A stretch of 64,000 nt of DNA, taken from the NCBI RefSeq assembly GCF_001463705.1, contig NZ_BBWH01000052.1, forward strand, positions 1 through 64,000, given 5' to 3'. Positions within the stretch are counted from its first letter, which is position 1. Every line of letters starts with the position of its first letter. A program made the position numbers and the translations under genes. This stretch comes from Aureimonas sp. AU12 (GTDB lineage Bacteria > Pseudomonadota > Alphaproteobacteria > Rhizobiales > Rhizobiaceae). Shown piece after piece: positions 1-64,000 of this stretch. The notes beneath the pieces are model-generated. The model saw only the letters and a list, made by a program, of their open reading frames with translations, searched no databases and was not told the DNA's origin.

Positions 1-2
1 GC

Positions 3-494
3 GGCCCGCCGATCCGCTGGCCGAGCGACGCGTTCGGCGTCGAGGCCGAGATCGACGCCGCGGCGACCGGCGGCTCCACTCTGGCCGCGCGCGGGCGCGT
101 GCTGCTGCGCACCGCCTTCAGCACCGCACTCTTCCGCTTCGGCCTCTCCGTCGGCGGCTTCGACCCCGCGCGCTACCGGCGCGAGCTGGTCGAGAACACC
201 GACTTTCGCAAGTTCGACGACGGCCTTCGCATGACGATCGACTGCACCCCGGCGCTCGCCACCCGCATCGAGGCGCGGCTGGCGGCGGCGGAAGGTGCCG
301 GCGTCGCGCGCACCGGCACCTTCCGCCAGACGGCCTCGCTGATGACCTGCTTCGTGCCCTCGGCCACCCGCAGCGACCACGTCCACTTCCTCGACGGCGC
401 CGCGGGCGGGTACGCGCAGGCCGCCAGCGCCCTCAAGGCGAAGGAGGCCCACGCAAAAAGGGCGCCGGATCGCTCCGACGCCCCTTTGATCTAG
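3..494 (+). CDS. DUF3095 family protein, C-terminal part (truncated by window edge)
   Basis: The reading frame is open from the left edge, so only the last 163 residues or so are visible. The segment with ARYRRELVENTDFRKFDD, then a DCTP block, LMTCFV and the end HVHFLDGAAGGYAQAA matches my memory of the C-terminal half of DUF3095 proteins, whose function is unknown. The final codons overlap the 5' arm and loop of an intrinsic terminator hairpin, so the last dozen residues are shaped by that RNA structure. The gene converges on the aminotransferase gene with 13 bases between stop codons. The family call is from motif memory, not a search. Confidence 0.7.
   Translation, partial: GPPIRWPSDAFGVEAEIDAAATGGSTLAARGRVLLRTAFSTALFRFGLSVGGFDPARYRRELVENTDFRKFDDGLRMTIDCTPALATRIEARLAAAEGAGVARTGTFRQTASLMTCFVPSATRSDHVHFLDGAAGGYAQAASALKAKEAHAKRAPDRSDAPLI
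457..487. terminator. Bidirectional intrinsic terminator between DUF3095 gene and aatA
   Basis: The outer stem AAAGGGCG pairs with CGCCCCTTT, and an inner stem CGGA/TCCG has loop TCGC. Read on the minus strand the hairpin is followed by a run of five T, so it best serves the aminotransferase gene. On the plus strand it lies inside the end of the DUF3095 coding sequence. Confidence 0.7.
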
Positions 495-507
495 ACGAAC
501 GAAACGC

Positions 508-1788
<1,281 letters not shown>

Positions 1789-1968
1789 TCAAAATCGGCG
1801 GACCCTAGTCTCGGCGCGGGTGCGGTGCAAGACGAAAGGACGGTGAGGCCCGCGACGGGGCCGGCCCATGACATCGGCTGATGCCGGACATCACGGATCG
1901 GAATTGGCACGCCGCCGCGCGATGCCGCAAGGTTCGCGGCCTAGACGCTCGCGAAGGAGTAACCCGCC

Positions 1969-2592
1969 ATGGTGCCGACGATCCACGGAATGCTCGACAG
2001 CGGCAATTGCTACAAGCCGCGCCTCCTGATGGCGCTGACCGACCGCCCCTTCCGCCATGTCGAGACCTCGACGCGCGACGGCACGACGCGCACGGCCGAG
2101 TTCCTGGCGAAGAACCCGGCGGGCCAGTGCCCGCTGCTGGATCTCGGCGACGGGCGGCTGCTGGCCGAATCCAACGCCATCCTCGTCTATCTCGGCGAGG
2201 GCACGCCCTTCCTGCCGACCGAGCCCTTCGAACGAGCGCAGATGCTGCGCTGGATGTTCTTCGAGCAGAACGCGCATGAAGGCTCGGTGGCGGTGCGCCG
2301 CTCGCTCACCGTCTATCCCGAGCGCGCCAGTGCTGCGACGCCCGAGCGCATGGCCCTGACGCTGGCGAACGGCACGGCCGCGCTCACCGTGATGGAGCGC
2401 CATCTCGCCGAATACCCGTTCTTCGGCGGCGATCGCCCGAGCCTCGCCGACATCGCGCTCTATCCCTACACGGCGAGCGCCCCGGAGGGCGGCTTCGACC
2501 TCACGCCGCTGCCGGCCGTTCGCGCCTGGATCGCGGCGATCGAGGCGCTCCCCGGCTTTCGCCCGCGCGACTGGGTGCCGCCCGCGCCCTGA
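1969..2592 (+). CDS. Glutathione S-transferase family protein
   Basis: The 207-residue protein has the two-domain cytosolic GST plan. An N-terminal thioredoxin-like fold contains SGNCYKPRLLMAL near the active-site turn and QCPLLDLGDGRLLAESNAI, the cis-Pro/glutathione gamma-glutamyl binding segment. The C-terminal helical domain contains the N-capping region GDRPSLADIALYPY. It probably conjugates or reduces small electrophiles with glutathione; the substrate cannot be read from the sequence. The ATG follows AAGGAGT at good spacing. The gene is monocistronic and runs towards the PRC-barrel gene, with a shared terminator between them. Confidence 0.9.
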   Translation: MVPTIHGMLDSGNCYKPRLLMALTDRPFRHVETSTRDGTTRTAEFLAKNPAGQCPLLDLGDGRLLAESNAILVYLGEGTPFLPTEPFERAQMLRWMFFEQNAHEGSVAVRRSLTVYPERASAATPERMALTLANGTAALTVMERHLAEYPFFGGDRPSLADIALYPYTASAPEGGFDLTPLPAVRAWIAAIEALPGFRPRDWVPPAP

Positions 2593-2612
2593 GGGGCGGC
2601 CCGAACGCAAGA

Positions 2613-2640
2613 AGACCCGCACCGTTTCCGGTGCGGGTCT
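2613..2640. terminator. Terminator between GST and PRC-barrel genes
   Basis: A perfect 12-bp inverted repeat, AGACCCGCACCG and CGGTGCGGGTCT, has a TTTC loop. It sits between convergent stop codons. Neither side has a long T tract; the minus-strand exit (CTTC TTGC) is the more T-rich. Confidence 0.7.
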
Positions 2641-2668
2641 CCGTCAGTCATCGATCGATGAGATCGGA

Positions 2669-3133
2669 TCAGTCGTGGTCAGGGAACACGGTATCCAGAT
2701 CGACGTCCTGCGCCGACGTCAGCGACTCCTTCGTCAGCTCAGGAACCGAGATCCGCATCTTGTTGCCGTCCATGGCCATCTGCAGCGACGAGAACGAGAT
2801 CAGCACGTCCTTCTCACCGACGCCGAGGAAGCCGCCGACCTCGATCACCGCCGCGGCGACCGTGCCGTCCGAGTTGATGACGAAATCTTCGATCTCGCCG
2901 ATCTTCTCGTTGTTCGCGCCGTAGACGTCCTTGTCGTCGAGATCGCTCGCCAGATGGCTCATCGGCATGGCGCCGGCCGCCGGGGCTGCCGGCATCGTGT
3001 AGAAGGCGCCGCCGGTGTTGGAGGTGACGGCGGACGGGGCCGCCGGGGTCATCGTGGTCGTGGTCGCGGTCTGGGCGAAAGCGGCACCGCCGAGAAGCGT
3101 GGCGAAACCGGCGGCGAGAACGAATGACTTCAT
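2669..3133 (-). CDS. Exported PRC-barrel domain protein
   Basis: The 154-residue protein starts with a Sec signal peptide, with likely cleavage after GGAAFA at residue 20, and a Thr/Ala/Pro-rich linker. A PRC-barrel domain follows from about residue 70: VYGANNEKIGEIEDFVI, then the strand pair AAAVIEVGGFLG and DVLISFSSLQM. PRC-barrels are small beta folds often involved in envelope or RNA-related functions; the partner here is unknown. Its leader contains a perfect 8-bp hairpin about 25-45 bases before the ATG. The gene appears monocistronic. Such exported PRC proteins are common in Hyphomicrobiales and often stress-responsive, which is inference here. Confidence 0.85.
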   Translation of the reverse strand: MKSFVLAAGFATLLGGAAFAQTATTTTMTPAAPSAVTSNTGGAFYTMPAAPAAGAMPMSHLASDLDDKDVYGANNEKIGEIEDFVINSDGTVAAAVIEVGGFLGVGEKDVLISFSSLQMAMDGNKMRISVPELTKESLTSAQDVDLDTVFPDHD

Positions 3134-3155
3134 GATGGGTAGGCCTTTCAGTAAA

Positions 3156-3176
3156 GGCGTCGCTACCTGCGACGCC
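3156..3176 (-). promoter_or_regulatory. Leader stem-loop of the PRC-barrel gene
   Basis: A perfect 8-bp inverted repeat, GGCGTCGC and GCGACGCC, has loop TACCT and lies in the 5' leader just upstream of the ATG. It may affect mRNA stability or mark an operator. No function is established. Confidence 0.35.
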
Positions 3177-3214
3177 GTGTCCTTCGGGGGAGAGACGCTT
3201 GCCGGGCGCTTCCG

Positions 3215-3249
3215 GTTCCCGGAATTTCCTGCGAAAATTCAGGGAACCA
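3215..3249 (-). terminator. Stem-loop downstream of sodC
   Basis: GGTTCCC pairs with GGGAACC, and after one mismatch GAATTT pairs with AAATTC. The hairpin starts 8 bases past the sodC stop codon. It lacks a proper T tract, so it may be a weak terminator or a 3'-end stabiliser. Confidence 0.5.
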
Positions 3250-3256
3250 GTCCCGC

Positions 3257-3784
3257 TTATTGCGCTGCGAAGACCACGCCGCAGGCCATGCGGCTGCCGG
3301 CATCGCCGCTCGGCTGCGAGCTGTAGTCGTCGACCCCGCCATGCACCATGACAGCCGTACCGTCGGCATCGCGCAACGGCGCATCGCCGCCTGCCAGGCG
3401 CACCATCGGGTTGAACTGCTGGAAGCGCGCCTTGCCGGAGGTCACGTAGACATTGGCCATGTCGCCGGCATGCGGGCCGTTGGCGGCGAGAAAGCCATGC
3501 TCCTGGTTCGTCGGATTGTGGTGCCCCTTGGCGCTGTCGAAATTGCCTTCGCAAAGGCCGGTCTCGTGGAAGTGGAAGGCGTATTCGCCATCGGCCATGC
3601 CGGTCAGGTCGCCGTCGATGAGCACGCCGTGCGGCGTCTCGGTCAGCGTCACCGTGCCATGCGAGGCGCCGTCGGCGCCCTTCAACTCGATGCGCATCGG
3701 CGCGGGCTCCTGTGCGGCAGCGGGAAGCGCGAGGGCCGGCGAGGCGAGCGCGAGAACGGCAAGGGATGCGAGAACGCGGTTCAT
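3257..3784 (-). CDS. sodC: Periplasmic Cu/Zn superoxide dismutase
   Basis: This 175-residue protein has a Sec signal peptide (about residues 1-25, ending PAAAQ) and one Cu/Zn-SOD domain. It converts superoxide to oxygen and hydrogen peroxide in the periplasm. The copper/zinc ligand pattern is intact: AFHFHETGLCEG, then SAKGHHNPTNQEHGF, and late VMVHGGVDDY. Cys residues in GLCEG and RMACGVV fit the conserved disulphide. The ATG of MNRVLASLAV is chosen because GGAGGA lies 7 bases upstream; the frame stays open far upstream but that part is leader. The gene is divergent from the thioesterase gene. Confidence 0.93.
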   Translation of the reverse strand: MNRVLASLAVLALASPALALPAAAQEPAPMRIELKGADGASHGTVTLTETPHGVLIDGDLTGMADGEYAFHFHETGLCEGNFDSAKGHHNPTNQEHGFLAANGPHAGDMANVYVTSGKARFQQFNPMVRLAGGDAPLRDADGTAVMVHGGVDDYSSQPSGDAGSRMACGVVFAAQ

Positions 3785-4156
3785 GGAAAATCCTCCGATG
3801 GTGCCGGCAGCCGCCGGCCTCTGGAGAATCGAACGCGGGCCCATCCGCCCCGTTCCGGTAAGGCTGCCTGCTGACGCGAGCGTGACCGGACCCGCTGCCT
3901 GGGTTTGCGAGCGGACCCGCACCGTCCGTCCCGCAAGGCAACGGCCGTCCGGCGACGGCTTGAGCGCAGACGGGACGGCCGTCCAGGCGGGGTTGAACCC
4001 CACCCCGCTTCTCGGCAGACAGGCGATAGGCCCCTCCCCGGCAGGCGGACGCACGACCGATCCGTCGATCCGCGGCGCGAAGCCGCCCCACCCCGTGCCC
4101 TCCTGCCGGACTTGTCCTATGATCCCGAAAAAGCCCACCCCGGAGATGCCCGAGCG
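3785..4156. other. Intergenic region between divergent sodC and thioesterase gene
   Basis: About 370 bases without a supported gene. It must hold the divergent promoters. A short palindrome GGGGTTGAACCCC occurs here but no tRNA cloverleaf can be built around it. No other structure was recognised. Confidence 0.5.
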
Positions 4157-4585
4157 ATGCCCGACGATGCCCCGCAGACGAACGAGACGCAGCCGCGCGG
4201 CGAGCTGACCGTGCGCATCCTCGCCATGCCCGCCGACGCGAACGCGGCCGGCGACATCTTCGGCGGCTGGGTCATGTCGCAGATGGATCTGGCCGCCGGC
4301 ATCCGCGGCGCCGAGCGGGCCCGCGGCCGCGTCGTGACGATGGCGGTGAACACGCTCGTGTTCCGCCGCCCGGTGCATGTCGGCGACACGCTCTGCGTCT
4401 ACACGCGGCTCGAAAAGGTCGGGCGCACGTCGATCACGCTGGCGATCGAAGCCTGGGCCCGGCGCTACCTGACGATGGAGCGCGTGAAGGTGACGGAGGG
4501 GACGTTCGTCATGGTGGCGCTCGACGACGACGCCCAGCCGACCCCCGTGCCCCCCGACCCGCTCGCGGCCCCACCGATCGCTTGA
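4157..4585 (+). CDS. Acyl-CoA thioesterase (YciA-like hotdog family)
   Basis: The 142-residue protein has the single hotdog fold of YciA-type thioesterases, which hydrolyse acyl-CoA to free acid and CoA in the cytoplasm. The motif run MPADANAAGDIFGGWVMSQMD is characteristic, with the catalytic Asp/Gly region in DIFGGWVMSQMD. VVTMAVNTLVFRRPVHVGD and TEGTFVMVALDDD follow. The short Pro-rich tail is variable in the family. The ATG of MPDDAPQTNE is chosen because GGAG lies upstream and the family starts only about 15 residues before the hotdog core. The upstream in-frame extension is not supported. No operon partner is seen. Confidence 0.9.
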   Translation: MPDDAPQTNETQPRGELTVRILAMPADANAAGDIFGGWVMSQMDLAAGIRGAERARGRVVTMAVNTLVFRRPVHVGDTLCVYTRLEKVGRTSITLAIEAWARRYLTMERVKVTEGTFVMVALDDDAQPTPVPPDPLAAPPIA

Positions 4586-4665
4586 AGCGATCACGACCGG
4601 TCGCACCTGGAATGGGCGAACCTTCACGCCCTCGATCGCGGGTCATCTGTCCAACGAGGTCCGGA

Positions 4666-4767
4666 ATGAGCAACGTCCCTCCGACCCCGATGCCGACGGG
4701 TGACGAGCCCTGGGCGAAATCAAAAAATGCCCGGCCTCGCGAAATCGCCGGGACCACATGGGCATGA
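4666..4767 (+). CDS. Possible small ORF (33 codons), unrecognised
   Basis: A short frame beginning MSNVPPTPMPTGDEPW and ending EIAGTTWA has GAGG six bases before its ATG. It lies in the 250-base gap between the thioesterase and DUF3088 genes. The product is Pro/Thr-rich at its start and basic in the middle, with no recognised domain. It could be a gene remnant or chance. An imperfect inverted repeat around the tripeptide-coding segment CCGGCC...GCCGG lies inside it. Confidence 0.2.
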   Translation: MSNVPPTPMPTGDEPWAKSKNARPREIAGTTWA

Positions 4768-4836
4768 TCACCTCCGCATGCCCCGGGTCTCGAACGCACG
4801 CTTCAAGGTCGGAACCGTGAACAACACGAGAGATCG

Positions 4837-5196
4837 ATGAGCCTCCACACCCAACGCGACACGCTGTTCCTGCTCGCCCCGGGCTTCGAGGATCCCGCCT
4901 ATCCCGGTAAAGTCTTCTATTGCTGGCACTGTGCCCTCCTCGAAGGCGTCCTGGCCTCCTTCCCCGATCTTGCCGCCCGCTTCGACATCCGACGCGTACC
5001 CTGGCCGAGGCCGCGAAACGCCGTGATCGAATGGGTCGGCGAGGCGAACCAGTCCCTCCCCCTTCTCGTCCTCGCCGATGGGGAGACCTCCGCGCACCGG
5101 ACCGGCCTTCACGCGGGACGCACCTTCATTGCGGACAAGGACAGGATCCTCGCGACCTTGTCGGAGCGGCACGGATTTCCGGCACCGCATCCATAA
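4837..5196 (+). CDS. DUF3088 domain-containing protein
   Basis: The 119-residue protein matches DUF3088 over its full length. Seen are RDTLFLLAPGFEDPAYPG, FYCWHCALLEGVLASFPD and GEANQSLPLLVL. The family is thioredoxin-fold-like, with the conserved C-W-H-C motif in the position of a redox motif, but no reaction is established. No signal peptide is present, so it is probably cytoplasmic. It stands alone and converges on the low-complexity exported protein gene. Confidence 0.85.
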   Translation: MSLHTQRDTLFLLAPGFEDPAYPGKVFYCWHCALLEGVLASFPDLAARFDIRRVPWPRPRNAVIEWVGEANQSLPLLVLADGETSAHRTGLHAGRTFIADKDRILATLSERHGFPAPHP

Positions 5197-5266
5197 GCCT
5201 TCGTCGGTGAGCGAGCCTCGTTCGCCGCAAGCCCCGCCCCCCTTGCCGGCGCCTCGAACGCGAAAA

Positions 5267-5292
5267 AGCCCCGTCCGGTCAGGAACGGGGCT
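5267..5292 (-). terminator. Terminator of the 5352-5972 gene
   Basis: AGCCCCGT pairs with ACGGGGCT around a 10-base loop. On the minus strand the stem is followed by TTTTT, a standard intrinsic terminator for the exported low-complexity protein gene. It may also stop the converging DUF3088 transcript. Confidence 0.75.
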
Positions 5293-5351
5293 CTTCGGTC
5301 ATCTCAAACAGGCGCGGCTCAGTTGGCCGGCGCGGGTCAAACCGGCGTGGC

Positions 5352-5972
5352 TCAGTTGGCCGGCGCGGGGGGCGTCGTTCCACCGGCAGCCGGCGGTGGT
5401 GTCGGCGCATCCGCACCTGCGGCCGGAGCCGGCGGCGTGGCGCCGTCCACGAGGCTGCGCGGCGGCGGCGGCACGCGGTCGCCCTCGCCGGCCAGTCCGG
5501 CGGGACCGACCATCTTCGCCACGGCATCGAGGATCGGCTGAGAGGCGTCGACGCAGTCGGCGATCATCTCGTCGCCGCAGTCGACGCGGATCGCGCGGCC
5601 TTCGCCGAGACGGATCTCGAAGCCGGCCTTCGGCGGCGGGGGCGGCGGTCCGCGACGGCCTTCGGGACCATGCGGTCCGCGCGGACCCGGCCGATCGCCG
5701 CGATCCCGGTCGCGATCGTCCTTGCGGGGATCGGGGCGCTCGTCCGCGTCGCTGCGGGCCCAGCGATCGCCATGCCGGACGTCGCGCATCCGGTTCTCGT
5801 CGCCGCGATCGTCGTCCTTTCGCTCGCGCATCTCGGGCCGCGGCGGCGGACCGTCCTCGCGATCGGCCGGCCGCTCGTAGCGGTCGCCGTCATAGTCGTT
5901 TGCATCCTGTGCGTGCGCCAGAGGCGCCGCCGTGGCCAGGAGTATGGCCGCAAGGGAGAGCTGCCTGAGCAT
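5352..5972 (-). CDS. Exported charged/proline-rich hypothetical protein
   Basis: This 206-residue protein has a clear signal peptide (MLRQLSLAAILLATAAPLAHA). A disordered Arg/Asp/Pro-rich stretch spans about residues 25-115, followed by a short folded-looking island with GFEIRLGEGRAIRVDCGDEM and DCVDASQPILDAVAKM. The tail is Pro/Ala/Gly-rich. The two Cys residues in the island could form a disulphide. I do not recognise a family beyond similar exported proteins of Hyphomicrobiales. It resembles in composition the small RD-rich proteins encoded at 13304 and 14773. Function unknown. Confidence 0.65.
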   Translation of the reverse strand: MLRQLSLAAILLATAAPLAHAQDANDYDGDRYERPADREDGPPPRPEMRERKDDDRGDENRMRDVRHGDRWARSDADERPDPRKDDRDRDRGDRPGPRGPHGPEGRRGPPPPPPKAGFEIRLGEGRAIRVDCGDEMIADCVDASQPILDAVAKMVGPAGLAGEGDRVPPPPRSLVDGATPPAPAAGADAPTPPPAAGGTTPPAPAN

Positions 5973-6107
5973 ACCCGTTTCCTGTCGTTGATCCCGGATC
6001 GACGTCCGTGGGTCCTCAACGCACGGGGTGGTGAAGTGTTGCCGCGTCGGACGTGCGAAGTTTTCGCGACGGGTCCCCTGTCGGCTCCCACACCGATGCG
6101 ACTGCGC

Positions 6108-7529
6108 CTACTTGCAGATCGGCAGGAGCCGCGTCTTCACGTCGAGATGCAGATGGTCGGCATGGGCGCGGTTGTAGCCGGGGCCGAGCACCGTGCCGAA
6201 ATGGCGGCAGCTCCCCTGCCGGATCGCGGTCTGGAACGCCCGCTCGCGGAACGAGAAGGCGCCCTTCGGCTCGACCTTCACCACCGAGCTGTCGGCGAAG
6301 CGGAAGCCGCCGACATCGAGCGCGTTGCCGCTGGCATGTTCCGAGATCGTGCGCGACCCCGCGATGCGCGAGCAGCGATAGGACGAGGCGTTGATGAGCG
6401 CGGTCGGCCGCTTCCACAGCTTCCAGCGCGCCGCCGGCTTCACGTCGTCCTTCAGCCAGCGCGCCACCTTCAGCGCCGCCTGGCAGTTCATCACCGCCGG
6501 CGGCGACATGGCGATGCCCGACACGGCCTGCGAGATCCGCACGGGATGGTCGATGCCGCAGCTCCCGCCGGAGGCGACGCGCGACACGTCGCGATAGACG
6601 ACGCCGAGCCGCTTCAGCTCGCGCCGGCACAGCGCCTCCGACTTGGCGAGCGGCCGGTAGCCCTCGGGCACCTCGGCCTCCAGCGTTCCCCGGCCCGGCC
6701 GCGCGTCGAGACCGCCCCGCGACGTCGGCGGCGCAGTGGCCGGCAGCGAGGCGAGGCGGCGGGATTCGCGTGGCGGCGCCTGCCGCGGCGCGGGGGCGAC
6801 CTCGGGTTCGGGTTCGGCCTCCGTCAGCCCTTCCCATGGATCGAAGTCCGCGTCGGGCTCGGCGCCGTAGCCCGCGCCGCCATCGTCCACCACGACCGGG
6901 GGTCCAAGCGTCGGCAACGAGGCCTCGCGCACGAGCGGCGCCCCAGGTGGCTCTCCCGCCGGCTCGGCGCTGCCGCGCACCTGCGGACGCAGCTCCTGCA
7001 CCGGATAGGTCCGGCCGTACTGGCCGGGACCGGGATCGACGGGCGGCTCCTCGGCCTCGAAGGCCGGCGCGGTCTCGGCGACGCCGGCATCCGGCTCGGC
7101 AGATGGCGGCGCCGGCTCGGCCATGGCAGGCTCGGGCTCGCGCGCCACCGGCGGCGCGGCCAACCCGCCGCCCCGGCGGGCGGGCGCCTCGCCATAGGCG
7201 GGGCTCGGCACATAGCCCATGTCGTCCGTCGGCAGCGGTCCGCCCCAGACGAGGTTGCCGCCGCCCGGTGCCGGCTGCGGCGGCGCCTCGTAGCGGCTCG
7301 GGGCGGGCTCGCGTGCGGGGGCTTCGCGTCGAACGGAGGGCTCGCGCCGCGTCGGGGAGCGGCCGGGTTTCGCGCGGCCCTCGGGCGGGCGCGAGGCGAC
7401 ATTGGGAATGTCGGCCGGGGGGATCGGCCCGCGCGCGGCCGCCGGATGGAACGGCCCGTCGGCGCCCGCCGCCGCATACACGGCGGCGGCGAGCGTGACG
7501 ATGCGCCAACCCGTCTTACGCGATACCAT
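6108..7529 (-). CDS. Extensin-like C-terminal domain protein (LAS-peptidase-like)
   Basis: The 473-residue protein has an N-terminal signal or anchor (WRIVTLAAAVYAAAG) and a Pro/Glu/Ala-rich low-complexity linker of roughly 270 residues. The extensin-like C domain spans the last 170 residues or so. That domain carries ISEHASGNALDVGGF and HADHLHLD, the S-x-H-x6-D and H-x-H motifs of the LAS (M15-like) metallopeptidase fold. A peptidoglycan-directed activity in the periplasm is therefore plausible. Three Cys residues (ALCRREL, GSCGID, RCSRIAG) are typical of the family. The linker probably spans the periplasm. No operon partner is seen. Confidence 0.88.
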   Translation of the reverse strand: MVSRKTGWRIVTLAAAVYAAAGADGPFHPAAARGPIPPADIPNVASRPPEGRAKPGRSPTRREPSVRREAPAREPAPSRYEAPPQPAPGGGNLVWGGPLPTDDMGYVPSPAYGEAPARRGGGLAAPPVAREPEPAMAEPAPPSAEPDAGVAETAPAFEAEEPPVDPGPGQYGRTYPVQELRPQVRGSAEPAGEPPGAPLVREASLPTLGPPVVVDDGGAGYGAEPDADFDPWEGLTEAEPEPEVAPAPRQAPPRESRRLASLPATAPPTSRGGLDARPGRGTLEAEVPEGYRPLAKSEALCRRELKRLGVVYRDVSRVASGGSCGIDHPVRISQAVSGIAMSPPAVMNCQAALKVARWLKDDVKPAARWKLWKRPTALINASSYRCSRIAGSRTISEHASGNALDVGGFRFADSSVVKVEPKGAFSFRERAFQTAIRQGSCRHFGTVLGPGYNRAHADHLHLDVKTRLLPICK

Positions 7530-7645
7530 CGGGGCGGCCTTTCATCCTCCGCGATACTCGAGCGGATGATCGTCAGGATAGGGTCCGTCTGGTCAACGAA
7601 GGATGAACGGATCGGTTTGAATGCGATCCCGTTCGCGTGAGGCGA

Positions 7646-8101
7646 TCACGCCCCGTCGAGCGCGGCGACGGGATCCACGAGCGGGTCCGGCCCGAAGCGG
7701 TTGGGCCCGTCGGTGCCTTTGAGAAAGCCGGTATCGACCAAGACCCAGATGAAGCCGATCACCGGCACCAGCAGGAGGAGCTGCCACCAGCCGGACTTGC
7801 CGCGATCGTGCCAGCGCTTGGCCGATATCGCCAGGCTCACGTAGCCACCCCCCATCCAGACGAGGATCCCCGCCACCAGCCTCGCGATCCCATGCCAGTT
7901 CGGCCCGGTCGGATCCGATCCCGCTTCGAGGGCCCCGGCCATCTCGGTGAAGGTCGGGACCGGATCGTCCGTCGGGGGCAAGAGCAGGTCCACCGCGAAA
8001 CCGGCCGCAGCCTGCAACGCCACGAGGCAGAGCGAGGCGATCCAGAACCACTTGCGGCCGATTCGTCCGTGGAAATCGAGAAAGAGAAGCTGGTAGCTCA
8101 T
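7646..8101 (-). CDS. DUF805 family membrane protein
   Basis: The 151-residue protein matches DUF805. It opens with the typical [16 protein letters not shown], then a first membrane segment ([20 protein letters not shown]), a second one ([20 protein letters not shown]), the conserved motif [13 protein letters not shown] and a third membrane segment ([16 protein letters not shown]). The C terminus has [12 protein letters not shown], also typical. It lies in the inner membrane; function unknown. The ATG at MSYQLLF is preferred over a GTG eight codons upstream because the family starts right before the FxGRIGR motif. It is divergent from uvrB. Confidence 0.9.
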
Positions 8102-8265
8102 CGGGCACCCATGAATGCGGGACACGGGGGGTCGAAGCGAACGCCCCCGTCCTCCCGCCTACACGCCAAACGCTAGCGATGGGTTGCGACGGCCGCTTCA
8201 ATTCGACCGGCAGCACACCCCCGTTCCCCCTTTATTCCGCCCCGGCCCCGGCCCATATTGCCACC

Positions 8266-11316
<3,051 letters not shown>

Positions 11317-11355
11317 CATGCATGAAAATGCTGGATTATCAGTATTTAGAATAAA

Positions 11356-11386
11356 ATATCCAATAGACCTTATTCGACAAGGATAT
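11356..11386 (-). other. Inverted repeat just downstream of the RT gene
   Basis: ATATCC and GGATAT form a 6-bp inverted repeat with a 19-base loop in the AT-rich gap between the RT stop and the uvrB stop. It is a weak candidate for the RT transcript 3' end. No T-tract terminator was seen. Confidence 0.2.
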
Positions 11387-11418
11387 CGGAGATACCTAAC
11401 AATTGAGGACCCTGATTT

Positions 11419-12903
11419 TTATCTCTCGGAATTATTTCCGTATTTTTCAAGGGCCTTGTTGAGATCCATCTTTATTAGCTTACCGGCCATGCGTCGATAT
11501 CGTTTGATCTGATGGGAAAAATCGCGGTCAAAGCCAATGAATTTTACAGAAGCCTGCCGGACATATCGGATGAACGTCCAACTTTTGAAGCCAACATCTT
11601 GCCCAGCCGTAACTTTCTTCAATATCTTAATCTCTAACATCTCAGAAGGATAGTTGATTGAGATCCAATCATCCCCCTTCTGTCGATATTGTCGAACATA
11701 TCGTTTAGCAAAACCGTAGGAACGTCTCTTCAAACGACGCCAAGCATTTGAAAGGGTGGCATCTTTTATTTTTACCACTAGCCCATTAAACTCGAAGCCC
11801 AGATATTCCAGCCCATTCTTCGACGCCATTCCAAAGCAGTGTTTATAACTCTGCTGTCCTGAGATTATCGTGAATATACCGACAGCAACCTTTTTATCTT
11901 GAATCTTTATTTTAGGACCGTGATTTATAATCTCTTTTTTTAAACAATCTGCAACATCATGTGGGCTTTTAACATTCTCAATTGGGACTATGACTACGAT
12001 ATCGTCCGAGTAGCGTCGATAAATGCCGGACCGCTCAGATACCCATGCTGACACAACGGTATCGAAATCTAATAGGTAGAAATTTGCAATCAAGTCAGAG
12101 ATTGGCGTTCCCTGAGGTATTCCATACTTAAATGGATTTTTCTGAAGTAGACTAGGAAGATTAGGATCGCCACCGCAAACCTTCGCCCGAAAGTCCTTTG
12201 GCGAGAGTAATTGGACATGCCGAAGGGACCGCAATCTATCGATCCGCCTCATACGCCGCTCTACCTTGCTAGCGCCTTCACCTTTTTTATATAGCTCCAG
12301 CCTCTCAAACAATTTTTTTGAGTCAACAGTCACGTAATTTGTGAGAGACTTCAATACCTTATTGTGATCGGCAGGAAGCACGCCGCCCATTAGCAACTTC
12401 CAGTTTTTTTCAATTATTCCATGATCTAAACTATCAAAGTAACTACTGATATCAACGACGGTGGCAACACAATTGCCGGCTTTTTGAACGAATCGGAATA
12501 CATCGACGGCAAAGTCGATATTGTTTTTCCCAGCGCCGCTCGGCCCTATTATCTTCCTATATGCGATAGGAACGTCGGAGATTTCGCGTTTAGAAAGTTC
12601 CTCCTCGTAACAAGGAAGGAGAATAGCTCTATATCTAGCGTATATCGCAGCATCTTTGCGAGAAGCATAACGTATAGGGCGCGATTTTTTCTTACCGACC
12701 CCGTCACCGCGATACCTTATCCATTCTTCCTTAAACGAGAGAAGCGGATAAAATGAATGTTTTGCTACTAAATCTGGGCTGTTAGCCAAGCTTTCAAGAT
12801 TTTTTCTTGAAACCTTACGATCAAAGTGAAAATATCTCTTTTCATCTTTGTCTCGCATTTTCCAGTAACTGGTGCGAGTGGAGGCAGCAACACCACTAGG
12901 CAT
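11419..12903 (-). CDS. Reverse transcriptase of the defence-associated (UG/Abi-like) type
   Basis: This 494-residue protein is a reverse transcriptase. The palm motifs are intact: ATVVDISSYFDSLDHG with the catalytic Asp at 151, KYGIPQGTPISD at about 259-270, the catalytic YSDD at 298-301, and LEYLGFEF at 366-372. No retron VTG motif, group II maturase/HNH region, Avd gene or integrase is present. The roughly 120-residue basic C terminus is likely the thumb plus a helical extension. A single RT gene behind an AT-rich noncoding leader resembles DRT2/DRT9-type defence systems; the class cannot be fixed without phylogeny. Base composition is far more AT-rich than all neighbours, indicating horizontal transfer. 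GGAGG lies 13 bases before the ATG and is inside a hairpin. A second in-frame Met at residue 16 is an alternative start. Confidence 0.85.
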   Translation of the reverse strand: MPSGVAASTRTSYWKMRDKDEKRYFHFDRKVSRKNLESLANSPDLVAKHSFYPLLSFKEEWIRYRGDGVGKKKSRPIRYASRKDAAIYARYRAILLPCYEEELSKREISDVPIAYRKIIGPSGAGKNNIDFAVDVFRFVQKAGNCVATVVDISSYFDSLDHGIIEKNWKLLMGGVLPADHNKVLKSLTNYVTVDSKKLFERLELYKKGEGASKVERRMRRIDRLRSLRHVQLLSPKDFRAKVCGGDPNLPSLLQKNPFKYGIPQGTPISDLIANFYLLDFDTVVSAWVSERSGIYRRYSDDIVVIVPIENVKSPHDVADCLKKEIINHGPKIKIQDKKVAVGIFTIISGQQSYKHCFGMASKNGLEYLGFEFNGLVVKIKDATLSNAWRRLKRRSYGFAKRYVRQYRQKGDDWISINYPSEMLEIKILKKVTAGQDVGFKSWTFIRYVRQASVKFIGFDRDFSHQIKRYRRMAGKLIKMDLNKALEKYGNNSER

Positions 12904-12921
12904 GGTAACGTTACTGCCTCC
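12880..12921 (-). promoter_or_regulatory. RBS-sequestering hairpin spanning the RT start codon
   Basis: On the RT transcript GGAGGCAG (containing the Shine-Dalgarno GGAGG) can pair perfectly with CTGCCTCC located in codons 6-8 of the RT. The 26-base loop holds the AUG and the palindrome GTAACGTTAC. Such a structure would keep translation low unless opened by RNA binding or melting. Pairing is seen directly; regulation is inference. Confidence 0.5.
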
Positions 12922-13255
12922 GCCAAAAAATCATGGCCTAACAAGCCACTAAGTCCTTAAAACGAAGTATGCTATAATGTCAGCGTATTAGCTAAGATAG
13001 ATATCATTATGTCTATCATCGCTATCGCACATCACGTAACGAAAACTAAGAGGTAGCTCGAATGCGTCGAACATTGCTCTTGATTGCCGCCATTATGATG
13101 GTTGACAGTCCAAACATGTGCCTCGCCGCGTAACTGGCGATCCAGGCAAGCCCGTATGAGAACCCTCACAGGCTCTAGCTACGTTCGCAGGTTGAATAAT
13201 TCAAGTCTCCAATGGACCTCATGGTCAGTTTTTAGCTAATTCCCATTGGGTCGTG
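12922..13255 (-). ncRNA. Candidate RT-associated noncoding RNA / leader
   Basis: The roughly 330 bases upstream of the RT gene are AT-rich like the RT, contain no long ORF, and hold several inverted repeats. These are CCAATGG/CCATTGG (13209-13215 with 13243-13249), AGCC/GGCT enclosing TGAG/CTCA (13149-13174), and AGCG/CGCT enclosing GATAGA/TCTATC (12982-13023). A U6 tract (12925-12930) lies just before the ribosome binding site. In DRT2, DRT9 and retrons an RNA encoded upstream of the RT is the template. That this region plays the same role is inference from position. Ends are approximate and no clear sigma70 promoter was found. Confidence 0.35.
13062..13133 (+). CDS. Possible 23-residue hydrophobic peptide ORF
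   Basis: On the strand opposite the RT, an ATG with GAGG eight bases upstream opens a 23-codon frame. It reads MRRTLLLIAAIMMV, then SPNMCLAA and stop. The product looks like a lone signal peptide: two Arg, a hydrophobic core and an A-x-A-like end. It may be the truncated 5' end of an exported-protein gene broken when the AT-rich island arrived, or chance. It lies antisense to the candidate ncRNA. Confidence 0.25.
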   Translation: MRRTLLLIAAIMMVDSPNMCLAA

Positions 13256-13303
13256 CCGATTCAAGGTATCGACTTCGCTTGACTTGCAGCCGCCCCTCGT
13301 ACC

Positions 13304-13648
13304 TCACCACCCATCCCAACCCCTCCCCCGGCGCCGGTCCTCACCCCGCCGGTCGTCCCGATCCCAACGTCCGGCATCGCGCCCGCGCCGATCATCGCGA
13401 TCCCAGCGCCGCGCGTCGCGGTCGCGGCGGTCGCGGCGGTCGCGGCGGACCTCGCGCTCCTGGATCGCGCGCGAGTTGGTGATCCCGCGGGCTTCGTCGG
13501 CGCGGGTCTGCATCTCGATGCGGTCGTTGAGCTGGCGCTCCAGCGCGTTGCGCGGGGCGGAGGGCAGCACGAAGCCGTTCTGGGCGAAGGCGGGCGCGGC
13601 GGTGGCGGTCAGGAGGCCGGCGAGGGCCAGGATCACGGCGGTCTTCAT
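13304..13648 (-). CDS. Small exported Arg/Asp-rich protein
   Basis: The 114-residue product has a signal peptide (MKTAVILALAGLLTATAAPAFA) and a short segment with LPSAPRNALERQLNDRIE and ITNSRAIQEREVR. It ends in a highly charged tail of Arg-Asp dipeptides with two copies of RWDRDDRRG. It should be disordered and polyampholytic in the periplasm. Similar small RD-rich exported proteins are frequent in Hyphomicrobiales with no assigned role. Its upstream region carries a 21-bp element shared with the gene at 14773, suggesting common control. It lies at the right edge of the AT-rich RT island. Confidence 0.7.
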   Translation of the reverse strand: MKTAVILALAGLLTATAAPAFAQNGFVLPSAPRNALERQLNDRIEMQTRADEARGITNSRAIQEREVRRDRRDRRDRDARRWDRDDRRGRDAGRWDRDDRRGEDRRRGRGWDGW

Positions 13649-13700
13649 CGGATGGATCTCCGTTGGAACGATGGATCGGTCCGACAGAAGACGCCCCGCC

Positions 13701-13722
13701 GCCTGAACGGTTCCTGAACCGG
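13701..13722 (-). promoter_or_regulatory. Shared upstream element, copy 1
   Basis: GCCTGAACGGTTCCTGAACC lies about 55 bases before the start of the RD-rich protein gene. It differs at one base from the copy upstream of the gene at 14773. It contains a direct repeat CCTGAAC with an 11-bp period and the palindrome GGTTC-N2-GAACC. The 11-bp period fits an OmpR-family tandem site. The minus strand also holds GGAAC, the -35 core of general-stress ECF (EcfG/RpoE2) promoters. Confidence 0.5.
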
Positions 13723-13821
13723 ACCCCCGCCGCCCCGCCCGCCGATGGCGAAGGCCGGCGGGCCGAGCCGGACGGCGCGCGGGACGCCGCCCTCGCGGAA
13801 GATGCGGGACGGCTGGCCGCG

Positions 13822-14577
13822 TCAGGCCTCGTCGAAGAAGTTCACCGAGCCGTCGTCGAGGCTGTATTCGGCGCCGACGATGCGCACCTGGCCCGCCGCG
13901 ATGGGCCTCGCCAGCAGCGGCTCGGACGCGTTGCGCAGGTTGTGGACGACGCGGCGCACGTTCTCGCGCACGGCATTGTCGACGAGGTCGCCCGGCTGGT
14001 CGCGCACCGCCAGCACCGCCGGGATGATCGGCTCGATCATCTGGCCGATGGCGCCGTCGAACATCTTGTTGTCGCGCACCACCGAGACCGCCGCCGAGAC
14101 CGCGCCGCAGCGCTGGTGGCCCATCACCAGCACGAGCGGCGTGCCGAGGTGCTCCACCGCATATTCGAGGCTGCCGAGCGCCACCGTGTCGAGCGTGTTG
14201 CCGGCATTGCGCACGATGAACAGCTCCCCGAGGCCCCGCCCGAACAGCAGCTCCGGCGACACCCGCGAATCCGAGCAGGCGACGAGCACCGCGAACGGAT
14301 GCTGCTCGCGCGCGATCTCGATGCGCCGCTCGCGCCCGATCGCCGCGTGGATCGGCGCATCCGAGATGAACTCGGCATTGCCCTTCTTGAGGAGCGCCAG
14401 CGCCTCGTCGGCCGTCAGCACCGTGCGCCCGCCGACGGACGGCACGACGTCGCCGCCGGCCACCGCCGTCGCGGCGAAGGCGGAGCCGGCCAGGCCGGCG
14501 GAGGCGGCGGCGGCGAGCGAGGCCGCCCCGAGGCAGGCACAGCCGAGGAAGTGGCGGCGGGAGAATGAGGAAGCCAC
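13822..14577 (-). CDS. Beta-class carbonic anhydrase with Tat signal
   Basis: This 251-residue protein hydrates CO2 to bicarbonate. The zinc site of beta carbonic anhydrases is visible: ACSDSRVSPE (Cys and the Asp-Arg pair) and GHQRCGAV (His and Cys). The N terminus has a twin-arginine signal, FSRRHFLGCACLG, followed by an Ala-rich hydrophobic segment, so the enzyme is probably exported folded to the periplasm. I chose the GTG start (VASSFSRRHF) because AGGAG lies 8 bases upstream; a longer in-frame start adds 40 unlikely residues. The Cys residues GCACLG lie within the hydrophobic segment and could alternatively be a lipobox-like site. Monocistronic. Confidence 0.92.
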   Translation of the reverse strand: MASSFSRRHFLGCACLGAASLAAAASAGLAGSAFAATAVAGGDVVPSVGGRTVLTADEALALLKKGNAEFISDAPIHAAIGRERRIEIAREQHPFAVLVACSDSRVSPELLFGRGLGELFIVRNAGNTLDTVALGSLEYAVEHLGTPLVLVMGHQRCGAVSAAVSVVRDNKMFDGAIGQMIEPIIPAVLAVRDQPGDLVDNAVRENVRRVVHNLRNASEPLLARPIAAGQVRIVGAEYSLDDGSVNFFDEA

Positions 14578-14697
14578 GTTGACGTCTCCTGAAGCAGGCG
14601 GCCCGACCGTGTCGGCCGCGTCCGCTTCACCGGACCCGCATGGCGGAAATGCGACGCGCGTCAACATCGGATGGGCGGGGACCTCGGCCTCACGCAA

Positions 14698-14732
14698 GAA
14701 GGGCGCGGACCCCTCTCGGTCCCGCGCCCTTC
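14698..14732 (-). terminator. Stem-loop terminator of the 14773-15063 gene
   Basis: GAAGGGCGCGG-ACC pairs with GGTCCCGCGCCCTTC with a single bulged base. It lies 40 bases beyond the stop codon of the small basic protein gene. The T tract is weak (CTTCTTGCG on the minus strand). Confidence 0.6.
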
Positions 14733-14772
14733 GTTCGGTGATCGCGCGCCCGGTGGCCGGGCGTTGGTGGTG

Positions 14773-15063
14773 CTAGCGGTAGTAGCCGCGCCGCTCCATG
14801 CGGCGCTCCACCCGCTCATGATGGCGCATGCGCTCGATGCGGCGCGCCTCGCGCGGGCTGATGTGGCGGCGGCCATGGTCGCGGCGCCACTGGCGACGCT
14901 CGCGCTCGATGCGCCGCGCCTCGCGCGGGCCGACGTGATGGCGACCGCCATCGCGCGAGATGCGGACCTCGCCGTCACGCGTGACGCGCACGCTCTGCGC
15001 GGCGGCCGGCAGGGCGGTGGCGAGGAGGACGCCGGCAACGGCGAGGATCAGGGACTTCTTCAT
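14773..15063 (-). CDS. Small exported Arg/His-rich protein with internal repeat
   Basis: The 96-residue product has a signal peptide (MKKSLILAVAGVLLATALPAAA) and a very basic mature part. Two copies of PREARRIER lie 29 residues apart, each preceded by H-V/I-G/S, and the end is Arg/His/Glu-rich. No domain is recognised. The ATG of MKKSLIL is chosen because a signal peptide begins there. The gene shares the 21-bp upstream element with the RD-rich protein gene at 13304, so the two are probably co-regulated. Confidence 0.7.
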   Translation of the reverse strand: MKKSLILAVAGVLLATALPAAAQSVRVTRDGEVRISRDGGRHHVGPREARRIERERRQWRRDHGRRHISPREARRIERMRHHERVERRMERRGYYR

Positions 15064-15109
15064 GAGACACTCTCGAACAGGTGAACGTGCCCGCAGTAAG
15101 CACCCCACC

Positions 15110-15130
15110 GCCTGAATGGTTCCTGAACCG
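15110..15130 (-). promoter_or_regulatory. Shared upstream element, copy 2
   Basis: GCCTGAATGGTTCCTGAACC lies 47 bases before the ATG of the small basic protein gene. It is identical to copy 1 at 13701 except for one base. It includes the GGTTC-N2-GAACC palindrome and GGAAC on the minus strand. Confidence 0.5.
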
Positions 15131-15171
15131 AATTATCATGCCTACTTATGGTTGACGGCTGCGGCGCGCCC

Positions 15172-15306
15172 TCAGCGCGGCAGCGAATTGCTGTCGCGCG
15201 TCGCCGTCTCGCGCCAGGGGTCGCCGGGCGTGATCGGCTTGTTGATCTCGGCGCAGCCGGCGAGCGTCAGGAGCGAAAGGGCGAGAGCGGCGGTGAGGAA
15301 TTTCAT
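15172..15306 (-). CDS. Small lipoprotein (44 residues)
   Basis: The short product has a lipoprotein signal, MKFLTAALALSLLTLAGC, with lipobox LAGC; the mature part is about 27 residues (AEINKPITPGDPWRETATRD...). It should be an envelope-anchored peptide of unknown function. The ATG starts exactly at the signal sequence. Its size is below most gene-calling cut-offs, but the lipobox and sensible start support it. No operon partner. Confidence 0.6.
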   Translation of the reverse strand: MKFLTAALALSLLTLAGCAEINKPITPGDPWRETATRDSNSLPR

Positions 15307-15951
15307 GGGAATCTCAGTCCGGGACACGAGGAACGGGACCGCCGCCCTCGGCCACTCCCGCGGCGTTTTGGAGGCGGCGGCGCGTTTCATCTCTCCCCGT
15401 TTTCTCCACACGGCCGGGACGCCCGCCCATACTCCTGTCACCGCTGGCCCACGGATGGGCGCGAATGATCACCGGGATCGTTCGGGGGCCGGCGGGCGGT
15501 GTCCGCGGTGCGTCGTCTTCCGGAGACGAGGCGGCTCGGACGGCTCTTCGCAAGCCGGGCGTCCCCTCACTACGAAGGGGTCCGAAGGATCGCGGGCACC
15601 CTGTCTTCGCGACAGCCCAACCCGCCGGGGTGTGAACCCGGACCGGGAGATCGGGCCGAGAGGCAGGCCAGTGCGGCCCGGGAAGCGGAACGGGATGCGG
15701 ACCATCCCGCGGGAGCTGGACAACACCGCGTGGAGCGCCGGAGGCGAGCCATATACTTACAAACATCGGAGGCGAGCCTCCGGCGCTCCACCCGCCCGTC
15801 CCATCGGGACCGGCCCTCATCGCCCGCCCCACCCTCGCACCCGACCGGGCGCGGGGATGTTGTCGCTTGTTCCGTGAAACGCGCAGCGTTCCGCGCTGCC
15901 GCGACGCCCGTCGAACGTCTTCCGCCCCGCCCGAATGCCCCCCGCTTGTCG
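15307..15951. other. Intergenic region with a long inverted repeat
   Basis: About 640 bases without a supported gene. Several frames stay open but their products are Arg/Pro/Ser-rich and unlike any family I know. The one clear structure is the 16-bp inverted repeat at 15730-15791. The segment resembles dispersed intergenic repeat material. Confidence 0.5.
15730..15791. repeat. 16-bp perfect inverted repeat with 30-base AT-rich loop
   Basis: GTGGAGCGCCGGAGGC and GCCTCCGGCGCTCCAC are exact reverse complements. The loop contains ATATACTTACAAACAT, and a second copy of CGGAGGCGAGCC makes a direct repeat (15739-15750 and 15767-15778). It resembles a REP-type palindromic element or small non-autonomous mobile element. 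Other copies in the genome cannot be checked from this window. Confidence 0.6.
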
Positions 15952-16374
15952 TCAGCCGACGGCCCAGGCCGCCTTCGCGGCCTCCATGTCCATCCACATC
16001 ACCTCGAAGACATGCCCGTCCGGATCCTCGAAGGACCGGCCATATAGGAAGCCGAAATCCTGCACCGGCGAGGGATCGGGCACCCCACCCGCCGCGCCCG
16101 CCTTGTCGGTGATCTCGTCCACCGCCGCGCGGCTGTCGCGCGACAGGCAGATCAGCACCTGCGTCGTCGCATGCGCGTCGGCGATCGGCTTCCTGGCGAA
16201 CTGCGCGAACTTTGCGTGCGTCAGCAGCATCACGAAGATCGTCTCCGAGAACACCATGCAGGCCGCCGTCTCGTCGGTGAACTGCGGGTTCACGCTCGCC
16301 CCCACCGCCTCGTAGAAGCGGATGGCGCGCGGCAGGTCGGTGACCGGCAGGTTGATGAAGACGAGCTGTGTCAT
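15952..16374 (-). CDS. VOC (glyoxalase-fold) family protein
   Basis: The 140-residue protein matches the vicinal oxygen chelate superfamily. The first beta-alpha-beta unit begins LVFINLPVTDLPRAIRFYE, with AACMVFSETIFVMLL in the middle. The second half ends DFGFLYGRSFEDPDGHVFEVMWMD, the usual place of the metal-binding His and Glu. Substrate unknown; this subfamily is often annotated as a glyoxalase/bleomycin-resistance-like or lactoylglutathione lyase-like protein. The ATG at MTQLVF follows GGGGAGGA at 7 bases. It is divergent from the M24 peptidase gene. Confidence 0.88.
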   Translation of the reverse strand: MTQLVFINLPVTDLPRAIRFYEAVGASVNPQFTDETAACMVFSETIFVMLLTHAKFAQFARKPIADAHATTQVLICLSRDSRAAVDEITDKAGAAGGVPDPSPVQDFGFLYGRSFEDPDGHVFEVMWMDMEAAKAAWAVG

Positions 16375-16504
16375 GGGATCCTCCCCGGGGACGTCGGCTT
16401 TGACGAGCATGCCGCGCCGCGCTACGCCGTGGCAACAGGGGGCGGATACGGCGGCATGCGTCCGCCCCCCGGCGACCCCCTTCCCCGCAAGGAGACCCCG
16501 CCGC

Positions 16505-17752
16505 ATGAGCTCCGGCTTTCTCGACCGCGCCCGCGCCGCCCGCCTGATGGAAGCCGCCCGCCTCGACGCCCTCGTCCTCACCGATCCCGCGAGCCTGCGC
16601 CATGCCACCGGCGCCTTTCCGGGCGTCGCCACCCTCTTCCGCCGCGCCGGCGCCGCCTTAGCGCTCATACCCGCCGACCCCGCCGCGTCCATCGCCGCCG
16701 TGGTCGGCGATCTCGAGGCCGCGAGCTTCCGCGCCGCCAGCGGCCTTTCCGACATCCGCACCCATCCGATCTGGGTGGAGACCGCCTCCGCCCGGTTCGA
16801 CCCCGCCGGCCGTCTCGACGCCGCCCTCACCTCCACCGCCTGCCGCCCCGCCGGGCTCGACCGTCCCGAGACCTTCGATGCCACGCTGGCGCTCGGCGAA
16901 CTGCGCGCCCTCCTGGCGGAGCGCGGCCTCTCCTGTGCCCGCATCGGCTGCGAGATGGGCTTCATCCCCGCCGCCGACCTCGCGGCCATGCAAGCCGCCC
17001 TCCCCGACGTCACCTTCGTCGACGCCACCGAACTCGTCGCGCGCCTTCGAATGGTGAAGCACCCCACCGAGATCGCCCATCTCACCACCGCCGCCGAACT
17101 CACCGTCGCCGGCCTGGCGCGGCTGCGCACGGAGCTGCGCGCGGGTCTCGATGCCGCCGAGATCGCCGCGATCTGGCGCGGCGAGGTCGAGGCCGAGGCG
17201 CGGCGGCGCGGCCTGCGCGAGCCCCTGACGAGCTGGGCCTACATCTCCGTCGGCCCCGACGGCTTTGCCCCCGGCGGCCCCGCCCGACCCGGGGACATCG
17301 TCAAGATCGACGTCGGCGCGGTGGTCGCCGGCTACAGCGCCGACATGGCCCGCACCGCCGTGATCGGCGAGCCCGGCCCGGCGCAGCGGCAGGTTCACGC
17401 GGCGCTGCTCGGCGCCTTCGACGCCGGGCTCGCCGCCCTGACGCCGGGTCGCCCGATGCGCGAGGCCCACCGGGCCGCGACCACGGCGATGCGGGAGGCC
17501 GGCTTCAGCGGCTTCTCGCGAGGCCATTTCGGCCACGGGCTCGGTGCCGGCGTCTTCAACGAGGAATGGCCCTTCGTCTCCGCCGATTGCGAGGTCGAGG
17601 TGGAAGCCGGCATGATGCTAGCCTTCGAGACACCCTATTACGTGCGCGGCCTCGGCGGCTTCATCATCGAGGACCAGTTCCTCGTCGGCGCCCGCGGCCT
17701 CGAATGCCTCTCGCCGCTGCCGCGCGACCTCTGGGTGATCGATCCCGGCTGA
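16505..17752 (+). CDS. M24 family metallopeptidase (Xaa-Pro peptidase-like)
   Basis: The 415-residue protein has a creatinase-like N-terminal domain (to about residue 170) and a pita-bread M24 catalytic domain. The dinuclear metal ligands are all visible: two Asp in DVGAVVAGYSADMART (about residues 268 and 279), His in GHFGHGLGA (about 341), Glu in AFETPYY (about 373) and Glu in FIIEDQFLV (about 387). This supports an active aminopeptidase cleaving X-Pro bonds or a related hydrolase such as creatinase or ectoine hydrolase. Cytoplasmic, no signal peptide. ATG preceded by AAGGAG. Monocistronic as far as seen. Confidence 0.92.
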   Translation: MSSGFLDRARAARLMEAARLDALVLTDPASLRHATGAFPGVATLFRRAGAALALIPADPAASIAAVVGDLEAASFRAASGLSDIRTHPIWVETASARFDPAGRLDAALTSTACRPAGLDRPETFDATLALGELRALLAERGLSCARIGCEMGFIPAADLAAMQAALPDVTFVDATELVARLRMVKHPTEIAHLTTAAELTVAGLARLRTELRAGLDAAEIAAIWRGEVEAEARRRGLREPLTSWAYISVGPDGFAPGGPARPGDIVKIDVGAVVAGYSADMARTAVIGEPGPAQRQVHAALLGAFDAGLAALTPGRPMREAHRAATTAMREAGFSGFSRGHFGHGLGAGVFNEEWPFVSADCEVEVEAGMMLAFETPYYVRGLGGFIIEDQFLVGARGLECLSPLPRDLWVIDPG

Positions 17753-17827
17753 CGACGCTTGGCCTCTCCCCGCCGTGCCGGATTGCGGTAGTCTGAGTGA
17801 CACGACGGCAGGGAGGCAAAGAGCGGC

Positions 17828-18313
17828 ATGAGCGACGATCATCACCACGAGAGCGAACCGCGCTGGAAGCATGACGGCGTGCGCGTCATCCCCGGCGACC
17901 GGCTCGATCCCAACACGGCGCAGACGCCCGGCATGTTCCGACAGGCGGCGATCGACCATGCCCGCGTCGGCGCGCAGAAGATCTGGGCGGGCACCGTGTC
18001 GATCGCACCGGACGCCAAGACCGGCGTGCATCATCACGGGGCGCTCGAAAGCGTCATCTTCGTGGTGCGGGGCCATGCTCGCATGCGCTGGGGCGAGCGG
18101 CTGGAGTTCACGGCGGAAGCCAAGGCCGGCGACTTCATCTTCATCCCGCCCTACGTCCCCCACCAGGAGATCAACGCCGATCCGCACGAGACGCTGGAAT
18201 GCGTTCTCGTGCGCTCCGACAACGAGGCGGTGGTGGCCAACCTCACCGACATCGAGCCGGTCGAGAAGCCGGAAGCGGTGCATTGGGTCGATCCCATCCA
18301 CAAGCATCCCTGA
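17828..18313 (+). CDS. Cupin domain-containing protein
   Basis: The 161-residue protein has one conserved cupin barrel. Cupin motif 1 is GVHHHGALESVIFVVRGHAR (two His and a Glu as metal ligands) and motif 2 is AGDFIFIPPYVPHQEIN (final His ligand). The His-rich N terminus (DDHHHE) is unusual and may help bind metal. The start has GGGAGG upstream, somewhat far from the ATG. Role unknown: single-domain cupins can be dioxygenases, isomerases or ligand sensors. It sits 75 bases after the M24 gene on the same strand. Confidence 0.85.
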   Translation: MSDDHHHESEPRWKHDGVRVIPGDRLDPNTAQTPGMFRQAAIDHARVGAQKIWAGTVSIAPDAKTGVHHHGALESVIFVVRGHARMRWGERLEFTAEAKAGDFIFIPPYVPHQEINADPHETLECVLVRSDNEAVVANLTDIEPVEKPEAVHWVDPIHKHP

Positions 18314-18428
18314 CGGCGGGCGCACGTCGAAATCGACGGCGAAACGCAACGCGCCGCCGCCCATCGCGTTGCCCGCGTGACGATCGCCCACGGGACGGGG
18401 CGGCAAAACCATTCGAAGGAGACGATCC

Positions 18429-19001
18429 ATGGCGAACAAGGTCGATGTCGGCGAGATCGCCAAGCGGCACGGTTTCAGCGAGGCGGCGGGGCAGGCGATG
18501 GCCGACGCGCTGCGCTCGGGCGGCGGCAGTCAGGCCCAGTTCAGCCATCCCGATCTCGGCGGGATGGGTCAGTGGTCGAAGGGCGGCATGCTGATGATAT
18601 CAGACATGTTCAACGACGAGCTGAAGGGCCGGGTCGCCGCCCTCGCCGGCGACCTGTCGGAAGCCGGCGCAGCGGAAGACGGCTCGTCGGACGACGCTTC
18701 CGGCGCGGCCCCGAAGTCGCATGGGGCGGCGAACGACGATCATGCCAAGGGCGGCTCGTCCGGCAACTGGTGGCCCGGCGATCTCGGCCGTCCGGGGTCG
18801 AGCGGCTCGCAGAACGGCGTGCGCTACGCCGTCTTCCCAGAAGCGCATCGCCTCGCCATCGAGCGGGACGGCGACGTCTCGGTTCACGACACGGGCGACC
18901 ACAAGATCGGCGGCATCTCGCAGCAGCAGGGCTCGTCCTCGACGCTGCGCTTTTCCTCGCAGAAGGGCGATGTCGACCTCGACCAGCTGCCGAAGGTCTG
19001 A
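18429..19001 (+). CDS. SHOCT-related hypothetical protein
   Basis: The 190-residue protein opens with an N-terminal domain containing IAKRHGFS and the motif AQFSHPDLGGMGQWSKGG, followed by MISDMFNDELKGRVAAL. I know this block from proteins annotated as SHOCT-domain containing. The middle is Ser/Ala/Gly-rich and disordered. The C-terminal part (VRYAVFPEAHRLAIERDG, VSVHDTGDHKIGGISQQQG) looks like a small beta domain. No signal peptide or membrane segment. The start is well supported by AAGGAG. Function unknown. Confidence 0.7.
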   Translation: MANKVDVGEIAKRHGFSEAAGQAMADALRSGGGSQAQFSHPDLGGMGQWSKGGMLMISDMFNDELKGRVAALAGDLSEAGAAEDGSSDDASGAAPKSHGAANDDHAKGGSSGNWWPGDLGRPGSSGSQNGVRYAVFPEAHRLAIERDGDVSVHDTGDHKIGGISQQQGSSSTLRFSSQKGDVDLDQLPKV

Positions 19002-19130
19002 GCGGACGGGACGGCGCCTGCCATCGGCAGGTGTCGGCGGCCTCCCGGCCACCCCCTTGGAGCGAATCGCGAAAGCCGCCATAATCGTGGACCTTCGTGG
19101 GAACGAAGGCCACGATCTCTCGAAGCCGCG

Positions 19131-20441
19131 ATGACACGCTGCGCACCCGGGAGAGCGAAGCGGTTGAAGGCGTTCGGCATGTTGCACGATCCAGGCGAGC
19201 GTCTGGCGGACCGGATCGGCAAGACCGCCGGTCCGCGGATCCTCATCTACAGTCACGACACGTTCGGCCTCGGCCATCTCCGGCGGTGCCGCGCCATCGC
19301 CAACCGTCTGGTCAAGGCGCGCGGCGACGTCTCCGTCGTCATCATCTCGGGTTCGCCGATCATCGGCTCCTTCGAGTTCGGCGACGGGGTGGACTATGTG
19401 CGCGTGCCCGGCGTCGTGAAGCTGCCGGACGGCAACTACACGACGTCATCGCTGTCGCTCGACCTCGAGGAAACCGTGGCGATGCGCGAGGCCATCATCA
19501 TGGCCACCGCGCGCACGCTGAAGCCCGACCTTCTCATCGTCGACAAGGAGCCCACCGGCTTTCGCGACGAGCTGCTGCCGGCGCTCGCCCATCTCAAGGA
19601 CGCCGGCACCCGCATCGTTCTCGGCCTTCGCGACGTTCTCGACGAGGCCACGACGCTGGTGCCGGAATGGGAGCGCAAGGGCGCGATCGAGGCGCTGAAG
19701 CGCTATTACGACCATGTCTGGGTCTACGGCCTGCCGGCCATCCACGAGCCGCTCGCCGCCTTCGATCTGCCGCCGGAGATCGCCGCGCGCATCCTCTACA
19801 CCGGCTATCTCCGGCGCGAGCTGCCGCCCAAACCCCAGTCGACGCGCTATCCCAGGCTGACGCGCGAGCCCTTCGTGCTCGTCACCACCGGCGGCGGCGG
19901 CGACGGTGAAGAGCTGATCGACTGGGTGCTCTCGGCCTACGAGGCCGACCCGACCATTCCCGTCGGGGCGCTTCTCGTTTTCGGCCCCTTCGTGCATCGC
20001 GACCGGCGCGACAATTTCGTCGAGCGCATGGCGAAGCTGCCGAAGGTGGACGCCATCACCTTCGACGCCAAGATCGAGCACCTGATGAGCCGTTCGGAGG
20101 GCATCGTGGCGATGGGCGGCTACAACACGTTCTGCGAGATCCTGTCGCTCGACAAGCGCGCGCTCATCGTGCCGCGCCGCACGCCGCGGCTGGAGCAGTC
20201 GATCCGCGCCGAGCGCGCCGCCGGGCTCGGCCTCGTCTCGATGCTCGACGGCGCCCATCTGGAGACCGGCGCGCGGCGCGATCCCCTCATGATGGCCGAC
20301 GCCATCCGCAATCTCTCGGCCCGTCCGCTGCCCTCAGCCGCCTTCCCCGCCGGCCTCCTCGACGGGCTGGAGACGATCGAGCGCGTGACGCGCGGTTGGT
20401 TCGAGGCCGCGCCCGCCCTTGCCGAGCGCTCGCCCGCGTGA
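19131..20441 (+). CDS. Glycosyltransferase, MurG/GT28-like
   Basis: The 436-residue product is a GT-B fold glycosyltransferase. The N-terminal motif ILIYSHDTFGLGHLRR matches the acceptor-side G-x-G-H loop of GT28-like enzymes. The C-terminal half has VLVTTGGGGDGEEL and GIVAMGGYNTFCEILS, the donor-binding glycine-rich segments. It likely adds a sugar during surface glycan assembly on the cytoplasmic side of the inner membrane. An alternative ATG 16 codons downstream has a better Shine-Dalgarno (GAAGG) and may be the true start. It overlaps the next glycosyltransferase by 4 bases (GTGA), so the two are translationally coupled. Confidence 0.85.
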   Translation: MTRCAPGRAKRLKAFGMLHDPGERLADRIGKTAGPRILIYSHDTFGLGHLRRCRAIANRLVKARGDVSVVIISGSPIIGSFEFGDGVDYVRVPGVVKLPDGNYTTSSLSLDLEETVAMREAIIMATARTLKPDLLIVDKEPTGFRDELLPALAHLKDAGTRIVLGLRDVLDEATTLVPEWERKGAIEALKRYYDHVWVYGLPAIHEPLAAFDLPPEIAARILYTGYLRRELPPKPQSTRYPRLTREPFVLVTTGGGGDGEELIDWVLSAYEADPTIPVGALLVFGPFVHRDRRDNFVERMAKLPKVDAITFDAKIEHLMSRSEGIVAMGGYNTFCEILSLDKRALIVPRRTPRLEQSIRAERAAGLGLVSMLDGAHLETGARRDPLMMADAIRNLSARPLPSAAFPAGLLDGLETIERVTRGWFEAAPALAERSPA

Positions 20442-21757
20442 ACCTGCCAGCGCCGGTCCCCGCGGACGGAGGCCGCCGCCCCGTCGCCATGGTGGTGAAG
20501 GGCTATCCGCGCCTGTCGGAAACCTTCATCGCGCAGGAGATCCTCGGGCTGGAGGAAGCGGGCCTCCCGATCCAGATCTGGTCGCTGCGCAAGCCGACCG
20601 ACGGCGCGGTCCACGAGCTGCATCGGCGAATCCGGGCGGAGGTCCATTACCTGCCGGAATATCTCTACCAGGGGCCGGTGCGGGTGCTGCGCGGGCTCAC
20701 CGCCGCCCTGAGGCGACCCGGCTTTCGCGCCTTCGCCGCCCAGGCGTGGTGCGACCTGAAGCGCGATCCCAGCGCCAGTCGCGCCCGGCGCATCGGGCAG
20801 TCACTGGTGCTGGCGCACGAGCTCGATCCGACGATCCGCCACCTGCATGCGCACTTCCTGCACACGCCCGCCTCGGTGACGCGCTATGCGGCGCTCCTGC
20901 GCGGCGACGCCTTCACCTTCTCGGCCCACGCCAAGGACATCTGGACGACACCGGACTGGGAGAAGCGCGAGAAGATCGCCGCCAGCCGCTGGGGCGTCAC
21001 CTGCACGCGAACGGGGCTCGCCGAATTGCGCCGCCTGTCGCCTGCCGAACCCGTGCCCCGCGTCGAGCTCGTCTATCACGGGCTCGATCTCGCCCGCTTT
21101 CCGCCGAGCCCCGCTCCTGCGGCGCGGCGCGATGGCGGCGCGGCCAGCGATCCCGTGCGCTTCGTCTCGGTCGGGCGGTTGGTGGCGAAGAAGGGGTTCG
21201 ACGATCTCCTCGACGCTCTCGCCCGCCTGCCCCCCGATCTGCACTGGCGCTGGACGCATGTCGGGGGCGGCGAGCTGAAGGCGGCGCTGAAGGCGCAGGC
21301 GGAGCGCCTTGGCCTCGGGGCGCGTATCGACTGGCGGGGAGCGCTGCCGCAGGCGGAGGTGATCGCGGCGCTGCGCGAGGCCGACCTCTTCGTGCTGCCC
21401 TGCAAGGAGGGCGACGGCGGCGACCGCGACGGCCTGCCGAACGTGCTGATGGAGGCGGCGACGCAGGCGCTCGCGATCCTCTCGACCCGCTATGCCGGCG
21501 TGCCGGAATTCGTCGAGGACGGGCGCGAGGGGCTGCTCGTTCCACCGGGCGACGCACCGGCTCTCAGCGCGGCGCTCGAACGCCTCGCCCGCGATCCCGA
21601 CCTGCGCCAGACGCTCGGCCGGGCCGCCGAGCGGCGGGTGCGCGAAGACTTCTCCTTCGAGGCCGGCCTTCGCCATCTCGCCGCGCGCTTCGAGGGCACG
21701 CGGACGGGCGAGCCGGCAGGACCGGAGCTCGTCAGGTTTGACCCCGTCAGGCCTTGA
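20438..21757 (+). CDS. Glycosyltransferase family 4 (WcaL-like)
   Basis: The 439-residue GT-B enzyme opens with VAMVVKGYPRLSETFIAQEI, a hallmark of colanic-acid type GT4 enzymes. HLHAHFLHTPA and FSAHAKDIW follow in the acceptor domain. FVSVGRLVAKKGFDDLLDAL and the retaining E-x7-E motif in GDRDGLPNVLMEAA mark the nucleotide-sugar domain. It should transfer a hexose from a nucleotide sugar to a lipid-linked or glycan acceptor. The GTG start overlaps the stop of the upstream glycosyltransferase. Its 3' end overlaps the converging dehydrogenase gene by 11 bases, so the two transcripts are antisense at their ends. Confidence 0.9.
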   Translation: MNLPAPVPADGGRRPVAMVVKGYPRLSETFIAQEILGLEEAGLPIQIWSLRKPTDGAVHELHRRIRAEVHYLPEYLYQGPVRVLRGLTAALRRPGFRAFAAQAWCDLKRDPSASRARRIGQSLVLAHELDPTIRHLHAHFLHTPASVTRYAALLRGDAFTFSAHAKDIWTTPDWEKREKIAASRWGVTCTRTGLAELRRLSPAEPVPRVELVYHGLDLARFPPSPAPAARRDGGAASDPVRFVSVGRLVAKKGFDDLLDALARLPPDLHWRWTHVGGGELKAALKAQAERLGLGARIDWRGALPQAEVIAALREADLFVLPCKEGDGGDRDGLPNVLMEAATQALAILSTRYAGVPEFVEDGREGLLVPPGDAPALSAALERLARDPDLRQTLGRAAERRVREDFSFEAGLRHLAARFEGTRTGEPAGPELVRFDPVRP

Positions 21758-23084
21758 CCACCCGCGTCATGTCGGCGCCGGCCTTGGCGAAGACGTTGCG
21801 CGTGTCGATCGCGAGGCGCGCGTTGGCGGCGATCGCGCGGTAGTCCACCGCGTCGTGGTCGGTCGAGACGAGGACGGCGTCGTAGGCCTCGACCTTCCCA
21901 GGATCGAGCGGCACCGAGCGGCGCCCGGCGAGCGCGGGGTGCTCGCGGGTCGGCGGGATGACCGTGACATGCGGATCGTGGAAATCCGTCGCAGCGCCGC
22001 GCGCCTCCAGAAGCTCGATCAGCCGGAAGGAGGCGCTCTCGCGGGTATCCTCGACGTTCTTCTTGTAGGCGACGCCGAGGACGAGGATGCGCGCGCCGTT
22101 GAGCCCGCGCTGGAAGCGCATGTCCAGCGCCTCGGCGAGGCGGTCGACGACATGGCGGGGCATGGCCGTGTTGATCTCGCCGGCCAGCTCGATGAAACGC
22201 GTGGCGATGTCGAACTCGCGCGCCTTCCATGTGAGGTAGAACGGGTCGATGGGGATGCAGTGCCCGCCGAGGCCGGGGCCGGGATAGAAGGGCATGAAGC
22301 CGAAGGGCTTGGACTTGGCGGCCTCGATGACATCCCAGACGTCGATGCCCATCGCTTCGTAGATCACCTTCAACTCGTTGACGAGCGCGATGTTGACGGA
22401 GCGGAAGATGTTCTCGGTGAGCTTCACGGCCTCGGCGACCGAGGGACTGGCGACCGGCACGGTGCGGGCCACCGCCGCGCCGTAGAGCGCATCGGCGAGC
22501 GCCAATGCGTCAGTGCCGTCGCCGCCGACGATCTTCGGAATGTCGGTGGTCCCGAACTCGGCATTGCCGGGATCCTCGCGCTCGGGCGAGAAGGCCAGGA
22601 AGAACTCGTGGCCGGAGCGGAGCCCGGTGGCTTCGAGGATCGGCTTCACCACCTCCAGCGTTGTGCCCGGCCAGGTCGTCGATTCCAGCACCACGAGTTG
22701 GCCGGGCCGAAGGTGGGCGGCGATCGAGCGGGTGGAGGCGACGACGTAGGACAGGTCGGGCTCGCGCTGGCGGGTCAGCGGCGTCGGCACGCAGATGAGG
22801 ACGGCGTCGGCCTCGCCCAATCGCGCGAAGTCGGCGCTCGCCTCGAAGCGCCCGGCTGCGATGGCGTCGGCGATGGGCTTCGACGGAATATGCTCGATGC
22901 CGCTTTCGCCCCGATTGAGCAGCGCCACGCGCCGCGCATCGATGTCGAAGCCGAGCACCGGAAAGCCGGCGCGCACCAGCGCCAGCGCCAGCGGCAGGCC
23001 GACATAGCCGAGACCGATGATTCCGATGCGGGCGCGGCGCCCGGCGATGGCGCTGAGAAGCGTGTCGATCGTTGGCGGCGTCAT
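21747..23084 (-). CDS. Nucleotide-sugar 6-dehydrogenase (UDP-Glc / UDP-GlcNAc type)
   Basis: The 445-residue enzyme oxidises C6 of a UDP-hexose to the uronate with two NAD+. The Rossmann motif GIIGLGYVGLPLALAL is near the N terminus; ESTTWPGTT and SPEREDPGN are in the first half. Also seen are the catalytic KLTENIFRSVNIALVNELK segment and the active-site Cys in GLGGHCIPIDPFYL. The DPGN variant and the GHCIPIDP loop resemble UDP-N-acetyl-hexosamine dehydrogenases (WbpA/WbpO) more than UDP-glucose dehydrogenase. It would supply a uronic acid to the neighbouring glycosyltransferases. The ATG of MTPPTIDTLL is chosen; the frame is open upstream but the leader is not conserved-looking. Confidence 0.93.
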   Translation of the reverse strand: MTPPTIDTLLSAIAGRRARIGIIGLGYVGLPLALALVRAGFPVLGFDIDARRVALLNRGESGIEHIPSKPIADAIAAGRFEASADFARLGEADAVLICVPTPLTRQREPDLSYVVASTRSIAAHLRPGQLVVLESTTWPGTTLEVVKPILEATGLRSGHEFFLAFSPEREDPGNAEFGTTDIPKIVGGDGTDALALADALYGAAVARTVPVASPSVAEAVKLTENIFRSVNIALVNELKVIYEAMGIDVWDVIEAAKSKPFGFMPFYPGPGLGGHCIPIDPFYLTWKAREFDIATRFIELAGEINTAMPRHVVDRLAEALDMRFQRGLNGARILVLGVAYKKNVEDTRESASFRLIELLEARGAATDFHDPHVTVIPPTREHPALAGRRSVPLDPGKVEAYDAVLVSTDHDAVDYRAIAANARLAIDTRNVFAKAGADMTRVVKA

Positions 23085-23224
23085 CGAGACAGTCCCCGAG
23101 CGGTTGGGCAGACCAGAAGGACATCGAGCCCGTCTGGTCCGACGACGACGCGCATGCGCTTCGTCTGGGGTCTGATCTAGAAGGCTTTGGCCGGCGGCGA
23201 AACCCCGCGCCACACAGCGGCGGG

Positions 23225-25111
23225 TTACGGCGCGTCTTCGAAGAGCGCCGCGATGGCGGGCATGTCGACGGCCGGATGGTTCGCCAGCACCATCACCAGC
23301 CGCTCGGTGAAGCCCCAGAGTCGCTCGTCGTGGACGAGATGGTGGGTGAGAAGACCGATCGGCTCGTCGCGGTCGAGATCCTTCGTCAGCTGTTCGATGA
23401 GCGCGGCCTCGCCCGCCAGCCCACCGCCGCCGCGCCACCAGACGGGGTCGCAATGGGTGTTGACGATCGCAAGGCCATCGCGCTGCGCGGTGTCTCGCGG
23501 CTTGAAGGTCGAAAGACCGCTAAGCCCAAGGGCGGAGAGCCGGGGTTCGAGCGCGGGATCGATGCGGTTCCATGGCGGCACGAGAACGGGCAGCGCCTTG
23601 GCGCCGAAGCGCGCCGTCTGGACCGCCAGCGCCTTGGCGAGGTCGGCAAGAACCGCCTCGGGCGGGCGGTGGCCGAGCTCCTGCGACTTGGCGCCGGGGG
23701 GCGCCTCGTTGCGATGGCGGATGCCATGGACGAGGACAGTGACGTCGGCCTCGTCCTCGAGGCGCGCCGCCAGCGCGTCGGTGGCCAGCATCGGGCTGAC
23801 GGCGAGTGCCAGCGGCGCCCGAGCCTTGGCGGCGATGGCGAGGAGGCGGTCGAGGGCCGGCGTCGGCTCGGCGGCGTCGTCGTCGCGCCACCAGAACGCG
23901 ACGCGGCGCCCGGCGGCGTGGAGCGCGTCGAGGCGTGCGGTCAACGCGTCCCACGCGGCTTCAGTGCGTCGCCGCTCGTGCGCGGCATTCTTGACGGCCG
24001 CGACGCTCACAGCCGCGCCGTCGAGGATGGGCGCCGGGGCAAGGCGCGGGCGAGCCAAGGCCTGCCTCACGGCTTGAAGGAGCGTATCGGATGTCAGGTC
24101 GCGCTCGGGCAGGAGCACGGCACGCCCCGCAGTGGCGAGACCTTCGGCGCGCAGGCGCTGTTCCCGTTCGGAGCCGGCCTCGAAGGGCACGAGAACGGCG
24201 GGAACGCCGATGGCGGCGAGATCCAGCGCCGTGTTGTAGCCGGCCTGGCTGACGGAGAGGTCGGCGGCGGCGAGCAGCGCGCGAAAGTCCGGGCGGGCGC
24301 GCTCGATCGTCAGGTTCGCCGCAGCCTTGGCAGCGAGCGCGGCGAAGGCAGGCTCGGACACGCCGTGGCCGACGAGAAGGCGCCAGCGCCGGCCGGAGCG
24401 ATCGAGCCCGGCGGCACTGACCGCGGCCTCGAAGAGCGGCAGGCTGGCAGCGCTGCCGCCCCCGGACACGACGATCTCGCCGCTCGGTGGCAGCGGTTCG
24501 CTCAGGCTGGCGGTCTCGGTGGAGAGATAGCCGGTATAGGACAGACGATGGCGCAGCGCCTCGCCGACCGGCCAGGACAGCGCCAGCGGCGCGGCCGCCT
24601 CGTCGCCGTGGACGAGGACACCGTCATAGAACTCGCGCACCATGATCTCGGCCTCGACTGCCTTCTCGGGACGCGAGGGCGGGTTGAGAATGTCGCGGAT
24701 CGAGGCTAGAACAGCGGGGCGTTCGTCCCGGCCCCAGGCGGCATCCAGCATCGCGCCAAATTCGGCGCGAAGCTGGCGCCGGCCGAAGGGGAAGGTCTCG
24801 GTGACCACGACGTCGGGCCGTGCCCGCTCGAAGGCGGCCAGCAGCGCGGCGATGCGCGCCTCGCGATAGGCGGCGTCGATCTCGGTGCCGTCCGGCCGAA
24901 GCAGGCGGGTGAAATCGGCATCGACGCAGTGAACCGGTGGCAGTTGCACCAGATCGAGCTCGCCGGACTCAATGAGCGGCGCCGGGCGGCCGCCGCTGAC
25001 GATGGTGACGCGGTGACCCGCCCGGCCGAGAGCGCGGCCGAGCGCCACCGAGCGCGTGAGATGGCCGACGCCGAGGAGATGGGTGACGGCGATGAGGACA
25101 CGCAGGCTCAT
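23225..25111 (-). CDS. Fusion: GT28-like glycosyltransferase + polysaccharide deacetylase-like domain
   Basis: This 628-residue protein joins two enzymes. Residues 1 to about 385 form a GT-B glycosyltransferase with AVTHLLGVGHLTRSVALG at the start and VVSGGGSAASLP and SVSQAGYNTALDLAA in the donor half. From about residue 400 a polysaccharide deacetylase-like domain begins FWWRDDDAAEPTPALDR, with HGIRHRNEAPPG, VPPWNRIDP and LLTHHLVHDE. The Asp cluster and His residues fit a metal-dependent deacetylase (NodB fold), although the motif spacing is unlike classical NodB. The fusion suggests that one protein adds an N-acetyl sugar and then deacetylates it. It overlaps the upstream glycosyltransferase gene by ATGA. 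The second domain is homologous to the separate gene at 38985. Confidence 0.87.
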   Translation of the reverse strand: MSLRVLIAVTHLLGVGHLTRSVALGRALGRAGHRVTIVSGGRPAPLIESGELDLVQLPPVHCVDADFTRLLRPDGTEIDAAYREARIAALLAAFERARPDVVVTETFPFGRRQLRAEFGAMLDAAWGRDERPAVLASIRDILNPPSRPEKAVEAEIMVREFYDGVLVHGDEAAAPLALSWPVGEALRHRLSYTGYLSTETASLSEPLPPSGEIVVSGGGSAASLPLFEAAVSAAGLDRSGRRWRLLVGHGVSEPAFAALAAKAAANLTIERARPDFRALLAAADLSVSQAGYNTALDLAAIGVPAVLVPFEAGSEREQRLRAEGLATAGRAVLLPERDLTSDTLLQAVRQALARPRLAPAPILDGAAVSVAAVKNAAHERRRTEAAWDALTARLDALHAAGRRVAFWWRDDDAAEPTPALDRLLAIAAKARAPLALAVSPMLATDALAARLEDEADVTVLVHGIRHRNEAPPGAKSQELGHRPPEAVLADLAKALAVQTARFGAKALPVLVPPWNRIDPALEPRLSALGLSGLSTFKPRDTAQRDGLAIVNTHCDPVWWRGGGGLAGEAALIEQLTKDLDRDEPIGLLTHHLVHDERLWGFTERLVMVLANHPAVDMPAIAALFEDAP

Positions 25112-26247
25112 CGAGGCCCCTCGCCGGTCTGGAGCAGCGGGAGGAGCGCGGCCCGCAGGCGCGTGGCTGCCGCGGCGATCGTGTGGCGCTCGCCGACAGC
25201 GGCGCGCGCGCCGGTGCCGAGACGCCGGCGAAGGGCGGGATCCCCGACGAGGCGTTCGAGCGCGGCGGCGAAGGCCGGCGCGTCGCCCGGCGGCACGAGA
25301 AGCCCGCCCCGCCCCGCCTCGACGACGCCCGAAACGCCGCCGGCCGCGCCCGCCAGGGCCGGACAGCCCTGCAACGCCGCTTCGAGGAAGACCATGCCGA
25401 AGGCCTCGTTGATCGCCGGCCAGACGAGGAGATCGGCCCCGGCATAAAGCGCGGCGAGGACAGTGCGCTCAGTGACGAGGCTGTGGAAGCGCACGCGCGT
25501 ACCGAAGGGCGCGAAGAGGCGCTCGACCTCGGCGCGCGCTGCGCCGTCGCCGACGATGGCGAGCCGCCAGTCGCCACCGAGCGACCCGAGGGCCCCGGCC
25601 AGCAGACGGTAGGAGGCGAGCTTGTCGCCCTCGCGCATCATCGCGACGGCCAGCAGCCGCACCGGTTCCCTATGCTCGCGCGCGGTCTCCGGCACCGGCC
25701 AGTCGGCGGGATCGAGAAACGGCGGCAACTCGGCGATGCCGCGCGGGGCCAGCGTTTCGAGCCCGGCGCGATCGGCTGGGTTGAGGAGAAGATGGAGGTC
25801 GGCGCGACGCAGCGCGCGCTCGCAGGCGGCGTGCCACGCCGCCCACGGACCGTTCGCGCGCTTGGCGGCGTGCGAGCCCTCGGCCACGACATAGGGGATG
25901 CCAAGCGCGTCGGCGACGGCGGGCCCGATGAGGTCGGGCGCCTTATAGTACCCGTGATAGGTGAACCAGAGGCGGGGGCGGGCCGCGGACGGCAGGACGC
26001 GGAACGCCGCGACGAGCCGCTCGATTTCGCGCTGCGCCGCGCTTTGGCATGCGGCCTGGAAGGCGGGATCACCGGCGGCGTCGAAAGAGCGGAACGGGCT
26101 GGCGAGGCTCGGGGCGAAGCCGGCGCGATCGAGGGCGCGCAGCATCAGCCGCGCCATCTCGCGGTCGCCCGACGGCACGCCGTGGCCCGGCGCCTTCAGC
26201 GGCGCATGGAAGGCGATCGCCGGTGCCCCGTCTTCCCGCTCGTCCAC
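25108..26247 (-). CDS. Glycosyltransferase family 4 protein
   Basis: The 379-residue GT-B protein begins IAFHAPLKAPGHGVPSGDREMARLM, typical of a GT4 subfamily seen beside deacetylase fusions. The acceptor domain has LWFTYHGYYKAPDLIGP and the donor domain the E-x7-E motif in INEAFGMVFLEAALQG. The end has GLLVPPGDAPAFAAALERL. The start is GTG; no better start is in frame. It is the first gene of a minus-strand operon with the GT-deacetylase fusion (4-base overlap) and perhaps the dehydrogenase. It is divergent from the ABC gene at 26457. Confidence 0.87.
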   Translation of the reverse strand: MDEREDGAPAIAFHAPLKAPGHGVPSGDREMARLMLRALDRAGFAPSLASPFRSFDAAGDPAFQAACQSAAQREIERLVAAFRVLPSAARPRLWFTYHGYYKAPDLIGPAVADALGIPYVVAEGSHAAKRANGPWAAWHAACERALRRADLHLLLNPADRAGLETLAPRGIAELPPFLDPADWPVPETAREHREPVRLLAVAMMREGDKLASYRLLAGALGSLGGDWRLAIVGDGAARAEVERLFAPFGTRVRFHSLVTERTVLAALYAGADLLVWPAINEAFGMVFLEAALQGCPALAGAAGGVSGVVEAGRGGLLVPPGDAPAFAAALERLVGDPALRRRLGTGARAAVGERHTIAAAATRLRAALLPLLQTGEGPR

Positions 26248-26456
26248 CGCCCGCTCCCGTGTTCGTCACCTTCCGCCGGCAACCGACGCGTCCGTCTCAT
26301 CGAGCCGAGCGCGTGCGTCGTCGCCCTCGCCCCTTGCGGCCTAGCCCCTCCCCCGCCCGCTGGCAACCGACACGAGCCCGCGCTCGAACGGGGGCATCTG
26401 TGCAGCGCGACAGGGCGCTGGTAACCTGACGCGGCGAGGAGTACCCAGCCGGCATC
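26248..26456. promoter_or_regulatory. Divergent promoter region between glycan operon and ABC/cyclase operon
   Basis: This 209-base gap separates divergent operons. A direct repeat GGCAACCGAC occurs at 26278 and 26362, at opposite ends of the gap, and may be an operator. No convincing -10/-35 pair was identified. Confidence 0.35.
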
Positions 26457-29174
26457 ATGGCCTCATCCCTCTACCGCTACGTCTGGAAACACACCCGCCG
26501 CCAGCAGATCTGGATGCTCGTGGTCGTGCTCCTGTCGATCCCGCCGCTGTTCTATTCGCTGAACATCCCCAAGCTCATCATCAACGGCCCGATCCAGGGC
26601 AGCGGCTTCGAGGCGGACGGCGCGACGCAGACCTATCTACGCTTCGCCGTTCCCCTGTCGGAGCGCTGGTTCGGTACGCCGGAATGGGAGGTGTTCCACG
26701 GCATTGAGTTCGAGCGGCTGGAGGCTCTGTTCGTTCTCTCGACGCTGTTCCTCGTCTTCGTCGTCATCAACGGCGCGTTCAAATTCTACCTGAACATCTA
26801 CAAGGGCCGGCTCGGCGAGCGGATGCTGCGGCGCATGCGCTACGAACTGGTCGACCGGCTGCTGCGCTTTCCCATGCGCCAGTTCCGGCGGCTGCGCTCC
26901 TCCGAGGTCGCCTCGATGGTGAAGGACGAGCTGGAGCCGATCGGCGGCTTCATCGGCGATGCCTTCGTGCAGCCGATCTACCTGATGAGCCAGATCCTGA
27001 CGGCGATGGTATTCATCTTCGTGCAGAGCGTCACGCTCGGGCTGATCGCCTTTGCCGCGACGATCGTGCAGGTGGCGCTGATCCCGCGCATGCGGCGCCG
27101 GCTTCTCGTGCTCGGCCGTCAGCGCCAGCTCGCGGCACGGCGGCTTGCGGGCAGCGTCGGCGAGATCATCGAGAGCATGCCCTCGATCCGCACCAACGAC
27201 GCCTCGAACTTTGTGCGGGCGAAGATCGCCAACGATCTCGGCGGCATCTTCCTCATCCGCTTCGACATCTACCAGTGGAAATTCTTCGTCAAGTTCCTGA
27301 ACAACTTCCTGAGCCAGGCGACACCCTTCATCTTCTATATGTTCGGCGGCTATTTCGCGGTCACGGGCCGGCTCGACATCGGCGAGCTCGTCGCCGTCAT
27401 CGCCGCCTATCGCGAACTGCCGGCGCCGCTGAAGGATCTCATCGACTGGGACCTGATGCGCCTCGATGTGAACGTCAAATACGAGCAGGTGGCCGAGCAG
27501 TTCGAGGTGGACGACCTCGCCGACGAAAGCCGGCAGGCGCCGGTGGCCGAGAGCGTGGCGCCGCTGGTCGGTGCCTTCGCGCTGCGCAACCTGACGATCC
27601 GCGACGATTCGGGGCTCCAGCTCGTCAACGACATCAGCCTCGAACTACCCCTTCGTGAAACCGTGGCGGCCACCGGCCCGGTCGGCGACGGCGGCGAGAA
27701 GGTGGCCGAGGCGCTCGTCTCGCTACAGTTGGCGACGTCGGGCGAGATCTGGCTCGCCGGGCGCGCGCTCACCTCCTATCCCGAGGCGGTGACGGGGCGG
27801 CGCCTCGCCTATGCCGACGCGGCGACCTTCTATCCGCAGTCGAGCCTGCGCGACGCGCTGCTCTATTCGCTCAAGCACCATCCGCGCGGGCAGCCGGCGA
27901 TCCGCGAGGGCAAGTCCGAGCAGCTGCTGCGTATGGAGACGCTGGCGGCCGGCAACACGCCGCTCGACCCGCGCGACGACTGGATCGACACCGAGGCCGT
28001 CGGCGGCAGTTCGGCGGCCGACCGCGCCCATGCCATCGCCGAGGTGCTGCGCATCGTGCGGCTCGACCGCGACGTCGCGCGATTCGGGCTGCGGCGGCGC
28101 ATCCCGGAGGCCGAGCGCGACGGGGCGGCCGGCGCCGTGCTGCGGGCGCGCCGCATCTTCCGCGAGCGGCTGGAAAAGGCGGGCATCGCACGAGAGGTCG
28201 AGGCCTTCGATCCCGACCGCTACCTCGCCAACGCCTCGATCATCGAGAACGTCGTCTTCGGTGCCTCCTTCCAGGACGAGATCGCGGCGACGCGGCTTCT
28301 CGTCAGCGGAGACGCGCGCCGCGTGCTGCAGCAGACCGGGCTCGGCAACGATCTCGCCACGATCGGGCGCTCGATCGCCGAGACGCTCGTCGAACTCTTC
28401 GGCGACATGGGCGAATCCAGCCCGCTCCTGCGCCGCATGGACATCATCCGCCCCGAGGAGATCGACGACTATCGCCAGATCCTGACGCGCACCGGCGCGC
28501 GGGACGCCGATCAGGTGGCGGCCGACCGCACCAAGCTGATCCGACTGGCGCTGAACTACGTCGAGCCGCGCTATCGCCTCGGCCTCATCGACGACACGCT
28601 GCGCGCGCGCATCGTCGAGGCCCGCCGGCTCTTCCACGATCAGGCCTCGCGGGACGTGGCGCAGACGATCGTCTTCTACGACATCGACCGCTTCAACCCG
28701 GCCGCCAACATCCAGGACAACGTCATCTTCGGCCGCGTCTCGCAGACCACCGCCAGCGCGGCGGACGCGGTGGAGGAACACCTCCTCGCGGCGATCGCCG
28801 AGGCGGGCCTTGCCGACGTCGTGCAGGAGGTGGCGCTCGACTTCGACATCGGCGCCGGGGCCAAGCGGCTGACGCTCGGCCAGCAGCAGAAGCTCGGGCT
28901 CGCCCGCGCCATCCTGAAGGCGCCCGACTATCTCGTGGCCAATCGCTGCCTCTCGGCGCTCGATCTCGACACGCAGCGCGCCATCATCAAGGCGATGCTG
29001 GCGCGGGCCCGCGACCCCGCCCGACCCTTCGGCACGTTCTGGGTGGTGAGCTACGACGGGCATGCCGAACTCTTCGACCGCCTCGTGCGTTTCGAACGGG
29101 GCGAGATCGCAGCGGACGTGCGGCTTGCGCGGGAGGAACCCGCCGTCCTATCGTCGCAGGTGGCGAGAGCGTGA
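26457..29174 (+). CDS. ABC-exporter-like protein with degenerate nucleotide-binding domain
   Basis: The 905-residue protein has an exporter-type membrane domain (residues 1 to about 340; helices such as IWMLVVVLLSIPPLFYSL and LFVLSTLFLVFVVINGAF) and a nucleotide-binding-domain-like region. Catalytic motifs are broken. The P-loop reads GPVGDGGEKVAE (about 407-418) with no GK-S/T. The signature is LTLGQQQKLGLARA (about 805). Walker B reads YLVANRCLSALD, with Asp-Glu replaced by Asn-Arg. The H-loop reads VVSYDG, without His. About 300 extra residues lie between Q-loop and signature and repeat the Q-loop-distal motif (RDALLY, ENVVFG, DNVIFG). It is probably a non-hydrolysing relative. It is the first gene of an operon with the CNB, MBL and cyclase genes. 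Confidence 0.85.
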   Translation: MASSLYRYVWKHTRRQQIWMLVVVLLSIPPLFYSLNIPKLIINGPIQGSGFEADGATQTYLRFAVPLSERWFGTPEWEVFHGIEFERLEALFVLSTLFLVFVVINGAFKFYLNIYKGRLGERMLRRMRYELVDRLLRFPMRQFRRLRSSEVASMVKDELEPIGGFIGDAFVQPIYLMSQILTAMVFIFVQSVTLGLIAFAATIVQVALIPRMRRRLLVLGRQRQLAARRLAGSVGEIIESMPSIRTNDASNFVRAKIANDLGGIFLIRFDIYQWKFFVKFLNNFLSQATPFIFYMFGGYFAVTGRLDIGELVAVIAAYRELPAPLKDLIDWDLMRLDVNVKYEQVAEQFEVDDLADESRQAPVAESVAPLVGAFALRNLTIRDDSGLQLVNDISLELPLRETVAATGPVGDGGEKVAEALVSLQLATSGEIWLAGRALTSYPEAVTGRRLAYADAATFYPQSSLRDALLYSLKHHPRGQPAIREGKSEQLLRMETLAAGNTPLDPRDDWIDTEAVGGSSAADRAHAIAEVLRIVRLDRDVARFGLRRRIPEAERDGAAGAVLRARRIFRERLEKAGIAREVEAFDPDRYLANASIIENVVFGASFQDEIAATRLLVSGDARRVLQQTGLGNDLATIGRSIAETLVELFGDMGESSPLLRRMDIIRPEEIDDYRQILTRTGARDADQVAADRTKLIRLALNYVEPRYRLGLIDDTLRARIVEARRLFHDQASRDVAQTIVFYDIDRFNPAANIQDNVIFGRVSQTTASAADAVEEHLLAAIAEAGLADVVQEVALDFDIGAGAKRLTLGQQQKLGLARAILKAPDYLVANRCLSALDLDTQRAIIKAMLARARDPARPFGTFWVVSYDGHAELFDRLVRFERGEIAADVRLAREEPAVLSSQVARA

Positions 29175-29220
29175 TGGACAACGAGACCAGTCCCGGTCTC
29201 TCGGGAAGACGGTGCCTTCG

Positions 29221-29685
29221 ATGAGTCAGCTGAGCCATGAAGTCGAGATCCTGCGACGCATCCCGCTGTTCCAGGGGATCGAGCCGCAGAAGCTGAAGCT
29301 CATCGCCTTCACCTCCGACATCGCCCTCTTCGGCCCCGGCGAGACGATCTTCCGCCAGGGCGACCCCGGCGACAGCGCCTATCTCATCCTGTCCGGCGAG
29401 GTCGCGATCGTGGCGGAAACGCCGGTCGGCGAAATCGAGCTGGCGCGGCTCGGCCCCAACGACATCGTCGGCGAGATCGGCATCCTCTGCGACATGCCCC
29501 GCACCGCCACCGTGCGCTCGCTCACGGCGCTGAAGACGCTGCGCATCTCGAAGGACTGCCTGTCGGACCTCCTCGACGCCTTCCCCGGCATGGCGCGCAC
29601 CATGCTGCGCGAACTGGCGCTGCGGCTGAGCCGCACCACCGCAGAACTCGTCCTGTCGCGATCGGGAGGCGGCCCTGCCGTCTGA
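29221..29685 (+). CDS. Stand-alone cyclic nucleotide-binding domain protein
   Basis: The 154-residue protein is essentially one cNMP-binding domain (Crp N-terminal fold), with no helix-turn-helix. Seen are IPLFQGIEPQKLKLIAF, GPGETIFRQGDPGDSAYLI, and the phosphate-binding cassette VGEIGILCDMPRTATV with the Glu and Arg that contact the cyclic phosphate. Cyclic nucleotide binding is therefore likely. It sits 46 bases after the ABC gene and upstream of a hydrolase and a class III cyclase on the same strand, so it probably senses the nucleotide made by that cyclase. Target unknown; the ABC-like protein is an obvious candidate partner. Confidence 0.88.
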   Translation: MSQLSHEVEILRRIPLFQGIEPQKLKLIAFTSDIALFGPGETIFRQGDPGDSAYLILSGEVAIVAETPVGEIELARLGPNDIVGEIGILCDMPRTATVRSLTALKTLRISKDCLSDLLDAFPGMARTMLRELALRLSRTTAELVLSRSGGGPAV

Positions 29686-29722
29686 CGGTCCGCCGACGCC
29701 TGTTCTCGATGAACTGCGGCTC

Positions 29723-30538
29723 GTGATCTGGGGCGCGCGGGGCAGCATCCCGTGGGCGCCGGACGATCCCTCGGAATACGGGGCGCGCACCTCCTGCGTC
29801 GAGATCCGCGCCGGTGCACGGCGCCTCGCCTTCGACGCGGGGTCCGGCATTCTGGCGCTCGGGCAGTCGCTGGTCGCCGAGGGCGCCACCGACATCGACC
29901 TCTACTTCACCCACACCCACTACGACCACATTCTCGGCCTGCCCTATTTTGCGCCGCTCTACTTCGAGGGCGTCAGCGCCCGGATCCATGCCGGCCACAT
30001 GCTGGACGACCACGACTGCGCCGGGCTCGTCGCCGACTACATGCGCGCGCCCTTCCATCCCGTGACGCCGAAGGTCTTCCGCGCCGCCATCGACTACCGC
30101 TCCTTCCGGCCGGGCGACCGGTTCGAGCCCGAGCCCGGCCTCGTCATCGACACGCATCGGCTCGACCATCCCGACGGGGCCGTGGCCTACCGGGTGCGCT
30201 GGCGCGGCCGCTCGATCGTCTACGCCACCGACCACGAGCACGTACCGGGGGTCGCCAATCCCGCGCTCGACGCCTTCGTCGCGGGGGCCGACATCCTCGT
30301 CTACGACACGACCTTCGTCGACGCCGAGATGGAGACCTACAAGGGCTACGGCCATTCCTCCGTCGAGGAGGGTCTGCGCATCGCCGAGCGCGCCGGGGTC
30401 GGGCAACTCGTGCTGTTCCATCATTCCCATAAGCGCAGCGATGCCGAACTGCGGGTGATCGAAGCAAAGGCGCAAGGCCAGCGGCCGGGCACGATCGCGG
30501 CGCGCGTCGGGCTGGAGATCGCGCTCGGGCCGCTTTGA
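29723..30538 (+). CDS. MBL-fold metallo-hydrolase
   Basis: The 271-residue protein has the metallo-beta-lactamase fold. The family N terminus WGARGSIPWAPDDPSEYG is followed by the zinc motif THTHYDHILGLPYF. A ligand His follows in DTHRLDHPDG, the bridging Asp in YATDHEHVPG and a final His in VLFHHSHKRSD, so both metal sites look complete. Relatives include PhnP-type phosphodiesterases and some cyclic nucleotide phosphodiesterases. Its location between a cNMP-binding protein and a cyclase makes phosphodiesterase activity an attractive guess, not a demonstrated one. The GTG start is uncertain; no strong ribosome binding site is visible and the frame remains open upstream. Confidence 0.87.
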   Translation: MIWGARGSIPWAPDDPSEYGARTSCVEIRAGARRLAFDAGSGILALGQSLVAEGATDIDLYFTHTHYDHILGLPYFAPLYFEGVSARIHAGHMLDDHDCAGLVADYMRAPFHPVTPKVFRAAIDYRSFRPGDRFEPEPGLVIDTHRLDHPDGAVAYRVRWRGRSIVYATDHEHVPGVANPALDAFVAGADILVYDTTFVDAEMETYKGYGHSSVEEGLRIAERAGVGQLVLFHHSHKRSDAELRVIEAKAQGQRPGTIAARVGLEIALGPL

Positions 30539-30545
30539 TGACGAA

Positions 30546-30591
30546 TTCCTGTCGCAGGGACAGCGTCCTCAATGTCGGGACGCTGCAGGAA
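30546..30591 (+). other. Two-tier stem-loop between MBL and cyclase genes
   Basis: CAGCGTCC pairs perfectly with GGACGCTG, and outside it TTCCTG pairs with CAGGAA. It lies in the 88-base gap just before the cyclase gene, with no T tract. It may be an mRNA processing or stability element that lowers cyclase expression relative to the upstream genes. Confidence 0.4.
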
Positions 30592-30626
30592 CGCGCGCCC
30601 CGACGCGATGCAGGGAGTGAGACGGC

Positions 30627-31865
30627 TTGAGCATATCGACCGCGAAGATTCTCGAGATCGGCGACTGGCTCCTCGAAGAGGCGCTGGCGGAGCGGAGCAT
30701 CGAGGCGACGCTCGAGGCGCTCGTGCATCGCCTGCGCAAGGTCGGCATTCCCATCGACCGCTGCCGCCTTTCCTGGCCGACGCTGCATCCCCTGTTCGAG
30801 GCGGAGACCGTGGTCTGGAAGGAGGACGAGGGCCTGTCCTCGCAGCGCTTCGACCATCAGGACCGCGACAGCGACGAATGGCGGCGCAGCCCGGTCAAGT
30901 GGATGCTCGACCATGACGAGCGCTTCCTGCGCTCGCGCCTCGAGCGCGACGCCGGCGACCTGCAGTTTCCGCTCTTCGAGGAACTGCGGCTTCAGGGCTA
31001 CCGCGACCTCATCGCGCTGCGCACGCCGATGTTCACGGACGCCTCGCTGCTGCGCCGCGACGATCAGGATTTCGGCCTCTACGTCACCTGGGCGACGAAG
31101 GCGCCGGGCGGTTTCCACGACACGGTGGTGGACACGCTGCGCAGCCTGCAGCGCTACATGGCGCTGCTCTGCAAGCTGATGATCTATCCGCGCCTCATCT
31201 CGAACGTCGCCGACACTTATCTGGGGCCGACGATTGCTCGCGAGGTGCTGGGCGGGCGCATCCGGCTCGGCAGCGGCAGCCACGTGCGCGCGCTCGTCTG
31301 GTACTCGGACCTGCGCAACTCGACGGGGCTGGCGGAGGAGCTCGGCGAGGAAAGCTATCTCGCCCTCCTCAACGACTATTTCGCCTGCACCGGGCGCTCG
31401 GTGGTGGAGGCCGGCGGCGAGATCCTCGCCTTCATCGGCGACGCCGTGATGGCGATCTTCCCGATGGACGAGGCGGCGGGCGCGACGGGCGAGGTCGCGC
31501 GGCGGGCGGTCTCGGCGGCGGCGGCGGCGGTCGCGGCCGGTCACGCGGTCAATCTTCGGCGCGCCGGCGAGGGCGCGGTGCCCATCGACTTCGGCATCGC
31601 CATGTGCGTCGGCGACGTGCGCCTCGGCAATATCGGCATTCCCCAGCGCCTGTCCTTCTCGGTGGTCGGCCCCAGCGCCAACGAGGTCGAGCGCATCGAG
31701 CGCATGACGAAGGAACTCGGCGTTCCCGTGCTGGCGACGCAAGAGGTGATCGCGCACGCGGCGGCCGACTGGCGGTGCCTCGGTTCCTATCCGCTACGCG
31801 GCATGCGCGAGCCGGTGGCGCTCTACGGCCTCGCCGTTCCCGCGGCCATCGCCTCGGCGGCCTGA
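30627..31865 (+). CDS. Adenylate/guanylate cyclase (class III) with N-terminal sensor region
   Basis: The 412-residue protein has an N-terminal GAF-like region (residues 1 to about 200, with WLLEEALAERSIEATLEAL and GLYVTWATKAPGGF) and a class III cyclase domain. Metal-binding Asp residues are in WYSDLRNST (about 228) and FIGDAVMAIFP (about 272). The Asn/Arg region reads VVGPSANEVERIERM, so it looks active, making cAMP or cGMP. No membrane segment, so cytoplasmic. The start is TTG with GGGAG nine bases upstream. It is the last gene of the ABC-CNB-MBL-cyclase set and faces the importer operon with only 7 bases between stop codons. Confidence 0.88.
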   Translation: MSISTAKILEIGDWLLEEALAERSIEATLEALVHRLRKVGIPIDRCRLSWPTLHPLFEAETVVWKEDEGLSSQRFDHQDRDSDEWRRSPVKWMLDHDERFLRSRLERDAGDLQFPLFEELRLQGYRDLIALRTPMFTDASLLRRDDQDFGLYVTWATKAPGGFHDTVVDTLRSLQRYMALLCKLMIYPRLISNVADTYLGPTIAREVLGGRIRLGSGSHVRALVWYSDLRNSTGLAEELGEESYLALLNDYFACTGRSVVEAGGEILAFIGDAVMAIFPMDEAAGATGEVARRAVSAAAAAVAAGHAVNLRRAGEGAVPIDFGIAMCVGDVRLGNIGIPQRLSFSVVGPSANEVERIERMTKELGVPVLATQEVIAHAAADWRCLGSYPLRGMREPVALYGLAVPAAIASAA

Positions 31866-31872
31866 AAAGCCG

Positions 31873-33036
31873 TCAGCTGGCGGCGAGCGGGTCGAGCGCG
31901 TCGCGCAGGCCGTCTCCGAGGAAGGAGAAGGCGAGCACCGTCAGCATGACCGGCAGCATCGGCATCAGGAGCCAGGGGTAGAGCGCCACGGCCTCGATGT
32001 TCTGCGCCTCCGACAGCATGACGCCCCAGCTGGTGATCGGCGCGCGCAAGCCCAGGCCGAGGAACGAAAGCGCCGTTTCGGCGAGGATCATCGTCGGGAT
32101 GGCGAGCGAGGCCGAGACGATGATGTGGCTCATGAAGTTCGGCAGGAGGTGGCGCGAGATGATGCGCGCGTCGCTCGCCCCCATCATCTCGGCGGCGCGG
32201 CAGAAATCCTCCTCGCGAAGGCTGAGCAGCTTCGAGCGCACCGCGCGCGCCAGCCCCGGCCATTCGAGGAAGGCTAGGATGGCGGTGATGCAGAAATAGA
32301 CAAGAATCGGGCTCATCGTCACCGGCAGCGCGGCGGAGAGCGCCAGCCAGAGCGGCAGTTGCGGCAGCGAGCGCAGCACTTCCGTGACGCGCTGCAGGAT
32401 CCAGTCGGCCCAGCCGCCACGATAGCCCGCGAGCCCGCCGAGCGCGAGGCCAAGGATCAGCGACAGGGTGACGCCAACGAGGCCGACGGTGAGCGAGATC
32501 CGCGCGCCGTGGACGAGGCGCGAGAAGATGTCGCGCCCCAGCCGATCAGTGCCGAGGAGGAAGGCCGTGCCGCCCTGCGGCGGACAGACGAGGTGGCGAT
32601 CGCTCTCCCACAGGCCCCAGAACCGGTAGGGCTCGTGGTGGCAGAGGAAGCGCAGCGGCATCGGCGTCGTGCGATCGACCTCGTAGAGGCGCTCCAGCGT
32701 GTCCATGTCGAGCCGCCCGACCATCGGGTAGACGAAGGGCCCGACGAGGCTGCCCTCGTGGAAGAGATGGACGCGCTGCGGCGGCATGAAGATGTGCTGC
32801 GTGTCGCGCGTCGCGACGCCGGCGGGCGCGACGAACTCGGCGAAGACGACGCAGAGATAGGCGAGCGCCAGGAAGGCCAGCGACACGATGGCCAGCCGGT
32901 GCCGCCGGAAGCGCCACCAGAAGAGCCGGCGCTGCGAGGCGTCGAGATACGCCGTCGAGACCGACGACAGCTCGGCCGTGGTGCGACCGGGGTCGAAGGG
33001 CTTGGGCGAGACCCAGTGGCCGGTGAGATCGCTCAT
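31873..33036 (-). CDS. Peptide-type ABC transporter permease (DppC/OppC family)
   Basis: The 387-residue inner-membrane permease has an N-terminal cytoplasmic segment, a first helix (LAIVSLAFLALAYLCVVFAEF) and a long periplasmic loop of about 100 residues. The binding-protein-dependent transport domain follows: LLGTDRLGRDIFSRLVHGARISL, five further helices, and the EAA loop REEDFCRAAEMMGASDARIISRHLLPN. The long loop and GTDRLGRD resemble YejE-like permeases. It is the last gene of the importer operon and overlaps the upstream permease gene by 4 bases. Confidence 0.92.
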   Translation of the reverse strand: MSDLTGHWVSPKPFDPGRTTAELSSVSTAYLDASQRRLFWWRFRRHRLAIVSLAFLALAYLCVVFAEFVAPAGVATRDTQHIFMPPQRVHLFHEGSLVGPFVYPMVGRLDMDTLERLYEVDRTTPMPLRFLCHHEPYRFWGLWESDRHLVCPPQGGTAFLLGTDRLGRDIFSRLVHGARISLTVGLVGVTLSLILGLALGGLAGYRGGWADWILQRVTEVLRSLPQLPLWLALSAALPVTMSPILVYFCITAILAFLEWPGLARAVRSKLLSLREEDFCRAAEMMGASDARIISRHLLPNFMSHIIVSASLAIPTMILAETALSFLGLGLRAPITSWGVMLSEAQNIEAVALYPWLLMPMLPVMLTVLAFSFLGDGLRDALDPLAAS

Positions 33037-34031
33037 CGGCGTCTCGCCCCCGCAAGGCGCACGCGCGGATCGACGAAGGCCAGGACGATGTCGGAGACGA
33101 GCATGCCGGCCACGGTGAGGATCGCGAGGAACATGAGGAAGGATCCGGCCAGATACATGTCCTGGCTGCGCAGCGAGGAGAGCAGCATCGGCCCGGTGGT
33201 GGGCAGCGACATGATGACGGAGATGATGACCGAGCCGGAGACGACCTGCGGCAGCAGGTCGCCAATGTCGGAGACGAACGGATTGAGGGCCGAGCGCAGC
33301 GCATACTTGCGCATCACCCGGCCCTCCGGCAGGCCGCGTGCGCGCGCCGCCACGACGTAGGGCTTGCGCAGCTCGTCGAGGAGATTGGCGCGCAGGCGCT
33401 GGATCATCGCCGCCGTGCCGGACATGCCGATGACCACGACGGGCACGATGAGATGCGTCATCAGCGAGACGATCTTTGCCGCCGACCAGCCTTCGTCCAT
33501 GTAAGCGGGATCCATCAGCCCGCCGATCGAGACGCCGAACACGGCGTTCGAGACGTAGAGGAGGATGAGCGCGAGGAGGAAGTTGGGCGTCGCCAATCCG
33601 AGATAGCCGAGCAGCGTCAGCCCGTGGTCGGCGGCGCTGTGCTGGCGCGCGGCGACATAGAGCCCAACCGGAAAGGCCACGAGGTAGATGAAGAAGACTG
33701 TGGCGAAGTTCAGCACCATCGTCAGGAACAGCCGGTCGCCGACGACCTCGGAAACCGGGCGCTGGTACTCGAAGGAATAGCCGAAATCGCCGCGCGCGAA
33801 ATCGGAGACCCAGGTGAGATACTGCTCGGGCAGCGAGCGATCGAGCCCGTACATCTCGCGCAAGAACGCCACCTTCTCGTCGGTGTTCGTCTCGCCTTCG
33901 GCGCGCAGTTCCGCGATGTAGCTCGTCAGGTAGTCGCCGGGCGGCAGCTGGATGATGGTGAAGACGAGGACGCTGATGACGGCGAGCGTCGACAGCATGG
34001 TGAGGAAGCGGACGGCGAGATAGCGCAGCAT
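33033..34031 (-). CDS. Peptide-type ABC transporter permease (DppB/OppB family)
   Basis: The 332-residue permease has the family N-terminal helix (FLTMLSTLAVISVLVFTIIQLPPGDY), a periplasmic segment with FLREMYGLDRSLPEQYLTWV, and the transport domain with EAA loop VVAARARGLPEGRVMRKYALR. It forms the heterodimeric channel with the following DppC-like protein. The ATG lies 5 bases after the stop of the binding-protein gene. The overlap ATGA with the next gene indicates coupled translation. Confidence 0.93.
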   Translation of the reverse strand: MLRYLAVRFLTMLSTLAVISVLVFTIIQLPPGDYLTSYIAELRAEGETNTDEKVAFLREMYGLDRSLPEQYLTWVSDFARGDFGYSFEYQRPVSEVVGDRLFLTMVLNFATVFFIYLVAFPVGLYVAARQHSAADHGLTLLGYLGLATPNFLLALILLYVSNAVFGVSIGGLMDPAYMDEGWSAAKIVSLMTHLIVPVVVIGMSGTAAMIQRLRANLLDELRKPYVVAARARGLPEGRVMRKYALRSALNPFVSDIGDLLPQVVSGSVIISVIMSLPTTGPMLLSSLRSQDMYLAGSFLMFLAILTVAGMLVSDIVLAFVDPRVRLAGARRR

Positions 34032-34035
34032 GGGG

Positions 34036-36021
34036 TCAGGGCGCGTCCGCTTGGGGCGTCGGCAGCGCCCCGGCGGCCTGCCGGTCGTCGGCGAAGAAGA
34101 ACGTGTCGGGCCGGTAGGTGCCGAAGAGGGCGCCGGGCTCCCAGTTGTAGGTCGCCTCGCGCGGCAGGTTGCGCAGGCGCCGGGACGCCACGACGATCTG
34201 GTCGACGCCCGCGACGATGCCGATGCGCGGCATCTCGGCGGCGTTGATCTCCAGCATGCGGCGCCAGATCTCGCGCTTCTCGCCCTCGATCAGCGTCTCG
34301 CGCCAGCGCATGTTCAAGGCCAGCAGCTCGCGGGCGAAAGGCAGCGAGGGCTCGGCGCCGAGCTTGCCGCCGCTTTCGAAATGGAGCCCCCAGGCCGGCC
34401 AGGAGGCCTGCGAGGAATCGGTCGGGGCGAGTTCCGCCGGGCTGTCCACCGGCTTGGCCAGACCGTTCTCGAGGCCCGGGCCCACCGACATGAGCGTCGA
34501 TCCGGCAGCGAGGCGCGAGCTCAGCGTGTCCTTCTCCACCGTTTTCAGGACGAGGCCGATGCCGATCTTGCGCCAGTCCTCGGCGACGAGCTGGAGAACG
34601 TCGACCTGCTCGCCCTCCTCGCCGCCGACCTCGACGACGATGTTGGCCGAGCGGCCGTCGGGCAGGATGCGGATGCCGCCGGTGTCGCGCTTGCGCAGGC
34701 CCATCGCGTCGAGAAGCGCGATGGCGGCGGCGGGATCGTAGGTCGCGAAGCGCTGCGACAGGTCGGGCGTCCAGAGCGGCGAGGCCGGCAGGACCGTGTC
34801 GTTCGTCGGCCGCGCGAGGCCGTAGTAGATGGCCTGGTTGATGTCCTCGCGGTTGATCGCCAGCGACAGGGCGCGGCGGAAGTCGGCGGACTGGAACAGG
34901 GTGCGCCAGGTCTCGTCGACGACGTTGAGATCGGGAAACAGCGCGACGCGCGCCCCCCGGCCGCTGTGCCAGCGCAGGACGTCGTAGTCCCAGCGCTCGC
35001 TCGCGTGCTTGACGAAGGCGTAATTGCCGAAGGTCATGTAGTTCGCCTGCAGGTCGGCGGCGCCCGCCCCGACCATCGCCGGGATGAGACCGGGACTGGC
35101 GATGGTCATTGCCACCTCGTCGATATAGGGGAGCTGCTGCCCCGTCTCGTCGACCCGGTGGAAGTAGGGATTGCGGCGGAAGAGATAGCGGTCGGCAGGC
35201 GGCGTGGTCGCGAGCACCCAGGGCTGCAGCGACGGCAGTTCGACATTGGCGTTCTTGTAGGGCTGATCGAACTTGAAGTGCAGCGCTACCCAGTTGCGCT
35301 GGCCTTCCGCCGCTACGCGCGCCTCGAGCGAAGCGGGATCGGCGTATTTCTGGTGAAACTGCTTGAGATAATGGGCGGGCCGGAAGATCTCGAGCGCCAG
35401 AGAGCGCGCCATGGCCGGCAGGAAGAACGGGTTCGGCTTCGTCCACTCGTAGCGGATCGTCACGTCGTCGGGGAAGCTGACGCGCGGCCCCTCGCCGTCG
35501 ACCAGAAGCTCGCGCGGCAGGCCGTTCTTGCCGAGCTTGGGATCGTTGACGACGTCCTCCCAGTAGTAGCGGAAGTCCTCGGCGGTGAAGGGCGCGCCGT
35601 CCGACCATTTGTGGCCCCGGCGCAGGTGGATCGTGAAGATCCGGCCCGCCTCGACATCCACCGCGCGGGCGAGATCGGGCTCGATGCGTCCATCCGGCGT
35701 GTAGCCGACGAGGCGCGCATAACCGAACACCACCATGCGGCGGGTGTCGCGGGCCTGCGCCTCGATGATGCGCAGCGAACCGCCGTAGCGGCCGATCTCG
35801 CGGCCGGTGGCGGGCATGTCGACCACCAGCGGCTCGGCCGGCAGGCGCTCGGCCATCGGCGCCAGCGTTCCGGCCGCGACCGTGTCGGCCAGGGCCGGCG
35901 GCTCGGCCACGGCCGCGCGTGCCGGGCTTTGCGCGAGGCCAAGGCATGCGACGAGCGTCAGCGCCGCCAGCGGCGGGGCCGTGCGGGCGAAGCGGGCGAT
36001 GAGGCGGCGGGGCGTCGCCAT
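34036..36021 (-). CDS. Peptide-type ABC transporter substrate-binding protein
   Basis: The 661-residue periplasmic protein has a long signal peptide (to about residue 36, ending SPARAA) and a SBP_bac_5 domain. Motifs include GREIGRYGGSLRIIEA, LRRGHKWSDGAPFTAEDFRYY and ADFRRALSLAINREDINQAI. The length is larger than DppA (about 535) and closer to YejA-like proteins that bind oligopeptides or modified peptides. The ATG of MATPRRLIARF follows GGAG at 6 bases; the reading frame is open far upstream through the ATPase gene but that is a shadow. It sits between ATPase and permease genes, so it defines the cargo. Confidence 0.92.
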   Translation of the reverse strand: MATPRRLIARFARTAPPLAALTLVACLGLAQSPARAAVAEPPALADTVAAGTLAPMAERLPAEPLVVDMPATGREIGRYGGSLRIIEAQARDTRRMVVFGYARLVGYTPDGRIEPDLARAVDVEAGRIFTIHLRRGHKWSDGAPFTAEDFRYYWEDVVNDPKLGKNGLPRELLVDGEGPRVSFPDDVTIRYEWTKPNPFFLPAMARSLALEIFRPAHYLKQFHQKYADPASLEARVAAEGQRNWVALHFKFDQPYKNANVELPSLQPWVLATTPPADRYLFRRNPYFHRVDETGQQLPYIDEVAMTIASPGLIPAMVGAGAADLQANYMTFGNYAFVKHASERWDYDVLRWHSGRGARVALFPDLNVVDETWRTLFQSADFRRALSLAINREDINQAIYYGLARPTNDTVLPASPLWTPDLSQRFATYDPAAAIALLDAMGLRKRDTGGIRILPDGRSANIVVEVGGEEGEQVDVLQLVAEDWRKIGIGLVLKTVEKDTLSSRLAAGSTLMSVGPGLENGLAKPVDSPAELAPTDSSQASWPAWGLHFESGGKLGAEPSLPFARELLALNMRWRETLIEGEKREIWRRMLEINAAEMPRIGIVAGVDQIVVASRRLRNLPREATYNWEPGALFGTYRPDTFFFADDRQAAGALPTPQADAP

Positions 36022-36149
36022 CGAAGACTCCGGAGCGGTCAGTGGTGGGCGAAGCGCGGCCCCAAGCGCCTGTTCGCGCTGGCGCTTCGCTTGCGTTTCG
36101 ACGCTCGCACGCGGCGCAGCGCCATGCAACGGCGGAGCGAACGGGCGGC

Positions 36150-38066
<1,917 letters not shown>

Positions 38067-38139
38067 GAAGGTTCCGGTCAGGCGTGTCGCGCAGGCCGAG
38101 ACGGCGATCGCGCCGCGATCATGGCAGAGAGCGGGGCGG

Positions 38140-38988
38140 TCAGGGAAGCTTCAAGTCGAGAAGCAGCGTCTCGGCATAGAGATGATCCACATCCGCGGGG
38201 GGTACGTCGGGCGTGCGGACCCACCGGGCCAGCGGGATCACCTCGATTTCGCCCGGCGACACATGCACAGGGAGGAAGCGCGAATCGATGGCCAGCACCT
38301 CCGACGCGGGCCCGCAGAGCGTATCGGCGAGCGCCTGTGCGGAGGCCGCGAGGACGCCGAGGTCGGAGCAGTGGAGAAGCTCGCGATAGAGGATGTTCTC
38401 GCCCTTGCGCTTGTTCTGGAGGACGAGGAGCACGGGCGCGCCGCCCGCCTCGAAGCTCAGCATATCCAAGCCAAGGCCCCGGTGATCGCCAAGGATGCGG
38501 CGCGAGCGGGGGTCCAGCCGTTCGGGCTCGGGCCTCTGGAGCGAGAGGCGCGCGCCGCCGGCCTGCGGGCGAAACAGGCGGCGGGTGTCGTCGAGAATGG
38601 TGAAGCCCAGCCCGCGGATGCGCCGACCGGTGGCGCGGCGGGCGGTCATCGTGGCGTAGGTCGTGCCGGGCTGCGCCATGCCGGCGCGCAGCAGCGCCTC
38701 TCCGATGCCGGTGCCGCGGTGGTCGCGCTGGAGATACCAGGCGCCGAGATCGCAGAAGCGCCGGCGCCCGACCGAGGTCTCGCGATCGGAATAGATCGTC
38801 GCCATGAAGCCGACCACGGTGCCGGCCTCCTCCACCAGCCAGCCGCGCTCGGCATCGACCGGGCGCCAGGGATAGGCGAGGATCCGCCGCCAGCGCTCGG
38901 GCGGGATCTTCGGGTTCATCAGCCGATGGAGGAGATCGGCCACCGGCTCGATATCGGCCTCGCCCGCCGGGCGTACGAGGGCGCTCAT
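38140..38988 (-). CDS. GNAT family N-acetyltransferase
   Basis: The 282-residue protein has an N-terminal GNAT fold: VRPAGEADIEPVADLLHRL, GTVVGFMATIYSD, and acetyl-CoA motif YLQRDHRGTGIGEALLRAG. A C-terminal region of about 120 residues (LGLDMLSFEAGGAPVLLVL, SSRFLPVHVSPG-like segment) may be a second degenerate GNAT lobe. Acceptor unknown; the context suggests an amino sugar or glycan-linked amine, because the gene overlaps the upstream polysaccharide deacetylase gene by ATGA. The start at MSALVRPAGE is set by this overlap; a longer start would run deep into the neighbour. Confidence 0.85.
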   Translation of the reverse strand: MSALVRPAGEADIEPVADLLHRLMNPKIPPERWRRILAYPWRPVDAERGWLVEEAGTVVGFMATIYSDRETSVGRRRFCDLGAWYLQRDHRGTGIGEALLRAGMAQPGTTYATMTARRATGRRIRGLGFTILDDTRRLFRPQAGGARLSLQRPEPERLDPRSRRILGDHRGLGLDMLSFEAGGAPVLLVLQNKRKGENILYRELLHCSDLGVLAASAQALADTLCGPASEVLAIDSRFLPVHVSPGEIEVIPLARWVRTPDVPPADVDHLYAETLLLDLKLP

Positions 38989-39746
38989 GCGAGCGGCGCG
39001 AACAGCGTGGCGGCGTCGCGCCAGCGCACGGCGGGATGGCGCGAGAGCATCGGCAGGAGGGCGGCGAGGAAGTCCCACGTCGCCTCATCATGGGCGAGAT
39101 GGTGGGTGAGGAGAGCGAAGGGTCGACCATCCCCGGCGGCGCGGCGGAGCGCCAGATCCTCCACCATCGAGCGGCAGAGCTTGGTCGCCCCGGCAAAGCG
39201 CGCGCCGCCTTTCCACCTGACCACATCGAGATCGCCGTTGATGGCGCGAAGGCCGGGCGGGGCGGCCTCGGGCGGGCCGAAGGTGCTGAGGCCGATATAG
39301 CCGGCGGCGGGCAACGCTTGGCTCACGCGCGGCTCGATCCGGTTCCAAGGCGGCACCATCACCGGCAGGAAGCGGTCGCCGAAGAGCGCGGCGAGGCGCT
39401 CGCGCCCACCTGCGAACTCGTCGAGGATGGGCTGGAGGTCGCGATCCCCGCCGCACTCCACCGCTCGCCCGCCGGGCGCGGCGTGGTTGCGATGGCGCCA
39501 GCCGTGCTGGAGGACATGGGCGTCCCCACCCGAAAGAACCGCGGCCAGCGCCGGCGTCGCCGGCTCGGGGATCACGGCGAGGGCCGGCACCGCGCGGTGG
39601 CGATCGGCCAGCGCCATGAGGCGGCGAAGGGCCGGCGTGTCGTCGGCCGCGTCGTCGTCGCGCCACCAGAGCGGCAGGGTCAGGCCCCCCTCCTCCCAGC
39701 GATCGAGCTCGGCATTGAGCGGCGCGGCGTCGGTGGGATCGATCAT
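38985..39746 (-). CDS. Polysaccharide deacetylase family protein (stand-alone)
   Basis: This 253-residue protein is a homologue of the C-terminal half of the GT-deacetylase fusion at 23225. Shared motifs in the same order are LWWRDDDAADDTPALRRL, HGWRHRNHAAPGG, VPPWNRIEP, IGLSTFG and LLTHHLAHDEATWDF. The Asp triplet and His pairs suggest a metal-dependent deacetylase. No signal peptide, so it acts in the cytoplasm. It is the first gene of the operon with the GNAT protein and the peptide-type importer. The opposite activities, deacetylase and acetyltransferase, could remodel the same amino group. Confidence 0.85.
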   Translation of the reverse strand: MIDPTDAAPLNAELDRWEEGGLTLPLWWRDDDAADDTPALRRLMALADRHRAVPALAVIPEPATPALAAVLSGGDAHVLQHGWRHRNHAAPGGRAVECGGDRDLQPILDEFAGGRERLAALFGDRFLPVMVPPWNRIEPRVSQALPAAGYIGLSTFGPPEAAPPGLRAINGDLDVVRWKGGARFAGATKLCRSMVEDLALRRAAGDGRPFALLTHHLAHDEATWDFLAALLPMLSRHPAVRWRDAATLFAPLA

Positions 39747-39967
39747 CGGAGCGGGCGAATGGGCGGAACCATGGTCGCCGTCTTAGCGGCTCGCGCAGCG
39801 CGGGCACAAGTGCGCGGCCTTGCCGCGACCGAAGCCGATCGCACCAGATGATCGCAGCCAATATATTTAGCCGCACAGACAGTTAGGCAGGCTGGGCAAG
39901 CCTTGTTTCGGAACAGGCGTCTGCGTCGTGGCCTTCCCTTCCCATGACATCAACTCAGGAGACCCCC

Positions 39968-41119
39968 ATGGTCCGCACGACCCTTCGCAGCGCCACGATG
40001 CTGGCCGCGATCGCCGGCACGTTCGCCCTCGGCCTGTCCGCCGCCTCCGCCCAGACCGCGACGCCGCCAGCCTCGACCTCCACCGCCGCCGCCGCCCGCA
40101 CGATGGCGCAGCCGACAGCCGAGATGAAGTCGGTTCTCGACAAGCTCGCCGCGCTCGGCGCCAAGCCGCTCGGCACGCTTCCGGTGGCCGAGACCCGCGC
40201 CCAGCCGACGCCTGCCGACGCCGTCATGGCGATCATGAAGGAGAAGAACATCCAGCCGGGCGCCGCCGTTCAGGCGGTGAAAACGCGCGACATCAAGATC
40301 CCCGGCGCCGCCGGCGAGGTCGATGCCCGTGTCTACACCCCGGAAGGCCAAGGGCCCTTCCCGCTCGTCGTCTACTACCATGGCGGCGGCTGGGTGATCG
40401 CCGATCTCGACACCTACGACGCCTCGCCCCGCGCGATCGCGGCTGGTGCGAAAGCCGTCGTGGTCTCGGTCGATTATCGCCATGCGCCCGAGCACAAGTT
40501 CCCGGCGGCACATGAGGACGGTTTCGCGGCCTATCAGTGGATCGTCGAGAACTCCGGCTCGCTCAACGCCGACACGACGCGTCTGGCCGTCGCCGGCGAG
40601 AGCGCGGGCGGCAACATGGCGGCGAACGTCGCGATCATGGCGCGCGACGCCAGGATCATCCAGCCGATCCACCAGCTTCTCGTCTATCCCGTCGCGGGCA
40701 ACGACCTGAAGACCCCGTCCTATGTCGAGAACGCCGAGGCCAAGCCCTTGTCGAAGCCGGCGATGGAGTGGTTCTTCACCAACGTGTTGGCAGAGCAGTC
40801 GCAATCGGCCGATCCACGCCTCAACCTCGTGGGACGCACCGAGCTGCAGGGCCTGCCTGCCGCGACGGTGATCAATGCGCAGATCGATCCGCTGCGCTCG
40901 GAAGGCGAGACCTATGCCGAGCACCTTCGCGCCGCCGGCGTTCCCGTGGAGCAGAAGACCTATGCCGGCGTGACGCACGAGTTCTTCGGCATGGGCACGG
41001 TGGTGCCGGAGGCCAAGCAGGCGATGACGTTGGCGAACGAGCGGCTTGCCGCCGCCTTTGCCGCCGCACCATCCAGCGAAAGCACCAGTTCGACCGGCGC
41101 GGCCAAGCCGGCGAACTGA
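39968..41119 (+). CDS. Secreted alpha/beta hydrolase (HSL-type esterase)
   Basis: The 383-residue protein has a signal peptide (to about residue 29, GLSAASAQ), a Thr/Ala linker and an alpha/beta hydrolase domain of the hormone-sensitive-lipase family. The oxyanion motif is YYHGGGWVIAD and the nucleophile elbow is GESAGGNMA. The catalytic Asp is in AQIDPLRSEG and His in GVTHEFFGMG. It should be a periplasmic or secreted carboxylesterase acting on short acyl esters. The ATG of MVRTTLRSAT follows AGGAG at 6 bases; an upstream ATG adds eight residues without a ribosome site. Ends in a strong terminator. Confidence 0.92.
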   Translation: MVRTTLRSATMLAAIAGTFALGLSAASAQTATPPASTSTAAAARTMAQPTAEMKSVLDKLAALGAKPLGTLPVAETRAQPTPADAVMAIMKEKNIQPGAAVQAVKTRDIKIPGAAGEVDARVYTPEGQGPFPLVVYYHGGGWVIADLDTYDASPRAIAAGAKAVVVSVDYRHAPEHKFPAAHEDGFAAYQWIVENSGSLNADTTRLAVAGESAGGNMAANVAIMARDARIIQPIHQLLVYPVAGNDLKTPSYVENAEAKPLSKPAMEWFFTNVLAEQSQSADPRLNLVGRTELQGLPAATVINAQIDPLRSEGETYAEHLRAAGVPVEQKTYAGVTHEFFGMGTVVPEAKQAMTLANERLAAAFAAAPSSESTSSTGAAKPAN

Positions 41120-41154
41120 GCGAAAGCTCTTTGCGATAGGATAGGACGGGAGAA

Positions 41155-41184
41155 GGGGCGATCCGCGGGGATCGCTCCTTTTTT
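41155..41184 (+). terminator. Intrinsic terminator of the esterase gene
   Basis: GGGGCGATCC pairs with GGATCGCTCC around a GCGG loop and is followed directly by TTTTTT. This is the clearest plus-strand terminator in the window. Confidence 0.9.
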
Positions 41185-41208
41185 CTAGACCTCAGGAGGC
41201 GAGGTCGG

Positions 41209-41988
41209 TCAGGCCGACGAGAGGTCGCGCGCCTCGTCACGAGCGACCCGGTTGCCTTGGCTCGCCGGCGCCTTTTCGCGAAGGTGCAGGTAGGTCTCGT
41301 TGAAGCCGCAGAATTCCTTCAGGCGCCCGACGTCGCGCACCACGAGGTTCTTGCCCTCGGCGGAGATCATGCCCTCGCTGCGAAGGTTGCGGATCATCTT
41401 GTTGACGCTGACCACCGTCAGACCCATCGTGTCCGCGAGTTCCGTCTGCGTCACCGGCAAGAGGAAGCGGTTGTCGTGATCGACGAGACCGACGCTCTGC
41501 AGGCGCACGAGGAGTTCGCACAGGAGATGGGCGATGCGCTCCTCGGCCGAGCGGCGCCCGACATTGACCAGCCATTCCCGCAGCACCGACTGGTCCACCA
41601 GCGTCGACCACCAGAGCGCCTTGGCGATCGCGGGCTTTTCGCAGAGTTCCGCGATATCGCTGCTCGACAGCTTGGCGACGTGACAGTCGGTCAGGGTCGC
41701 GATCGCATGATCCATCTCCTTCAGGATGAACACATGCAGGTCGCAGAAGTCGCCGGGCACGAGATAGGCGACGATCTGGCGGCTGCCGTCCTCGAGGATC
41801 TTGTAGCGGCAGGCGAAGCCCGAAAGGATCAGATGGACGTCCTGCGGGTTGTCGCCTTCCGACGAGATCTCGTGTTTGGGCGGAAGCTGGACGGTGCGGC
41901 GTGTGTGGCGGGCAAAGAGTTGTCGCTCTTCGGGGGAGAAGGTGACGAAATGCTCGAGCTTGCGGATGAAGAAACTGTCGTGAACCAT
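41209..41988 (-). CDS. Crp/Fnr family transcriptional regulator
   Basis: The 259-residue regulator has an N-terminal effector domain (QLPPKHEISSEGDNPQDVHLILSGFACR, PGDFCDLHVFIL) and a C-terminal winged helix with LPVTQTELADTMGLTVVSVNKMIRNLRSEGMI. The cNMP phosphate-binding Arg is not evident and the four-Cys FNR cluster is absent. It belongs to the alphaproteobacterial group of Crp/Fnr proteins whose signal is mostly unknown. Targets cannot be inferred. The gene is monocistronic and converges on the esterase gene. Confidence 0.9.
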   Translation of the reverse strand: MVHDSFFIRKLEHFVTFSPEERQLFARHTRRTVQLPPKHEISSEGDNPQDVHLILSGFACRYKILEDGSRQIVAYLVPGDFCDLHVFILKEMDHAIATLTDCHVAKLSSSDIAELCEKPAIAKALWWSTLVDQSVLREWLVNVGRRSAEERIAHLLCELLVRLQSVGLVDHDNRFLLPVTQTELADTMGLTVVSVNKMIRNLRSEGMISAEGKNLVVRDVGRLKEFCGFNETYLHLREKAPASQGNRVARDEARDLSSA

Positions 41989-42073
41989 GGCCCTTGCCCG
42001 TCCCGTCGATCCGCCGGCGGCGACAGCACGCGCGGCCCCCCGTCATAGAGCCTTCGCTGATCGACAGGAAGGG

Positions 42074-42103
42074 GAACCGCCGGCCTGTTCAGACCGGCGG
42101 TTC
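42074..42103 (-). terminator. Stem-loop terminator of the 42118-42384 gene
   Basis: A perfect 10-bp stem, GAACCGCCGG with CCGGCGGTTC, can be extended by GG/CC pairs. It starts 14 bases after the stop of the small acidic protein gene. The T-rich exit is modest (CCCCTTCC). Confidence 0.65.
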
Positions 42104-42117
42104 TCCGACGGGCCAGC

Positions 42118-42384
42118 TCAGGCCTTGCCGGTACGGCCCGCGACGTCGTTGATCGAGTCGCGTGCCGCGCGCTGGCTGTCCAGCGCATCCTGCGCATCGA
42201 TTTCCTCGATCGTGCCGGGGGCCGCGACCCCGGTCTCGCCGGGCTGCAACCCGTCGCGGCTCTGCGGTCGGGGCGCCGAGCCGATGCGGCCGACCTTGGG
42301 ATCGCCGCCCTCGTCGTCTCCGAGCACGGAGAGGGAGGCATCGAGACGGGCATCGTCGAGACGGTTTGGCTTGTCGGATGACAT
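42118..42384 (-). CDS. Small acidic hypothetical protein
   Basis: The 88-residue cytoplasmic product begins MSSDKPNRLDDARLDASLSV and ends DALDSQRAARDSINDVAGRT. It is acidic, Asp/Gly-rich and probably disordered, with no domain I recognise. The ATG follows GAGGAGAAAG at good spacing, which supports expression. It has its own terminator and lies between the Crp/Fnr gene and the flagellar operon end without clear link to either. Confidence 0.6.
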   Translation of the reverse strand: MSSDKPNRLDDARLDASLSVLGDDEGGDPKVGRIGSAPRPQSRDGLQPGETGVAAPGTIEEIDAQDALDSQRAARDSINDVAGRTGKA

Positions 42385-42477
42385 GGATTCTTTCTCCTCG
42401 GTCTGATGAGGAGAAAGAGATTTGCGCGCGATGGGGTTCCGCGCCGGCGGCGCGCGCACTCCAAGCGACACTTTCGC

Positions 42478-44694
42478 TCAGAAGAGCGAGAGGAGCCCGC
42501 TGCCGGAGCCGCTGCCGCCGTTGAAGAGGGCCAGGATCGGCGAGGAGGACGCGTCGGTGGAGGCGACATCGTACATGCCGGCGAAGCGGGCGATGAACTT
42601 GTCGAGCTTGGCGGGATCGGCGAAGTCTGTGAAGTCGATGCGGCTTTCCAGCAGCTTGGCCTGCTTGGCGACATCCATGCTGCTCATCCCGTCGGGCAGC
42701 CCGAGCGCGGTTCGGGCGACCTGGAAGAGAGCCTTGTCGGCGAGAAGGCCGTAGGCGGTGGTGACGTTCGGCGCGTTGCGCAGGAAGTAGAGCGCAAGGC
42801 GCGTGCCCTCGCTCGTCTCGCCGGACTGCTCCTCGAGCGTCTGCAGGAGGTAGAGATTGTCGGTCGTGCGCCGGGCTGCGCCGCTTTGCGCGCCCGATCC
42901 GGTGTTCTCGAGGCTGCCGTCCGTCTCGAAGTTGAAGGCGGCGGCGAACTTCGCGACGGCCTTGTCGGTCTGCGCGTTGGCGAAGCTCTTGGGATCGGAG
43001 AGATCGCTCGTCAGGATCTTGCGCAGATCCGCCTTGGAGATGTCGGTATCCTTCACGCCATAAGCGGTCAGGGCGTAGCGAACCGTCTTCTCGTCGGCGA
43101 GAAGCCCGTCGATCGAGTAGATCGCGCCGGTCGCCTCGAGATAGCGCTGGGTGTCCGCCTTCACGACCGCCTTCTTCGCATCGGACTGGTCGGTGCCGAA
43201 GGTCGCGCTGTAGAGCGTCGCGGTCTTGGTGCGGTCGGTTACGGACTGGACCGAGCGCTCCGCCCGCAGCTTGCCGTCCTCGCCGAAGTTGAAGGCGGCG
43301 GCGAGCTTCGAATAGCGCTCGTCCTTTAGCTTCGAGACGTAGCTGTCGGGATCGGACGGATCGCTCGTCAGGACGGCGCGGATCGTCGACAGGCTGGCGG
43401 TCGCGGGATCGATGTCGAAGGCCTTGAGGACATATTCGAGGTTGGTGCGCCGGGTGCTGCCGACCACGCTTGCATCGGCGCGGATCAGGTCGGTGACCGA
43501 CGTCACCTTGGCGATACCGGCGACGAAGACGGCGCTGGCATTGCCGTCGGCCTTCGTCGCGGCCGCCTTGTAGTTGGCGAGGTAGCCGTTGAAGAAGGTC
43601 TCCGTGGCCTTGGGCGGCAGCGGCACATTGTAGGGCTGGCTGACGCCGTTGGCGTCGGTCTCCGTCGACGGGCGGACCGCACCGTTCGCGTCGAACCGGA
43701 ACATGTCGCGCAGGGCCTGCATCTTGGCTTTCGCCGCGACGCGCGCCGGCAGCACCTCGCCGCTGGCGGACACCGTGGGCATGGCGTCGACATTCGCCTG
43801 GCTCTTCAGGATGTCGGCGATGAACGTGGCCGTGTAGGTCTCGGACAGGCCGACCGACGCATGCATCATCTTGAGGATGCGGTCGTCGCCGGTCAGTTCG
43901 GTAACGTTGGCGACCGGCGGCGACTTGGCGAGGACCGCCTTGAGATAGTCGATATTGGCCTGCGCCGCCTGCGGGCTCGTCGCGTTGCCGGTCTTCTCGT
44001 TGTACTGGTAGACGAGATTGGAGATCTGTGCGGCGTTCTGGCTGAGGCTTGCGTTCGCGCCCGTCGTGAAGAACCCCTTGAGGGTCACGAAGGCAGTGCC
44101 GGGCGTCGGCGCGATCGTTCCGTCGAGGAGGCCCGAGACATAGCTCGAGGTGACACGCGAGGGGTCCGCGACCCCCGCGGCGCGCAGGGCCACGTCGACG
44201 AGCCGGCGATCGCCGACGAAAGCCGCGACCGTGGTGACGGTCGGCATCGCGTCTTCGAAATGGCTGGTCGCCGCGGCCGCGATCGGTGCGGAGCGATCGA
44301 CGCGCTCGCCATAGGCTTCCACGATGCGGTCGGTCTGCGCGGTGCTCTGGGCCGTCGGCTTGGCGGCGGAGGCCGAGAAGTTGAAGGCCGAGGCGAACTG
44401 CGCGTAGCGCTTGTCGACGAGCTTGTTGGCAAAGCTCGCGGTGTCGGAGAGATCGCTCTCCAGCACCTTGCGCATCAGGCCCTTGGAGCCGATCTGGTCC
44501 TCCAGTCCGTAGGCCTTCATCGCGTAGGAATAGAGCCGGAAATCGCCGAGGAACTCGTCGACGCTGGAGACGCCGCCGATCTTGTCGTCGTAGTATTGCG
44601 CGCTCTTGGCCACCGTCGCCTGGTCGGACAGGCGCTCGAGCGTCTGCGCCATGTTGTTCGTGTAGAGGCGGTAGTTCAGGAGGGTGGATATCAC
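42478..44694 (-). CDS. DUF1217 flagellar-cluster protein with repeated modules
   Basis: The 738-residue protein belongs to DUF1217, a family I know mainly from rhizobial flagellar clusters, where its role is not settled. The N terminus VISTLLNYRLYTNN has no signal peptide, like axial flagellar proteins exported by the type III system. About six repeats follow, each a variant of V-S-S-V-D-E-F-L-x-D-x-R-L then A-Y-G-L-x-D. Three also carry SDLSDP-SF and KFAAAFNF. The GTG start has GGAG 8 bases upstream. It is the last gene of the flhA-fliR operon. The Gly/Ser-rich tail ends in LLSLF. Confidence 0.8.
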   Translation of the reverse strand: MISTLLNYRLYTNNMAQTLERLSDQATVAKSAQYYDDKIGGVSSVDEFLGDFRLYSYAMKAYGLEDQIGSKGLMRKVLESDLSDTASFANKLVDKRYAQFASAFNFSASAAKPTAQSTAQTDRIVEAYGERVDRSAPIAAAATSHFEDAMPTVTTVAAFVGDRRLVDVALRAAGVADPSRVTSSYVSGLLDGTIAPTPGTAFVTLKGFFTTGANASLSQNAAQISNLVYQYNEKTGNATSPQAAQANIDYLKAVLAKSPPVANVTELTGDDRILKMMHASVGLSETYTATFIADILKSQANVDAMPTVSASGEVLPARVAAKAKMQALRDMFRFDANGAVRPSTETDANGVSQPYNVPLPPKATETFFNGYLANYKAAATKADGNASAVFVAGIAKVTSVTDLIRADASVVGSTRRTNLEYVLKAFDIDPATASLSTIRAVLTSDPSDPDSYVSKLKDERYSKLAAAFNFGEDGKLRAERSVQSVTDRTKTATLYSATFGTDQSDAKKAVVKADTQRYLEATGAIYSIDGLLADEKTVRYALTAYGVKDTDISKADLRKILTSDLSDPKSFANAQTDKAVAKFAAAFNFETDGSLENTGSGAQSGAARRTTDNLYLLQTLEEQSGETSEGTRLALYFLRNAPNVTTAYGLLADKALFQVARTALGLPDGMSSMDVAKQAKLLESRIDFTDFADPAKLDKFIARFAGMYDVASTDASSSPILALFNGGSGSGSGLLSLF

Positions 44695-44807
44695 GGCGCG
44701 TCTCCGGACGATCGAGGCCGACGCCCCTTTGCATGGGCGCCGACCGAGAGGCGAGTTTAAGCGAACATCGTTTCCGGGACGTGAAGAGGGTGCAGGAGCG
44801 CCGCTCC

Positions 44808-45290
44808 CTACTGCGTCGCCGCGGTCTTGTAGGCCTCGCCGCCGATCTGGTTCTTCGGCATGAAATCGAACTTGTCGATCATCACGTCCTCGACCACCTT
44901 CTGGCCATAGCGCGTGTTCACCGCCTCCTTGATCGAGGCGAGCAGCGCCGGCAGATCGTAGCGCTCGGGATTGCGGAAGTCGAAGCCCGAGACCGAGTAG
45001 ACCGCGCGGAACGCCTCGTCGAGGATGATCGGATCGGGCGGCACGGCGAGCTTGGCCGCCGTCTCGCCGTCGATCGTGTAGACGAAGCGGGCGAGCACGT
45101 AGCCCTGGATCGCGTTTTCCGAGATCAGGGGAACGGCGATCGTGTCCGTCTTCTTGTAGTCGAGTCCCTCGAAATAGTCGGGTTCCTTCTGAGCCTCGAC
45201 GGTCTCGCCGGAGCGCAGGGTCGCGACCGCATAGCCGGAGCCGAGCGTCACGAGGCAGACCCAGATGCCGATGCCCAGGATCTTGATCAT
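44808..45290 (-). CDS. Membrane-anchored FliL-like protein of the flagellar operon
   Basis: The 160-residue protein has one N-terminal membrane helix (IKILGIGIWVCLVTLGSGYAVA) and a periplasmic domain. That domain contains DTIAVPLISENAIQGYVLARF, a mid helix, DLPALLASIKEAVNTRYG and VEDVMIDKFDFMPKN. The topology (short inside segment, one helix, then a domain ending in a conserved strand) resembles FliL, the stator-associated protein. I do not see enough identity to call it fliL. It overlaps the upstream FlgN-like gene by ATGA, so it belongs to the flhA-fliR operon. Confidence 0.6.
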   Translation of the reverse strand: MIKILGIGIWVCLVTLGSGYAVATLRSGETVEAQKEPDYFEGLDYKKTDTIAVPLISENAIQGYVLARFVYTIDGETAAKLAVPPDPIILDEAFRAVYSVSGFDFRNPERYDLPALLASIKEAVNTRYGQKVVEDVMIDKFDFMPKNQIGGEAYKTAATQ

Positions 45291-45640
45291 CGAACCAGCC
45301 GCGCCCCCCCGATCGTGGCGGCGTAGGTGCCGTCCGACTCGGCATCGGTCATCGCCTGCGTGATGAGGCCGGCGACCTCGGCCGTTGCTTCCATGTGCAG
45401 TTCCAGCAGCCGGCTGTTGTCGGCGAGACGCTCGCGCAGCGTGCCGAGCCGCTCGCGCATCGCCTCGCTCGCACCCTGCGGCTCGAAGCCGCGCGCGATG
45501 CGCGACAGCTCCATGAGGCTCTGGTTCTTGCGGTTGCTGATGTCGCCGAGCCCGGTGTTGTCGCCCGAGCGGAGAGCCATCGTCTCCCCCGCCAGAACGG
45601 CTTCGAGACGGTTGATGGCCTGAGTGAGTACCGCTTCCAA
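45287..45640 (-). CDS. FlgN-like flagellar export chaperone (predicted)
   Basis: The 117-residue helical protein begins EAVLTQAINRLEAVLAGETMALRSGD and has NRKNQSLMELSRIARG and LRERLADNSRLLELHMEA. This fits FlgN-type chaperones, which escort the hook-filament junction proteins FlgK and FlgL to the export gate. The start codon is TTG with AGGG upstream; no ATG/GTG gives a reasonable N terminus. It lies between the rod-binding protein and the FliL-like gene. The assignment rests on size, helical pattern and context. Confidence 0.6.
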   Translation of the reverse strand: MEAVLTQAINRLEAVLAGETMALRSGDNTGLGDISNRKNQSLMELSRIARGFEPQGASEAMRERLGTLRERLADNSRLLELHMEATAEVAGLITQAMTDAESDGTYAATIGGARLVR

Positions 45641-45725
45641 GTGCCTGCCCTTTGGTCGTCCGGCCGCAGCCGTGTCGTCAAGTCGTCTTGCGGGCGGCCT
45701 GCCGCCGCCCTGCCCGGTTCGCCGA

Positions 45726-46220
45726 TCAGGCGCCCGGTTTGTCCAGCTGAACCACCGGTCCCTCGGCTGCCGGGATCTCGGGCGCGGCCGTGCGCCCGTG
45801 CTTGGCCAGCATGTCGGCGATGCCGATGCCGCCCGAGGCCGCCATCTCGTCGCCGATGCGCTCGGCCAGCATGGATTTCCAGATCTTGCCGGCGGTGCCG
45901 GTGCCGAAGAAGGCGGTGTCCTCGCTCGGCATCATGTTCTCGATGAAGGAGCGCAGCACGAAGCTCTCGAACTTCTGCAGCGGCTCGAGTTCGCCGGAGC
46001 GCGAGGTCTGGTGGAAGAAGCGGGGATCGCTCGCCTGCGCGGTGGTCGGCGCCACGGCGCCGGTGCGCGCGGCCGCATCGACGGTGGCGGCGAAGCTCGG
46101 GCTCACCGATGCCTTCACGCCCGCCGTGTCGGATGCCGGCGCGGACGACGGGCCCTTCGCGGCGCGGGTCTGCTCGGCGCGCTCGCCCGGCTGGAGGTTG
46201 GTAACGGCGGCAACGGTCAT
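45726..46220 (-). CDS. Rod-binding protein (FlgJ N-terminal type)
   Basis: The 164-residue product has a disordered N terminus and the rod-binding domain: FESFVLRSFIENMMPSED, FFGTGTAGKIWKSMLAERIG and ASGGIGIADML. It corresponds to the N-terminal half of FlgJ, which caps and guides rod assembly in the periplasm; the muramidase half of enterobacterial FlgJ is absent, as usual in alphaproteobacteria. The start at MTVAAVTNLQ is chosen within an open frame that extends 14 codons upstream. It is part of the flhA-fliR operon. Confidence 0.85.
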   Translation of the reverse strand: MTVAAVTNLQPGERAEQTRAAKGPSSAPASDTAGVKASVSPSFAATVDAAARTGAVAPTTAQASDPRFFHQTSRSGELEPLQKFESFVLRSFIENMMPSEDTAFFGTGTAGKIWKSMLAERIGDEMAASGGIGIADMLAKHGRTAAPEIPAAEGPVVQLDKPGA

Positions 46221-46367
46221 CGGACGTGTCCCGTCGGGATGCGGAAATGGGGGTGGAAGCACCGGCGGATCGTTCGGGACCGGCGGCGACTTCGCTCTGC
46301 CTTCCCTTCTAACCGCCGCTACTTATTCGAAACTTGCGGCCCTTGAGCATCGGATGACCGATAGGAC

Positions 46368-46772
46368 CTATCGATCGTCCGATGCTCTGGCGGCGAGATG
46401 GTCGTCGAGGGCGAGAAGCAGGTCGCTGCGCTCGCGCGCGTTGCGCTCCGCGGCCCGCGCCTTGGCGCTGGCGCGCTCCAGCCGCTTCTCGGCGGTGGCG
46501 GCGAGCTTCAGCGCCTCGCGCACGACACCCTGATGCTCGCGCGTCTTGCCGAGCGCCTCGTCGTTGCGCCGCAGCGCCGAGACCTTGGCGTCGAGGAAGA
46601 GCCCGTGCATCAGCGACTGGTTGCCGAGCGTTTCCAGCAGTTCGCGCTCGTTCTCCTGCAGGCGCTGTTCCTCTCGGACCGCCTCGGCGAGGCGCCATTC
46701 CTCCAGCTTGCGCTTCTGCTCCTGCACCGCGAGGACGCGGGCGAGCCGGTCGGCACGGCTGCCCCCGCTCAT
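46368..46772 (-). CDS. FliJ-like coiled-coil protein (predicted)
   Basis: The 134-residue protein is almost entirely charged helix: LARVLAVQEQKRKLEEWRLAE, REEQRLQENERELLETLG and LERASAKARAAERNARERSD. The heptad-like pattern and length match FliJ/YscO, the rotor stalk of the flagellar export ATPase. It overlaps the fliR stop by 4 bases. In Hyphomicrobiales fliJ is usually unannotated because of divergence, so this is a context-supported guess. Confidence 0.6.
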   Translation of the reverse strand: MSGGSRADRLARVLAVQEQKRKLEEWRLAEAVREEQRLQENERELLETLGNQSLMHGLFLDAKVSALRRNDEALGKTREHQGVVREALKLAATAEKRLERASAKARAAERNARERSDLLLALDDHLAARASDDR

Positions 46773-47524
46773 CCGAACAGGACCCAGGCGCGAAAGCCGT
46801 CGATGAAGAGGGTGAGGAAGTCGCCGACCGAGATGCCGAGGAGGACCAGCCCGCCCGCCAGCACGAAGGGCAGCGAGATGAAGTAGACCGGGATCTGCGG
46901 CGTCATCTTGTTGGCGAGGCCGATGGCGAAGTTGACCACCACGGCATAGACGACGAACGGGCTGGCGATGCGCAGGCACAGCTTGAAGGTCTCGTCGAGA
47001 TTGTCGACGAGCGAGTTCAGCCCGGAGCGGATCGAGAAGCCCATCTCGACGGGCATCGCCTTGTAGGAGGCGATGAGCGCGTTGACGATCTCGGCATGGA
47101 GGTTGAGCGAGAAGATCATCACCGTCGCCGTCAGCGTGATCAGCGAGACGAGGGCCGGCACCGCCTCCTGGTCCTCCATCGGCACGCCGAGGGTCTGGCC
47201 CATGCCGATCGAGTTGGCGACGATCGAGCCCGAAAACTGCAGCGCGATCATGAAGACGCGGCCCAGCAGCCCGATGAGGAGGCCGTTGAAGAGCTCGCCC
47301 ACCATCATGGCGATGCGCACGTCGTCTGCGGCGTCGCGCACCAGCGGCACGATCTGCGGCATCAGCCGGGGCGAGACGGCGAGCGCCACGGCGAAGGCGA
47401 TGAAGAGGCGGACCTGCGAGGGAATGCGCACGCTCGAATAGCCGGGCAGCAGCATCAGGCAGGAGCCGATCCGGCAGAAGACGAGGAAGACCGCCAGGAT
47501 CGTGGCCTCGGTCTCCGGCGTCAC
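46769..47524 (-). CDS. fliR: Flagellar export gate protein FliR
   Basis: The 251-residue polytopic membrane protein has six predicted helices, with family motifs [37 protein letters not shown] and [27 protein letters not shown]. With FliP and FliQ it builds the export gate of the flagellar type III apparatus. The GTG start overlaps the flhA stop (GTGA), and its end overlaps the FliJ-like gene, giving tight translational coupling. Confidence 0.95.
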
Positions 47525-49611
47525 GAGATCGAACCCAGCGCCTTGATGTCGACGCCGCGCGCAATTTCCAGATGCGAGAGCACCGGCAGGTTGACGAAGA
47601 TGCGCTCGATCATCATCCGCACGTAGGGGCGCGCATCCGGCGAGGCGACGAGCACGAAGTTCTCGCCCTGGTCGGTCTTCTCGCGGATGACCTTCGAGGC
47701 TTCCGTCGCGAACTGCTCGACGAGGCGCGGGTCGATGTCGAACTCCACCACGTCGCCCTTCGGATCGCGCTTGAGCGCCTGGTGGAAGGCGAGGTCCCAG
47801 CGGTTGCCCAGGCGCAGCACGCCGAGCTGGCCGTTATGCAGGAGATCGCCGCAGATCTGCTGCGCCATGCGGGTGCGCACGTGCTCGACGATGCGCTCGG
47901 AGCGGCGCACGTGCGGTGCGATCTCGGCGATGGCCTCGAGGATGAGCGTCAGGTTGCGGATCGAGACGCGCTCGGCCAGCAGCAGCTTCAGCACCGCCTG
48001 CAGCCCCGAATGCGACATGTGGGCCGGCACGATCTCGTCGATGAGGCGCTTGTACTCGGGCTCGAGCCGGTCGAGCAGCGCGCGCATGTCCTTGTAGGAG
48101 AGGAGATGGGCCAGATTGTTGCGCAGGACTTCCGAAAGATGCGTCAGGACGATCGACAGCGTGTCCACCGGCTCGAACCCGGCCCGGCGGGCGGCGGCGG
48201 CGAAGGTGTCGGAGATCCAGGCGGCGCGAAGGCCGAAGGCGGGCTCCTTCGTCAGGTCGTGCGGAATGTCGGGCGTCGGCGCCTCGCCGAGCACGATGAG
48301 GAGGTCGCCGAGCCGCAGCGGCTGGCTCGCCACCGTCGTGCCGTGGACCTTGATCGCATAGGACTTGGAATCGATGGAGAGATCGTCCGACAGCTTGATC
48401 TCGGGGATGACGAAGCCGTAGCGCGAGGCGAAGCGGCGGCGCATCTTCTGGACGCGGCTGGCCAGCTCGTCGCGCGAGAAGGACAGGTGCGCCGCGACCT
48501 GCTTGCCGAGCACCAGCTCGACCTCGATGATGCGAAGCGACTCCTTCACCGACTGGCGCTCGGCCTCGACGGTCCGCTCGTCCTGCTCGCGCTTGGCGGT
48601 GTGTTCGCGCTGGCGCTCGTCGGCGCGCCGGCGCGGGATGATCGTGCCGAGCGCGGCCAGACCAGCGGCGACGATCGCGAAGGGCATGAAGGGCAGGCCC
48701 GGCAGCAGCGCCAGGATACCGAGAAGCGCGGCGGCGACCATCAGCGCGCGGGGATAGTGCCCGAGCTGCGTCATGATCGCCTGCTCGGCGGCGCCGCGCG
48801 TGCCGCCCTTCGAGACGAGAAGGCCGGCAGCGAGCGACACCACGAGCGCGGGGATCTGCGTGACGAGACCGTCGCCGACCGAGAGCTTGACGAAGACGTC
48901 GGCGGCGTGGGCCGCGTCCATCTCGTGGCGGGTGACGCCGATGATGATGCCGCCGAAGATGTTGACGGCGGTGATGATGAGGCCGGCGATGGCGTCGCCG
49001 CGCACGAACTTCGAGGCACCGTCCATCGATCCGAAGAAGGAGGATTCCTCTTCCAGTTCGCGGCGGCGCGACTGCGCCTGCTTCTCGTCGATGAGGCCGG
49101 CCGAGAGATCGGCGTCGATCGCCATCTGCTTGCCGGGGATGGCGTCGAGGGTGAAGCGTGCGCCGACTTCGGCGATACGCGTGGCGCCCTTGGTGATGAC
49201 GAGGAAGTTGACGGTGATCAGGATGATGAAGACGACGATGCCGATGACGAAGTCGCCGCCCATCACGAACTGCGAGAAGCCGCCGATGACGTAGCCGGCG
49301 GCGTTGTGGCCCTGGTCGCCGTTGGAGAGGATGACGCGGGTCGTCGCGATGTTCAGCGACAGGCGCAGCATCGTGGCGAGCAGCAGCACGGTCGGAAAGG
49401 CCGAGAAGTCGAGCGGGCGCTCGATCCACAGCGCCACCATCAGGATGAGGATCGACAGCGCGATCGAGATCACCAGCCCGGCATCGATGAGGAAGGCCGG
49501 GATCGGCACGAACAGCACCGCGAGCATCGCCACGATGCCGACGGCGAAGCCGATGTCGCGCATCGAGGATTTCGGCAGCGGGGGCGCGAGTTTCAGCGTG
49601 TCGACCGACAT
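47521..49611 (-). CDS. flhA: Flagellar export protein FlhA
   Basis: The 696-residue protein forms the nonameric ring of the flagellar export gate. The N-terminal half has eight membrane helices with the conserved cytoplasmic FHIPEP-type region ([25 protein letters not shown]), and the C-terminal half is the soluble substrate/chaperone docking domain ([33 protein letters not shown]). The ATG of [10 protein letters not shown] has AGGAG 8 bases upstream; an in-frame start 15 codons earlier lacks one. It starts its own transcription unit, because the fliQ terminator lies just upstream. Confidence 0.96.
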
Positions 49612-49746
49612 GCGGCAAGCTCCTGGGAACAAGAGGACCGGGCGGGCAAACCTCACCCGATCGTTAATGCTTTATTCTCCATCGGACTGGTGCCGGGCTG
49701 GCGGGCGTTGCCCCCCTCGCCGCCCCCTTGCGCCGCAAAACGAAAA

Positions 49747-49778
49747 AGGCGCCCCACCGGTCGGACCGGGGGGCGCCT
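49747..49778 (-). terminator. Terminator after fliQ
   Basis: AGGCGCCCC pairs with GGGGCGCCT, and on the minus strand the stem is followed by TTTTT. It ends the flgE-to-fliQ operon and separates it from flhA, whose promoter must lie between here and 49611. Confidence 0.85.
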
Positions 49779-49806
49779 GACGACGGCTCGATGCCTTCGA
49801 ATACGA

Positions 49807-50073
49807 TCAGTAGCCGTGTTCGATGCGCGAGAAGCTTTCCTGCGTGAAAGCGTAGACCTGCGCCCCGGTGAAGGACGCCGTGAAGGCGATGATGACGAAG
49901 ATCGCCAGGATCTTCGGCACGAAGGTGAGCGTCACCTCCTGGATCTGCGTCAGCGCCTGGAACAGCGCAATGACGATACCCACCAGCATGGCGCCGCCGA
50001 CCGCGGGGCCGCAGGCGATGACCACGGTCCAGATCGCGGACTGGACGATGTCGATGGCGTCAGCCTCGTTCAT
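49807..50073 (-). CDS. fliQ: Flagellar export gate protein FliQ
   Basis: The 88-residue protein has two membrane helices (WTVVIACGPAVGGAMLVGIVIAL; KILAIFVIIAFTASFTG) joined by the conserved ALTQIQEVTLTFVPK loop. It is a helical-hairpin subunit of the FliPQR gate. The start follows GAAGG. It is the last gene of the flgE operon and is followed by a strong terminator. Confidence 0.94.
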   Translation of the reverse strand: MNEADAIDIVQSAIWTVVIACGPAVGGAMLVGIVIALFQALTQIQEVTLTFVPKILAIFVIIAFTASFTGAQVYAFTQESFSRIEHGY

Positions 50074-50075
50074 GG

Positions 50076-50480
50076 CTATTCGACCTTCACGCCGGTATCG
50101 AGTGTCACGGTCTTGCCGGTGGCGAGCGTGGCGATGGTGCCGTCGGAGGTGACCTGGATCGACTTGACGACGCCGGTGACCGACTTGTCGCCGGAGGTGA
50201 CGGTGCGCCCGATCAGGGAGTTGGCCTGCGTCAGCGCCGTCAGCGTAGTCATCGCCTCGAGCTTCTGGTTCAGCTTGATCGACTGCTCGACGTTCGAGAA
50301 CGAGGCGAGCTGGCTCATCTGCTGGGTGGGATCGGTGGGGTTCAGCGGATCCTGGTTCTTCATCTGCGCGACGAGGAGCTGCAGGAAGGCGTTGTAGTCG
50401 AGACCGGTCTTGATCTCGCTCGACGTGGCGGTGGCGGCGCTCGCGGCGCTGGCGCCCGAGACGGCGGAAATGTTGGACAT
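50076..50480 (-). CDS. flgD: Hook assembly scaffold FlgD (short form)
   Basis: The 134-residue protein carries the FlgD N-terminal signature YNAFLQLLVAQMKNQDPLNP followed by QQMSQLASFSNVEQS. It caps the growing hook during FlgE polymerisation and is exported without cleavage. The C-terminal Ig/tudor domains of enterobacterial FlgD are missing; the short form is, as I recall, usual in Hyphomicrobiales. The ATG at MSNISAVSG lies 4 bases after the flbT stop. Confidence 0.93.
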   Translation of the reverse strand: MSNISAVSGASAASAATATSSEIKTGLDYNAFLQLLVAQMKNQDPLNPTDPTQQMSQLASFSNVEQSIKLNQKLEAMTTLTALTQANSLIGRTVTSGDKSVTGVVKSIQVTSDGTIATLATGKTVTLDTGVKVE

Positions 50481-50484
50481 GGGC

Positions 50485-50937
50485 TCAGCGGGCTCCAACG
50501 GCGATCGGCACGCGTGCGGGCGCTTCGACCGGGGGAAGACCGGCGCTCTCGCCGGCCAGGATGTCGTCTTCGAGGGGAATGATCGTCCGCAGGCGCTTCA
50601 GCGCCTCGAAATTGCGCTCGCGGCCCACGAGGTCGGCGACGTCCTGCAGCCCGGAGCGGATCTCGACGCCGGCGAAGGCGGCGAGCAGCGCGGGGTAGGT
50701 GCGCTCGAACACGGCGCGCGCCTCGGCGGCGCCCGCCGGGTCGATCAGCATCAGCTGGACGACGAAGTAGAGCTGGCGCAGCGGCGTGTTGGCGTCGGCG
50801 GCCTGCATCACGTGGCTTTCCAGAAGGAACGTCACGTCGTTCATGAATTCCAGATGCGTCTTGCGGTCGACGCGCATGACGGCGCCGTTGACGAAGATGC
50901 GTTCTCCCGCGCGCAGCGTGATGCGAAGGGTGGACAT
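50485..50937 (-). CDS. flbT: Flagellin mRNA regulator FlbT
   Basis: The 150-residue cytoplasmic protein matches FlbT throughout: LRITLRAGERIFVNGAVMRVDRK-type start (TLRAGERIFVNGAV), THLEFMNDVTFLLESHVM and LRQLYFVVQLMLIDP. In Caulobacter FlbT binds flagellin mRNA leaders and promotes decay, coupling filament synthesis to hook completion; in Brucella it acts positively. It follows flaF, with ribosome site GGAGG partly inside the flaF end. Confidence 0.94.
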   Translation of the reverse strand: MSTLRITLRAGERIFVNGAVMRVDRKTHLEFMNDVTFLLESHVMQAADANTPLRQLYFVVQLMLIDPAGAAEARAVFERTYPALLAAFAGVEIRSGLQDVADLVGRERNFEALKRLRTIIPLEDDILAGESAGLPPVEAPARVPIAVGAR

Positions 50938-50941
50938 GGGA

Positions 50942-51292
50942 TCAGGCCTCCAGACCGTCGCGGATCATCGTCGTGACCTCGATCATCGCCGCAAAGCTCT
51001 GGACGCGGCCGAGCCGGATGGCCTCGGCCTCGCGCATGACCCAGAGGCCGATCGAGATGAGGCCGGCGCGCAGCTCTTCGGGAAGCACGTTCTCGGGGCT
51101 GGCGAGGTCTTCCACCAGAACCGACCAGAGGTTGCGCGTCACGTGGATCGCGTCGATCGCCTCGCGCGAGCGGGGACCGGCGGCCTCGGCGCGCTTCAGC
51201 GACTCGATCATGTGGCCGAAGGCCTCGTGTTCGCGATCGCGCGCGGTCGCCGAGCTTTCCTGGGCAACCTCGGCGTAGGAGAACTGATACAT
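50942..51292 (-). CDS. flaF: Flagellin regulator FlaF
   Basis: The 116-residue protein begins MYQFSYAEVAQESSATAR and includes LWSVLVEDLASPENVLPEELRAGLISIGLWV, split here as family landmarks EDLASPENVLP and LISIGLWVMRE. FlaF works opposite FlbT to allow flagellin translation and secretion. I chose the second Met (MYQF) because GAGG is 7 bases upstream, whereas the first ATG is only 2 bases from it. Confidence 0.93.
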   Translation of the reverse strand: MYQFSYAEVAQESSATARDREHEAFGHMIESLKRAEAAGPRSREAIDAIHVTRNLWSVLVEDLASPENVLPEELRAGLISIGLWVMREAEAIRLGRVQSFAAMIEVTTMIRDGLEA

Positions 51293-51311
51293 TCCCATTC
51301 CTCAAAGCGGC

Positions 51312-51327
51312 GGGGCAATCATGCCCC
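51312..51327 (-). other. Short stem-loop between flgL and flaF
   Basis: GGGGCA, loop ATCA, TGCCCC is a perfect 6-bp hairpin in the 85-base gap between flgL and flaF. The minus-strand exit is not T-rich. It could be a partial terminator or an RNase barrier setting flaF/flbT levels below flgL. Confidence 0.35.
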
Positions 51328-51377
51328 CTTGTTCAGGGTTGAAGGTGATCGCCGCGGGCCAGCGCCCGCCGCCGGGG

Positions 51378-52457
51378 TCAGATGTAGTCGAGGATGGAAA
51401 GGCCCTGGAGCTTGCCGGTGACCGCGAAGGAGGCCTCGAGCTGGGTCTTGAGCGTGGTGATGCGCAGCGACGCCTCGGTCTGGTCGACGCCTTCGAGGTT
51501 CTCGTAGGACGCCTTGACGATGTCCTGCTGCTTGGTCAGCGCCGTGTTGGCGGCCTCGACCCGCGTCTCGCGCGCGCCGACCTCGGCCGACAGGTTGACG
51601 ATGCCGGTCATGCCGCTTGCCAGCTTCTCGGCGGCGGCCTTGGCCACCACGGCGCGGGCCTCGGTGCCCATATCCGAGATCCCGAGCGCGGTGATCATCG
51701 CATAGGCCGCAGCCGTCTTGCGGATCGCCGGATCGTTGACGCTGACGGAGGTGCCGATCGTCTCGGTCTTCGAGATGCGGACCTGCGCGATGTCGCCGTC
51801 GACCTTGGAGAAGGCCGGGTTCCAGCTGGTGTCGCCGGGCGTCGTCCCCACCGCGTCGTTGAAGAGATCGTCGTAGCGATAGGTGTTGCCGCCGGCGGTG
51901 TAGCCGGTGGACGAGAAGTACTGGCTGAGCGCGTCCTTCGAGACCGTCGCCCGCGTCACCGGCGTGCCGCCCGTGCCGGCGACCGCGAGGAACGCGTCGA
52001 AGGCGGTGCTGACCGCCGCAGACCCGTCGGTCATCGGCTGAACGTCGCTCTGCGTGCCCGAGAACAGATACTGGCCGGAGTCCGAGGTGTTGAGGAGGCC
52101 GACGAACTGCTGCATGGCGTTCGTCGCCTCGGTCACCAGCGCGGCGGTGCCCGCCGGGGTGGCGACACCGGTGATGAAGGTCGACTGGAGCTTTTCGCCC
52201 GTGGCGCGCACGGCATCGAGCGTGTCCTGCGTCGACTCCAGTCGGAAGCTCACGAGCTTGTTGGATTCCAGCGTGCGCTCGATGCTCGAGTCCTGCGCCC
52301 GGTAGGTGATCGTGTTGCTCGTCAGGCGCCCGAGGGTCAGGCCGACATCGGCGTGCCGACCGCTCGTGAACTCCTTGTTGGCGTCGAGGATCTGCGACTG
52401 GATCTTCTGGATCGAGGCGCGCGAGAAATTGCTGAGGGTGAGGCTGGAGATGCTCAT
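51378..52457 (-). CDS. flgL: Hook-filament junction protein FlgL
   Basis: The 359-residue exported axial protein has the flagellin-like N-terminal helix (SISSLTLSNFSRASIQKIQSQ) and C-terminal helix (EASLRITTLKTQLEASFAVT), with a Ser/Thr-rich middle containing QYLFSGTQSDVQPM. It forms the second junction layer between FlgK and filament. It is separated from flgK by 17 bases and from flaF by 85 bases that hold a stem-loop. Confidence 0.93.
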   Translation of the reverse strand: MSISSLTLSNFSRASIQKIQSQILDANKEFTSGRHADVGLTLGRLTSNTITYRAQDSSIERTLESNKLVSFRLESTQDTLDAVRATGEKLQSTFITGVATPAGTAALVTEATNAMQQFVGLLNTSDSGQYLFSGTQSDVQPMTDGSAAVSTAFDAFLAVAGTGGTPVTRATVSKDALSQYFSSTGYTAGGNTYRYDDLFNDAVGTTPGDTSWNPAFSKVDGDIAQVRISKTETIGTSVSVNDPAIRKTAAAYAMITALGISDMGTEARAVVAKAAAEKLASGMTGIVNLSAEVGARETRVEAANTALTKQQDIVKASYENLEGVDQTEASLRITTLKTQLEASFAVTGKLQGLSILDYI

Positions 52458-52474
52458 GTCGGATCGATCCTCGG

Positions 52475-53920
52475 TCAGATGGACTGGAGTAGGGCCGCCA
52501 TCATCTGGTCGACGGTGGAAATGATCTTGGACGAGGCCTGAAAGGACCGCTGCAGGTCGAGGAGATGCGTCAGCTCGGTGTTGAGATCGATGCCGGTCTC
52601 GTTCGAGAGGGTCGTCTGCGTCTTCTCGAGAAGGGTCCGCTGGTAGTCGGTGTCGGCGGTCTTCTCGGCGCGTTGCGCCTGCAGCCAGCCCATCGAGGAG
52701 GCCGCGAAGACGGCGATCGAGCCCTTCGGGTCGGCGCCGGCGGCGGTGAAGGTGCGCTCGGCGTTGAGCGCCGTCTGAAGCTTCAGGATACGGCCCGAGA
52801 AGCCGGCGGCGCCCGAGCCCGCCATCGCGTCGGCCGTCGGATCGACGCCGTCGCGGATCTTTGAGGGATCGGCGATGACCGCGGCCGCGACGCTGATACG
52901 ACCGGCAAGACCGGGCTTGGCGAGATCCGCGGCGGTGACGAGGTTGCCGGTGAAGCTTGCGTCGGTAAAGACGCCGGCGGTCTGCGTTCCCGCCACCGTG
53001 TGCGTCTCGGCGAAGGCCGCAATCAGCCCGCCCGCCACCGCGTCGAGCTGGGCCTGGAAGGTGACCGTCGCCTTGTCGCGCAGTTCCACGAGGCCGGCGA
53101 CCTTGCCGGTGGAGATGCCCATATAGGCGTTGTCGCCGGTCACCACCGTGCCGTCGATGCGCAGGACGTTACCGGTCTGGCCGGGTGCCAGCGGATAGGT
53201 CTTGGCGAACTCGACCGGACGCGCCGTGCGGTCGAACATGGTGACGCCGGAGTCGGTGTAGATCACCACGTCGTTGTCGCCGCGCGACTGGACGTTGACG
53301 CCGACATAGGTGGCGAGCTTGGCGATCTCGATGTCGCGCTTGTCGACCTCGTCGGTGACGTCGGTGCCGCCGATCGTGCCGGACACGATCCGGCGGTTCA
53401 GCGTCTCGATGTTGCCGAGGATCTTGTTCATGTCGTCGGCGGCGAGGCTCAACTCGTCGTCGGCGTCGCGGCGGATCTGGTCGACCGTGGTGCTGGCCTG
53501 GTTGAGGCCGGTGGCGAGATTCTGTGCGGCCGAGACGGCGGCGCTGGCGAAGCCCTGGTTGCCCGGCGTCGTGGCGTAGGTCTGGAGCGCGTCGGAGAGC
53601 TTGGCGACGAGCGCGGCCGGCGAGCCGGCGGCGTCGGTGTCGCCGATCACTTCGCTGATCCGGTCGAGCCCTCCGGCCACCACGGACGAGGCCTGCACCG
53701 CGGAGGTGGTGTCCAGCATGTTGCGGAACAGGGCGCTGTTCTGCGACTGCGAGACGGAGCGCACCTCGACGCGGCCGTCCATCCCGGTGACGACGTTGGC
53801 GTATTTGCGCGTCGCGCCGGCCGCGTTCACGTTGGCGACGTTGCGCGAGACGATCGCGGTCTGCGTCTGCGTGGCGGCGAGCGAGGAGGTCGCGGTGTTG
53901 AGGGCAGACGAAAGCGTCAT
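52475..53920 (-). CDS. flgK: Hook-associated protein FlgK
   Basis: The 481-residue axial protein starts LSSALNTATSSLAATQTQTAIVS with the SRNVANVNAAG motif of rod/hook proteins. A middle with IETLNRRIVSGTI and DKRDIEIAKLATYV follows, and it ends with LTHLLDLQRSFQASSKIIST. It forms the first junction layer on the hook tip. Exported by the flagellar type III system; FlgN-like protein (45287) is its likely chaperone. It lies in the flgE operon. Confidence 0.94.
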   Translation of the reverse strand: MTLSSALNTATSSLAATQTQTAIVSRNVANVNAAGATRKYANVVTGMDGRVEVRSVSQSQNSALFRNMLDTTSAVQASSVVAGGLDRISEVIGDTDAAGSPAALVAKLSDALQTYATTPGNQGFASAAVSAAQNLATGLNQASTTVDQIRRDADDELSLAADDMNKILGNIETLNRRIVSGTIGGTDVTDEVDKRDIEIAKLATYVGVNVQSRGDNDVVIYTDSGVTMFDRTARPVEFAKTYPLAPGQTGNVLRIDGTVVTGDNAYMGISTGKVAGLVELRDKATVTFQAQLDAVAGGLIAAFAETHTVAGTQTAGVFTDASFTGNLVTAADLAKPGLAGRISVAAAVIADPSKIRDGVDPTADAMAGSGAAGFSGRILKLQTALNAERTFTAAGADPKGSIAVFAASSMGWLQAQRAEKTADTDYQRTLLEKTQTTLSNETGIDLNTELTHLLDLQRSFQASSKIISTVDQMMAALLQSI

Positions 53921-54036
53921 GGGGGGCGTCCGCGGGCAAGGAGGGGTCGTGACGGCCGGCCGTCGCTGGGGCGTGCGGCGCGGCGAAAGCGGCTACGAAG
54001 AAGAAGCGGCCGCCCGCGAACGGGCTGCCGGGCGCG

Positions 54037-55416
54037 TCAACGCTTGAGGTTGACGAGAACGTCCATGATTTCCGAGCCGGTCTGGAAGACCTTCGAATTG
54101 GCCGTATAGGAGCGCTGCGACTCGATCATCGTCGTCAGCTCGGAGGCGAGATCGACGGTGGAATTCTCCAGCGCGCCCGAGATCAGGTCGCCGAGACCAC
54201 CCGAGCCGCCGAAGCCCATGAGCACCGTGCCGGACTCGACGCCGGCATTGTAGACGTTGCCTGCCAGCGCTTCCATGTTGTCGGGTGCCGCGACCATGGC
54301 CAACGGGATCTTGAAGAGATCGCGCGTCGTGCCCGAAGTGAAGGTCGCCGTGATCGTCCCGTTGGTGCCGATCGAGACCTTGTCGATGACCTCGGCGGGG
54401 TTGCCGTCCACCTTGGCCGCGAGCGGCAGGTAGGCCTTCGTGAAGGATGTGAAGTCGCTGACGTTCAGCTTGATGTTCTGGCCGTTGGCGCCGGACAGAT
54501 CGACATTGATGAACCCGTCCCGCGCTGTCGTATTGACGGCAGCGACGGCACCTGCGGGCTTCGTCGATTGAAGGCTCGCGAGCTTGGAGGTCGACTGATC
54601 GAACGTCATCGTCGTGACGCTGAGGGCGCCTCCCGTGTAGGGAAACGGAGCCGTCGTCGAAGCGCCGGTGCCCGTGGCCGGCGAAGCGTCAGCCGCGTTG
54701 AAGATGGCGACTTCCCACTTGTCGCCTTCCGTAGCCGTCGCGTCCGCGATCTTCGTGTAATAGACGTCGAGCTTAACCGGTTTGCCCGAGTTGTCGTAGG
54801 TGGCGATCGAGCTCGACGACGTCGGGCTGACCTTCGCGCCGGCCACGGTGCTGGCAGAGGGAAGCTCGGCAGCGGCAACGATCGTGCTGCTCTTGTCGAG
54901 GTTGGCACTCAGCGTGCCCGAGGTCGTCGGGTTGGCGCTGAGAAGCGCCGCGCTCATGTTGACGTCCTTCAGGCCGGCATATCCGTTCAGCACGGCGTCG
55001 GTGCCGCCAGCCGTGACCGGGTAGCCCTGAAGCGTGAAACCGGCCGCGTTGACCAGCGTGCCGTCGGCCTGCTGCGTGAAGGAGCCGGCGCGGGTGAGGA
55101 AGTTGCCGCCGCGGCCGTCGCCGACCACGAGGAAGCCGTTGCCCTGGATCGCGAGGTCGATCTTCTTCGAGCTCGACGCGTTGGCGGTGTAGGTCAGGCC
55201 GCCCTGCTCGGAGACGAGGGTGCGCACGTTGGCATCCACGGCGCCCGAATTGTACTGGCCGCCGCTATGGGCAAGCACTTGCGACGAGAACTCGGTCGTC
55301 GTCTGCTTGTAGCCGTTGGTGTTGGAATTCGCGATGTTCTCGGATACGGCGCTGAGGCGGGTCGCCTGGGCGTTCATACCGGAAACACTCGTGCGCATTA
55401 GGCCGCCGATGCTCAT
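54037..55416 (-). CDS. flgE: Flagellar hook protein FlgE
   Basis: The 459-residue hook subunit opens with LMRTSVSGMNAQATRLSAVSENIANSNTNGYK landmarks (TSVSGMNAQA, SENIANSNTNGYK). It has the flagellar basal-body D1 motif KIDLAIQGNGFLVVGDG and ends ELTTMIESQRSYTANSKVFQTGSEIMD in the usual coiled C terminus. It is the first gene of the flgE-flgK-flgL-flaF-flbT-flgD-fliQ operon. Upstream is an AT-rich stretch after the rem terminator; AGGAG precedes the ATG. Confidence 0.95.
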   Translation of the reverse strand: MSIGGLMRTSVSGMNAQATRLSAVSENIANSNTNGYKQTTTEFSSQVLAHSGGQYNSGAVDANVRTLVSEQGGLTYTANASSSKKIDLAIQGNGFLVVGDGRGGNFLTRAGSFTQQADGTLVNAAGFTLQGYPVTAGGTDAVLNGYAGLKDVNMSAALLSANPTTSGTLSANLDKSSTIVAAAELPSASTVAGAKVSPTSSSSIATYDNSGKPVKLDVYYTKIADATATEGDKWEVAIFNAADASPATGTGASTTAPFPYTGGALSVTTMTFDQSTSKLASLQSTKPAGAVAAVNTTARDGFINVDLSGANGQNIKLNVSDFTSFTKAYLPLAAKVDGNPAEVIDKVSIGTNGTITATFTSGTTRDLFKIPLAMVAAPDNMEALAGNVYNAGVESGTVLMGFGGSGGLGDLISGALENSTVDLASELTTMIESQRSYTANSKVFQTGSEIMDVLVNLKR

Positions 55417-55537
55417 GCCTGCTCCTTGTCCGCTTCTCAGATTGCACTAAAGGATAGGTCCGCAGCCTTGCCCGAAGCTGCCATCATCCAGATTAAGTTA
55501 TTTAGTTTATTAAGTATTTATTAACAACTCAAAGAAA
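55417..55537 (-). promoter_or_regulatory. AT-rich promoter region of the flgE operon
   Basis: The 120 bases between the rem terminator and flgE include an AT-rich run (about 55489-55530, with repeated TTTA/TTAA tracts) that stands out from the GC-rich surroundings. In Sinorhizobium Rem activates flgE-class promoters, so Rem binding here is plausible. No exact Rem box is claimed. Confidence 0.4.
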
Positions 55538-55560
55538 AACCCGACGCTAGGCGCCGGGTT
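55538..55560 (-). terminator. Terminator after rem
   Basis: AACCCGACGC pairs with GCGCCGGGTT with one mismatch and a short loop. On the minus strand it is followed by TTTTTCTTT. It ends the rem transcript and insulates the flgE promoter. Confidence 0.85.
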
Positions 55561-55609
55561 ACTTGAGTTGGGATCGATGGGGCAGGAAGGTTCGGACCAG
55601 GCTCGCGTG

Positions 55610-56281
55610 TCAGACGCCGATGCCGTAGCCGAGGTAGCGCTTCGACGAGACCGGATCGTAGCCGAGGCGCATCTTGAGCTTCTTGCGCAGCTTCGAGATG
55701 TGGCTTTCGATGACGTTCTCTTCGACGTTCTCGTCGAAGATGCCGTAGATGGCGCTGAACAGCTGCTGCTTGGAGACGCGGCGGCCCTTATTGGCGACCA
55801 GATATTCCAGGATGCGGCGCTCGCGGCGCGGCAGGACCATCGGCTGGCCGGCGACTTCGGCGTCGCGGCCGTCGGAGAAGACGCAGATCTCGTCGGCCGA
55901 GGTGCGGTTGCGGTCGATGGCGACCTCGCGGCGGCGGATGGCGCCGACCCGGGCCAGGATCTCCTTGACGTGGACCGGCTTGGCGACGACGTCGTCGATG
56001 CCGGCGGCAAAGAGATCGAGGGTGGAATTGAGGGCCTTCGCCTCGGCCAGCGCGATCATCGGCGCCGCGGAGCGAGACCGCACGAGGCGGGTGAAGGTGG
56101 AGCGCTCGGGGAAGTCGCCGAGCAGGAAAGCCTCGACGGCGGAGATGTCGGTGTCGGACGCGGTCTCGACCCAGTCGCGGAACTCTTCGACGCCGAACCC
56201 GGCCGAGGAAACGCCTTCCGTACCGAAGAGAGACTTGTAACCGTTCGTGACCAGCTCACGATTGTCCACAACTACGATCAT
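55610..56281 (-). CDS. rem: Flagellar transcriptional regulator Rem/FtcR
   Basis: The 223-residue protein is an OmpR-family regulator: an N-terminal receiver-like domain (MIVVVDNRELVTNGYKSLFG) and a winged-helix domain (LPRRERRILEYLVANKGRR, ENVIESHISKLRKKLKMRLG). It matches Rem of Sinorhizobium and FtcR of Brucella, activators of hook and filament genes. The usual acidic pocket of receivers is altered (V-V-D-N-R), suggesting it works without phosphorylation. It has its own leader, about 630 bases long, and its own terminator. The ATG at MIVVVDN is chosen over a frame open 27 codons upstream. Confidence 0.93.
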   Translation of the reverse strand: MIVVVDNRELVTNGYKSLFGTEGVSSAGFGVEEFRDWVETASDTDISAVEAFLLGDFPERSTFTRLVRSRSAAPMIALAEAKALNSTLDLFAAGIDDVVAKPVHVKEILARVGAIRRREVAIDRNRTSADEICVFSDGRDAEVAGQPMVLPRRERRILEYLVANKGRRVSKQQLFSAIYGIFDENVEENVIESHISKLRKKLKMRLGYDPVSSKRYLGYGIGV

Positions 56282-56915
56282 CTTGGCCCCGCCGCATGTC
56301 TTGCGTTTCGTTAGGGAAAAGATAACCGCTCGGAGCCGAATCGAGCCATCCCCAAAAATCACTATAGGGTTAACGGGACGTTACGACCTTGCCTCAAACC
56401 TGATGCAATGTCAGGAGCTTGCGCCAATCTGTTAAGGCCGATTAAAGTTCCATTGGCCTTCGAAAAAACCTCTAGCGCACGCGCCTGTCGTCAAGCTTGC
56501 AGCGATGCAACCTGAACGTTTATCGCGCAAGCCTCCGACAAAGTCCGGCTGTGGCGGCGCGGCCACGCAAGGGCTGACGGGCCGATCGTCGATGAGGAAG
56601 AGCGAAGGGTTTCGAAAGGCCCGCAAGCTGCCGAAGACGAAGGCGCACGGCGCATTTCGGATGGATCGCGGCGAGCGGGCAAGGCCCGGGCACTGGATCG
56701 GTCTCGGCGGGATGAAGTCTAACGGGAGCCGCCGCAGGGTCGATGCGGAGCCGCTCGATGATCGAAGTCGGAAAGACGATGGAGAAACGGCGGGATCGGG
56801 CGGCCATGCCTGCACCGGGACCGCGACGAGCGCCATCCCGGGGCATGCGAGGACGCCGCCGGAATGGGTTCGCAGAGCGCCTAGAGAGGGGTGGGCGCCT
56901 AGAGGTAGTGGGCGC
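56282..56915. other. Long intergenic region upstream of rem
   Basis: About 630 bases without a supported gene. The rem-proximal part is AT-richer and contains CCTGA-N7-TCAGG (56399-56415) and, on the minus strand, a TATAGT hexamer with no good -35. These could be regulator sites, for example for VisNR. The distal part toward fliK is GC-rich, and long plus-strand frames there are antisense shadows. Confidence 0.45.
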
Positions 56916-56933
56916 CTAGAGGTAGTGGGCGCC
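56892..56933. repeat. 17-bp tandem repeat across the fliK stop codon
   Basis: TGGGCGCCTAGAGGTAG occurs twice head to tail and is followed by TGGGCGCC, a third partial copy. The fliK stop codon lies within the second unit. Unit-number changes would alter only the 3' untranslated region. Confidence 0.75.
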
Positions 56934-58367
56934 CGAGCGGCGTTCGAGCGACGGGATATCCCGCGCCGGCCCTTCGCCGGGCTGACGCCCGGTCTCGCCG
57001 CGCGATCCCCGCCCCGGAGCGCCCTCGCCATTCGCGCCGCGCTGCGACTGCGGATCGGAGGAGCGGGCGTCCGAACCCTGCTTGCCGCTGCCGGCGCTGC
57101 CGCTGTCGGCCGAGCGCGAGGCTGCGGGCGCGGCGTCGCGCGTCACCACGGTGATCGCGGCATCGTCGAGCGAGAAGCCGGCATGTTCGAGCACCTTGCG
57201 GAGCGTGCCGCGATCGTCGGCGAGAAGAACCGCCGTGTCGGCTTGGCTCGCGGCCAGTTCCAGCGTCAGCTTGCCGTCGGTGAGGCGCATAGAGACCTCC
57301 AGCGTTCCCAGATGCTCGGGCTGGAGCTGGATCGTCAGCGTCTTCATCGCCGCACCGCCGGCGCGCATGCGCAGATGCGCCTCGCCCGGTGCGCTGGAGG
57401 GCGTGCCGGGGGCGGCCGGGGCCGGGCCGAGGGCATCGAGGATCGGGCCGGCGACCTGCGTCGCCAAGCCGCCGGCGCCGGGCAGCGCGGGCGTCGAGGA
57501 CGCTGCCGTCTTCTCGGTGCTGCGCGCCTCGGCCTTGGCGGCGGCAATGTCGGCCGCCGCGGATCCGCCACGTCCCGCGCCCGCGCCGTCGCGATCGCCG
57601 CGGCCAAGCTGCGCCAGCGCCTCGTCGAAGCGAAGGCGGACCGCCGGCGCCCCGGCCGCATCGCCCTCGTCCGTGGTGCCGCCAGTCAGCGGATCGGCCT
57701 TGGCCGCGTCCGTCGTCGCCGCGCTCTTCCTGGTGCCCTCGCCGAGCAGGGCGACGAGACGGTCGGCGCCCTCGCTCGCCAGCTTTCCGGCGACCAGCGC
57801 GTCGGAGGCCGAGGCCTTCGACGCCTCGCCCGAGACGAGCACCATGCCATCCTGATGCGGCTCGAAATGGGTTTCCATGTGGAGGACATCGAGGCGCAGT
57901 GCCTTCGTCGGCTTCGCCGTCCCTTCACCAGCCTCGCCGGTGCCGCCGGTCAGGACGGCTGCCGCACGCAGGGAGGCCGCGAGATCGGCATCGCCATCCG
58001 CCGCCGCCTCGCCGTCGCCCGCCTTGGTTTCTGCGGCGAGCCGGGCCGCGGCCTGTGCCTGCGTCCCCAGAAGGCCGAGAAGCGCCTGAAGCGTGCGGGC
58101 ATCGGCGGCGGGGGTCGTCGCACCCGCGCCCTCGGTGCCCTTCGCCGCGATCTCGTCCTCGGCCGCGGGTTCGCTCGCGGTCTCGTCGGGGCTGGAGGCG
58201 TCGGCCCTGGCCTTGGCCGGATCGCCCTTCTGGCGGCCGGGAGCGGCGCCCTGCACGGCCTGGTCGAACGCCCGACCCTGCTCGCTGCGTGCGCTGTCGT
58301 CGCGCAGCGGCGATTTGGCGCCGCCGGCATCCTTGTCGATGGTCACGGACACGAGATCGATCTTCAT
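56916..58367 (-). CDS. fliK: Hook-length control protein FliK (rhizobial MotD)
   Basis: The 483-residue protein has a long disordered Ala/Gly/Glu-rich ruler region and a FliK C-terminal domain (about residues 335-420: TLTIQLQPEHLGTLEVSMRL, LADDRGTLRKVLEHAG). FliK measures hook length and switches the export gate to filament substrates. In Sinorhizobium this position was first called motD. The ATG at MKIDLVSVT overlaps the motC stop by 4 bases. The stop codon lies inside a 17-bp tandem repeat. Confidence 0.9.
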   Translation of the reverse strand: MKIDLVSVTIDKDAGGAKSPLRDDSARSEQGRAFDQAVQGAAPGRQKGDPAKARADASSPDETASEPAAEDEIAAKGTEGAGATTPAADARTLQALLGLLGTQAQAAARLAAETKAGDGEAAADGDADLAASLRAAAVLTGGTGEAGEGTAKPTKALRLDVLHMETHFEPHQDGMVLVSGEASKASASDALVAGKLASEGADRLVALLGEGTRKSAATTDAAKADPLTGGTTDEGDAAGAPAVRLRFDEALAQLGRGDRDGAGAGRGGSAAADIAAAKAEARSTEKTAASSTPALPGAGGLATQVAGPILDALGPAPAAPGTPSSAPGEAHLRMRAGGAAMKTLTIQLQPEHLGTLEVSMRLTDGKLTLELAASQADTAVLLADDRGTLRKVLEHAGFSLDDAAITVVTRDAAPAASRSADSGSAGSGKQGSDARSSDPQSQRGANGEGAPGRGSRGETGRQPGEGPARDIPSLERRSGAHYL

Positions 58368-59620
58368 GGTTGGGACTGCTTGAGATCCTGAGAGGCGCCG
58401 GCGATCGCCTGCTCGGCGCGCGCGAGCACGGATGGGGCGGAGGGCACGGCCGTCGGCGCGACTTCGACCGACGCGGTCTCGACCGGTGCATCGATCGAGC
58501 CGAGCACCGAATAGGCGGCGTCGAGCAGCTTGGCGTCTTCGGGATGAAGGAGGCTGCGGTCGAGCCCGTCGAGACCGGCGCGTGCGGCCTGCGGATCGGA
58601 GGTGCCGAGGCGCGAGGCGATCTCGTAGAGCCCGCCGCGCGCCCGGTCGGCGTCGGGCAGCCCGGACAGCGCGAGAGCGCGGGCCGAGGCCTGGTTGGCG
58701 AAGACGAGATTGCCCTGCACGAGGGAGCGGCGGCCCACCGCCAGGAACAGCCGGGCCTGCCGGGGATCGGGAAGCCCGGCGATGACGTCGGCCATCGAGG
58801 CCAGCGCCTTGGCGGGGTCGGCATCGGCGCGCGCGGCGAAGATCGCGCCGAAGCGGGCCTCGAAATTGGCGGCATAGGAGGATGCGGCGTAGCGGTCGAA
58901 ATACTGGCGCGCCAGCCGGTCGGCGATCTCGTGCTGGCCCAGCCCGTCGACGAGCATCGCCTCCAGCCGCAGCGCGGCCTCCTCGATGAGCGTGCCGGGC
59001 GCCAGCAGCCGCGCGCGATCGAGATGGGGCACCGCGTCGGCGGGGTGATCGACCTGCGCGATCTGGCCCATCACGAGGCTGATCTGCGCTGCGAGCACCG
59101 GCTCCAGCCCGTCCAGATCCAGGGCGTTCAGCCCTTTCGAGGCGACGGCGAGATCGTTTCGCGCATAGGCGCGGGCCGCATCGACGAGCGGCGTCTGCGC
59201 CTCGTCGAAGAGCTTTTCGCGCGACAGGCGGTCGAGCACCTCGGGCGAGCCGCCGCTGAGCGTGAAGAGAATTGCGGCGCGGAAGTTGCGCGGATCCTGC
59301 CACACCGCCGGATCGGCCTCGATGAAGGTGCGCCCGAAACGGCGCAGGAGCAGCGCCTGCACGCGGATCGCCCGGTCGTTGCCGCGCGCCACCTGGTCCT
59401 GCAGGAACTGCACCGAGCGCATGACGTCGAAGGGCATGGGCGTGCGGGTGCGCGTCCATTTGGGGTCGAGCGGCGCGGCCGGGAGCGCCGCCGCCCCGGC
59501 TTCGGCCGGTGCTTCGGCCGCCGGGGCGCCGTGGCCGCCGGCGGATGCGGCCTCTTCCGCATGGGCGACGCCCGCAGCGAGGATCAGGGCAAGGGCCGCC
59601 AGTCCCGCGATCCGCTTCAC
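58364..59620 (-). CDS. motC: Periplasmic motility protein MotC
   Basis: The 418-residue protein has a signal peptide (KRIAGLAALALILAAGVAHA) and matches rhizobial MotC: MPFDVMRSVQFLQDQVARGND, WQDPRNFRAAILFTLSGG and HLDRARLLAPGTLIEEAALR. Helical TPR/SLT-like repeats fill the middle. In Sinorhizobium MotC is a periplasmic partner of MotB needed for stator function. The GTG start overlaps the motB stop (GTGA) and the end overlaps fliK. Confidence 0.92.
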   Translation of the reverse strand: MKRIAGLAALALILAAGVAHAEEAASAGGHGAPAAEAPAEAGAAALPAAPLDPKWTRTRTPMPFDVMRSVQFLQDQVARGNDRAIRVQALLLRRFGRTFIEADPAVWQDPRNFRAAILFTLSGGSPEVLDRLSREKLFDEAQTPLVDAARAYARNDLAVASKGLNALDLDGLEPVLAAQISLVMGQIAQVDHPADAVPHLDRARLLAPGTLIEEAALRLEAMLVDGLGQHEIADRLARQYFDRYAASSYAANFEARFGAIFAARADADPAKALASMADVIAGLPDPRQARLFLAVGRRSLVQGNLVFANQASARALALSGLPDADRARGGLYEIASRLGTSDPQAARAGLDGLDRSLLHPEDAKLLDAAYSVLGSIDAPVETASVEVAPTAVPSAPSVLARAEQAIAGASQDLKQSQP

Positions 59621-60750
59621 GCCTTGGGTTCTTTCAGAAGGATCTCGATGCGCCGGTTGCTCGAGGCTTCCGGATCGGCGGGATCGCTCGGCTGGCGGTC
59701 GGCGACGCCTTCGATCGCCTCGACGCGATTGTCGTCGAGCCCTCCGCGCATGAGCATGTAATAGGCCATGTGGGCACGCGAGGTGGACAGGCGCCAGTTG
59801 TCGGTCTCGCCCCCGGCGCTGCCATAGGGACGCGCGTCGGTGTGGCCTCGGATGACGATCGTGCCGGGACGGTCCTTCAGGATCGCCGCGATCTTCTCCA
59901 TCAGGCGGATCGCGTCGGCGGTCGGCTTGGCCGAGCCGATCTGGAACATGCCGGTGTCCAGCGTGTCGGCGAGCGAGATGGTCACGGTGCCGGTGCCGGG
60001 ATCGCCGGCCTTCACCGCAACGTCGGCGACGTCGCCGGCGGGATCGCCCGCCTGGATCTGGCGTTCGAGCTTGGCGGCATCTTCGGTCGCGGCGCTGGCG
60101 GCGGTCACGGGGGCAACGGGTGCGGGCGGGGCTGCCGGAACGCTGGCGATCGTGGCGAAATCGTCGGCCACGGCCGGCTGCGTCGGCGCGGCACCGTTGG
60201 CCATGACGTTGGGCTGGAGCTGCCAGGAGGTCGGGTCGAACGGATCGCGATAGGCGTCGCCGCCGTTGAGCCCGGGAAGTCCAGAGCCGTTCGGCTTGCC
60301 CTGCGCGGTGCCCTCCTTCACGGCGGGTCCGCCTTCGGCGACGATCTCGGCGAGCACGGCATAGGGGTCGCGGAACAGCGCCTGATCCTCGCCGCCCTCG
60401 GCCGAACCGCCGACGGGCTTGCCGCCCGGCTGGCCGGGCTGGGCGTTGGGGCCGGTGGCGGGCTCGGCGGGCGCGGGTGGCTGTGTCGGCGCGACGTCGC
60501 TTTTCACGAGCCCGTCGGTCGGCGGCACGTCGCTGTTCAGCTCGATCGGGTTGAAATACTGCGCGATCTGCTTCTTCGTGGCGTCGTCCGACACCGAGGT
60601 CAGCCACATCACGAGGAAGAACGCCATCATCGCCGTCATGAAGTCGGCAAACGCGATCTTCCAGGCGCCGCCGTGATGGCCGTCCTCGATCTCGCCCGAG
60701 CGCCGGACGATGATGATCGGCTGTTCGTGGAGTGTGCCCGTGCCGCTCAC
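59617..60750 (-). CDS. motB: Flagellar stator protein MotB
   Basis: The 377-residue stator subunit has a short cytoplasmic N terminus, a single membrane helix with the proton-carrying Asp in AFADFMTAMMAFFLVMWL, and a long Pro/Gly/Ala linker. A C-terminal OmpA-like peptidoglycan-binding domain follows (TIVIRGHTDARPYG, NWRLSTSRAHMA, SNRRIEI). It anchors the MotA/B channel to the cell wall; motA is not in this window. The GTG start overlaps the FliH-like gene stop. Confidence 0.94.
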   Translation of the reverse strand: MSGTGTLHEQPIIIVRRSGEIEDGHHGGAWKIAFADFMTAMMAFFLVMWLTSVSDDATKKQIAQYFNPIELNSDVPPTDGLVKSDVAPTQPPAPAEPATGPNAQPGQPGGKPVGGSAEGGEDQALFRDPYAVLAEIVAEGGPAVKEGTAQGKPNGSGLPGLNGGDAYRDPFDPTSWQLQPNVMANGAAPTQPAVADDFATIASVPAAPPAPVAPVTAASAATEDAAKLERQIQAGDPAGDVADVAVKAGDPGTGTVTISLADTLDTGMFQIGSAKPTADAIRLMEKIAAILKDRPGTIVIRGHTDARPYGSAGGETDNWRLSTSRAHMAYYMLMRGGLDDNRVEAIEGVADRQPSDPADPEASSNRRIEILLKEPKA

Positions 60751-61634
60751 GAAAGAGCCTCCTCCACGGCCTTCAGCCAGGCTGCGAGCCGCGTCTCGAT
60801 GACGGTCTGGTTGGCGTCGATGCGCACGTCGGTGTGCGTCTCGTCGGCGTCGAAGGAGACGTGGCGCGCGTGGTCGCCGAGCTTGGTCTCGAGGGCGTTG
60901 AGGAGATCGCTCGGGCCGGATGCGGCGATCTTCACCGCGCTGCCGTCGAAGGCGATGGTCTTCACCGCGCCGGCAAGTTCGTCCACGGTCTGGCGCTTGC
61001 GGGCGTCGAGCACGAGCGGGCGCAGCAGCGCGTTCAGCGTCGTCTTCAGCGCGTCCTCGAACACCGCCATCTGCAGGATCACGAGGTCGGCGAGACGGTC
61101 GCCCTCGGCCTCCACCCAGACGCGGCGCGTCTCGGCGATGGCCGCGGCATGCTCGCCCAGCAGCTGCGCGCGCATCTCCTCGAGCCGCGCCTCGGTGACG
61201 CGCTCCAGATCCTGGCGGATCGTGTCGGCCTGCACCTCGCCCTCGCGGCGGGCCTCGTCCACCGCGACGTCGAGCTGCTCCTGGAAGGCGACCCGGTCGG
61301 CGGCGCGCGCCTGGCGCTCGGCCTCCAGTTCGCGCAGCGGCACGCGGGGCTCGGTGACCGGGCGCAGCGGCGCCGGGGCGGCGCGCAGCGGCATGGCCGC
61401 CGCCACGGGGCGCGAGGGAACGGTGAGCGGGGCGCTCGCCCGCGGCGCGGCCGGGGCCGGGGCCGTCTTGTAGGCGGCGGCCGGCTTCGGGGCGAGGCTC
61501 GGCGCCGCGACGCGCGGCAGGCCGGCCTCGAAGGCGCGGATCGGGGCGGGAGCCGGCCGGCGCTGGGCCTGCGGGCGCAGCGGCACGAACTCGTCGTCGG
61601 ACTGGTCGGACAGAAACTGCGACAGGGGGGTCAT
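60747..61634 (-). CDS. FliH-like export apparatus protein (predicted)
   Basis: The 295-residue protein has a Pro/Ala/Arg-rich disordered N-terminal third, then a long helix (RELEAERQARAADRVAFQEQ; EARREGEVQADTIRQDLERV) and a C-terminal domain with LVILQMAVFEDALKTTL and VIETRLAAWLKAVEEAL. This layout resembles FliH, the dimeric stator of the FliI ATPase. It begins 3 bases after fliF and overlaps motB. The call rests on architecture and position. Confidence 0.6.
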   Translation of the reverse strand: MTPLSQFLSDQSDDEFVPLRPQAQRRPAPAPIRAFEAGLPRVAAPSLAPKPAAAYKTAPAPAAPRASAPLTVPSRPVAAAMPLRAAPAPLRPVTEPRVPLRELEAERQARAADRVAFQEQLDVAVDEARREGEVQADTIRQDLERVTEARLEEMRAQLLGEHAAAIAETRRVWVEAEGDRLADLVILQMAVFEDALKTTLNALLRPLVLDARKRQTVDELAGAVKTIAFDGSAVKIAASGPSDLLNALETKLGDHARHVSFDADETHTDVRIDANQTVIETRLAAWLKAVEEALS

Positions 61635-61637
61635 GGC

Positions 61638-63341
61638 TTAGGCCGCCTCTTTCTGGTGGATCCACTGCTTGAGGATGGCCGCCGCTTGGTTCTCGTCGAA
61701 GTCGACGAGCTTCTCGAGGCGGACCTTCGGCGAGTTGGCACGGTTGCGGGTGAGTTCGTCGAGGAGGTCGTCGGAATTCGCCGCGTCGCCGTATCCGAGC
61801 GAGGCCGCCAGATCCTCCGAGAAGTTCATGGCGCCGGGGATGCCGGTGAACTCGGGCGTATCGAGCATCGGGTTGCGCAGCTCGATCGACTCGTCGCCGA
61901 GCGAGGCCATGCCGTTCTGCGAGGCCGAGGGACCGGCGATGGCGCGGATGGCGGGCTTCAGGCCGAACCAGATGACGAGCACGGCGACGACGAGGATCGT
62001 CAGCGCGTTCACCATCGTGCCGGACTGCTTCAGCACCATCTCGACGTAGCTCGGCGCGGGCACCGGCTCTAGATCCTGGCCGTTCGAGACGAAGTCCACG
62101 GCGGTGACCTCGAGCTGGTCGCCGCGGGCCTCGGTAATGCCGGCCGCCGAGGCGACGAGCGACTTCACTTCGGCGAGCGCGGTGGCGAGCTGCTCGGGCG
62201 TCGGGTTCTCGCCGAGCGTGGCGGTGAGCCGGGCGCGGTTGACGACCACGGCGACCGACAGCTTCTTCACGTCGTAGCCATCGGAGATCGTCTGCGTCGT
62301 GGTTTCGTTGATCTCGTAGTTCGTCAGCTCCTCGCGTCGGTCCTTCGCCTCCGTGGAGGAGTTGCCGGGCGTCGCCGTCTGGGGCTGGGCCTGCGGCACG
62401 TTCTGCGCGGCGGTGGCCGCGTCGGCATTGTTGGCGGTGTCGTTGGACTGACCGGTCTCGCGCACCGTGCGGGTCGAGCGCTCGACGCGGCCCTCGGGGT
62501 CGAAGATGCGCGCGTTCGTCTGCCGGCGGTCGGTGTCGAGCCGGGCGGTGACGCTCGACTGGAAGTTGCCGACGCCCAGGTACGGCGAGAGGGTGCGGCG
62601 GATCGAATCCTCGATCGAGTTGGAGACGATGCCTTCCATGCCGAGCTGCTTGGTGGTGGCGCCCGATGCCGCGTCGTCGCCCGAAGCGAGCAGCGTGCCG
62701 TCGGTGTTGAGCACCGTCACCTGATCGACCTTCATGCCGGGAATGGCGGCGGCGACGAGATGGCGGATGGCCTGCGCGTTGGCGAAGTCCTCGACCTTTT
62801 CGGTGCGGATCACGACGCTGGCCGAGGGCGGCTGCTGCTCGCGGCGGAAGGAGCCCTGCTCGGGCAGGACGATGTGGACGCGGGCGGCGCGCACGTCCTT
62901 CAGCGTCTGGATGGTGCGAGCGAGCTCGCCCTCGAGCGCCCGGACCCGCGTCACCTCCTGCATGAAGGTGGTGAGGCCCATCGAGCCCATCGTGTCGAAG
63001 AGCTCGTAGCCGGCATTGTCGGAGCGCGGCAGGCCCTTTTCGGCGAGCAGCATGCGGGCCGGCGCGGTCTGCGAGAAGTTGGTGGAGACGGTGTCTCCCG
63101 CCGCGTTCACGTCGAAGACGATGCCCGCCTCCGTCAGCGCCGAGCCGATGCGCGTCACGTCGGTCCGGTCGAGGCCGGAATAGAGCACCTCCATCGTCGG
63201 CTTGGACAGCGTGTAGGCTGCCAGACCGATGAGGGCGACGACCACGACACCCACCAGCGCGAGCGCGCCGAGCTTGCGACCGCCGAGCGCCTGGAGGTTC
63301 GAGAAGAGTTTTTGGGCCTCGGCCCGAGCGACCATCGCCAT
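61638..63341 (-). CDS. fliF: Flagellar MS-ring protein FliF
   Basis: The 567-residue protein has a first membrane helix (GALALVGVVVVALIGLAAYTL) and a YscJ/FliF domain (MEVLYSGLDRTDVTRIGSAL, GYELFDTMGSMGLTTFMQEV, ARVHIVLPEQGSFRREQQPP). The periplasmic MS-ring part follows, then a second helix (VNALTILVVAVLVIWFG) and the FliG-binding C terminus (AAAILKQWIHQKEAA). It is the first gene of the fliF-FliH-like-motB-motC-fliK operon, whose members overlap by 4 bases. Confidence 0.95.
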   Translation of the reverse strand: MAMVARAEAQKLFSNLQALGGRKLGALALVGVVVVALIGLAAYTLSKPTMEVLYSGLDRTDVTRIGSALTEAGIVFDVNAAGDTVSTNFSQTAPARMLLAEKGLPRSDNAGYELFDTMGSMGLTTFMQEVTRVRALEGELARTIQTLKDVRAARVHIVLPEQGSFRREQQPPSASVVIRTEKVEDFANAQAIRHLVAAAIPGMKVDQVTVLNTDGTLLASGDDAASGATTKQLGMEGIVSNSIEDSIRRTLSPYLGVGNFQSSVTARLDTDRRQTNARIFDPEGRVERSTRTVRETGQSNDTANNADAATAAQNVPQAQPQTATPGNSSTEAKDRREELTNYEINETTTQTISDGYDVKKLSVAVVVNRARLTATLGENPTPEQLATALAEVKSLVASAAGITEARGDQLEVTAVDFVSNGQDLEPVPAPSYVEMVLKQSGTMVNALTILVVAVLVIWFGLKPAIRAIAGPSASQNGMASLGDESIELRNPMLDTPEFTGIPGAMNFSEDLAASLGYGDAANSDDLLDELTRNRANSPKVRLEKLVDFDENQAAAILKQWIHQKEAA

Positions 63342-63648
63342 GCGCGCAATCTGCCTTCGTGAAGCGGGATAGCGGCACCTTGGGGCTTGGAGCTTGTGCG
63401 GACGTGATGACCTTACCGAATGATGAAGGATGGAGGAGTGCAGCGCACCGTGCCGCCGGCGATCGCAGCGGCCGGGGCGGGCCGAGAAAGGCGGGCGGGA
63501 GGTCCCCTCCCCTCATCGCACGGCCCCCGAACGAAAACACCCTCCGGACCTTGCGGTCCGAAGGGTGCGACGGGAGCCGGCCCCGGGTTCCGCCGACCGA
63601 AAGCCGGCCGGCGACACCTGTGGGAACCTCCTGGCCCGTTCCGTTCGA
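63342..63648. other. Intergenic region between flagellin gene and fliF
   Basis: Holds the flagellin terminator near its right end and, presumably, the fliF promoter near 63342-63450. No small gene or repeat was recognised in the rest. Confidence 0.5.
63538..63567 (-). terminator. Terminator of the flagellin gene
   Basis: CACCCTCCGGACC and GGTCCGAAGGGTG pair with one mismatch around loop TTGC; on the minus strand TTTTCGTT follows. It ends the flagellin transcript. Confidence 0.8.
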
Positions 63649-64000
63649 TTACTGGAACAGACGCAGGATGTTCTGCGAGGACTGGTTGGCGATCGAGAGC
63701 GCCTGCACGCCGAGCGACTGCTTGACCTGCAGTGCCTGGAGCTTGGTGGACTCTTCCGACATGTCGGCGTCGATGAGGTTGCCGACGCCCTTGTCGATCG
63801 TGTCCATCAGCGTGTTGACGAACGACTTCTGCATGTCGATGCGCGAGGCGACCGAACCGAGGTTCGCAGCCGCTTCCGTCACCTTGGTGATGGCCGAGTT
63901 GACGTTCGAGATGTAGGACGACAGCACCGCCGAGATCTGCGTCTTGCTGATGGCGCCCTTCGACGTCAGGCCGTTGGCCGAGATGTCCATGTCGGCGATC
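63649..64000 (-). CDS. Flagellin, C-terminal part (truncated by window edge)
   Basis: The last 116 residues or so of a flagellin are visible: SNVNSAITKVTEAAANLGSVASRIDMQK, shown by landmarks ANLGSVASRIDMQ, NLIDADMSEESTKLQ and the end QSLGVQALSIANQSSQNILRLFQ (ending SSQNILRLFQ). This is the conserved D0/D1 C-terminal coiled region that packs the filament core. The N terminus lies beyond the window. Production is probably controlled by the FlaF/FlbT pair encoded at 50485-51292. Confidence 0.95.
   Translation of the reverse strand, partial: IADMDISANGLTSKGAISKTQISAVLSSYISNVNSAITKVTEAAANLGSVASRIDMQKSFVNTLMDTIDKGVGNLIDADMSEESTKLQALQVKQSLGVQALSIANQSSQNILRLFQ

What the first reader, a model, noticed from the sequence alone, without database searches (positions are those of the whole stretch)
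11317..13290. AT-rich island with a lone defence-type reverse transcriptase next to uvrB
The base composition changes abruptly right after the uvrB stop and returns to GC-rich near 13290. The island has one intact RT (Asp151, GIPQG, YSDD) and no retron, group II or DGR partner genes. A single RT with an upstream noncoding region is the layout of DRT2/DRT9-type phage-defence systems. The YSDD box and the C-terminal basic helical extension do not let me place it in a known class, so it may be a new or poorly sampled UG group.
Basis: partly seen in the sequence, partly recalled or inferred. Interest (0 to 1): 0.85.

Follow-up and report, generated by a model that had tools for sequence, protein, structure and literature searches.

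The report
Phage-defence reverse transcriptase, closed neo gene
This is a divergent relative of the bacterial phage-defence system DRT2, which copies a small RNA into repeated DNA to build a hidden toxin gene; its relatives keep that gene endlessly open, but here the repeats would encode a short, normally terminated protein.

Summary
In detail: an AT-rich island (40-44% G+C against 65-74% around it) after uvrB carries one intact RT (494 aa, minus strand) and no partner gene. It is not an unplaced UG group. By HMM, sequence and fold its nearest known relative is DRT2 (PADLOC 407 bits, next family 56; Z 33.4 to the DRT2 structure, next 22.8). It lies in a mostly alphaproteobacterial clade with a longer RT; all six members tested score below NCBI's Drt2 cut-off.

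The upstream region matches a DRT2-type ncRNA: covarying terminal stem, template with -35/-10 boxes in reverse order, short microhomology at both template ends. In 58 of 60 non-redundant clade loci the predicted repeat (114-150 nt) is a multiple of three with one stop-free, usually hydrophobic frame, a never-ending neo gene; the jump uses GT (sometimes CT), not the published ACA.

The window is one of the two exceptions. Its 152-nt repeat would join a 12/12 sigma-70 promoter, but the frame breaks at the Shine-Dalgarno, giving a closed 48-aa ORF whose TAG lies 5 nt before the next ATG. Either neo is damaged here, or this is a closed, translationally coupled version. I cannot decide: roughly 0.47 and 0.38. 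Nothing was tested in cells.

The parts
11419..12903 (-). DRT2-lineage reverse transcriptase, 494 aa; D151, GIPQG, YSDD; C-terminal region with a WTF..Y motif
12874..13150 (-). predicted ncRNA, about 275 nt (ends estimated from hairpins and relatives, not mapped)
   Evidence: inference
13123..13140 (-). hairpin 5' of the template, TCGCC/GGCGA; compensatory changes in L140 (TCACG/CGTGA) and L136 (TCGCT/AGCGA)
   Evidence: read by eye
12964..13115 (-). predicted template, 152 nt, with 4-nt microhomology GTTT at 13115-13112 and 12963-12960 (RNA sense)
13102..13107 (+). TTGACA, -35 box of the promoter that forms only across a repeat junction (TGTCAA in RNA sense)
12973..12978 (+). TATAAT, -10 box of the same promoter; 17 bp from the -35 box when 152-nt repeats are joined
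13048..13053 (+). Shine-Dalgarno-like AAGAGG inside the repeat
13062..13115 (+). first part of the junction-spanning ORF: MRRTLLLIAAIMMVDSPN, running to the junction
12964..13056 (+). second part of the same ORF in the next repeat: EVCYNVSVLAKIDIIMSIIAIAHHVTKTKR, stop TAG at 13054-13056, 5 nt before the next ATG; 48 aa in all
12880..12921 (-). terminal hairpin of the ncRNA (GGAGGCAG 12921-12914 / CTGCCTCC 12887-12880) with the annotated RT start codon in its loop
11317..13290 (.). AT-rich island; left edge is the uvrB stop, right edge set by composition only

Best explanation
The island is a DRT2-type phage-defence locus: one RT plus an upstream ncRNA that serves as template. By analogy with K. 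pneumoniae DRT2, the RT copies the 152-nt template, jumps from its 5' end back to its 3' end by GTTT microhomology and makes tandem-repeat cDNA; once double-stranded, each junction forms a consensus sigma-70 promoter that transcribes the repeats. Relatives would thereby encode a stop-free hydrophobic Neo polyprotein. Here the repeat is not a multiple of three and the frame breaks at the Shine-Dalgarno, so each junction would encode a closed 48-aa hydrophobic protein (MRRTLLLIAAIMMVDSPN-EVCYNVSVLAKIDIIMSIIAIAHHVTKTKR, stop) whose TAG lies 5 nt before the next start. Shown from sequence: family, template anatomy, in-register microhomology, frame statistics, closed ORF at L=152. Inferred: RNA expression, concatenation, transcription, toxicity, defence. 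The confidence below is for this anatomy and mechanism; whether the closed ORF is damage (0.47) or a working form (0.38) is split in the first two rivals, which are sub-cases of it, and I lean slightly to damage.
For: Family: PADLOC Drt2 E 2.7e-122, 407 bits; the best family of another name, RT_UG17, has 56 bits. PDB best hit DRT2 9c0i, 160 bits. AlphaFold model pLDDT 85.4, pTM 0.84; 9c0i Foldseek E 6.6e-33 and Z 33.4 over 410 residues at 2.8 A, next row Z 22.8. Template sites: motif models that leave out the window and its three nearest relatives score its 5' and 3' sites 17.4 and 14.9 bits; the best of 500 mononucleotide shuffles gave 16.2 and 8.2. Jump register: at 17-bp promoter spacing the bases at -8 and -7 of the 5' site equal those of the 3' site in 90% and 100% of 60 loci; no other spacing from 12 to 22 has two adjacent positions that high, though spacing 16 has one (0.97 at -6); of 18 loci printed, three carry CT/CT. 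Known Drt2 plasmid loci run as positive controls gave never-ending repeats with junction promoters: L011 111 nt, 12/12; L010 138 nt, 10/12. Neo in the clade: 58 of 60 loci have a repeat divisible by three with one sense frame open; 10.1 of 58 expected from a Markov-1 null; the other two sense frames are open in 2 and 1 loci. Mean hydropathy +0.62 in the neo frame, -0.27 and -0.96 in the other two; above zero in 55 of 58. Window: a 12/12 promoter arose in 0 of 400 Markov copies, at least 11/12 in 17; each half of the ORF is stop-free in one frame only, the expected one. Terminal stem: each of 8 pairs has at least one compensatory change in 20 sequences.
Against: Nothing was tested in cells. The window scores 317 bits against NCBI's Drt2 cut-off of 390 and fails the multiple-of-three rule. 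The published ACA positions are not conserved in this clade, so the jump site is inferred. The three antisense frames of the repeat are open in 19, 18 and 10 of 58 loci, more than the sense off-frames. In the neo frame pN/pS is 0.90, no lower than in the other frames (0.87, 0.74), over eight independent pairs: only openness and hydrophobicity look kept. A looser scan with any microhomology did not discriminate: never-ending solutions in 50 of 60 real loci and 185 of 300 Markov copies, and it missed loci that have one at the -8 junction. Three low-scoring loci (L020, L015, L050) change 3' site on re-seeding, leaving 56 of 60 loci with d%3 = 1. Two of the 8 stem pairs are broken in 5 and 2 of 20 sequences, two more in one each. 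One shuffle came close to the window's 5' score.
Confidence: 0.78

Rival explanations
1. Damaged neo (sub-case of the best explanation): an indel at the Shine-Dalgarno broke a formerly never-ending frame, so the RT may still make concatemers but the locus defends poorly or not at all.
For: 58 of 60 loci keep the frame. [quoted passage not shown] The window's nearest relatives in the tree, L140, L136 and L101, and L155 have in-frame repeats, so the break is not general in this subclade. Decay is common in the set: the RT looks interrupted in L031, L059, L021, L045, L044 (single-ORF coverage), L155 and L156.
Against: RT intact; promoter 12/12; microhomology 4 nt; both halves still open and hydrophobic; the stop lies at the next start rather than somewhere inside. 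Of those seven loci with an interrupted RT only L156 also has a frame-broken repeat.
Confidence: 0.47
2. Closed neo (sub-case of the best explanation): the repeat carries complete short genes whose stop sits at the next start, so ribosomes terminate and restart repeat by repeat and release 48-aa monomers instead of an endless polyprotein.
For: The three frame-broken loci found each have a one-repeat-long ORF with its stop within 8 nt of the next ATG: window TAG at -8, L055 TAA at +8 (50 aa), L156 TGA at +1, an ATGA overlap (45 aa). Random single indels in in-frame repeats give such a layout in 17% of draws, so about 3% for the two loci with intact RT and 0.5% for all three. Window and L055 are not neighbours in the tree. 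A single Kpn Neo repeat already reduced colony count and size (PMC12039810, passages).
Against: Only 3 loci; the distance limit was chosen after seeing the data, and the start codon was chosen by its Shine-Dalgarno among several in-frame ATGs (three in L156, where the other two would put the stop at +31 and +61). In L156 the RT is broken as well. L055's product is not hydrophobic (-0.12). In KpnDRT2 toxicity rose with repeat number and out-of-frame changes killed defence.
Confidence: 0.38
3. The repeat is really in frame: an assembly error of one or two bases, or a jump one base off, hides a never-ending ORF.
For: The window comes from a 92-contig assembly; a T run in the 3' site (RNA sense GTTTT) could let the jump slip.
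Against: As sequenced, the first half is open only in one frame and the second half only in another, so no unit divisible by three can be stop-free, whatever the exact jump; the scan at spacings 16-18 also found none.
Confidence: 0.08
4. Not a concatemer-making system: a UG RT of another kind whose leader only happens to resemble a DRT2 template.
For: Below the curated Drt2 cut-off.
Against: 58 of 60 clade loci with an open frame, in-register microhomology and fixed promoter spacing; DRT2 is the best fold match by a wide margin.
Confidence: 0.05

Closest known systems
DRT2 (UG2), K. pneumoniae type, with neo (PMC11100668, PMC12039810)
   Same: One RT with an upstream ncRNA; RT sequence and fold; -35 and -10 boxes in reverse order in the template, 17 bp apart only after concatenation; start codon inside the repeat; hydrophobic product
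   Different: RT 69 residues longer than the solved one (494 against 425 aa); GT (or CT) rather than ACA at the template ends; in the window the repeat is 152 nt, not a multiple of three, and the ORF is closed; the annotated RT start codon lies inside the ncRNA's last hairpin
DRT9
   Same: Single RT plus ncRNA defence layout (PMC12489045, abstract start)
   Different: PADLOC 46.5 bits against 407 for Drt2; Z 17.1 against 33.4; DRT9 copies a poly-U tract (PMC12632851, passages), while the longest T run I see in this leader is six (12930-12925)
DRT10 (UG17; PMC12632851, passages)
   Same: RT with an ncRNA that makes tandem-repeat cDNA
   Different: RT_UG17 only 56 bits; DRT10 has co-encoded SLATT effectors, and I see no second gene in this island

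Membership tests
DRT2 (UG2) | RT closest to Drt2 among RT families | tested here: met
   PADLOC 407 bits, next family 56; PDB 9c0i best
DRT2 (UG2) | score above NCBI's curated Drt2 cut-off (NF041746, 390 bits) | tested here: not met
   317 bits; five other clade members 309-353, two plasmid Drt2 controls 489 and 567
DRT2 (UG2) | ncRNA directly upstream with a template and a conserved 3' scaffold | tested here: met
   by sequence only; expression not testable here
DRT2 (UG2) | promoter that forms only across repeat junctions | tested here: met
   TTGACA-17-TATAAT at L=152, boxes in reverse order in the genome; the promoter scan of genomic DNA does not list the pair
DRT2 (UG2) | ACA-1/ACA-2 at the template ends | tested here: not met
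   clade identity at -12, -11, -10 only 0.18, 0.33, 0.17 at S=17; GT at -8,-7 instead. The window does have ACA at -12 of the 5' site but not opposite it at the 3' site
DRT2 (UG2) | repeat divisible by three with a stop-free frame (neo) | tested here: not met
   L=152, ORF closes after 48 aa; met by 58 of 60 clade loci
DRT2 (UG2) | concatenated cDNA after phage infection, Neo toxicity, defence | not testable with these tools
   needs experiments
Group II intron or retron RT | RT nearest to these families | tested here: not met
   group_II_RT_mat 44.6 bits (cut-off 300), retron St85 39.9 (cut-off 235), Drt2 317
DGR RT | RT nearest to DGR RTs | tested here: inconclusive
   best DGR row Z 22.8 against 33.4 for DRT2; no template or variable repeat was searched for as such

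The most novel reading that the evidence does not exclude
Closed, translationally coupled neo: an RT builds tandem copies of a complete small gene, each closed by a stop codon at the next start, so infection yields many 48-aa monomers rather than one endless polyprotein. A second new element, in the window and three relatives, is an RT start codon inside the ncRNA's terminal hairpin, which could force a choice between making RT and making ncRNA.
Probability: 0.38. Interest if true: 0.78.

Novelty: new variant of a known kind. Interest (0 to 1): 0.6.

Why it matters
The DRT2 preprint reported that Neo annotation was harder in divergent DRT2 clades and suggested alternative mechanisms there (PMC11100668, section 10). 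For this clade the sequence gives a simple answer: neo is predicted in 58 of 60 loci, with GT (or CT) rather than ACA at the jump. I cannot tell whether this clade was among those the authors meant. The clade offers natural tests of what neo must keep (openness and hydrophobicity rather than sequence), and the window is a natural out-of-frame case that asks whether an endless ORF is needed for defence at all.

Tried and rejected
New UG group: rejected, Drt2 is the best match by a wide margin. Group II and retron: rejected. The first genome-contig scan with the single protein found no relative; the 4-row alignment found 167, of which the best 80 are held. Rfam: five sub-threshold matches near the island, judged chance. 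Borders of the island: no tRNA, no convincing flanking repeat. Clean empty site: not found; in 19 of 19 held relative loci similarity ends within 10 nt of the uvrB stop, and what follows in the roughly 1.5 kb held differs. Loose exhaustive scan for never-ending solutions: uninformative. Purifying selection on the Neo sequence: none seen. First junction guess (12 nt from the -35 box) left 6 of 65 loci without an open frame, four of them only through a stop in that 12-nt piece; moved to -8 on the register evidence. A second viral-contig scan, with the subclade alignment, found nothing. Searches of the genus, the family (two partly overlapping draws) and two relatives' genera gave no further frame-broken relative with an intact RT. 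A motif-seeding step used a mod-3 condition; one search repeats it without. Not examined: templates of the other DRT2 loci held (L065-L094, L096, L097). Print: the searches listed no title or abstract start on a closed neo or on this clade; they cover open-licence PMC papers only. Papers: PMC12039810, PMC12632851 and PMC12596737 seen as passages, PMC11100668 as passages plus section 10, others as search listings only; no supplement was seen.
Full report
Observation. The island is real. G+C is 0.40-0.44 between 11501 and 13000, 0.60 at the edges and 0.65-0.74 beyond. It holds one large ORF, 11419-12903 on the minus strand, 494 aa, with D151, GIPQG and YSDD. uvrB precedes it and a carbonic anhydrase gene follows.

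Identity of the RT. PADLOC puts it in Drt2 (407 bits, E 2.7e-122; the best family of another name, RT_UG17, has 56 bits). NCBIfam also names Drt2 first, but at 317 bits against a cut-off of 390; five other members of the clade score 309-353, two plasmid Drt2 proteins 489 and 567. In the PDB the first hit is DRT2, 9c0i. An AlphaFold model from 33 clade sequences (pLDDT 85.4, pTM 0.84) matches 9c0i with Z 33.4 over 410 residues at 2.8 A; the next row, a DGR RT, has Z 22.8 (Foldseek also ranks 9c0i first). In a tree of 88 RTs the window sits in a group of 58 rows, mostly alphaproteobacterial by their record titles, apart from the plasmid Drt2 proteins L010 and L011; the tree has no outgroup and is rooted at the midpoint, so whether the group lies inside or beside classical DRT2 is open. 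Its nearest relatives are L140, L136 and L101 (a set of four with SH-aLRT 100; 54, 52 and 50% identity).

Distribution. Among 21 genomes of the genus, 2 carry the family at E <= 1e-20: the window's own and G009, where it is on contig C30 and uvrB on C23. The G009 contig has the length of a record titled Aureimonas sp. Leaf324 contig_9, so the genus is probably Aureimonas. uvrB is in 21 of 21; in 19 of 19 relative loci held, similarity to the window ends within 10 nt of the uvrB stop. In the family, 11 of 297 genomes (E <= 1e-30) and 11 of 394 (E <= 1e-60, another alignment) had a match, the window's own included; the two draws overlap. Clade members also occur on Azospirillum and Paracoccus plasmids and in one viral contig (L095). 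The gene is sporadic, as expected for a defence gene that moves.

The hidden template. In KpnDRT2 the ncRNA template holds -35 and -10 boxes in reverse order; concatenation brings them 17 bp apart and creates a stop-free ORF (PMC12039810, passages; PMC11100668, passages). The same layout lies upstream of this RT and its relatives: TGTCAA in RNA sense stands 185-290 nt upstream of the tblastn match in 43 of 52 loci, and an ATTATA-like box, mostly followed by a CGTCG-like stretch, lies 85-123 nt further on. Motif models built without the window and its three nearest relatives find both sites in the window (17.4 and 14.9 bits; the best of 500 mononucleotide shuffles gave 16.2 and 8.2). As positive controls, two plasmid loci annotated drt2 (L011, L010) gave never-ending repeats of 111 and 138 nt with 12/12 and 10/12 junction promoters.

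The jump. [quoted passage not shown] No other spacing from 12 to 22 has two adjacent positions that high; spacing 16 has a single one, 0.97 at -6. Of the 18 loci printed, most have GT at both ends and three, L137, L139 and L100, have CT at both ends, which fits a pairing requirement. The ACA positions are not conserved in the clade. The window has four matching bases, GTTT.

The hidden gene in the clade. With the junction there, 58 of 60 non-redundant loci have repeats of 114-150 nt that are multiples of three, and all 58 have the same sense frame open around the whole repeat; 10.1 would be expected from a Markov-1 null. The other two sense frames are open in 2 and 1 loci; the three antisense frames in 19, 18 and 10. 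Re-seeding the 3' motif without any mod-3 condition gives the same site in 57 of 60 loci and d%3 = 1 in 56 of 60. The product is hydrophobic (mean +0.62; above zero in 55 of 58), the other sense frames are not on average (-0.27, -0.96). Yet pN/pS in eight independent pairs is 0.90 in the neo frame and 0.87 and 0.74 in the others, so the exact sequence is not visibly conserved. The clade appears to keep an open, hydrophobic, repeatable frame and little else.

The window. Its repeat is 152 nt, from 13115 to 12964 in RNA sense. The junction promoter is TTGACA-17-TATAAT, 12 of 12; none of 400 Markov copies gave 12/12, and 17 gave at least 11/12. From the ATG at 13062 the frame runs MRRTLLLIAAIMMVDSPN to the junction, then EVCYNVSVLAKIDIIMSIIAIAHHVTKTKR in the next repeat, and stops at TAG 13054-13056, directly after the Shine-Dalgarno AAGAGG and 5 nt before the next ATG. 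Each half is stop-free in one frame only, and the two frames differ; hydropathy is 0.82 and 0.67 for the halves and 0.72 for the whole. It follows that no unit divisible by three can be stop-free here, wherever exactly the jump falls.

Damage or design. One other locus of the 60 breaks the rule, L055 (142 nt), which is not close to the window in the tree. A later find, L156 (134 nt), has a broken RT and resembles the window's relatives, but was not placed in a tree. All three have a one-repeat ORF whose stop lies within 8 nt of the next ATG, taking the ATG with a Shine-Dalgarno; L156 has two further in-frame ATGs. Random indels give this in 17% of draws, so chance is about 3% for the two with intact RT and 0.5% for all three, with the limit set after the fact. 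Against design stand the rule in 58 of 60 loci and the KpnDRT2 data, where out-of-frame insertions cost more than 1000-fold of defence (PMC11100668, passages). I hold damage at 0.47 and a working closed form at 0.38; these are judgements, not computed.

RT start inside the ncRNA. The ncRNA's terminal stem has 8 predicted pairs, each with at least one compensatory change across 20 sequences; one pair is broken in 5 of them, one in 2, two in one each. In the window, L140, L136 and L155 the RT ORF begins at an ATG in the loop of this hairpin. In L140, L136 and L155 I read no ATG, GTG or TTG codon between it and the conserved region; the window has a second ATG at codon 16, so its true start is open. 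If RT and ncRNA are processed from one transcript, as proposed for KpnDRT2 (PMC11100668, passages), one transcript could hardly give both. This is inference.

Family and novelty. It works like DRT2 as far as sequence can show, but three features (the NCBI cut-off, the ACA motifs, the multiple-of-three repeat) were tested and not met, so I file it as a DRT2-lineage variant and not as a classical member. Nothing has been tested in cells.

Noticed in passing
L155 (G1076): The RT of this relative is split, its N-terminal part and the rest lying some 2.5 kb apart, while its neo repeat (141 nt) is still open. The intervening DNA was not identified.
   Followed up: partly
L156 (G1116): RT in several fragments; repeat of 134 nt, with the stop and start of neighbouring copies overlapping as ATGA.
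   Followed up: partly
NCBIfam NF041746: The curated Drt2 cut-off (390 bits) leaves out all six members of this clade that were scanned, so such genes are likely to get generic names.
   Followed up: partly
L014 (G094), L031, L059, L021, L045, L044: RT reading frame looks interrupted in these loci although the neo repeat length stays a multiple of three; neo may outlive the RT, or these are sequencing errors.
   Followed up: no
L136, ncRNA scaffold: A tandem duplication of about 22 nt between template and terminal stem.
   Followed up: no
L065-L094, L096, L097: Bacteroidota, Bacillota and other DRT2 loci were fetched but their templates were not examined; Bacteroidota use other promoter boxes (recalled), so a junction promoter there would have to look different.
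   Followed up: no
L017, L056: Clade members in records titled Solirubrobacterales (Actinomycetota) and Acidicapsa (Acidobacteriota), suggesting transfer far outside Alphaproteobacteria or misbinning.
   Followed up: no
window 8179-11316: The uvrB ORF is 1045 aa, with Pfam UvrB domains between residues 211 and 859 and long extra ends; much of the C-terminal end is shared in the genus.
   Followed up: no
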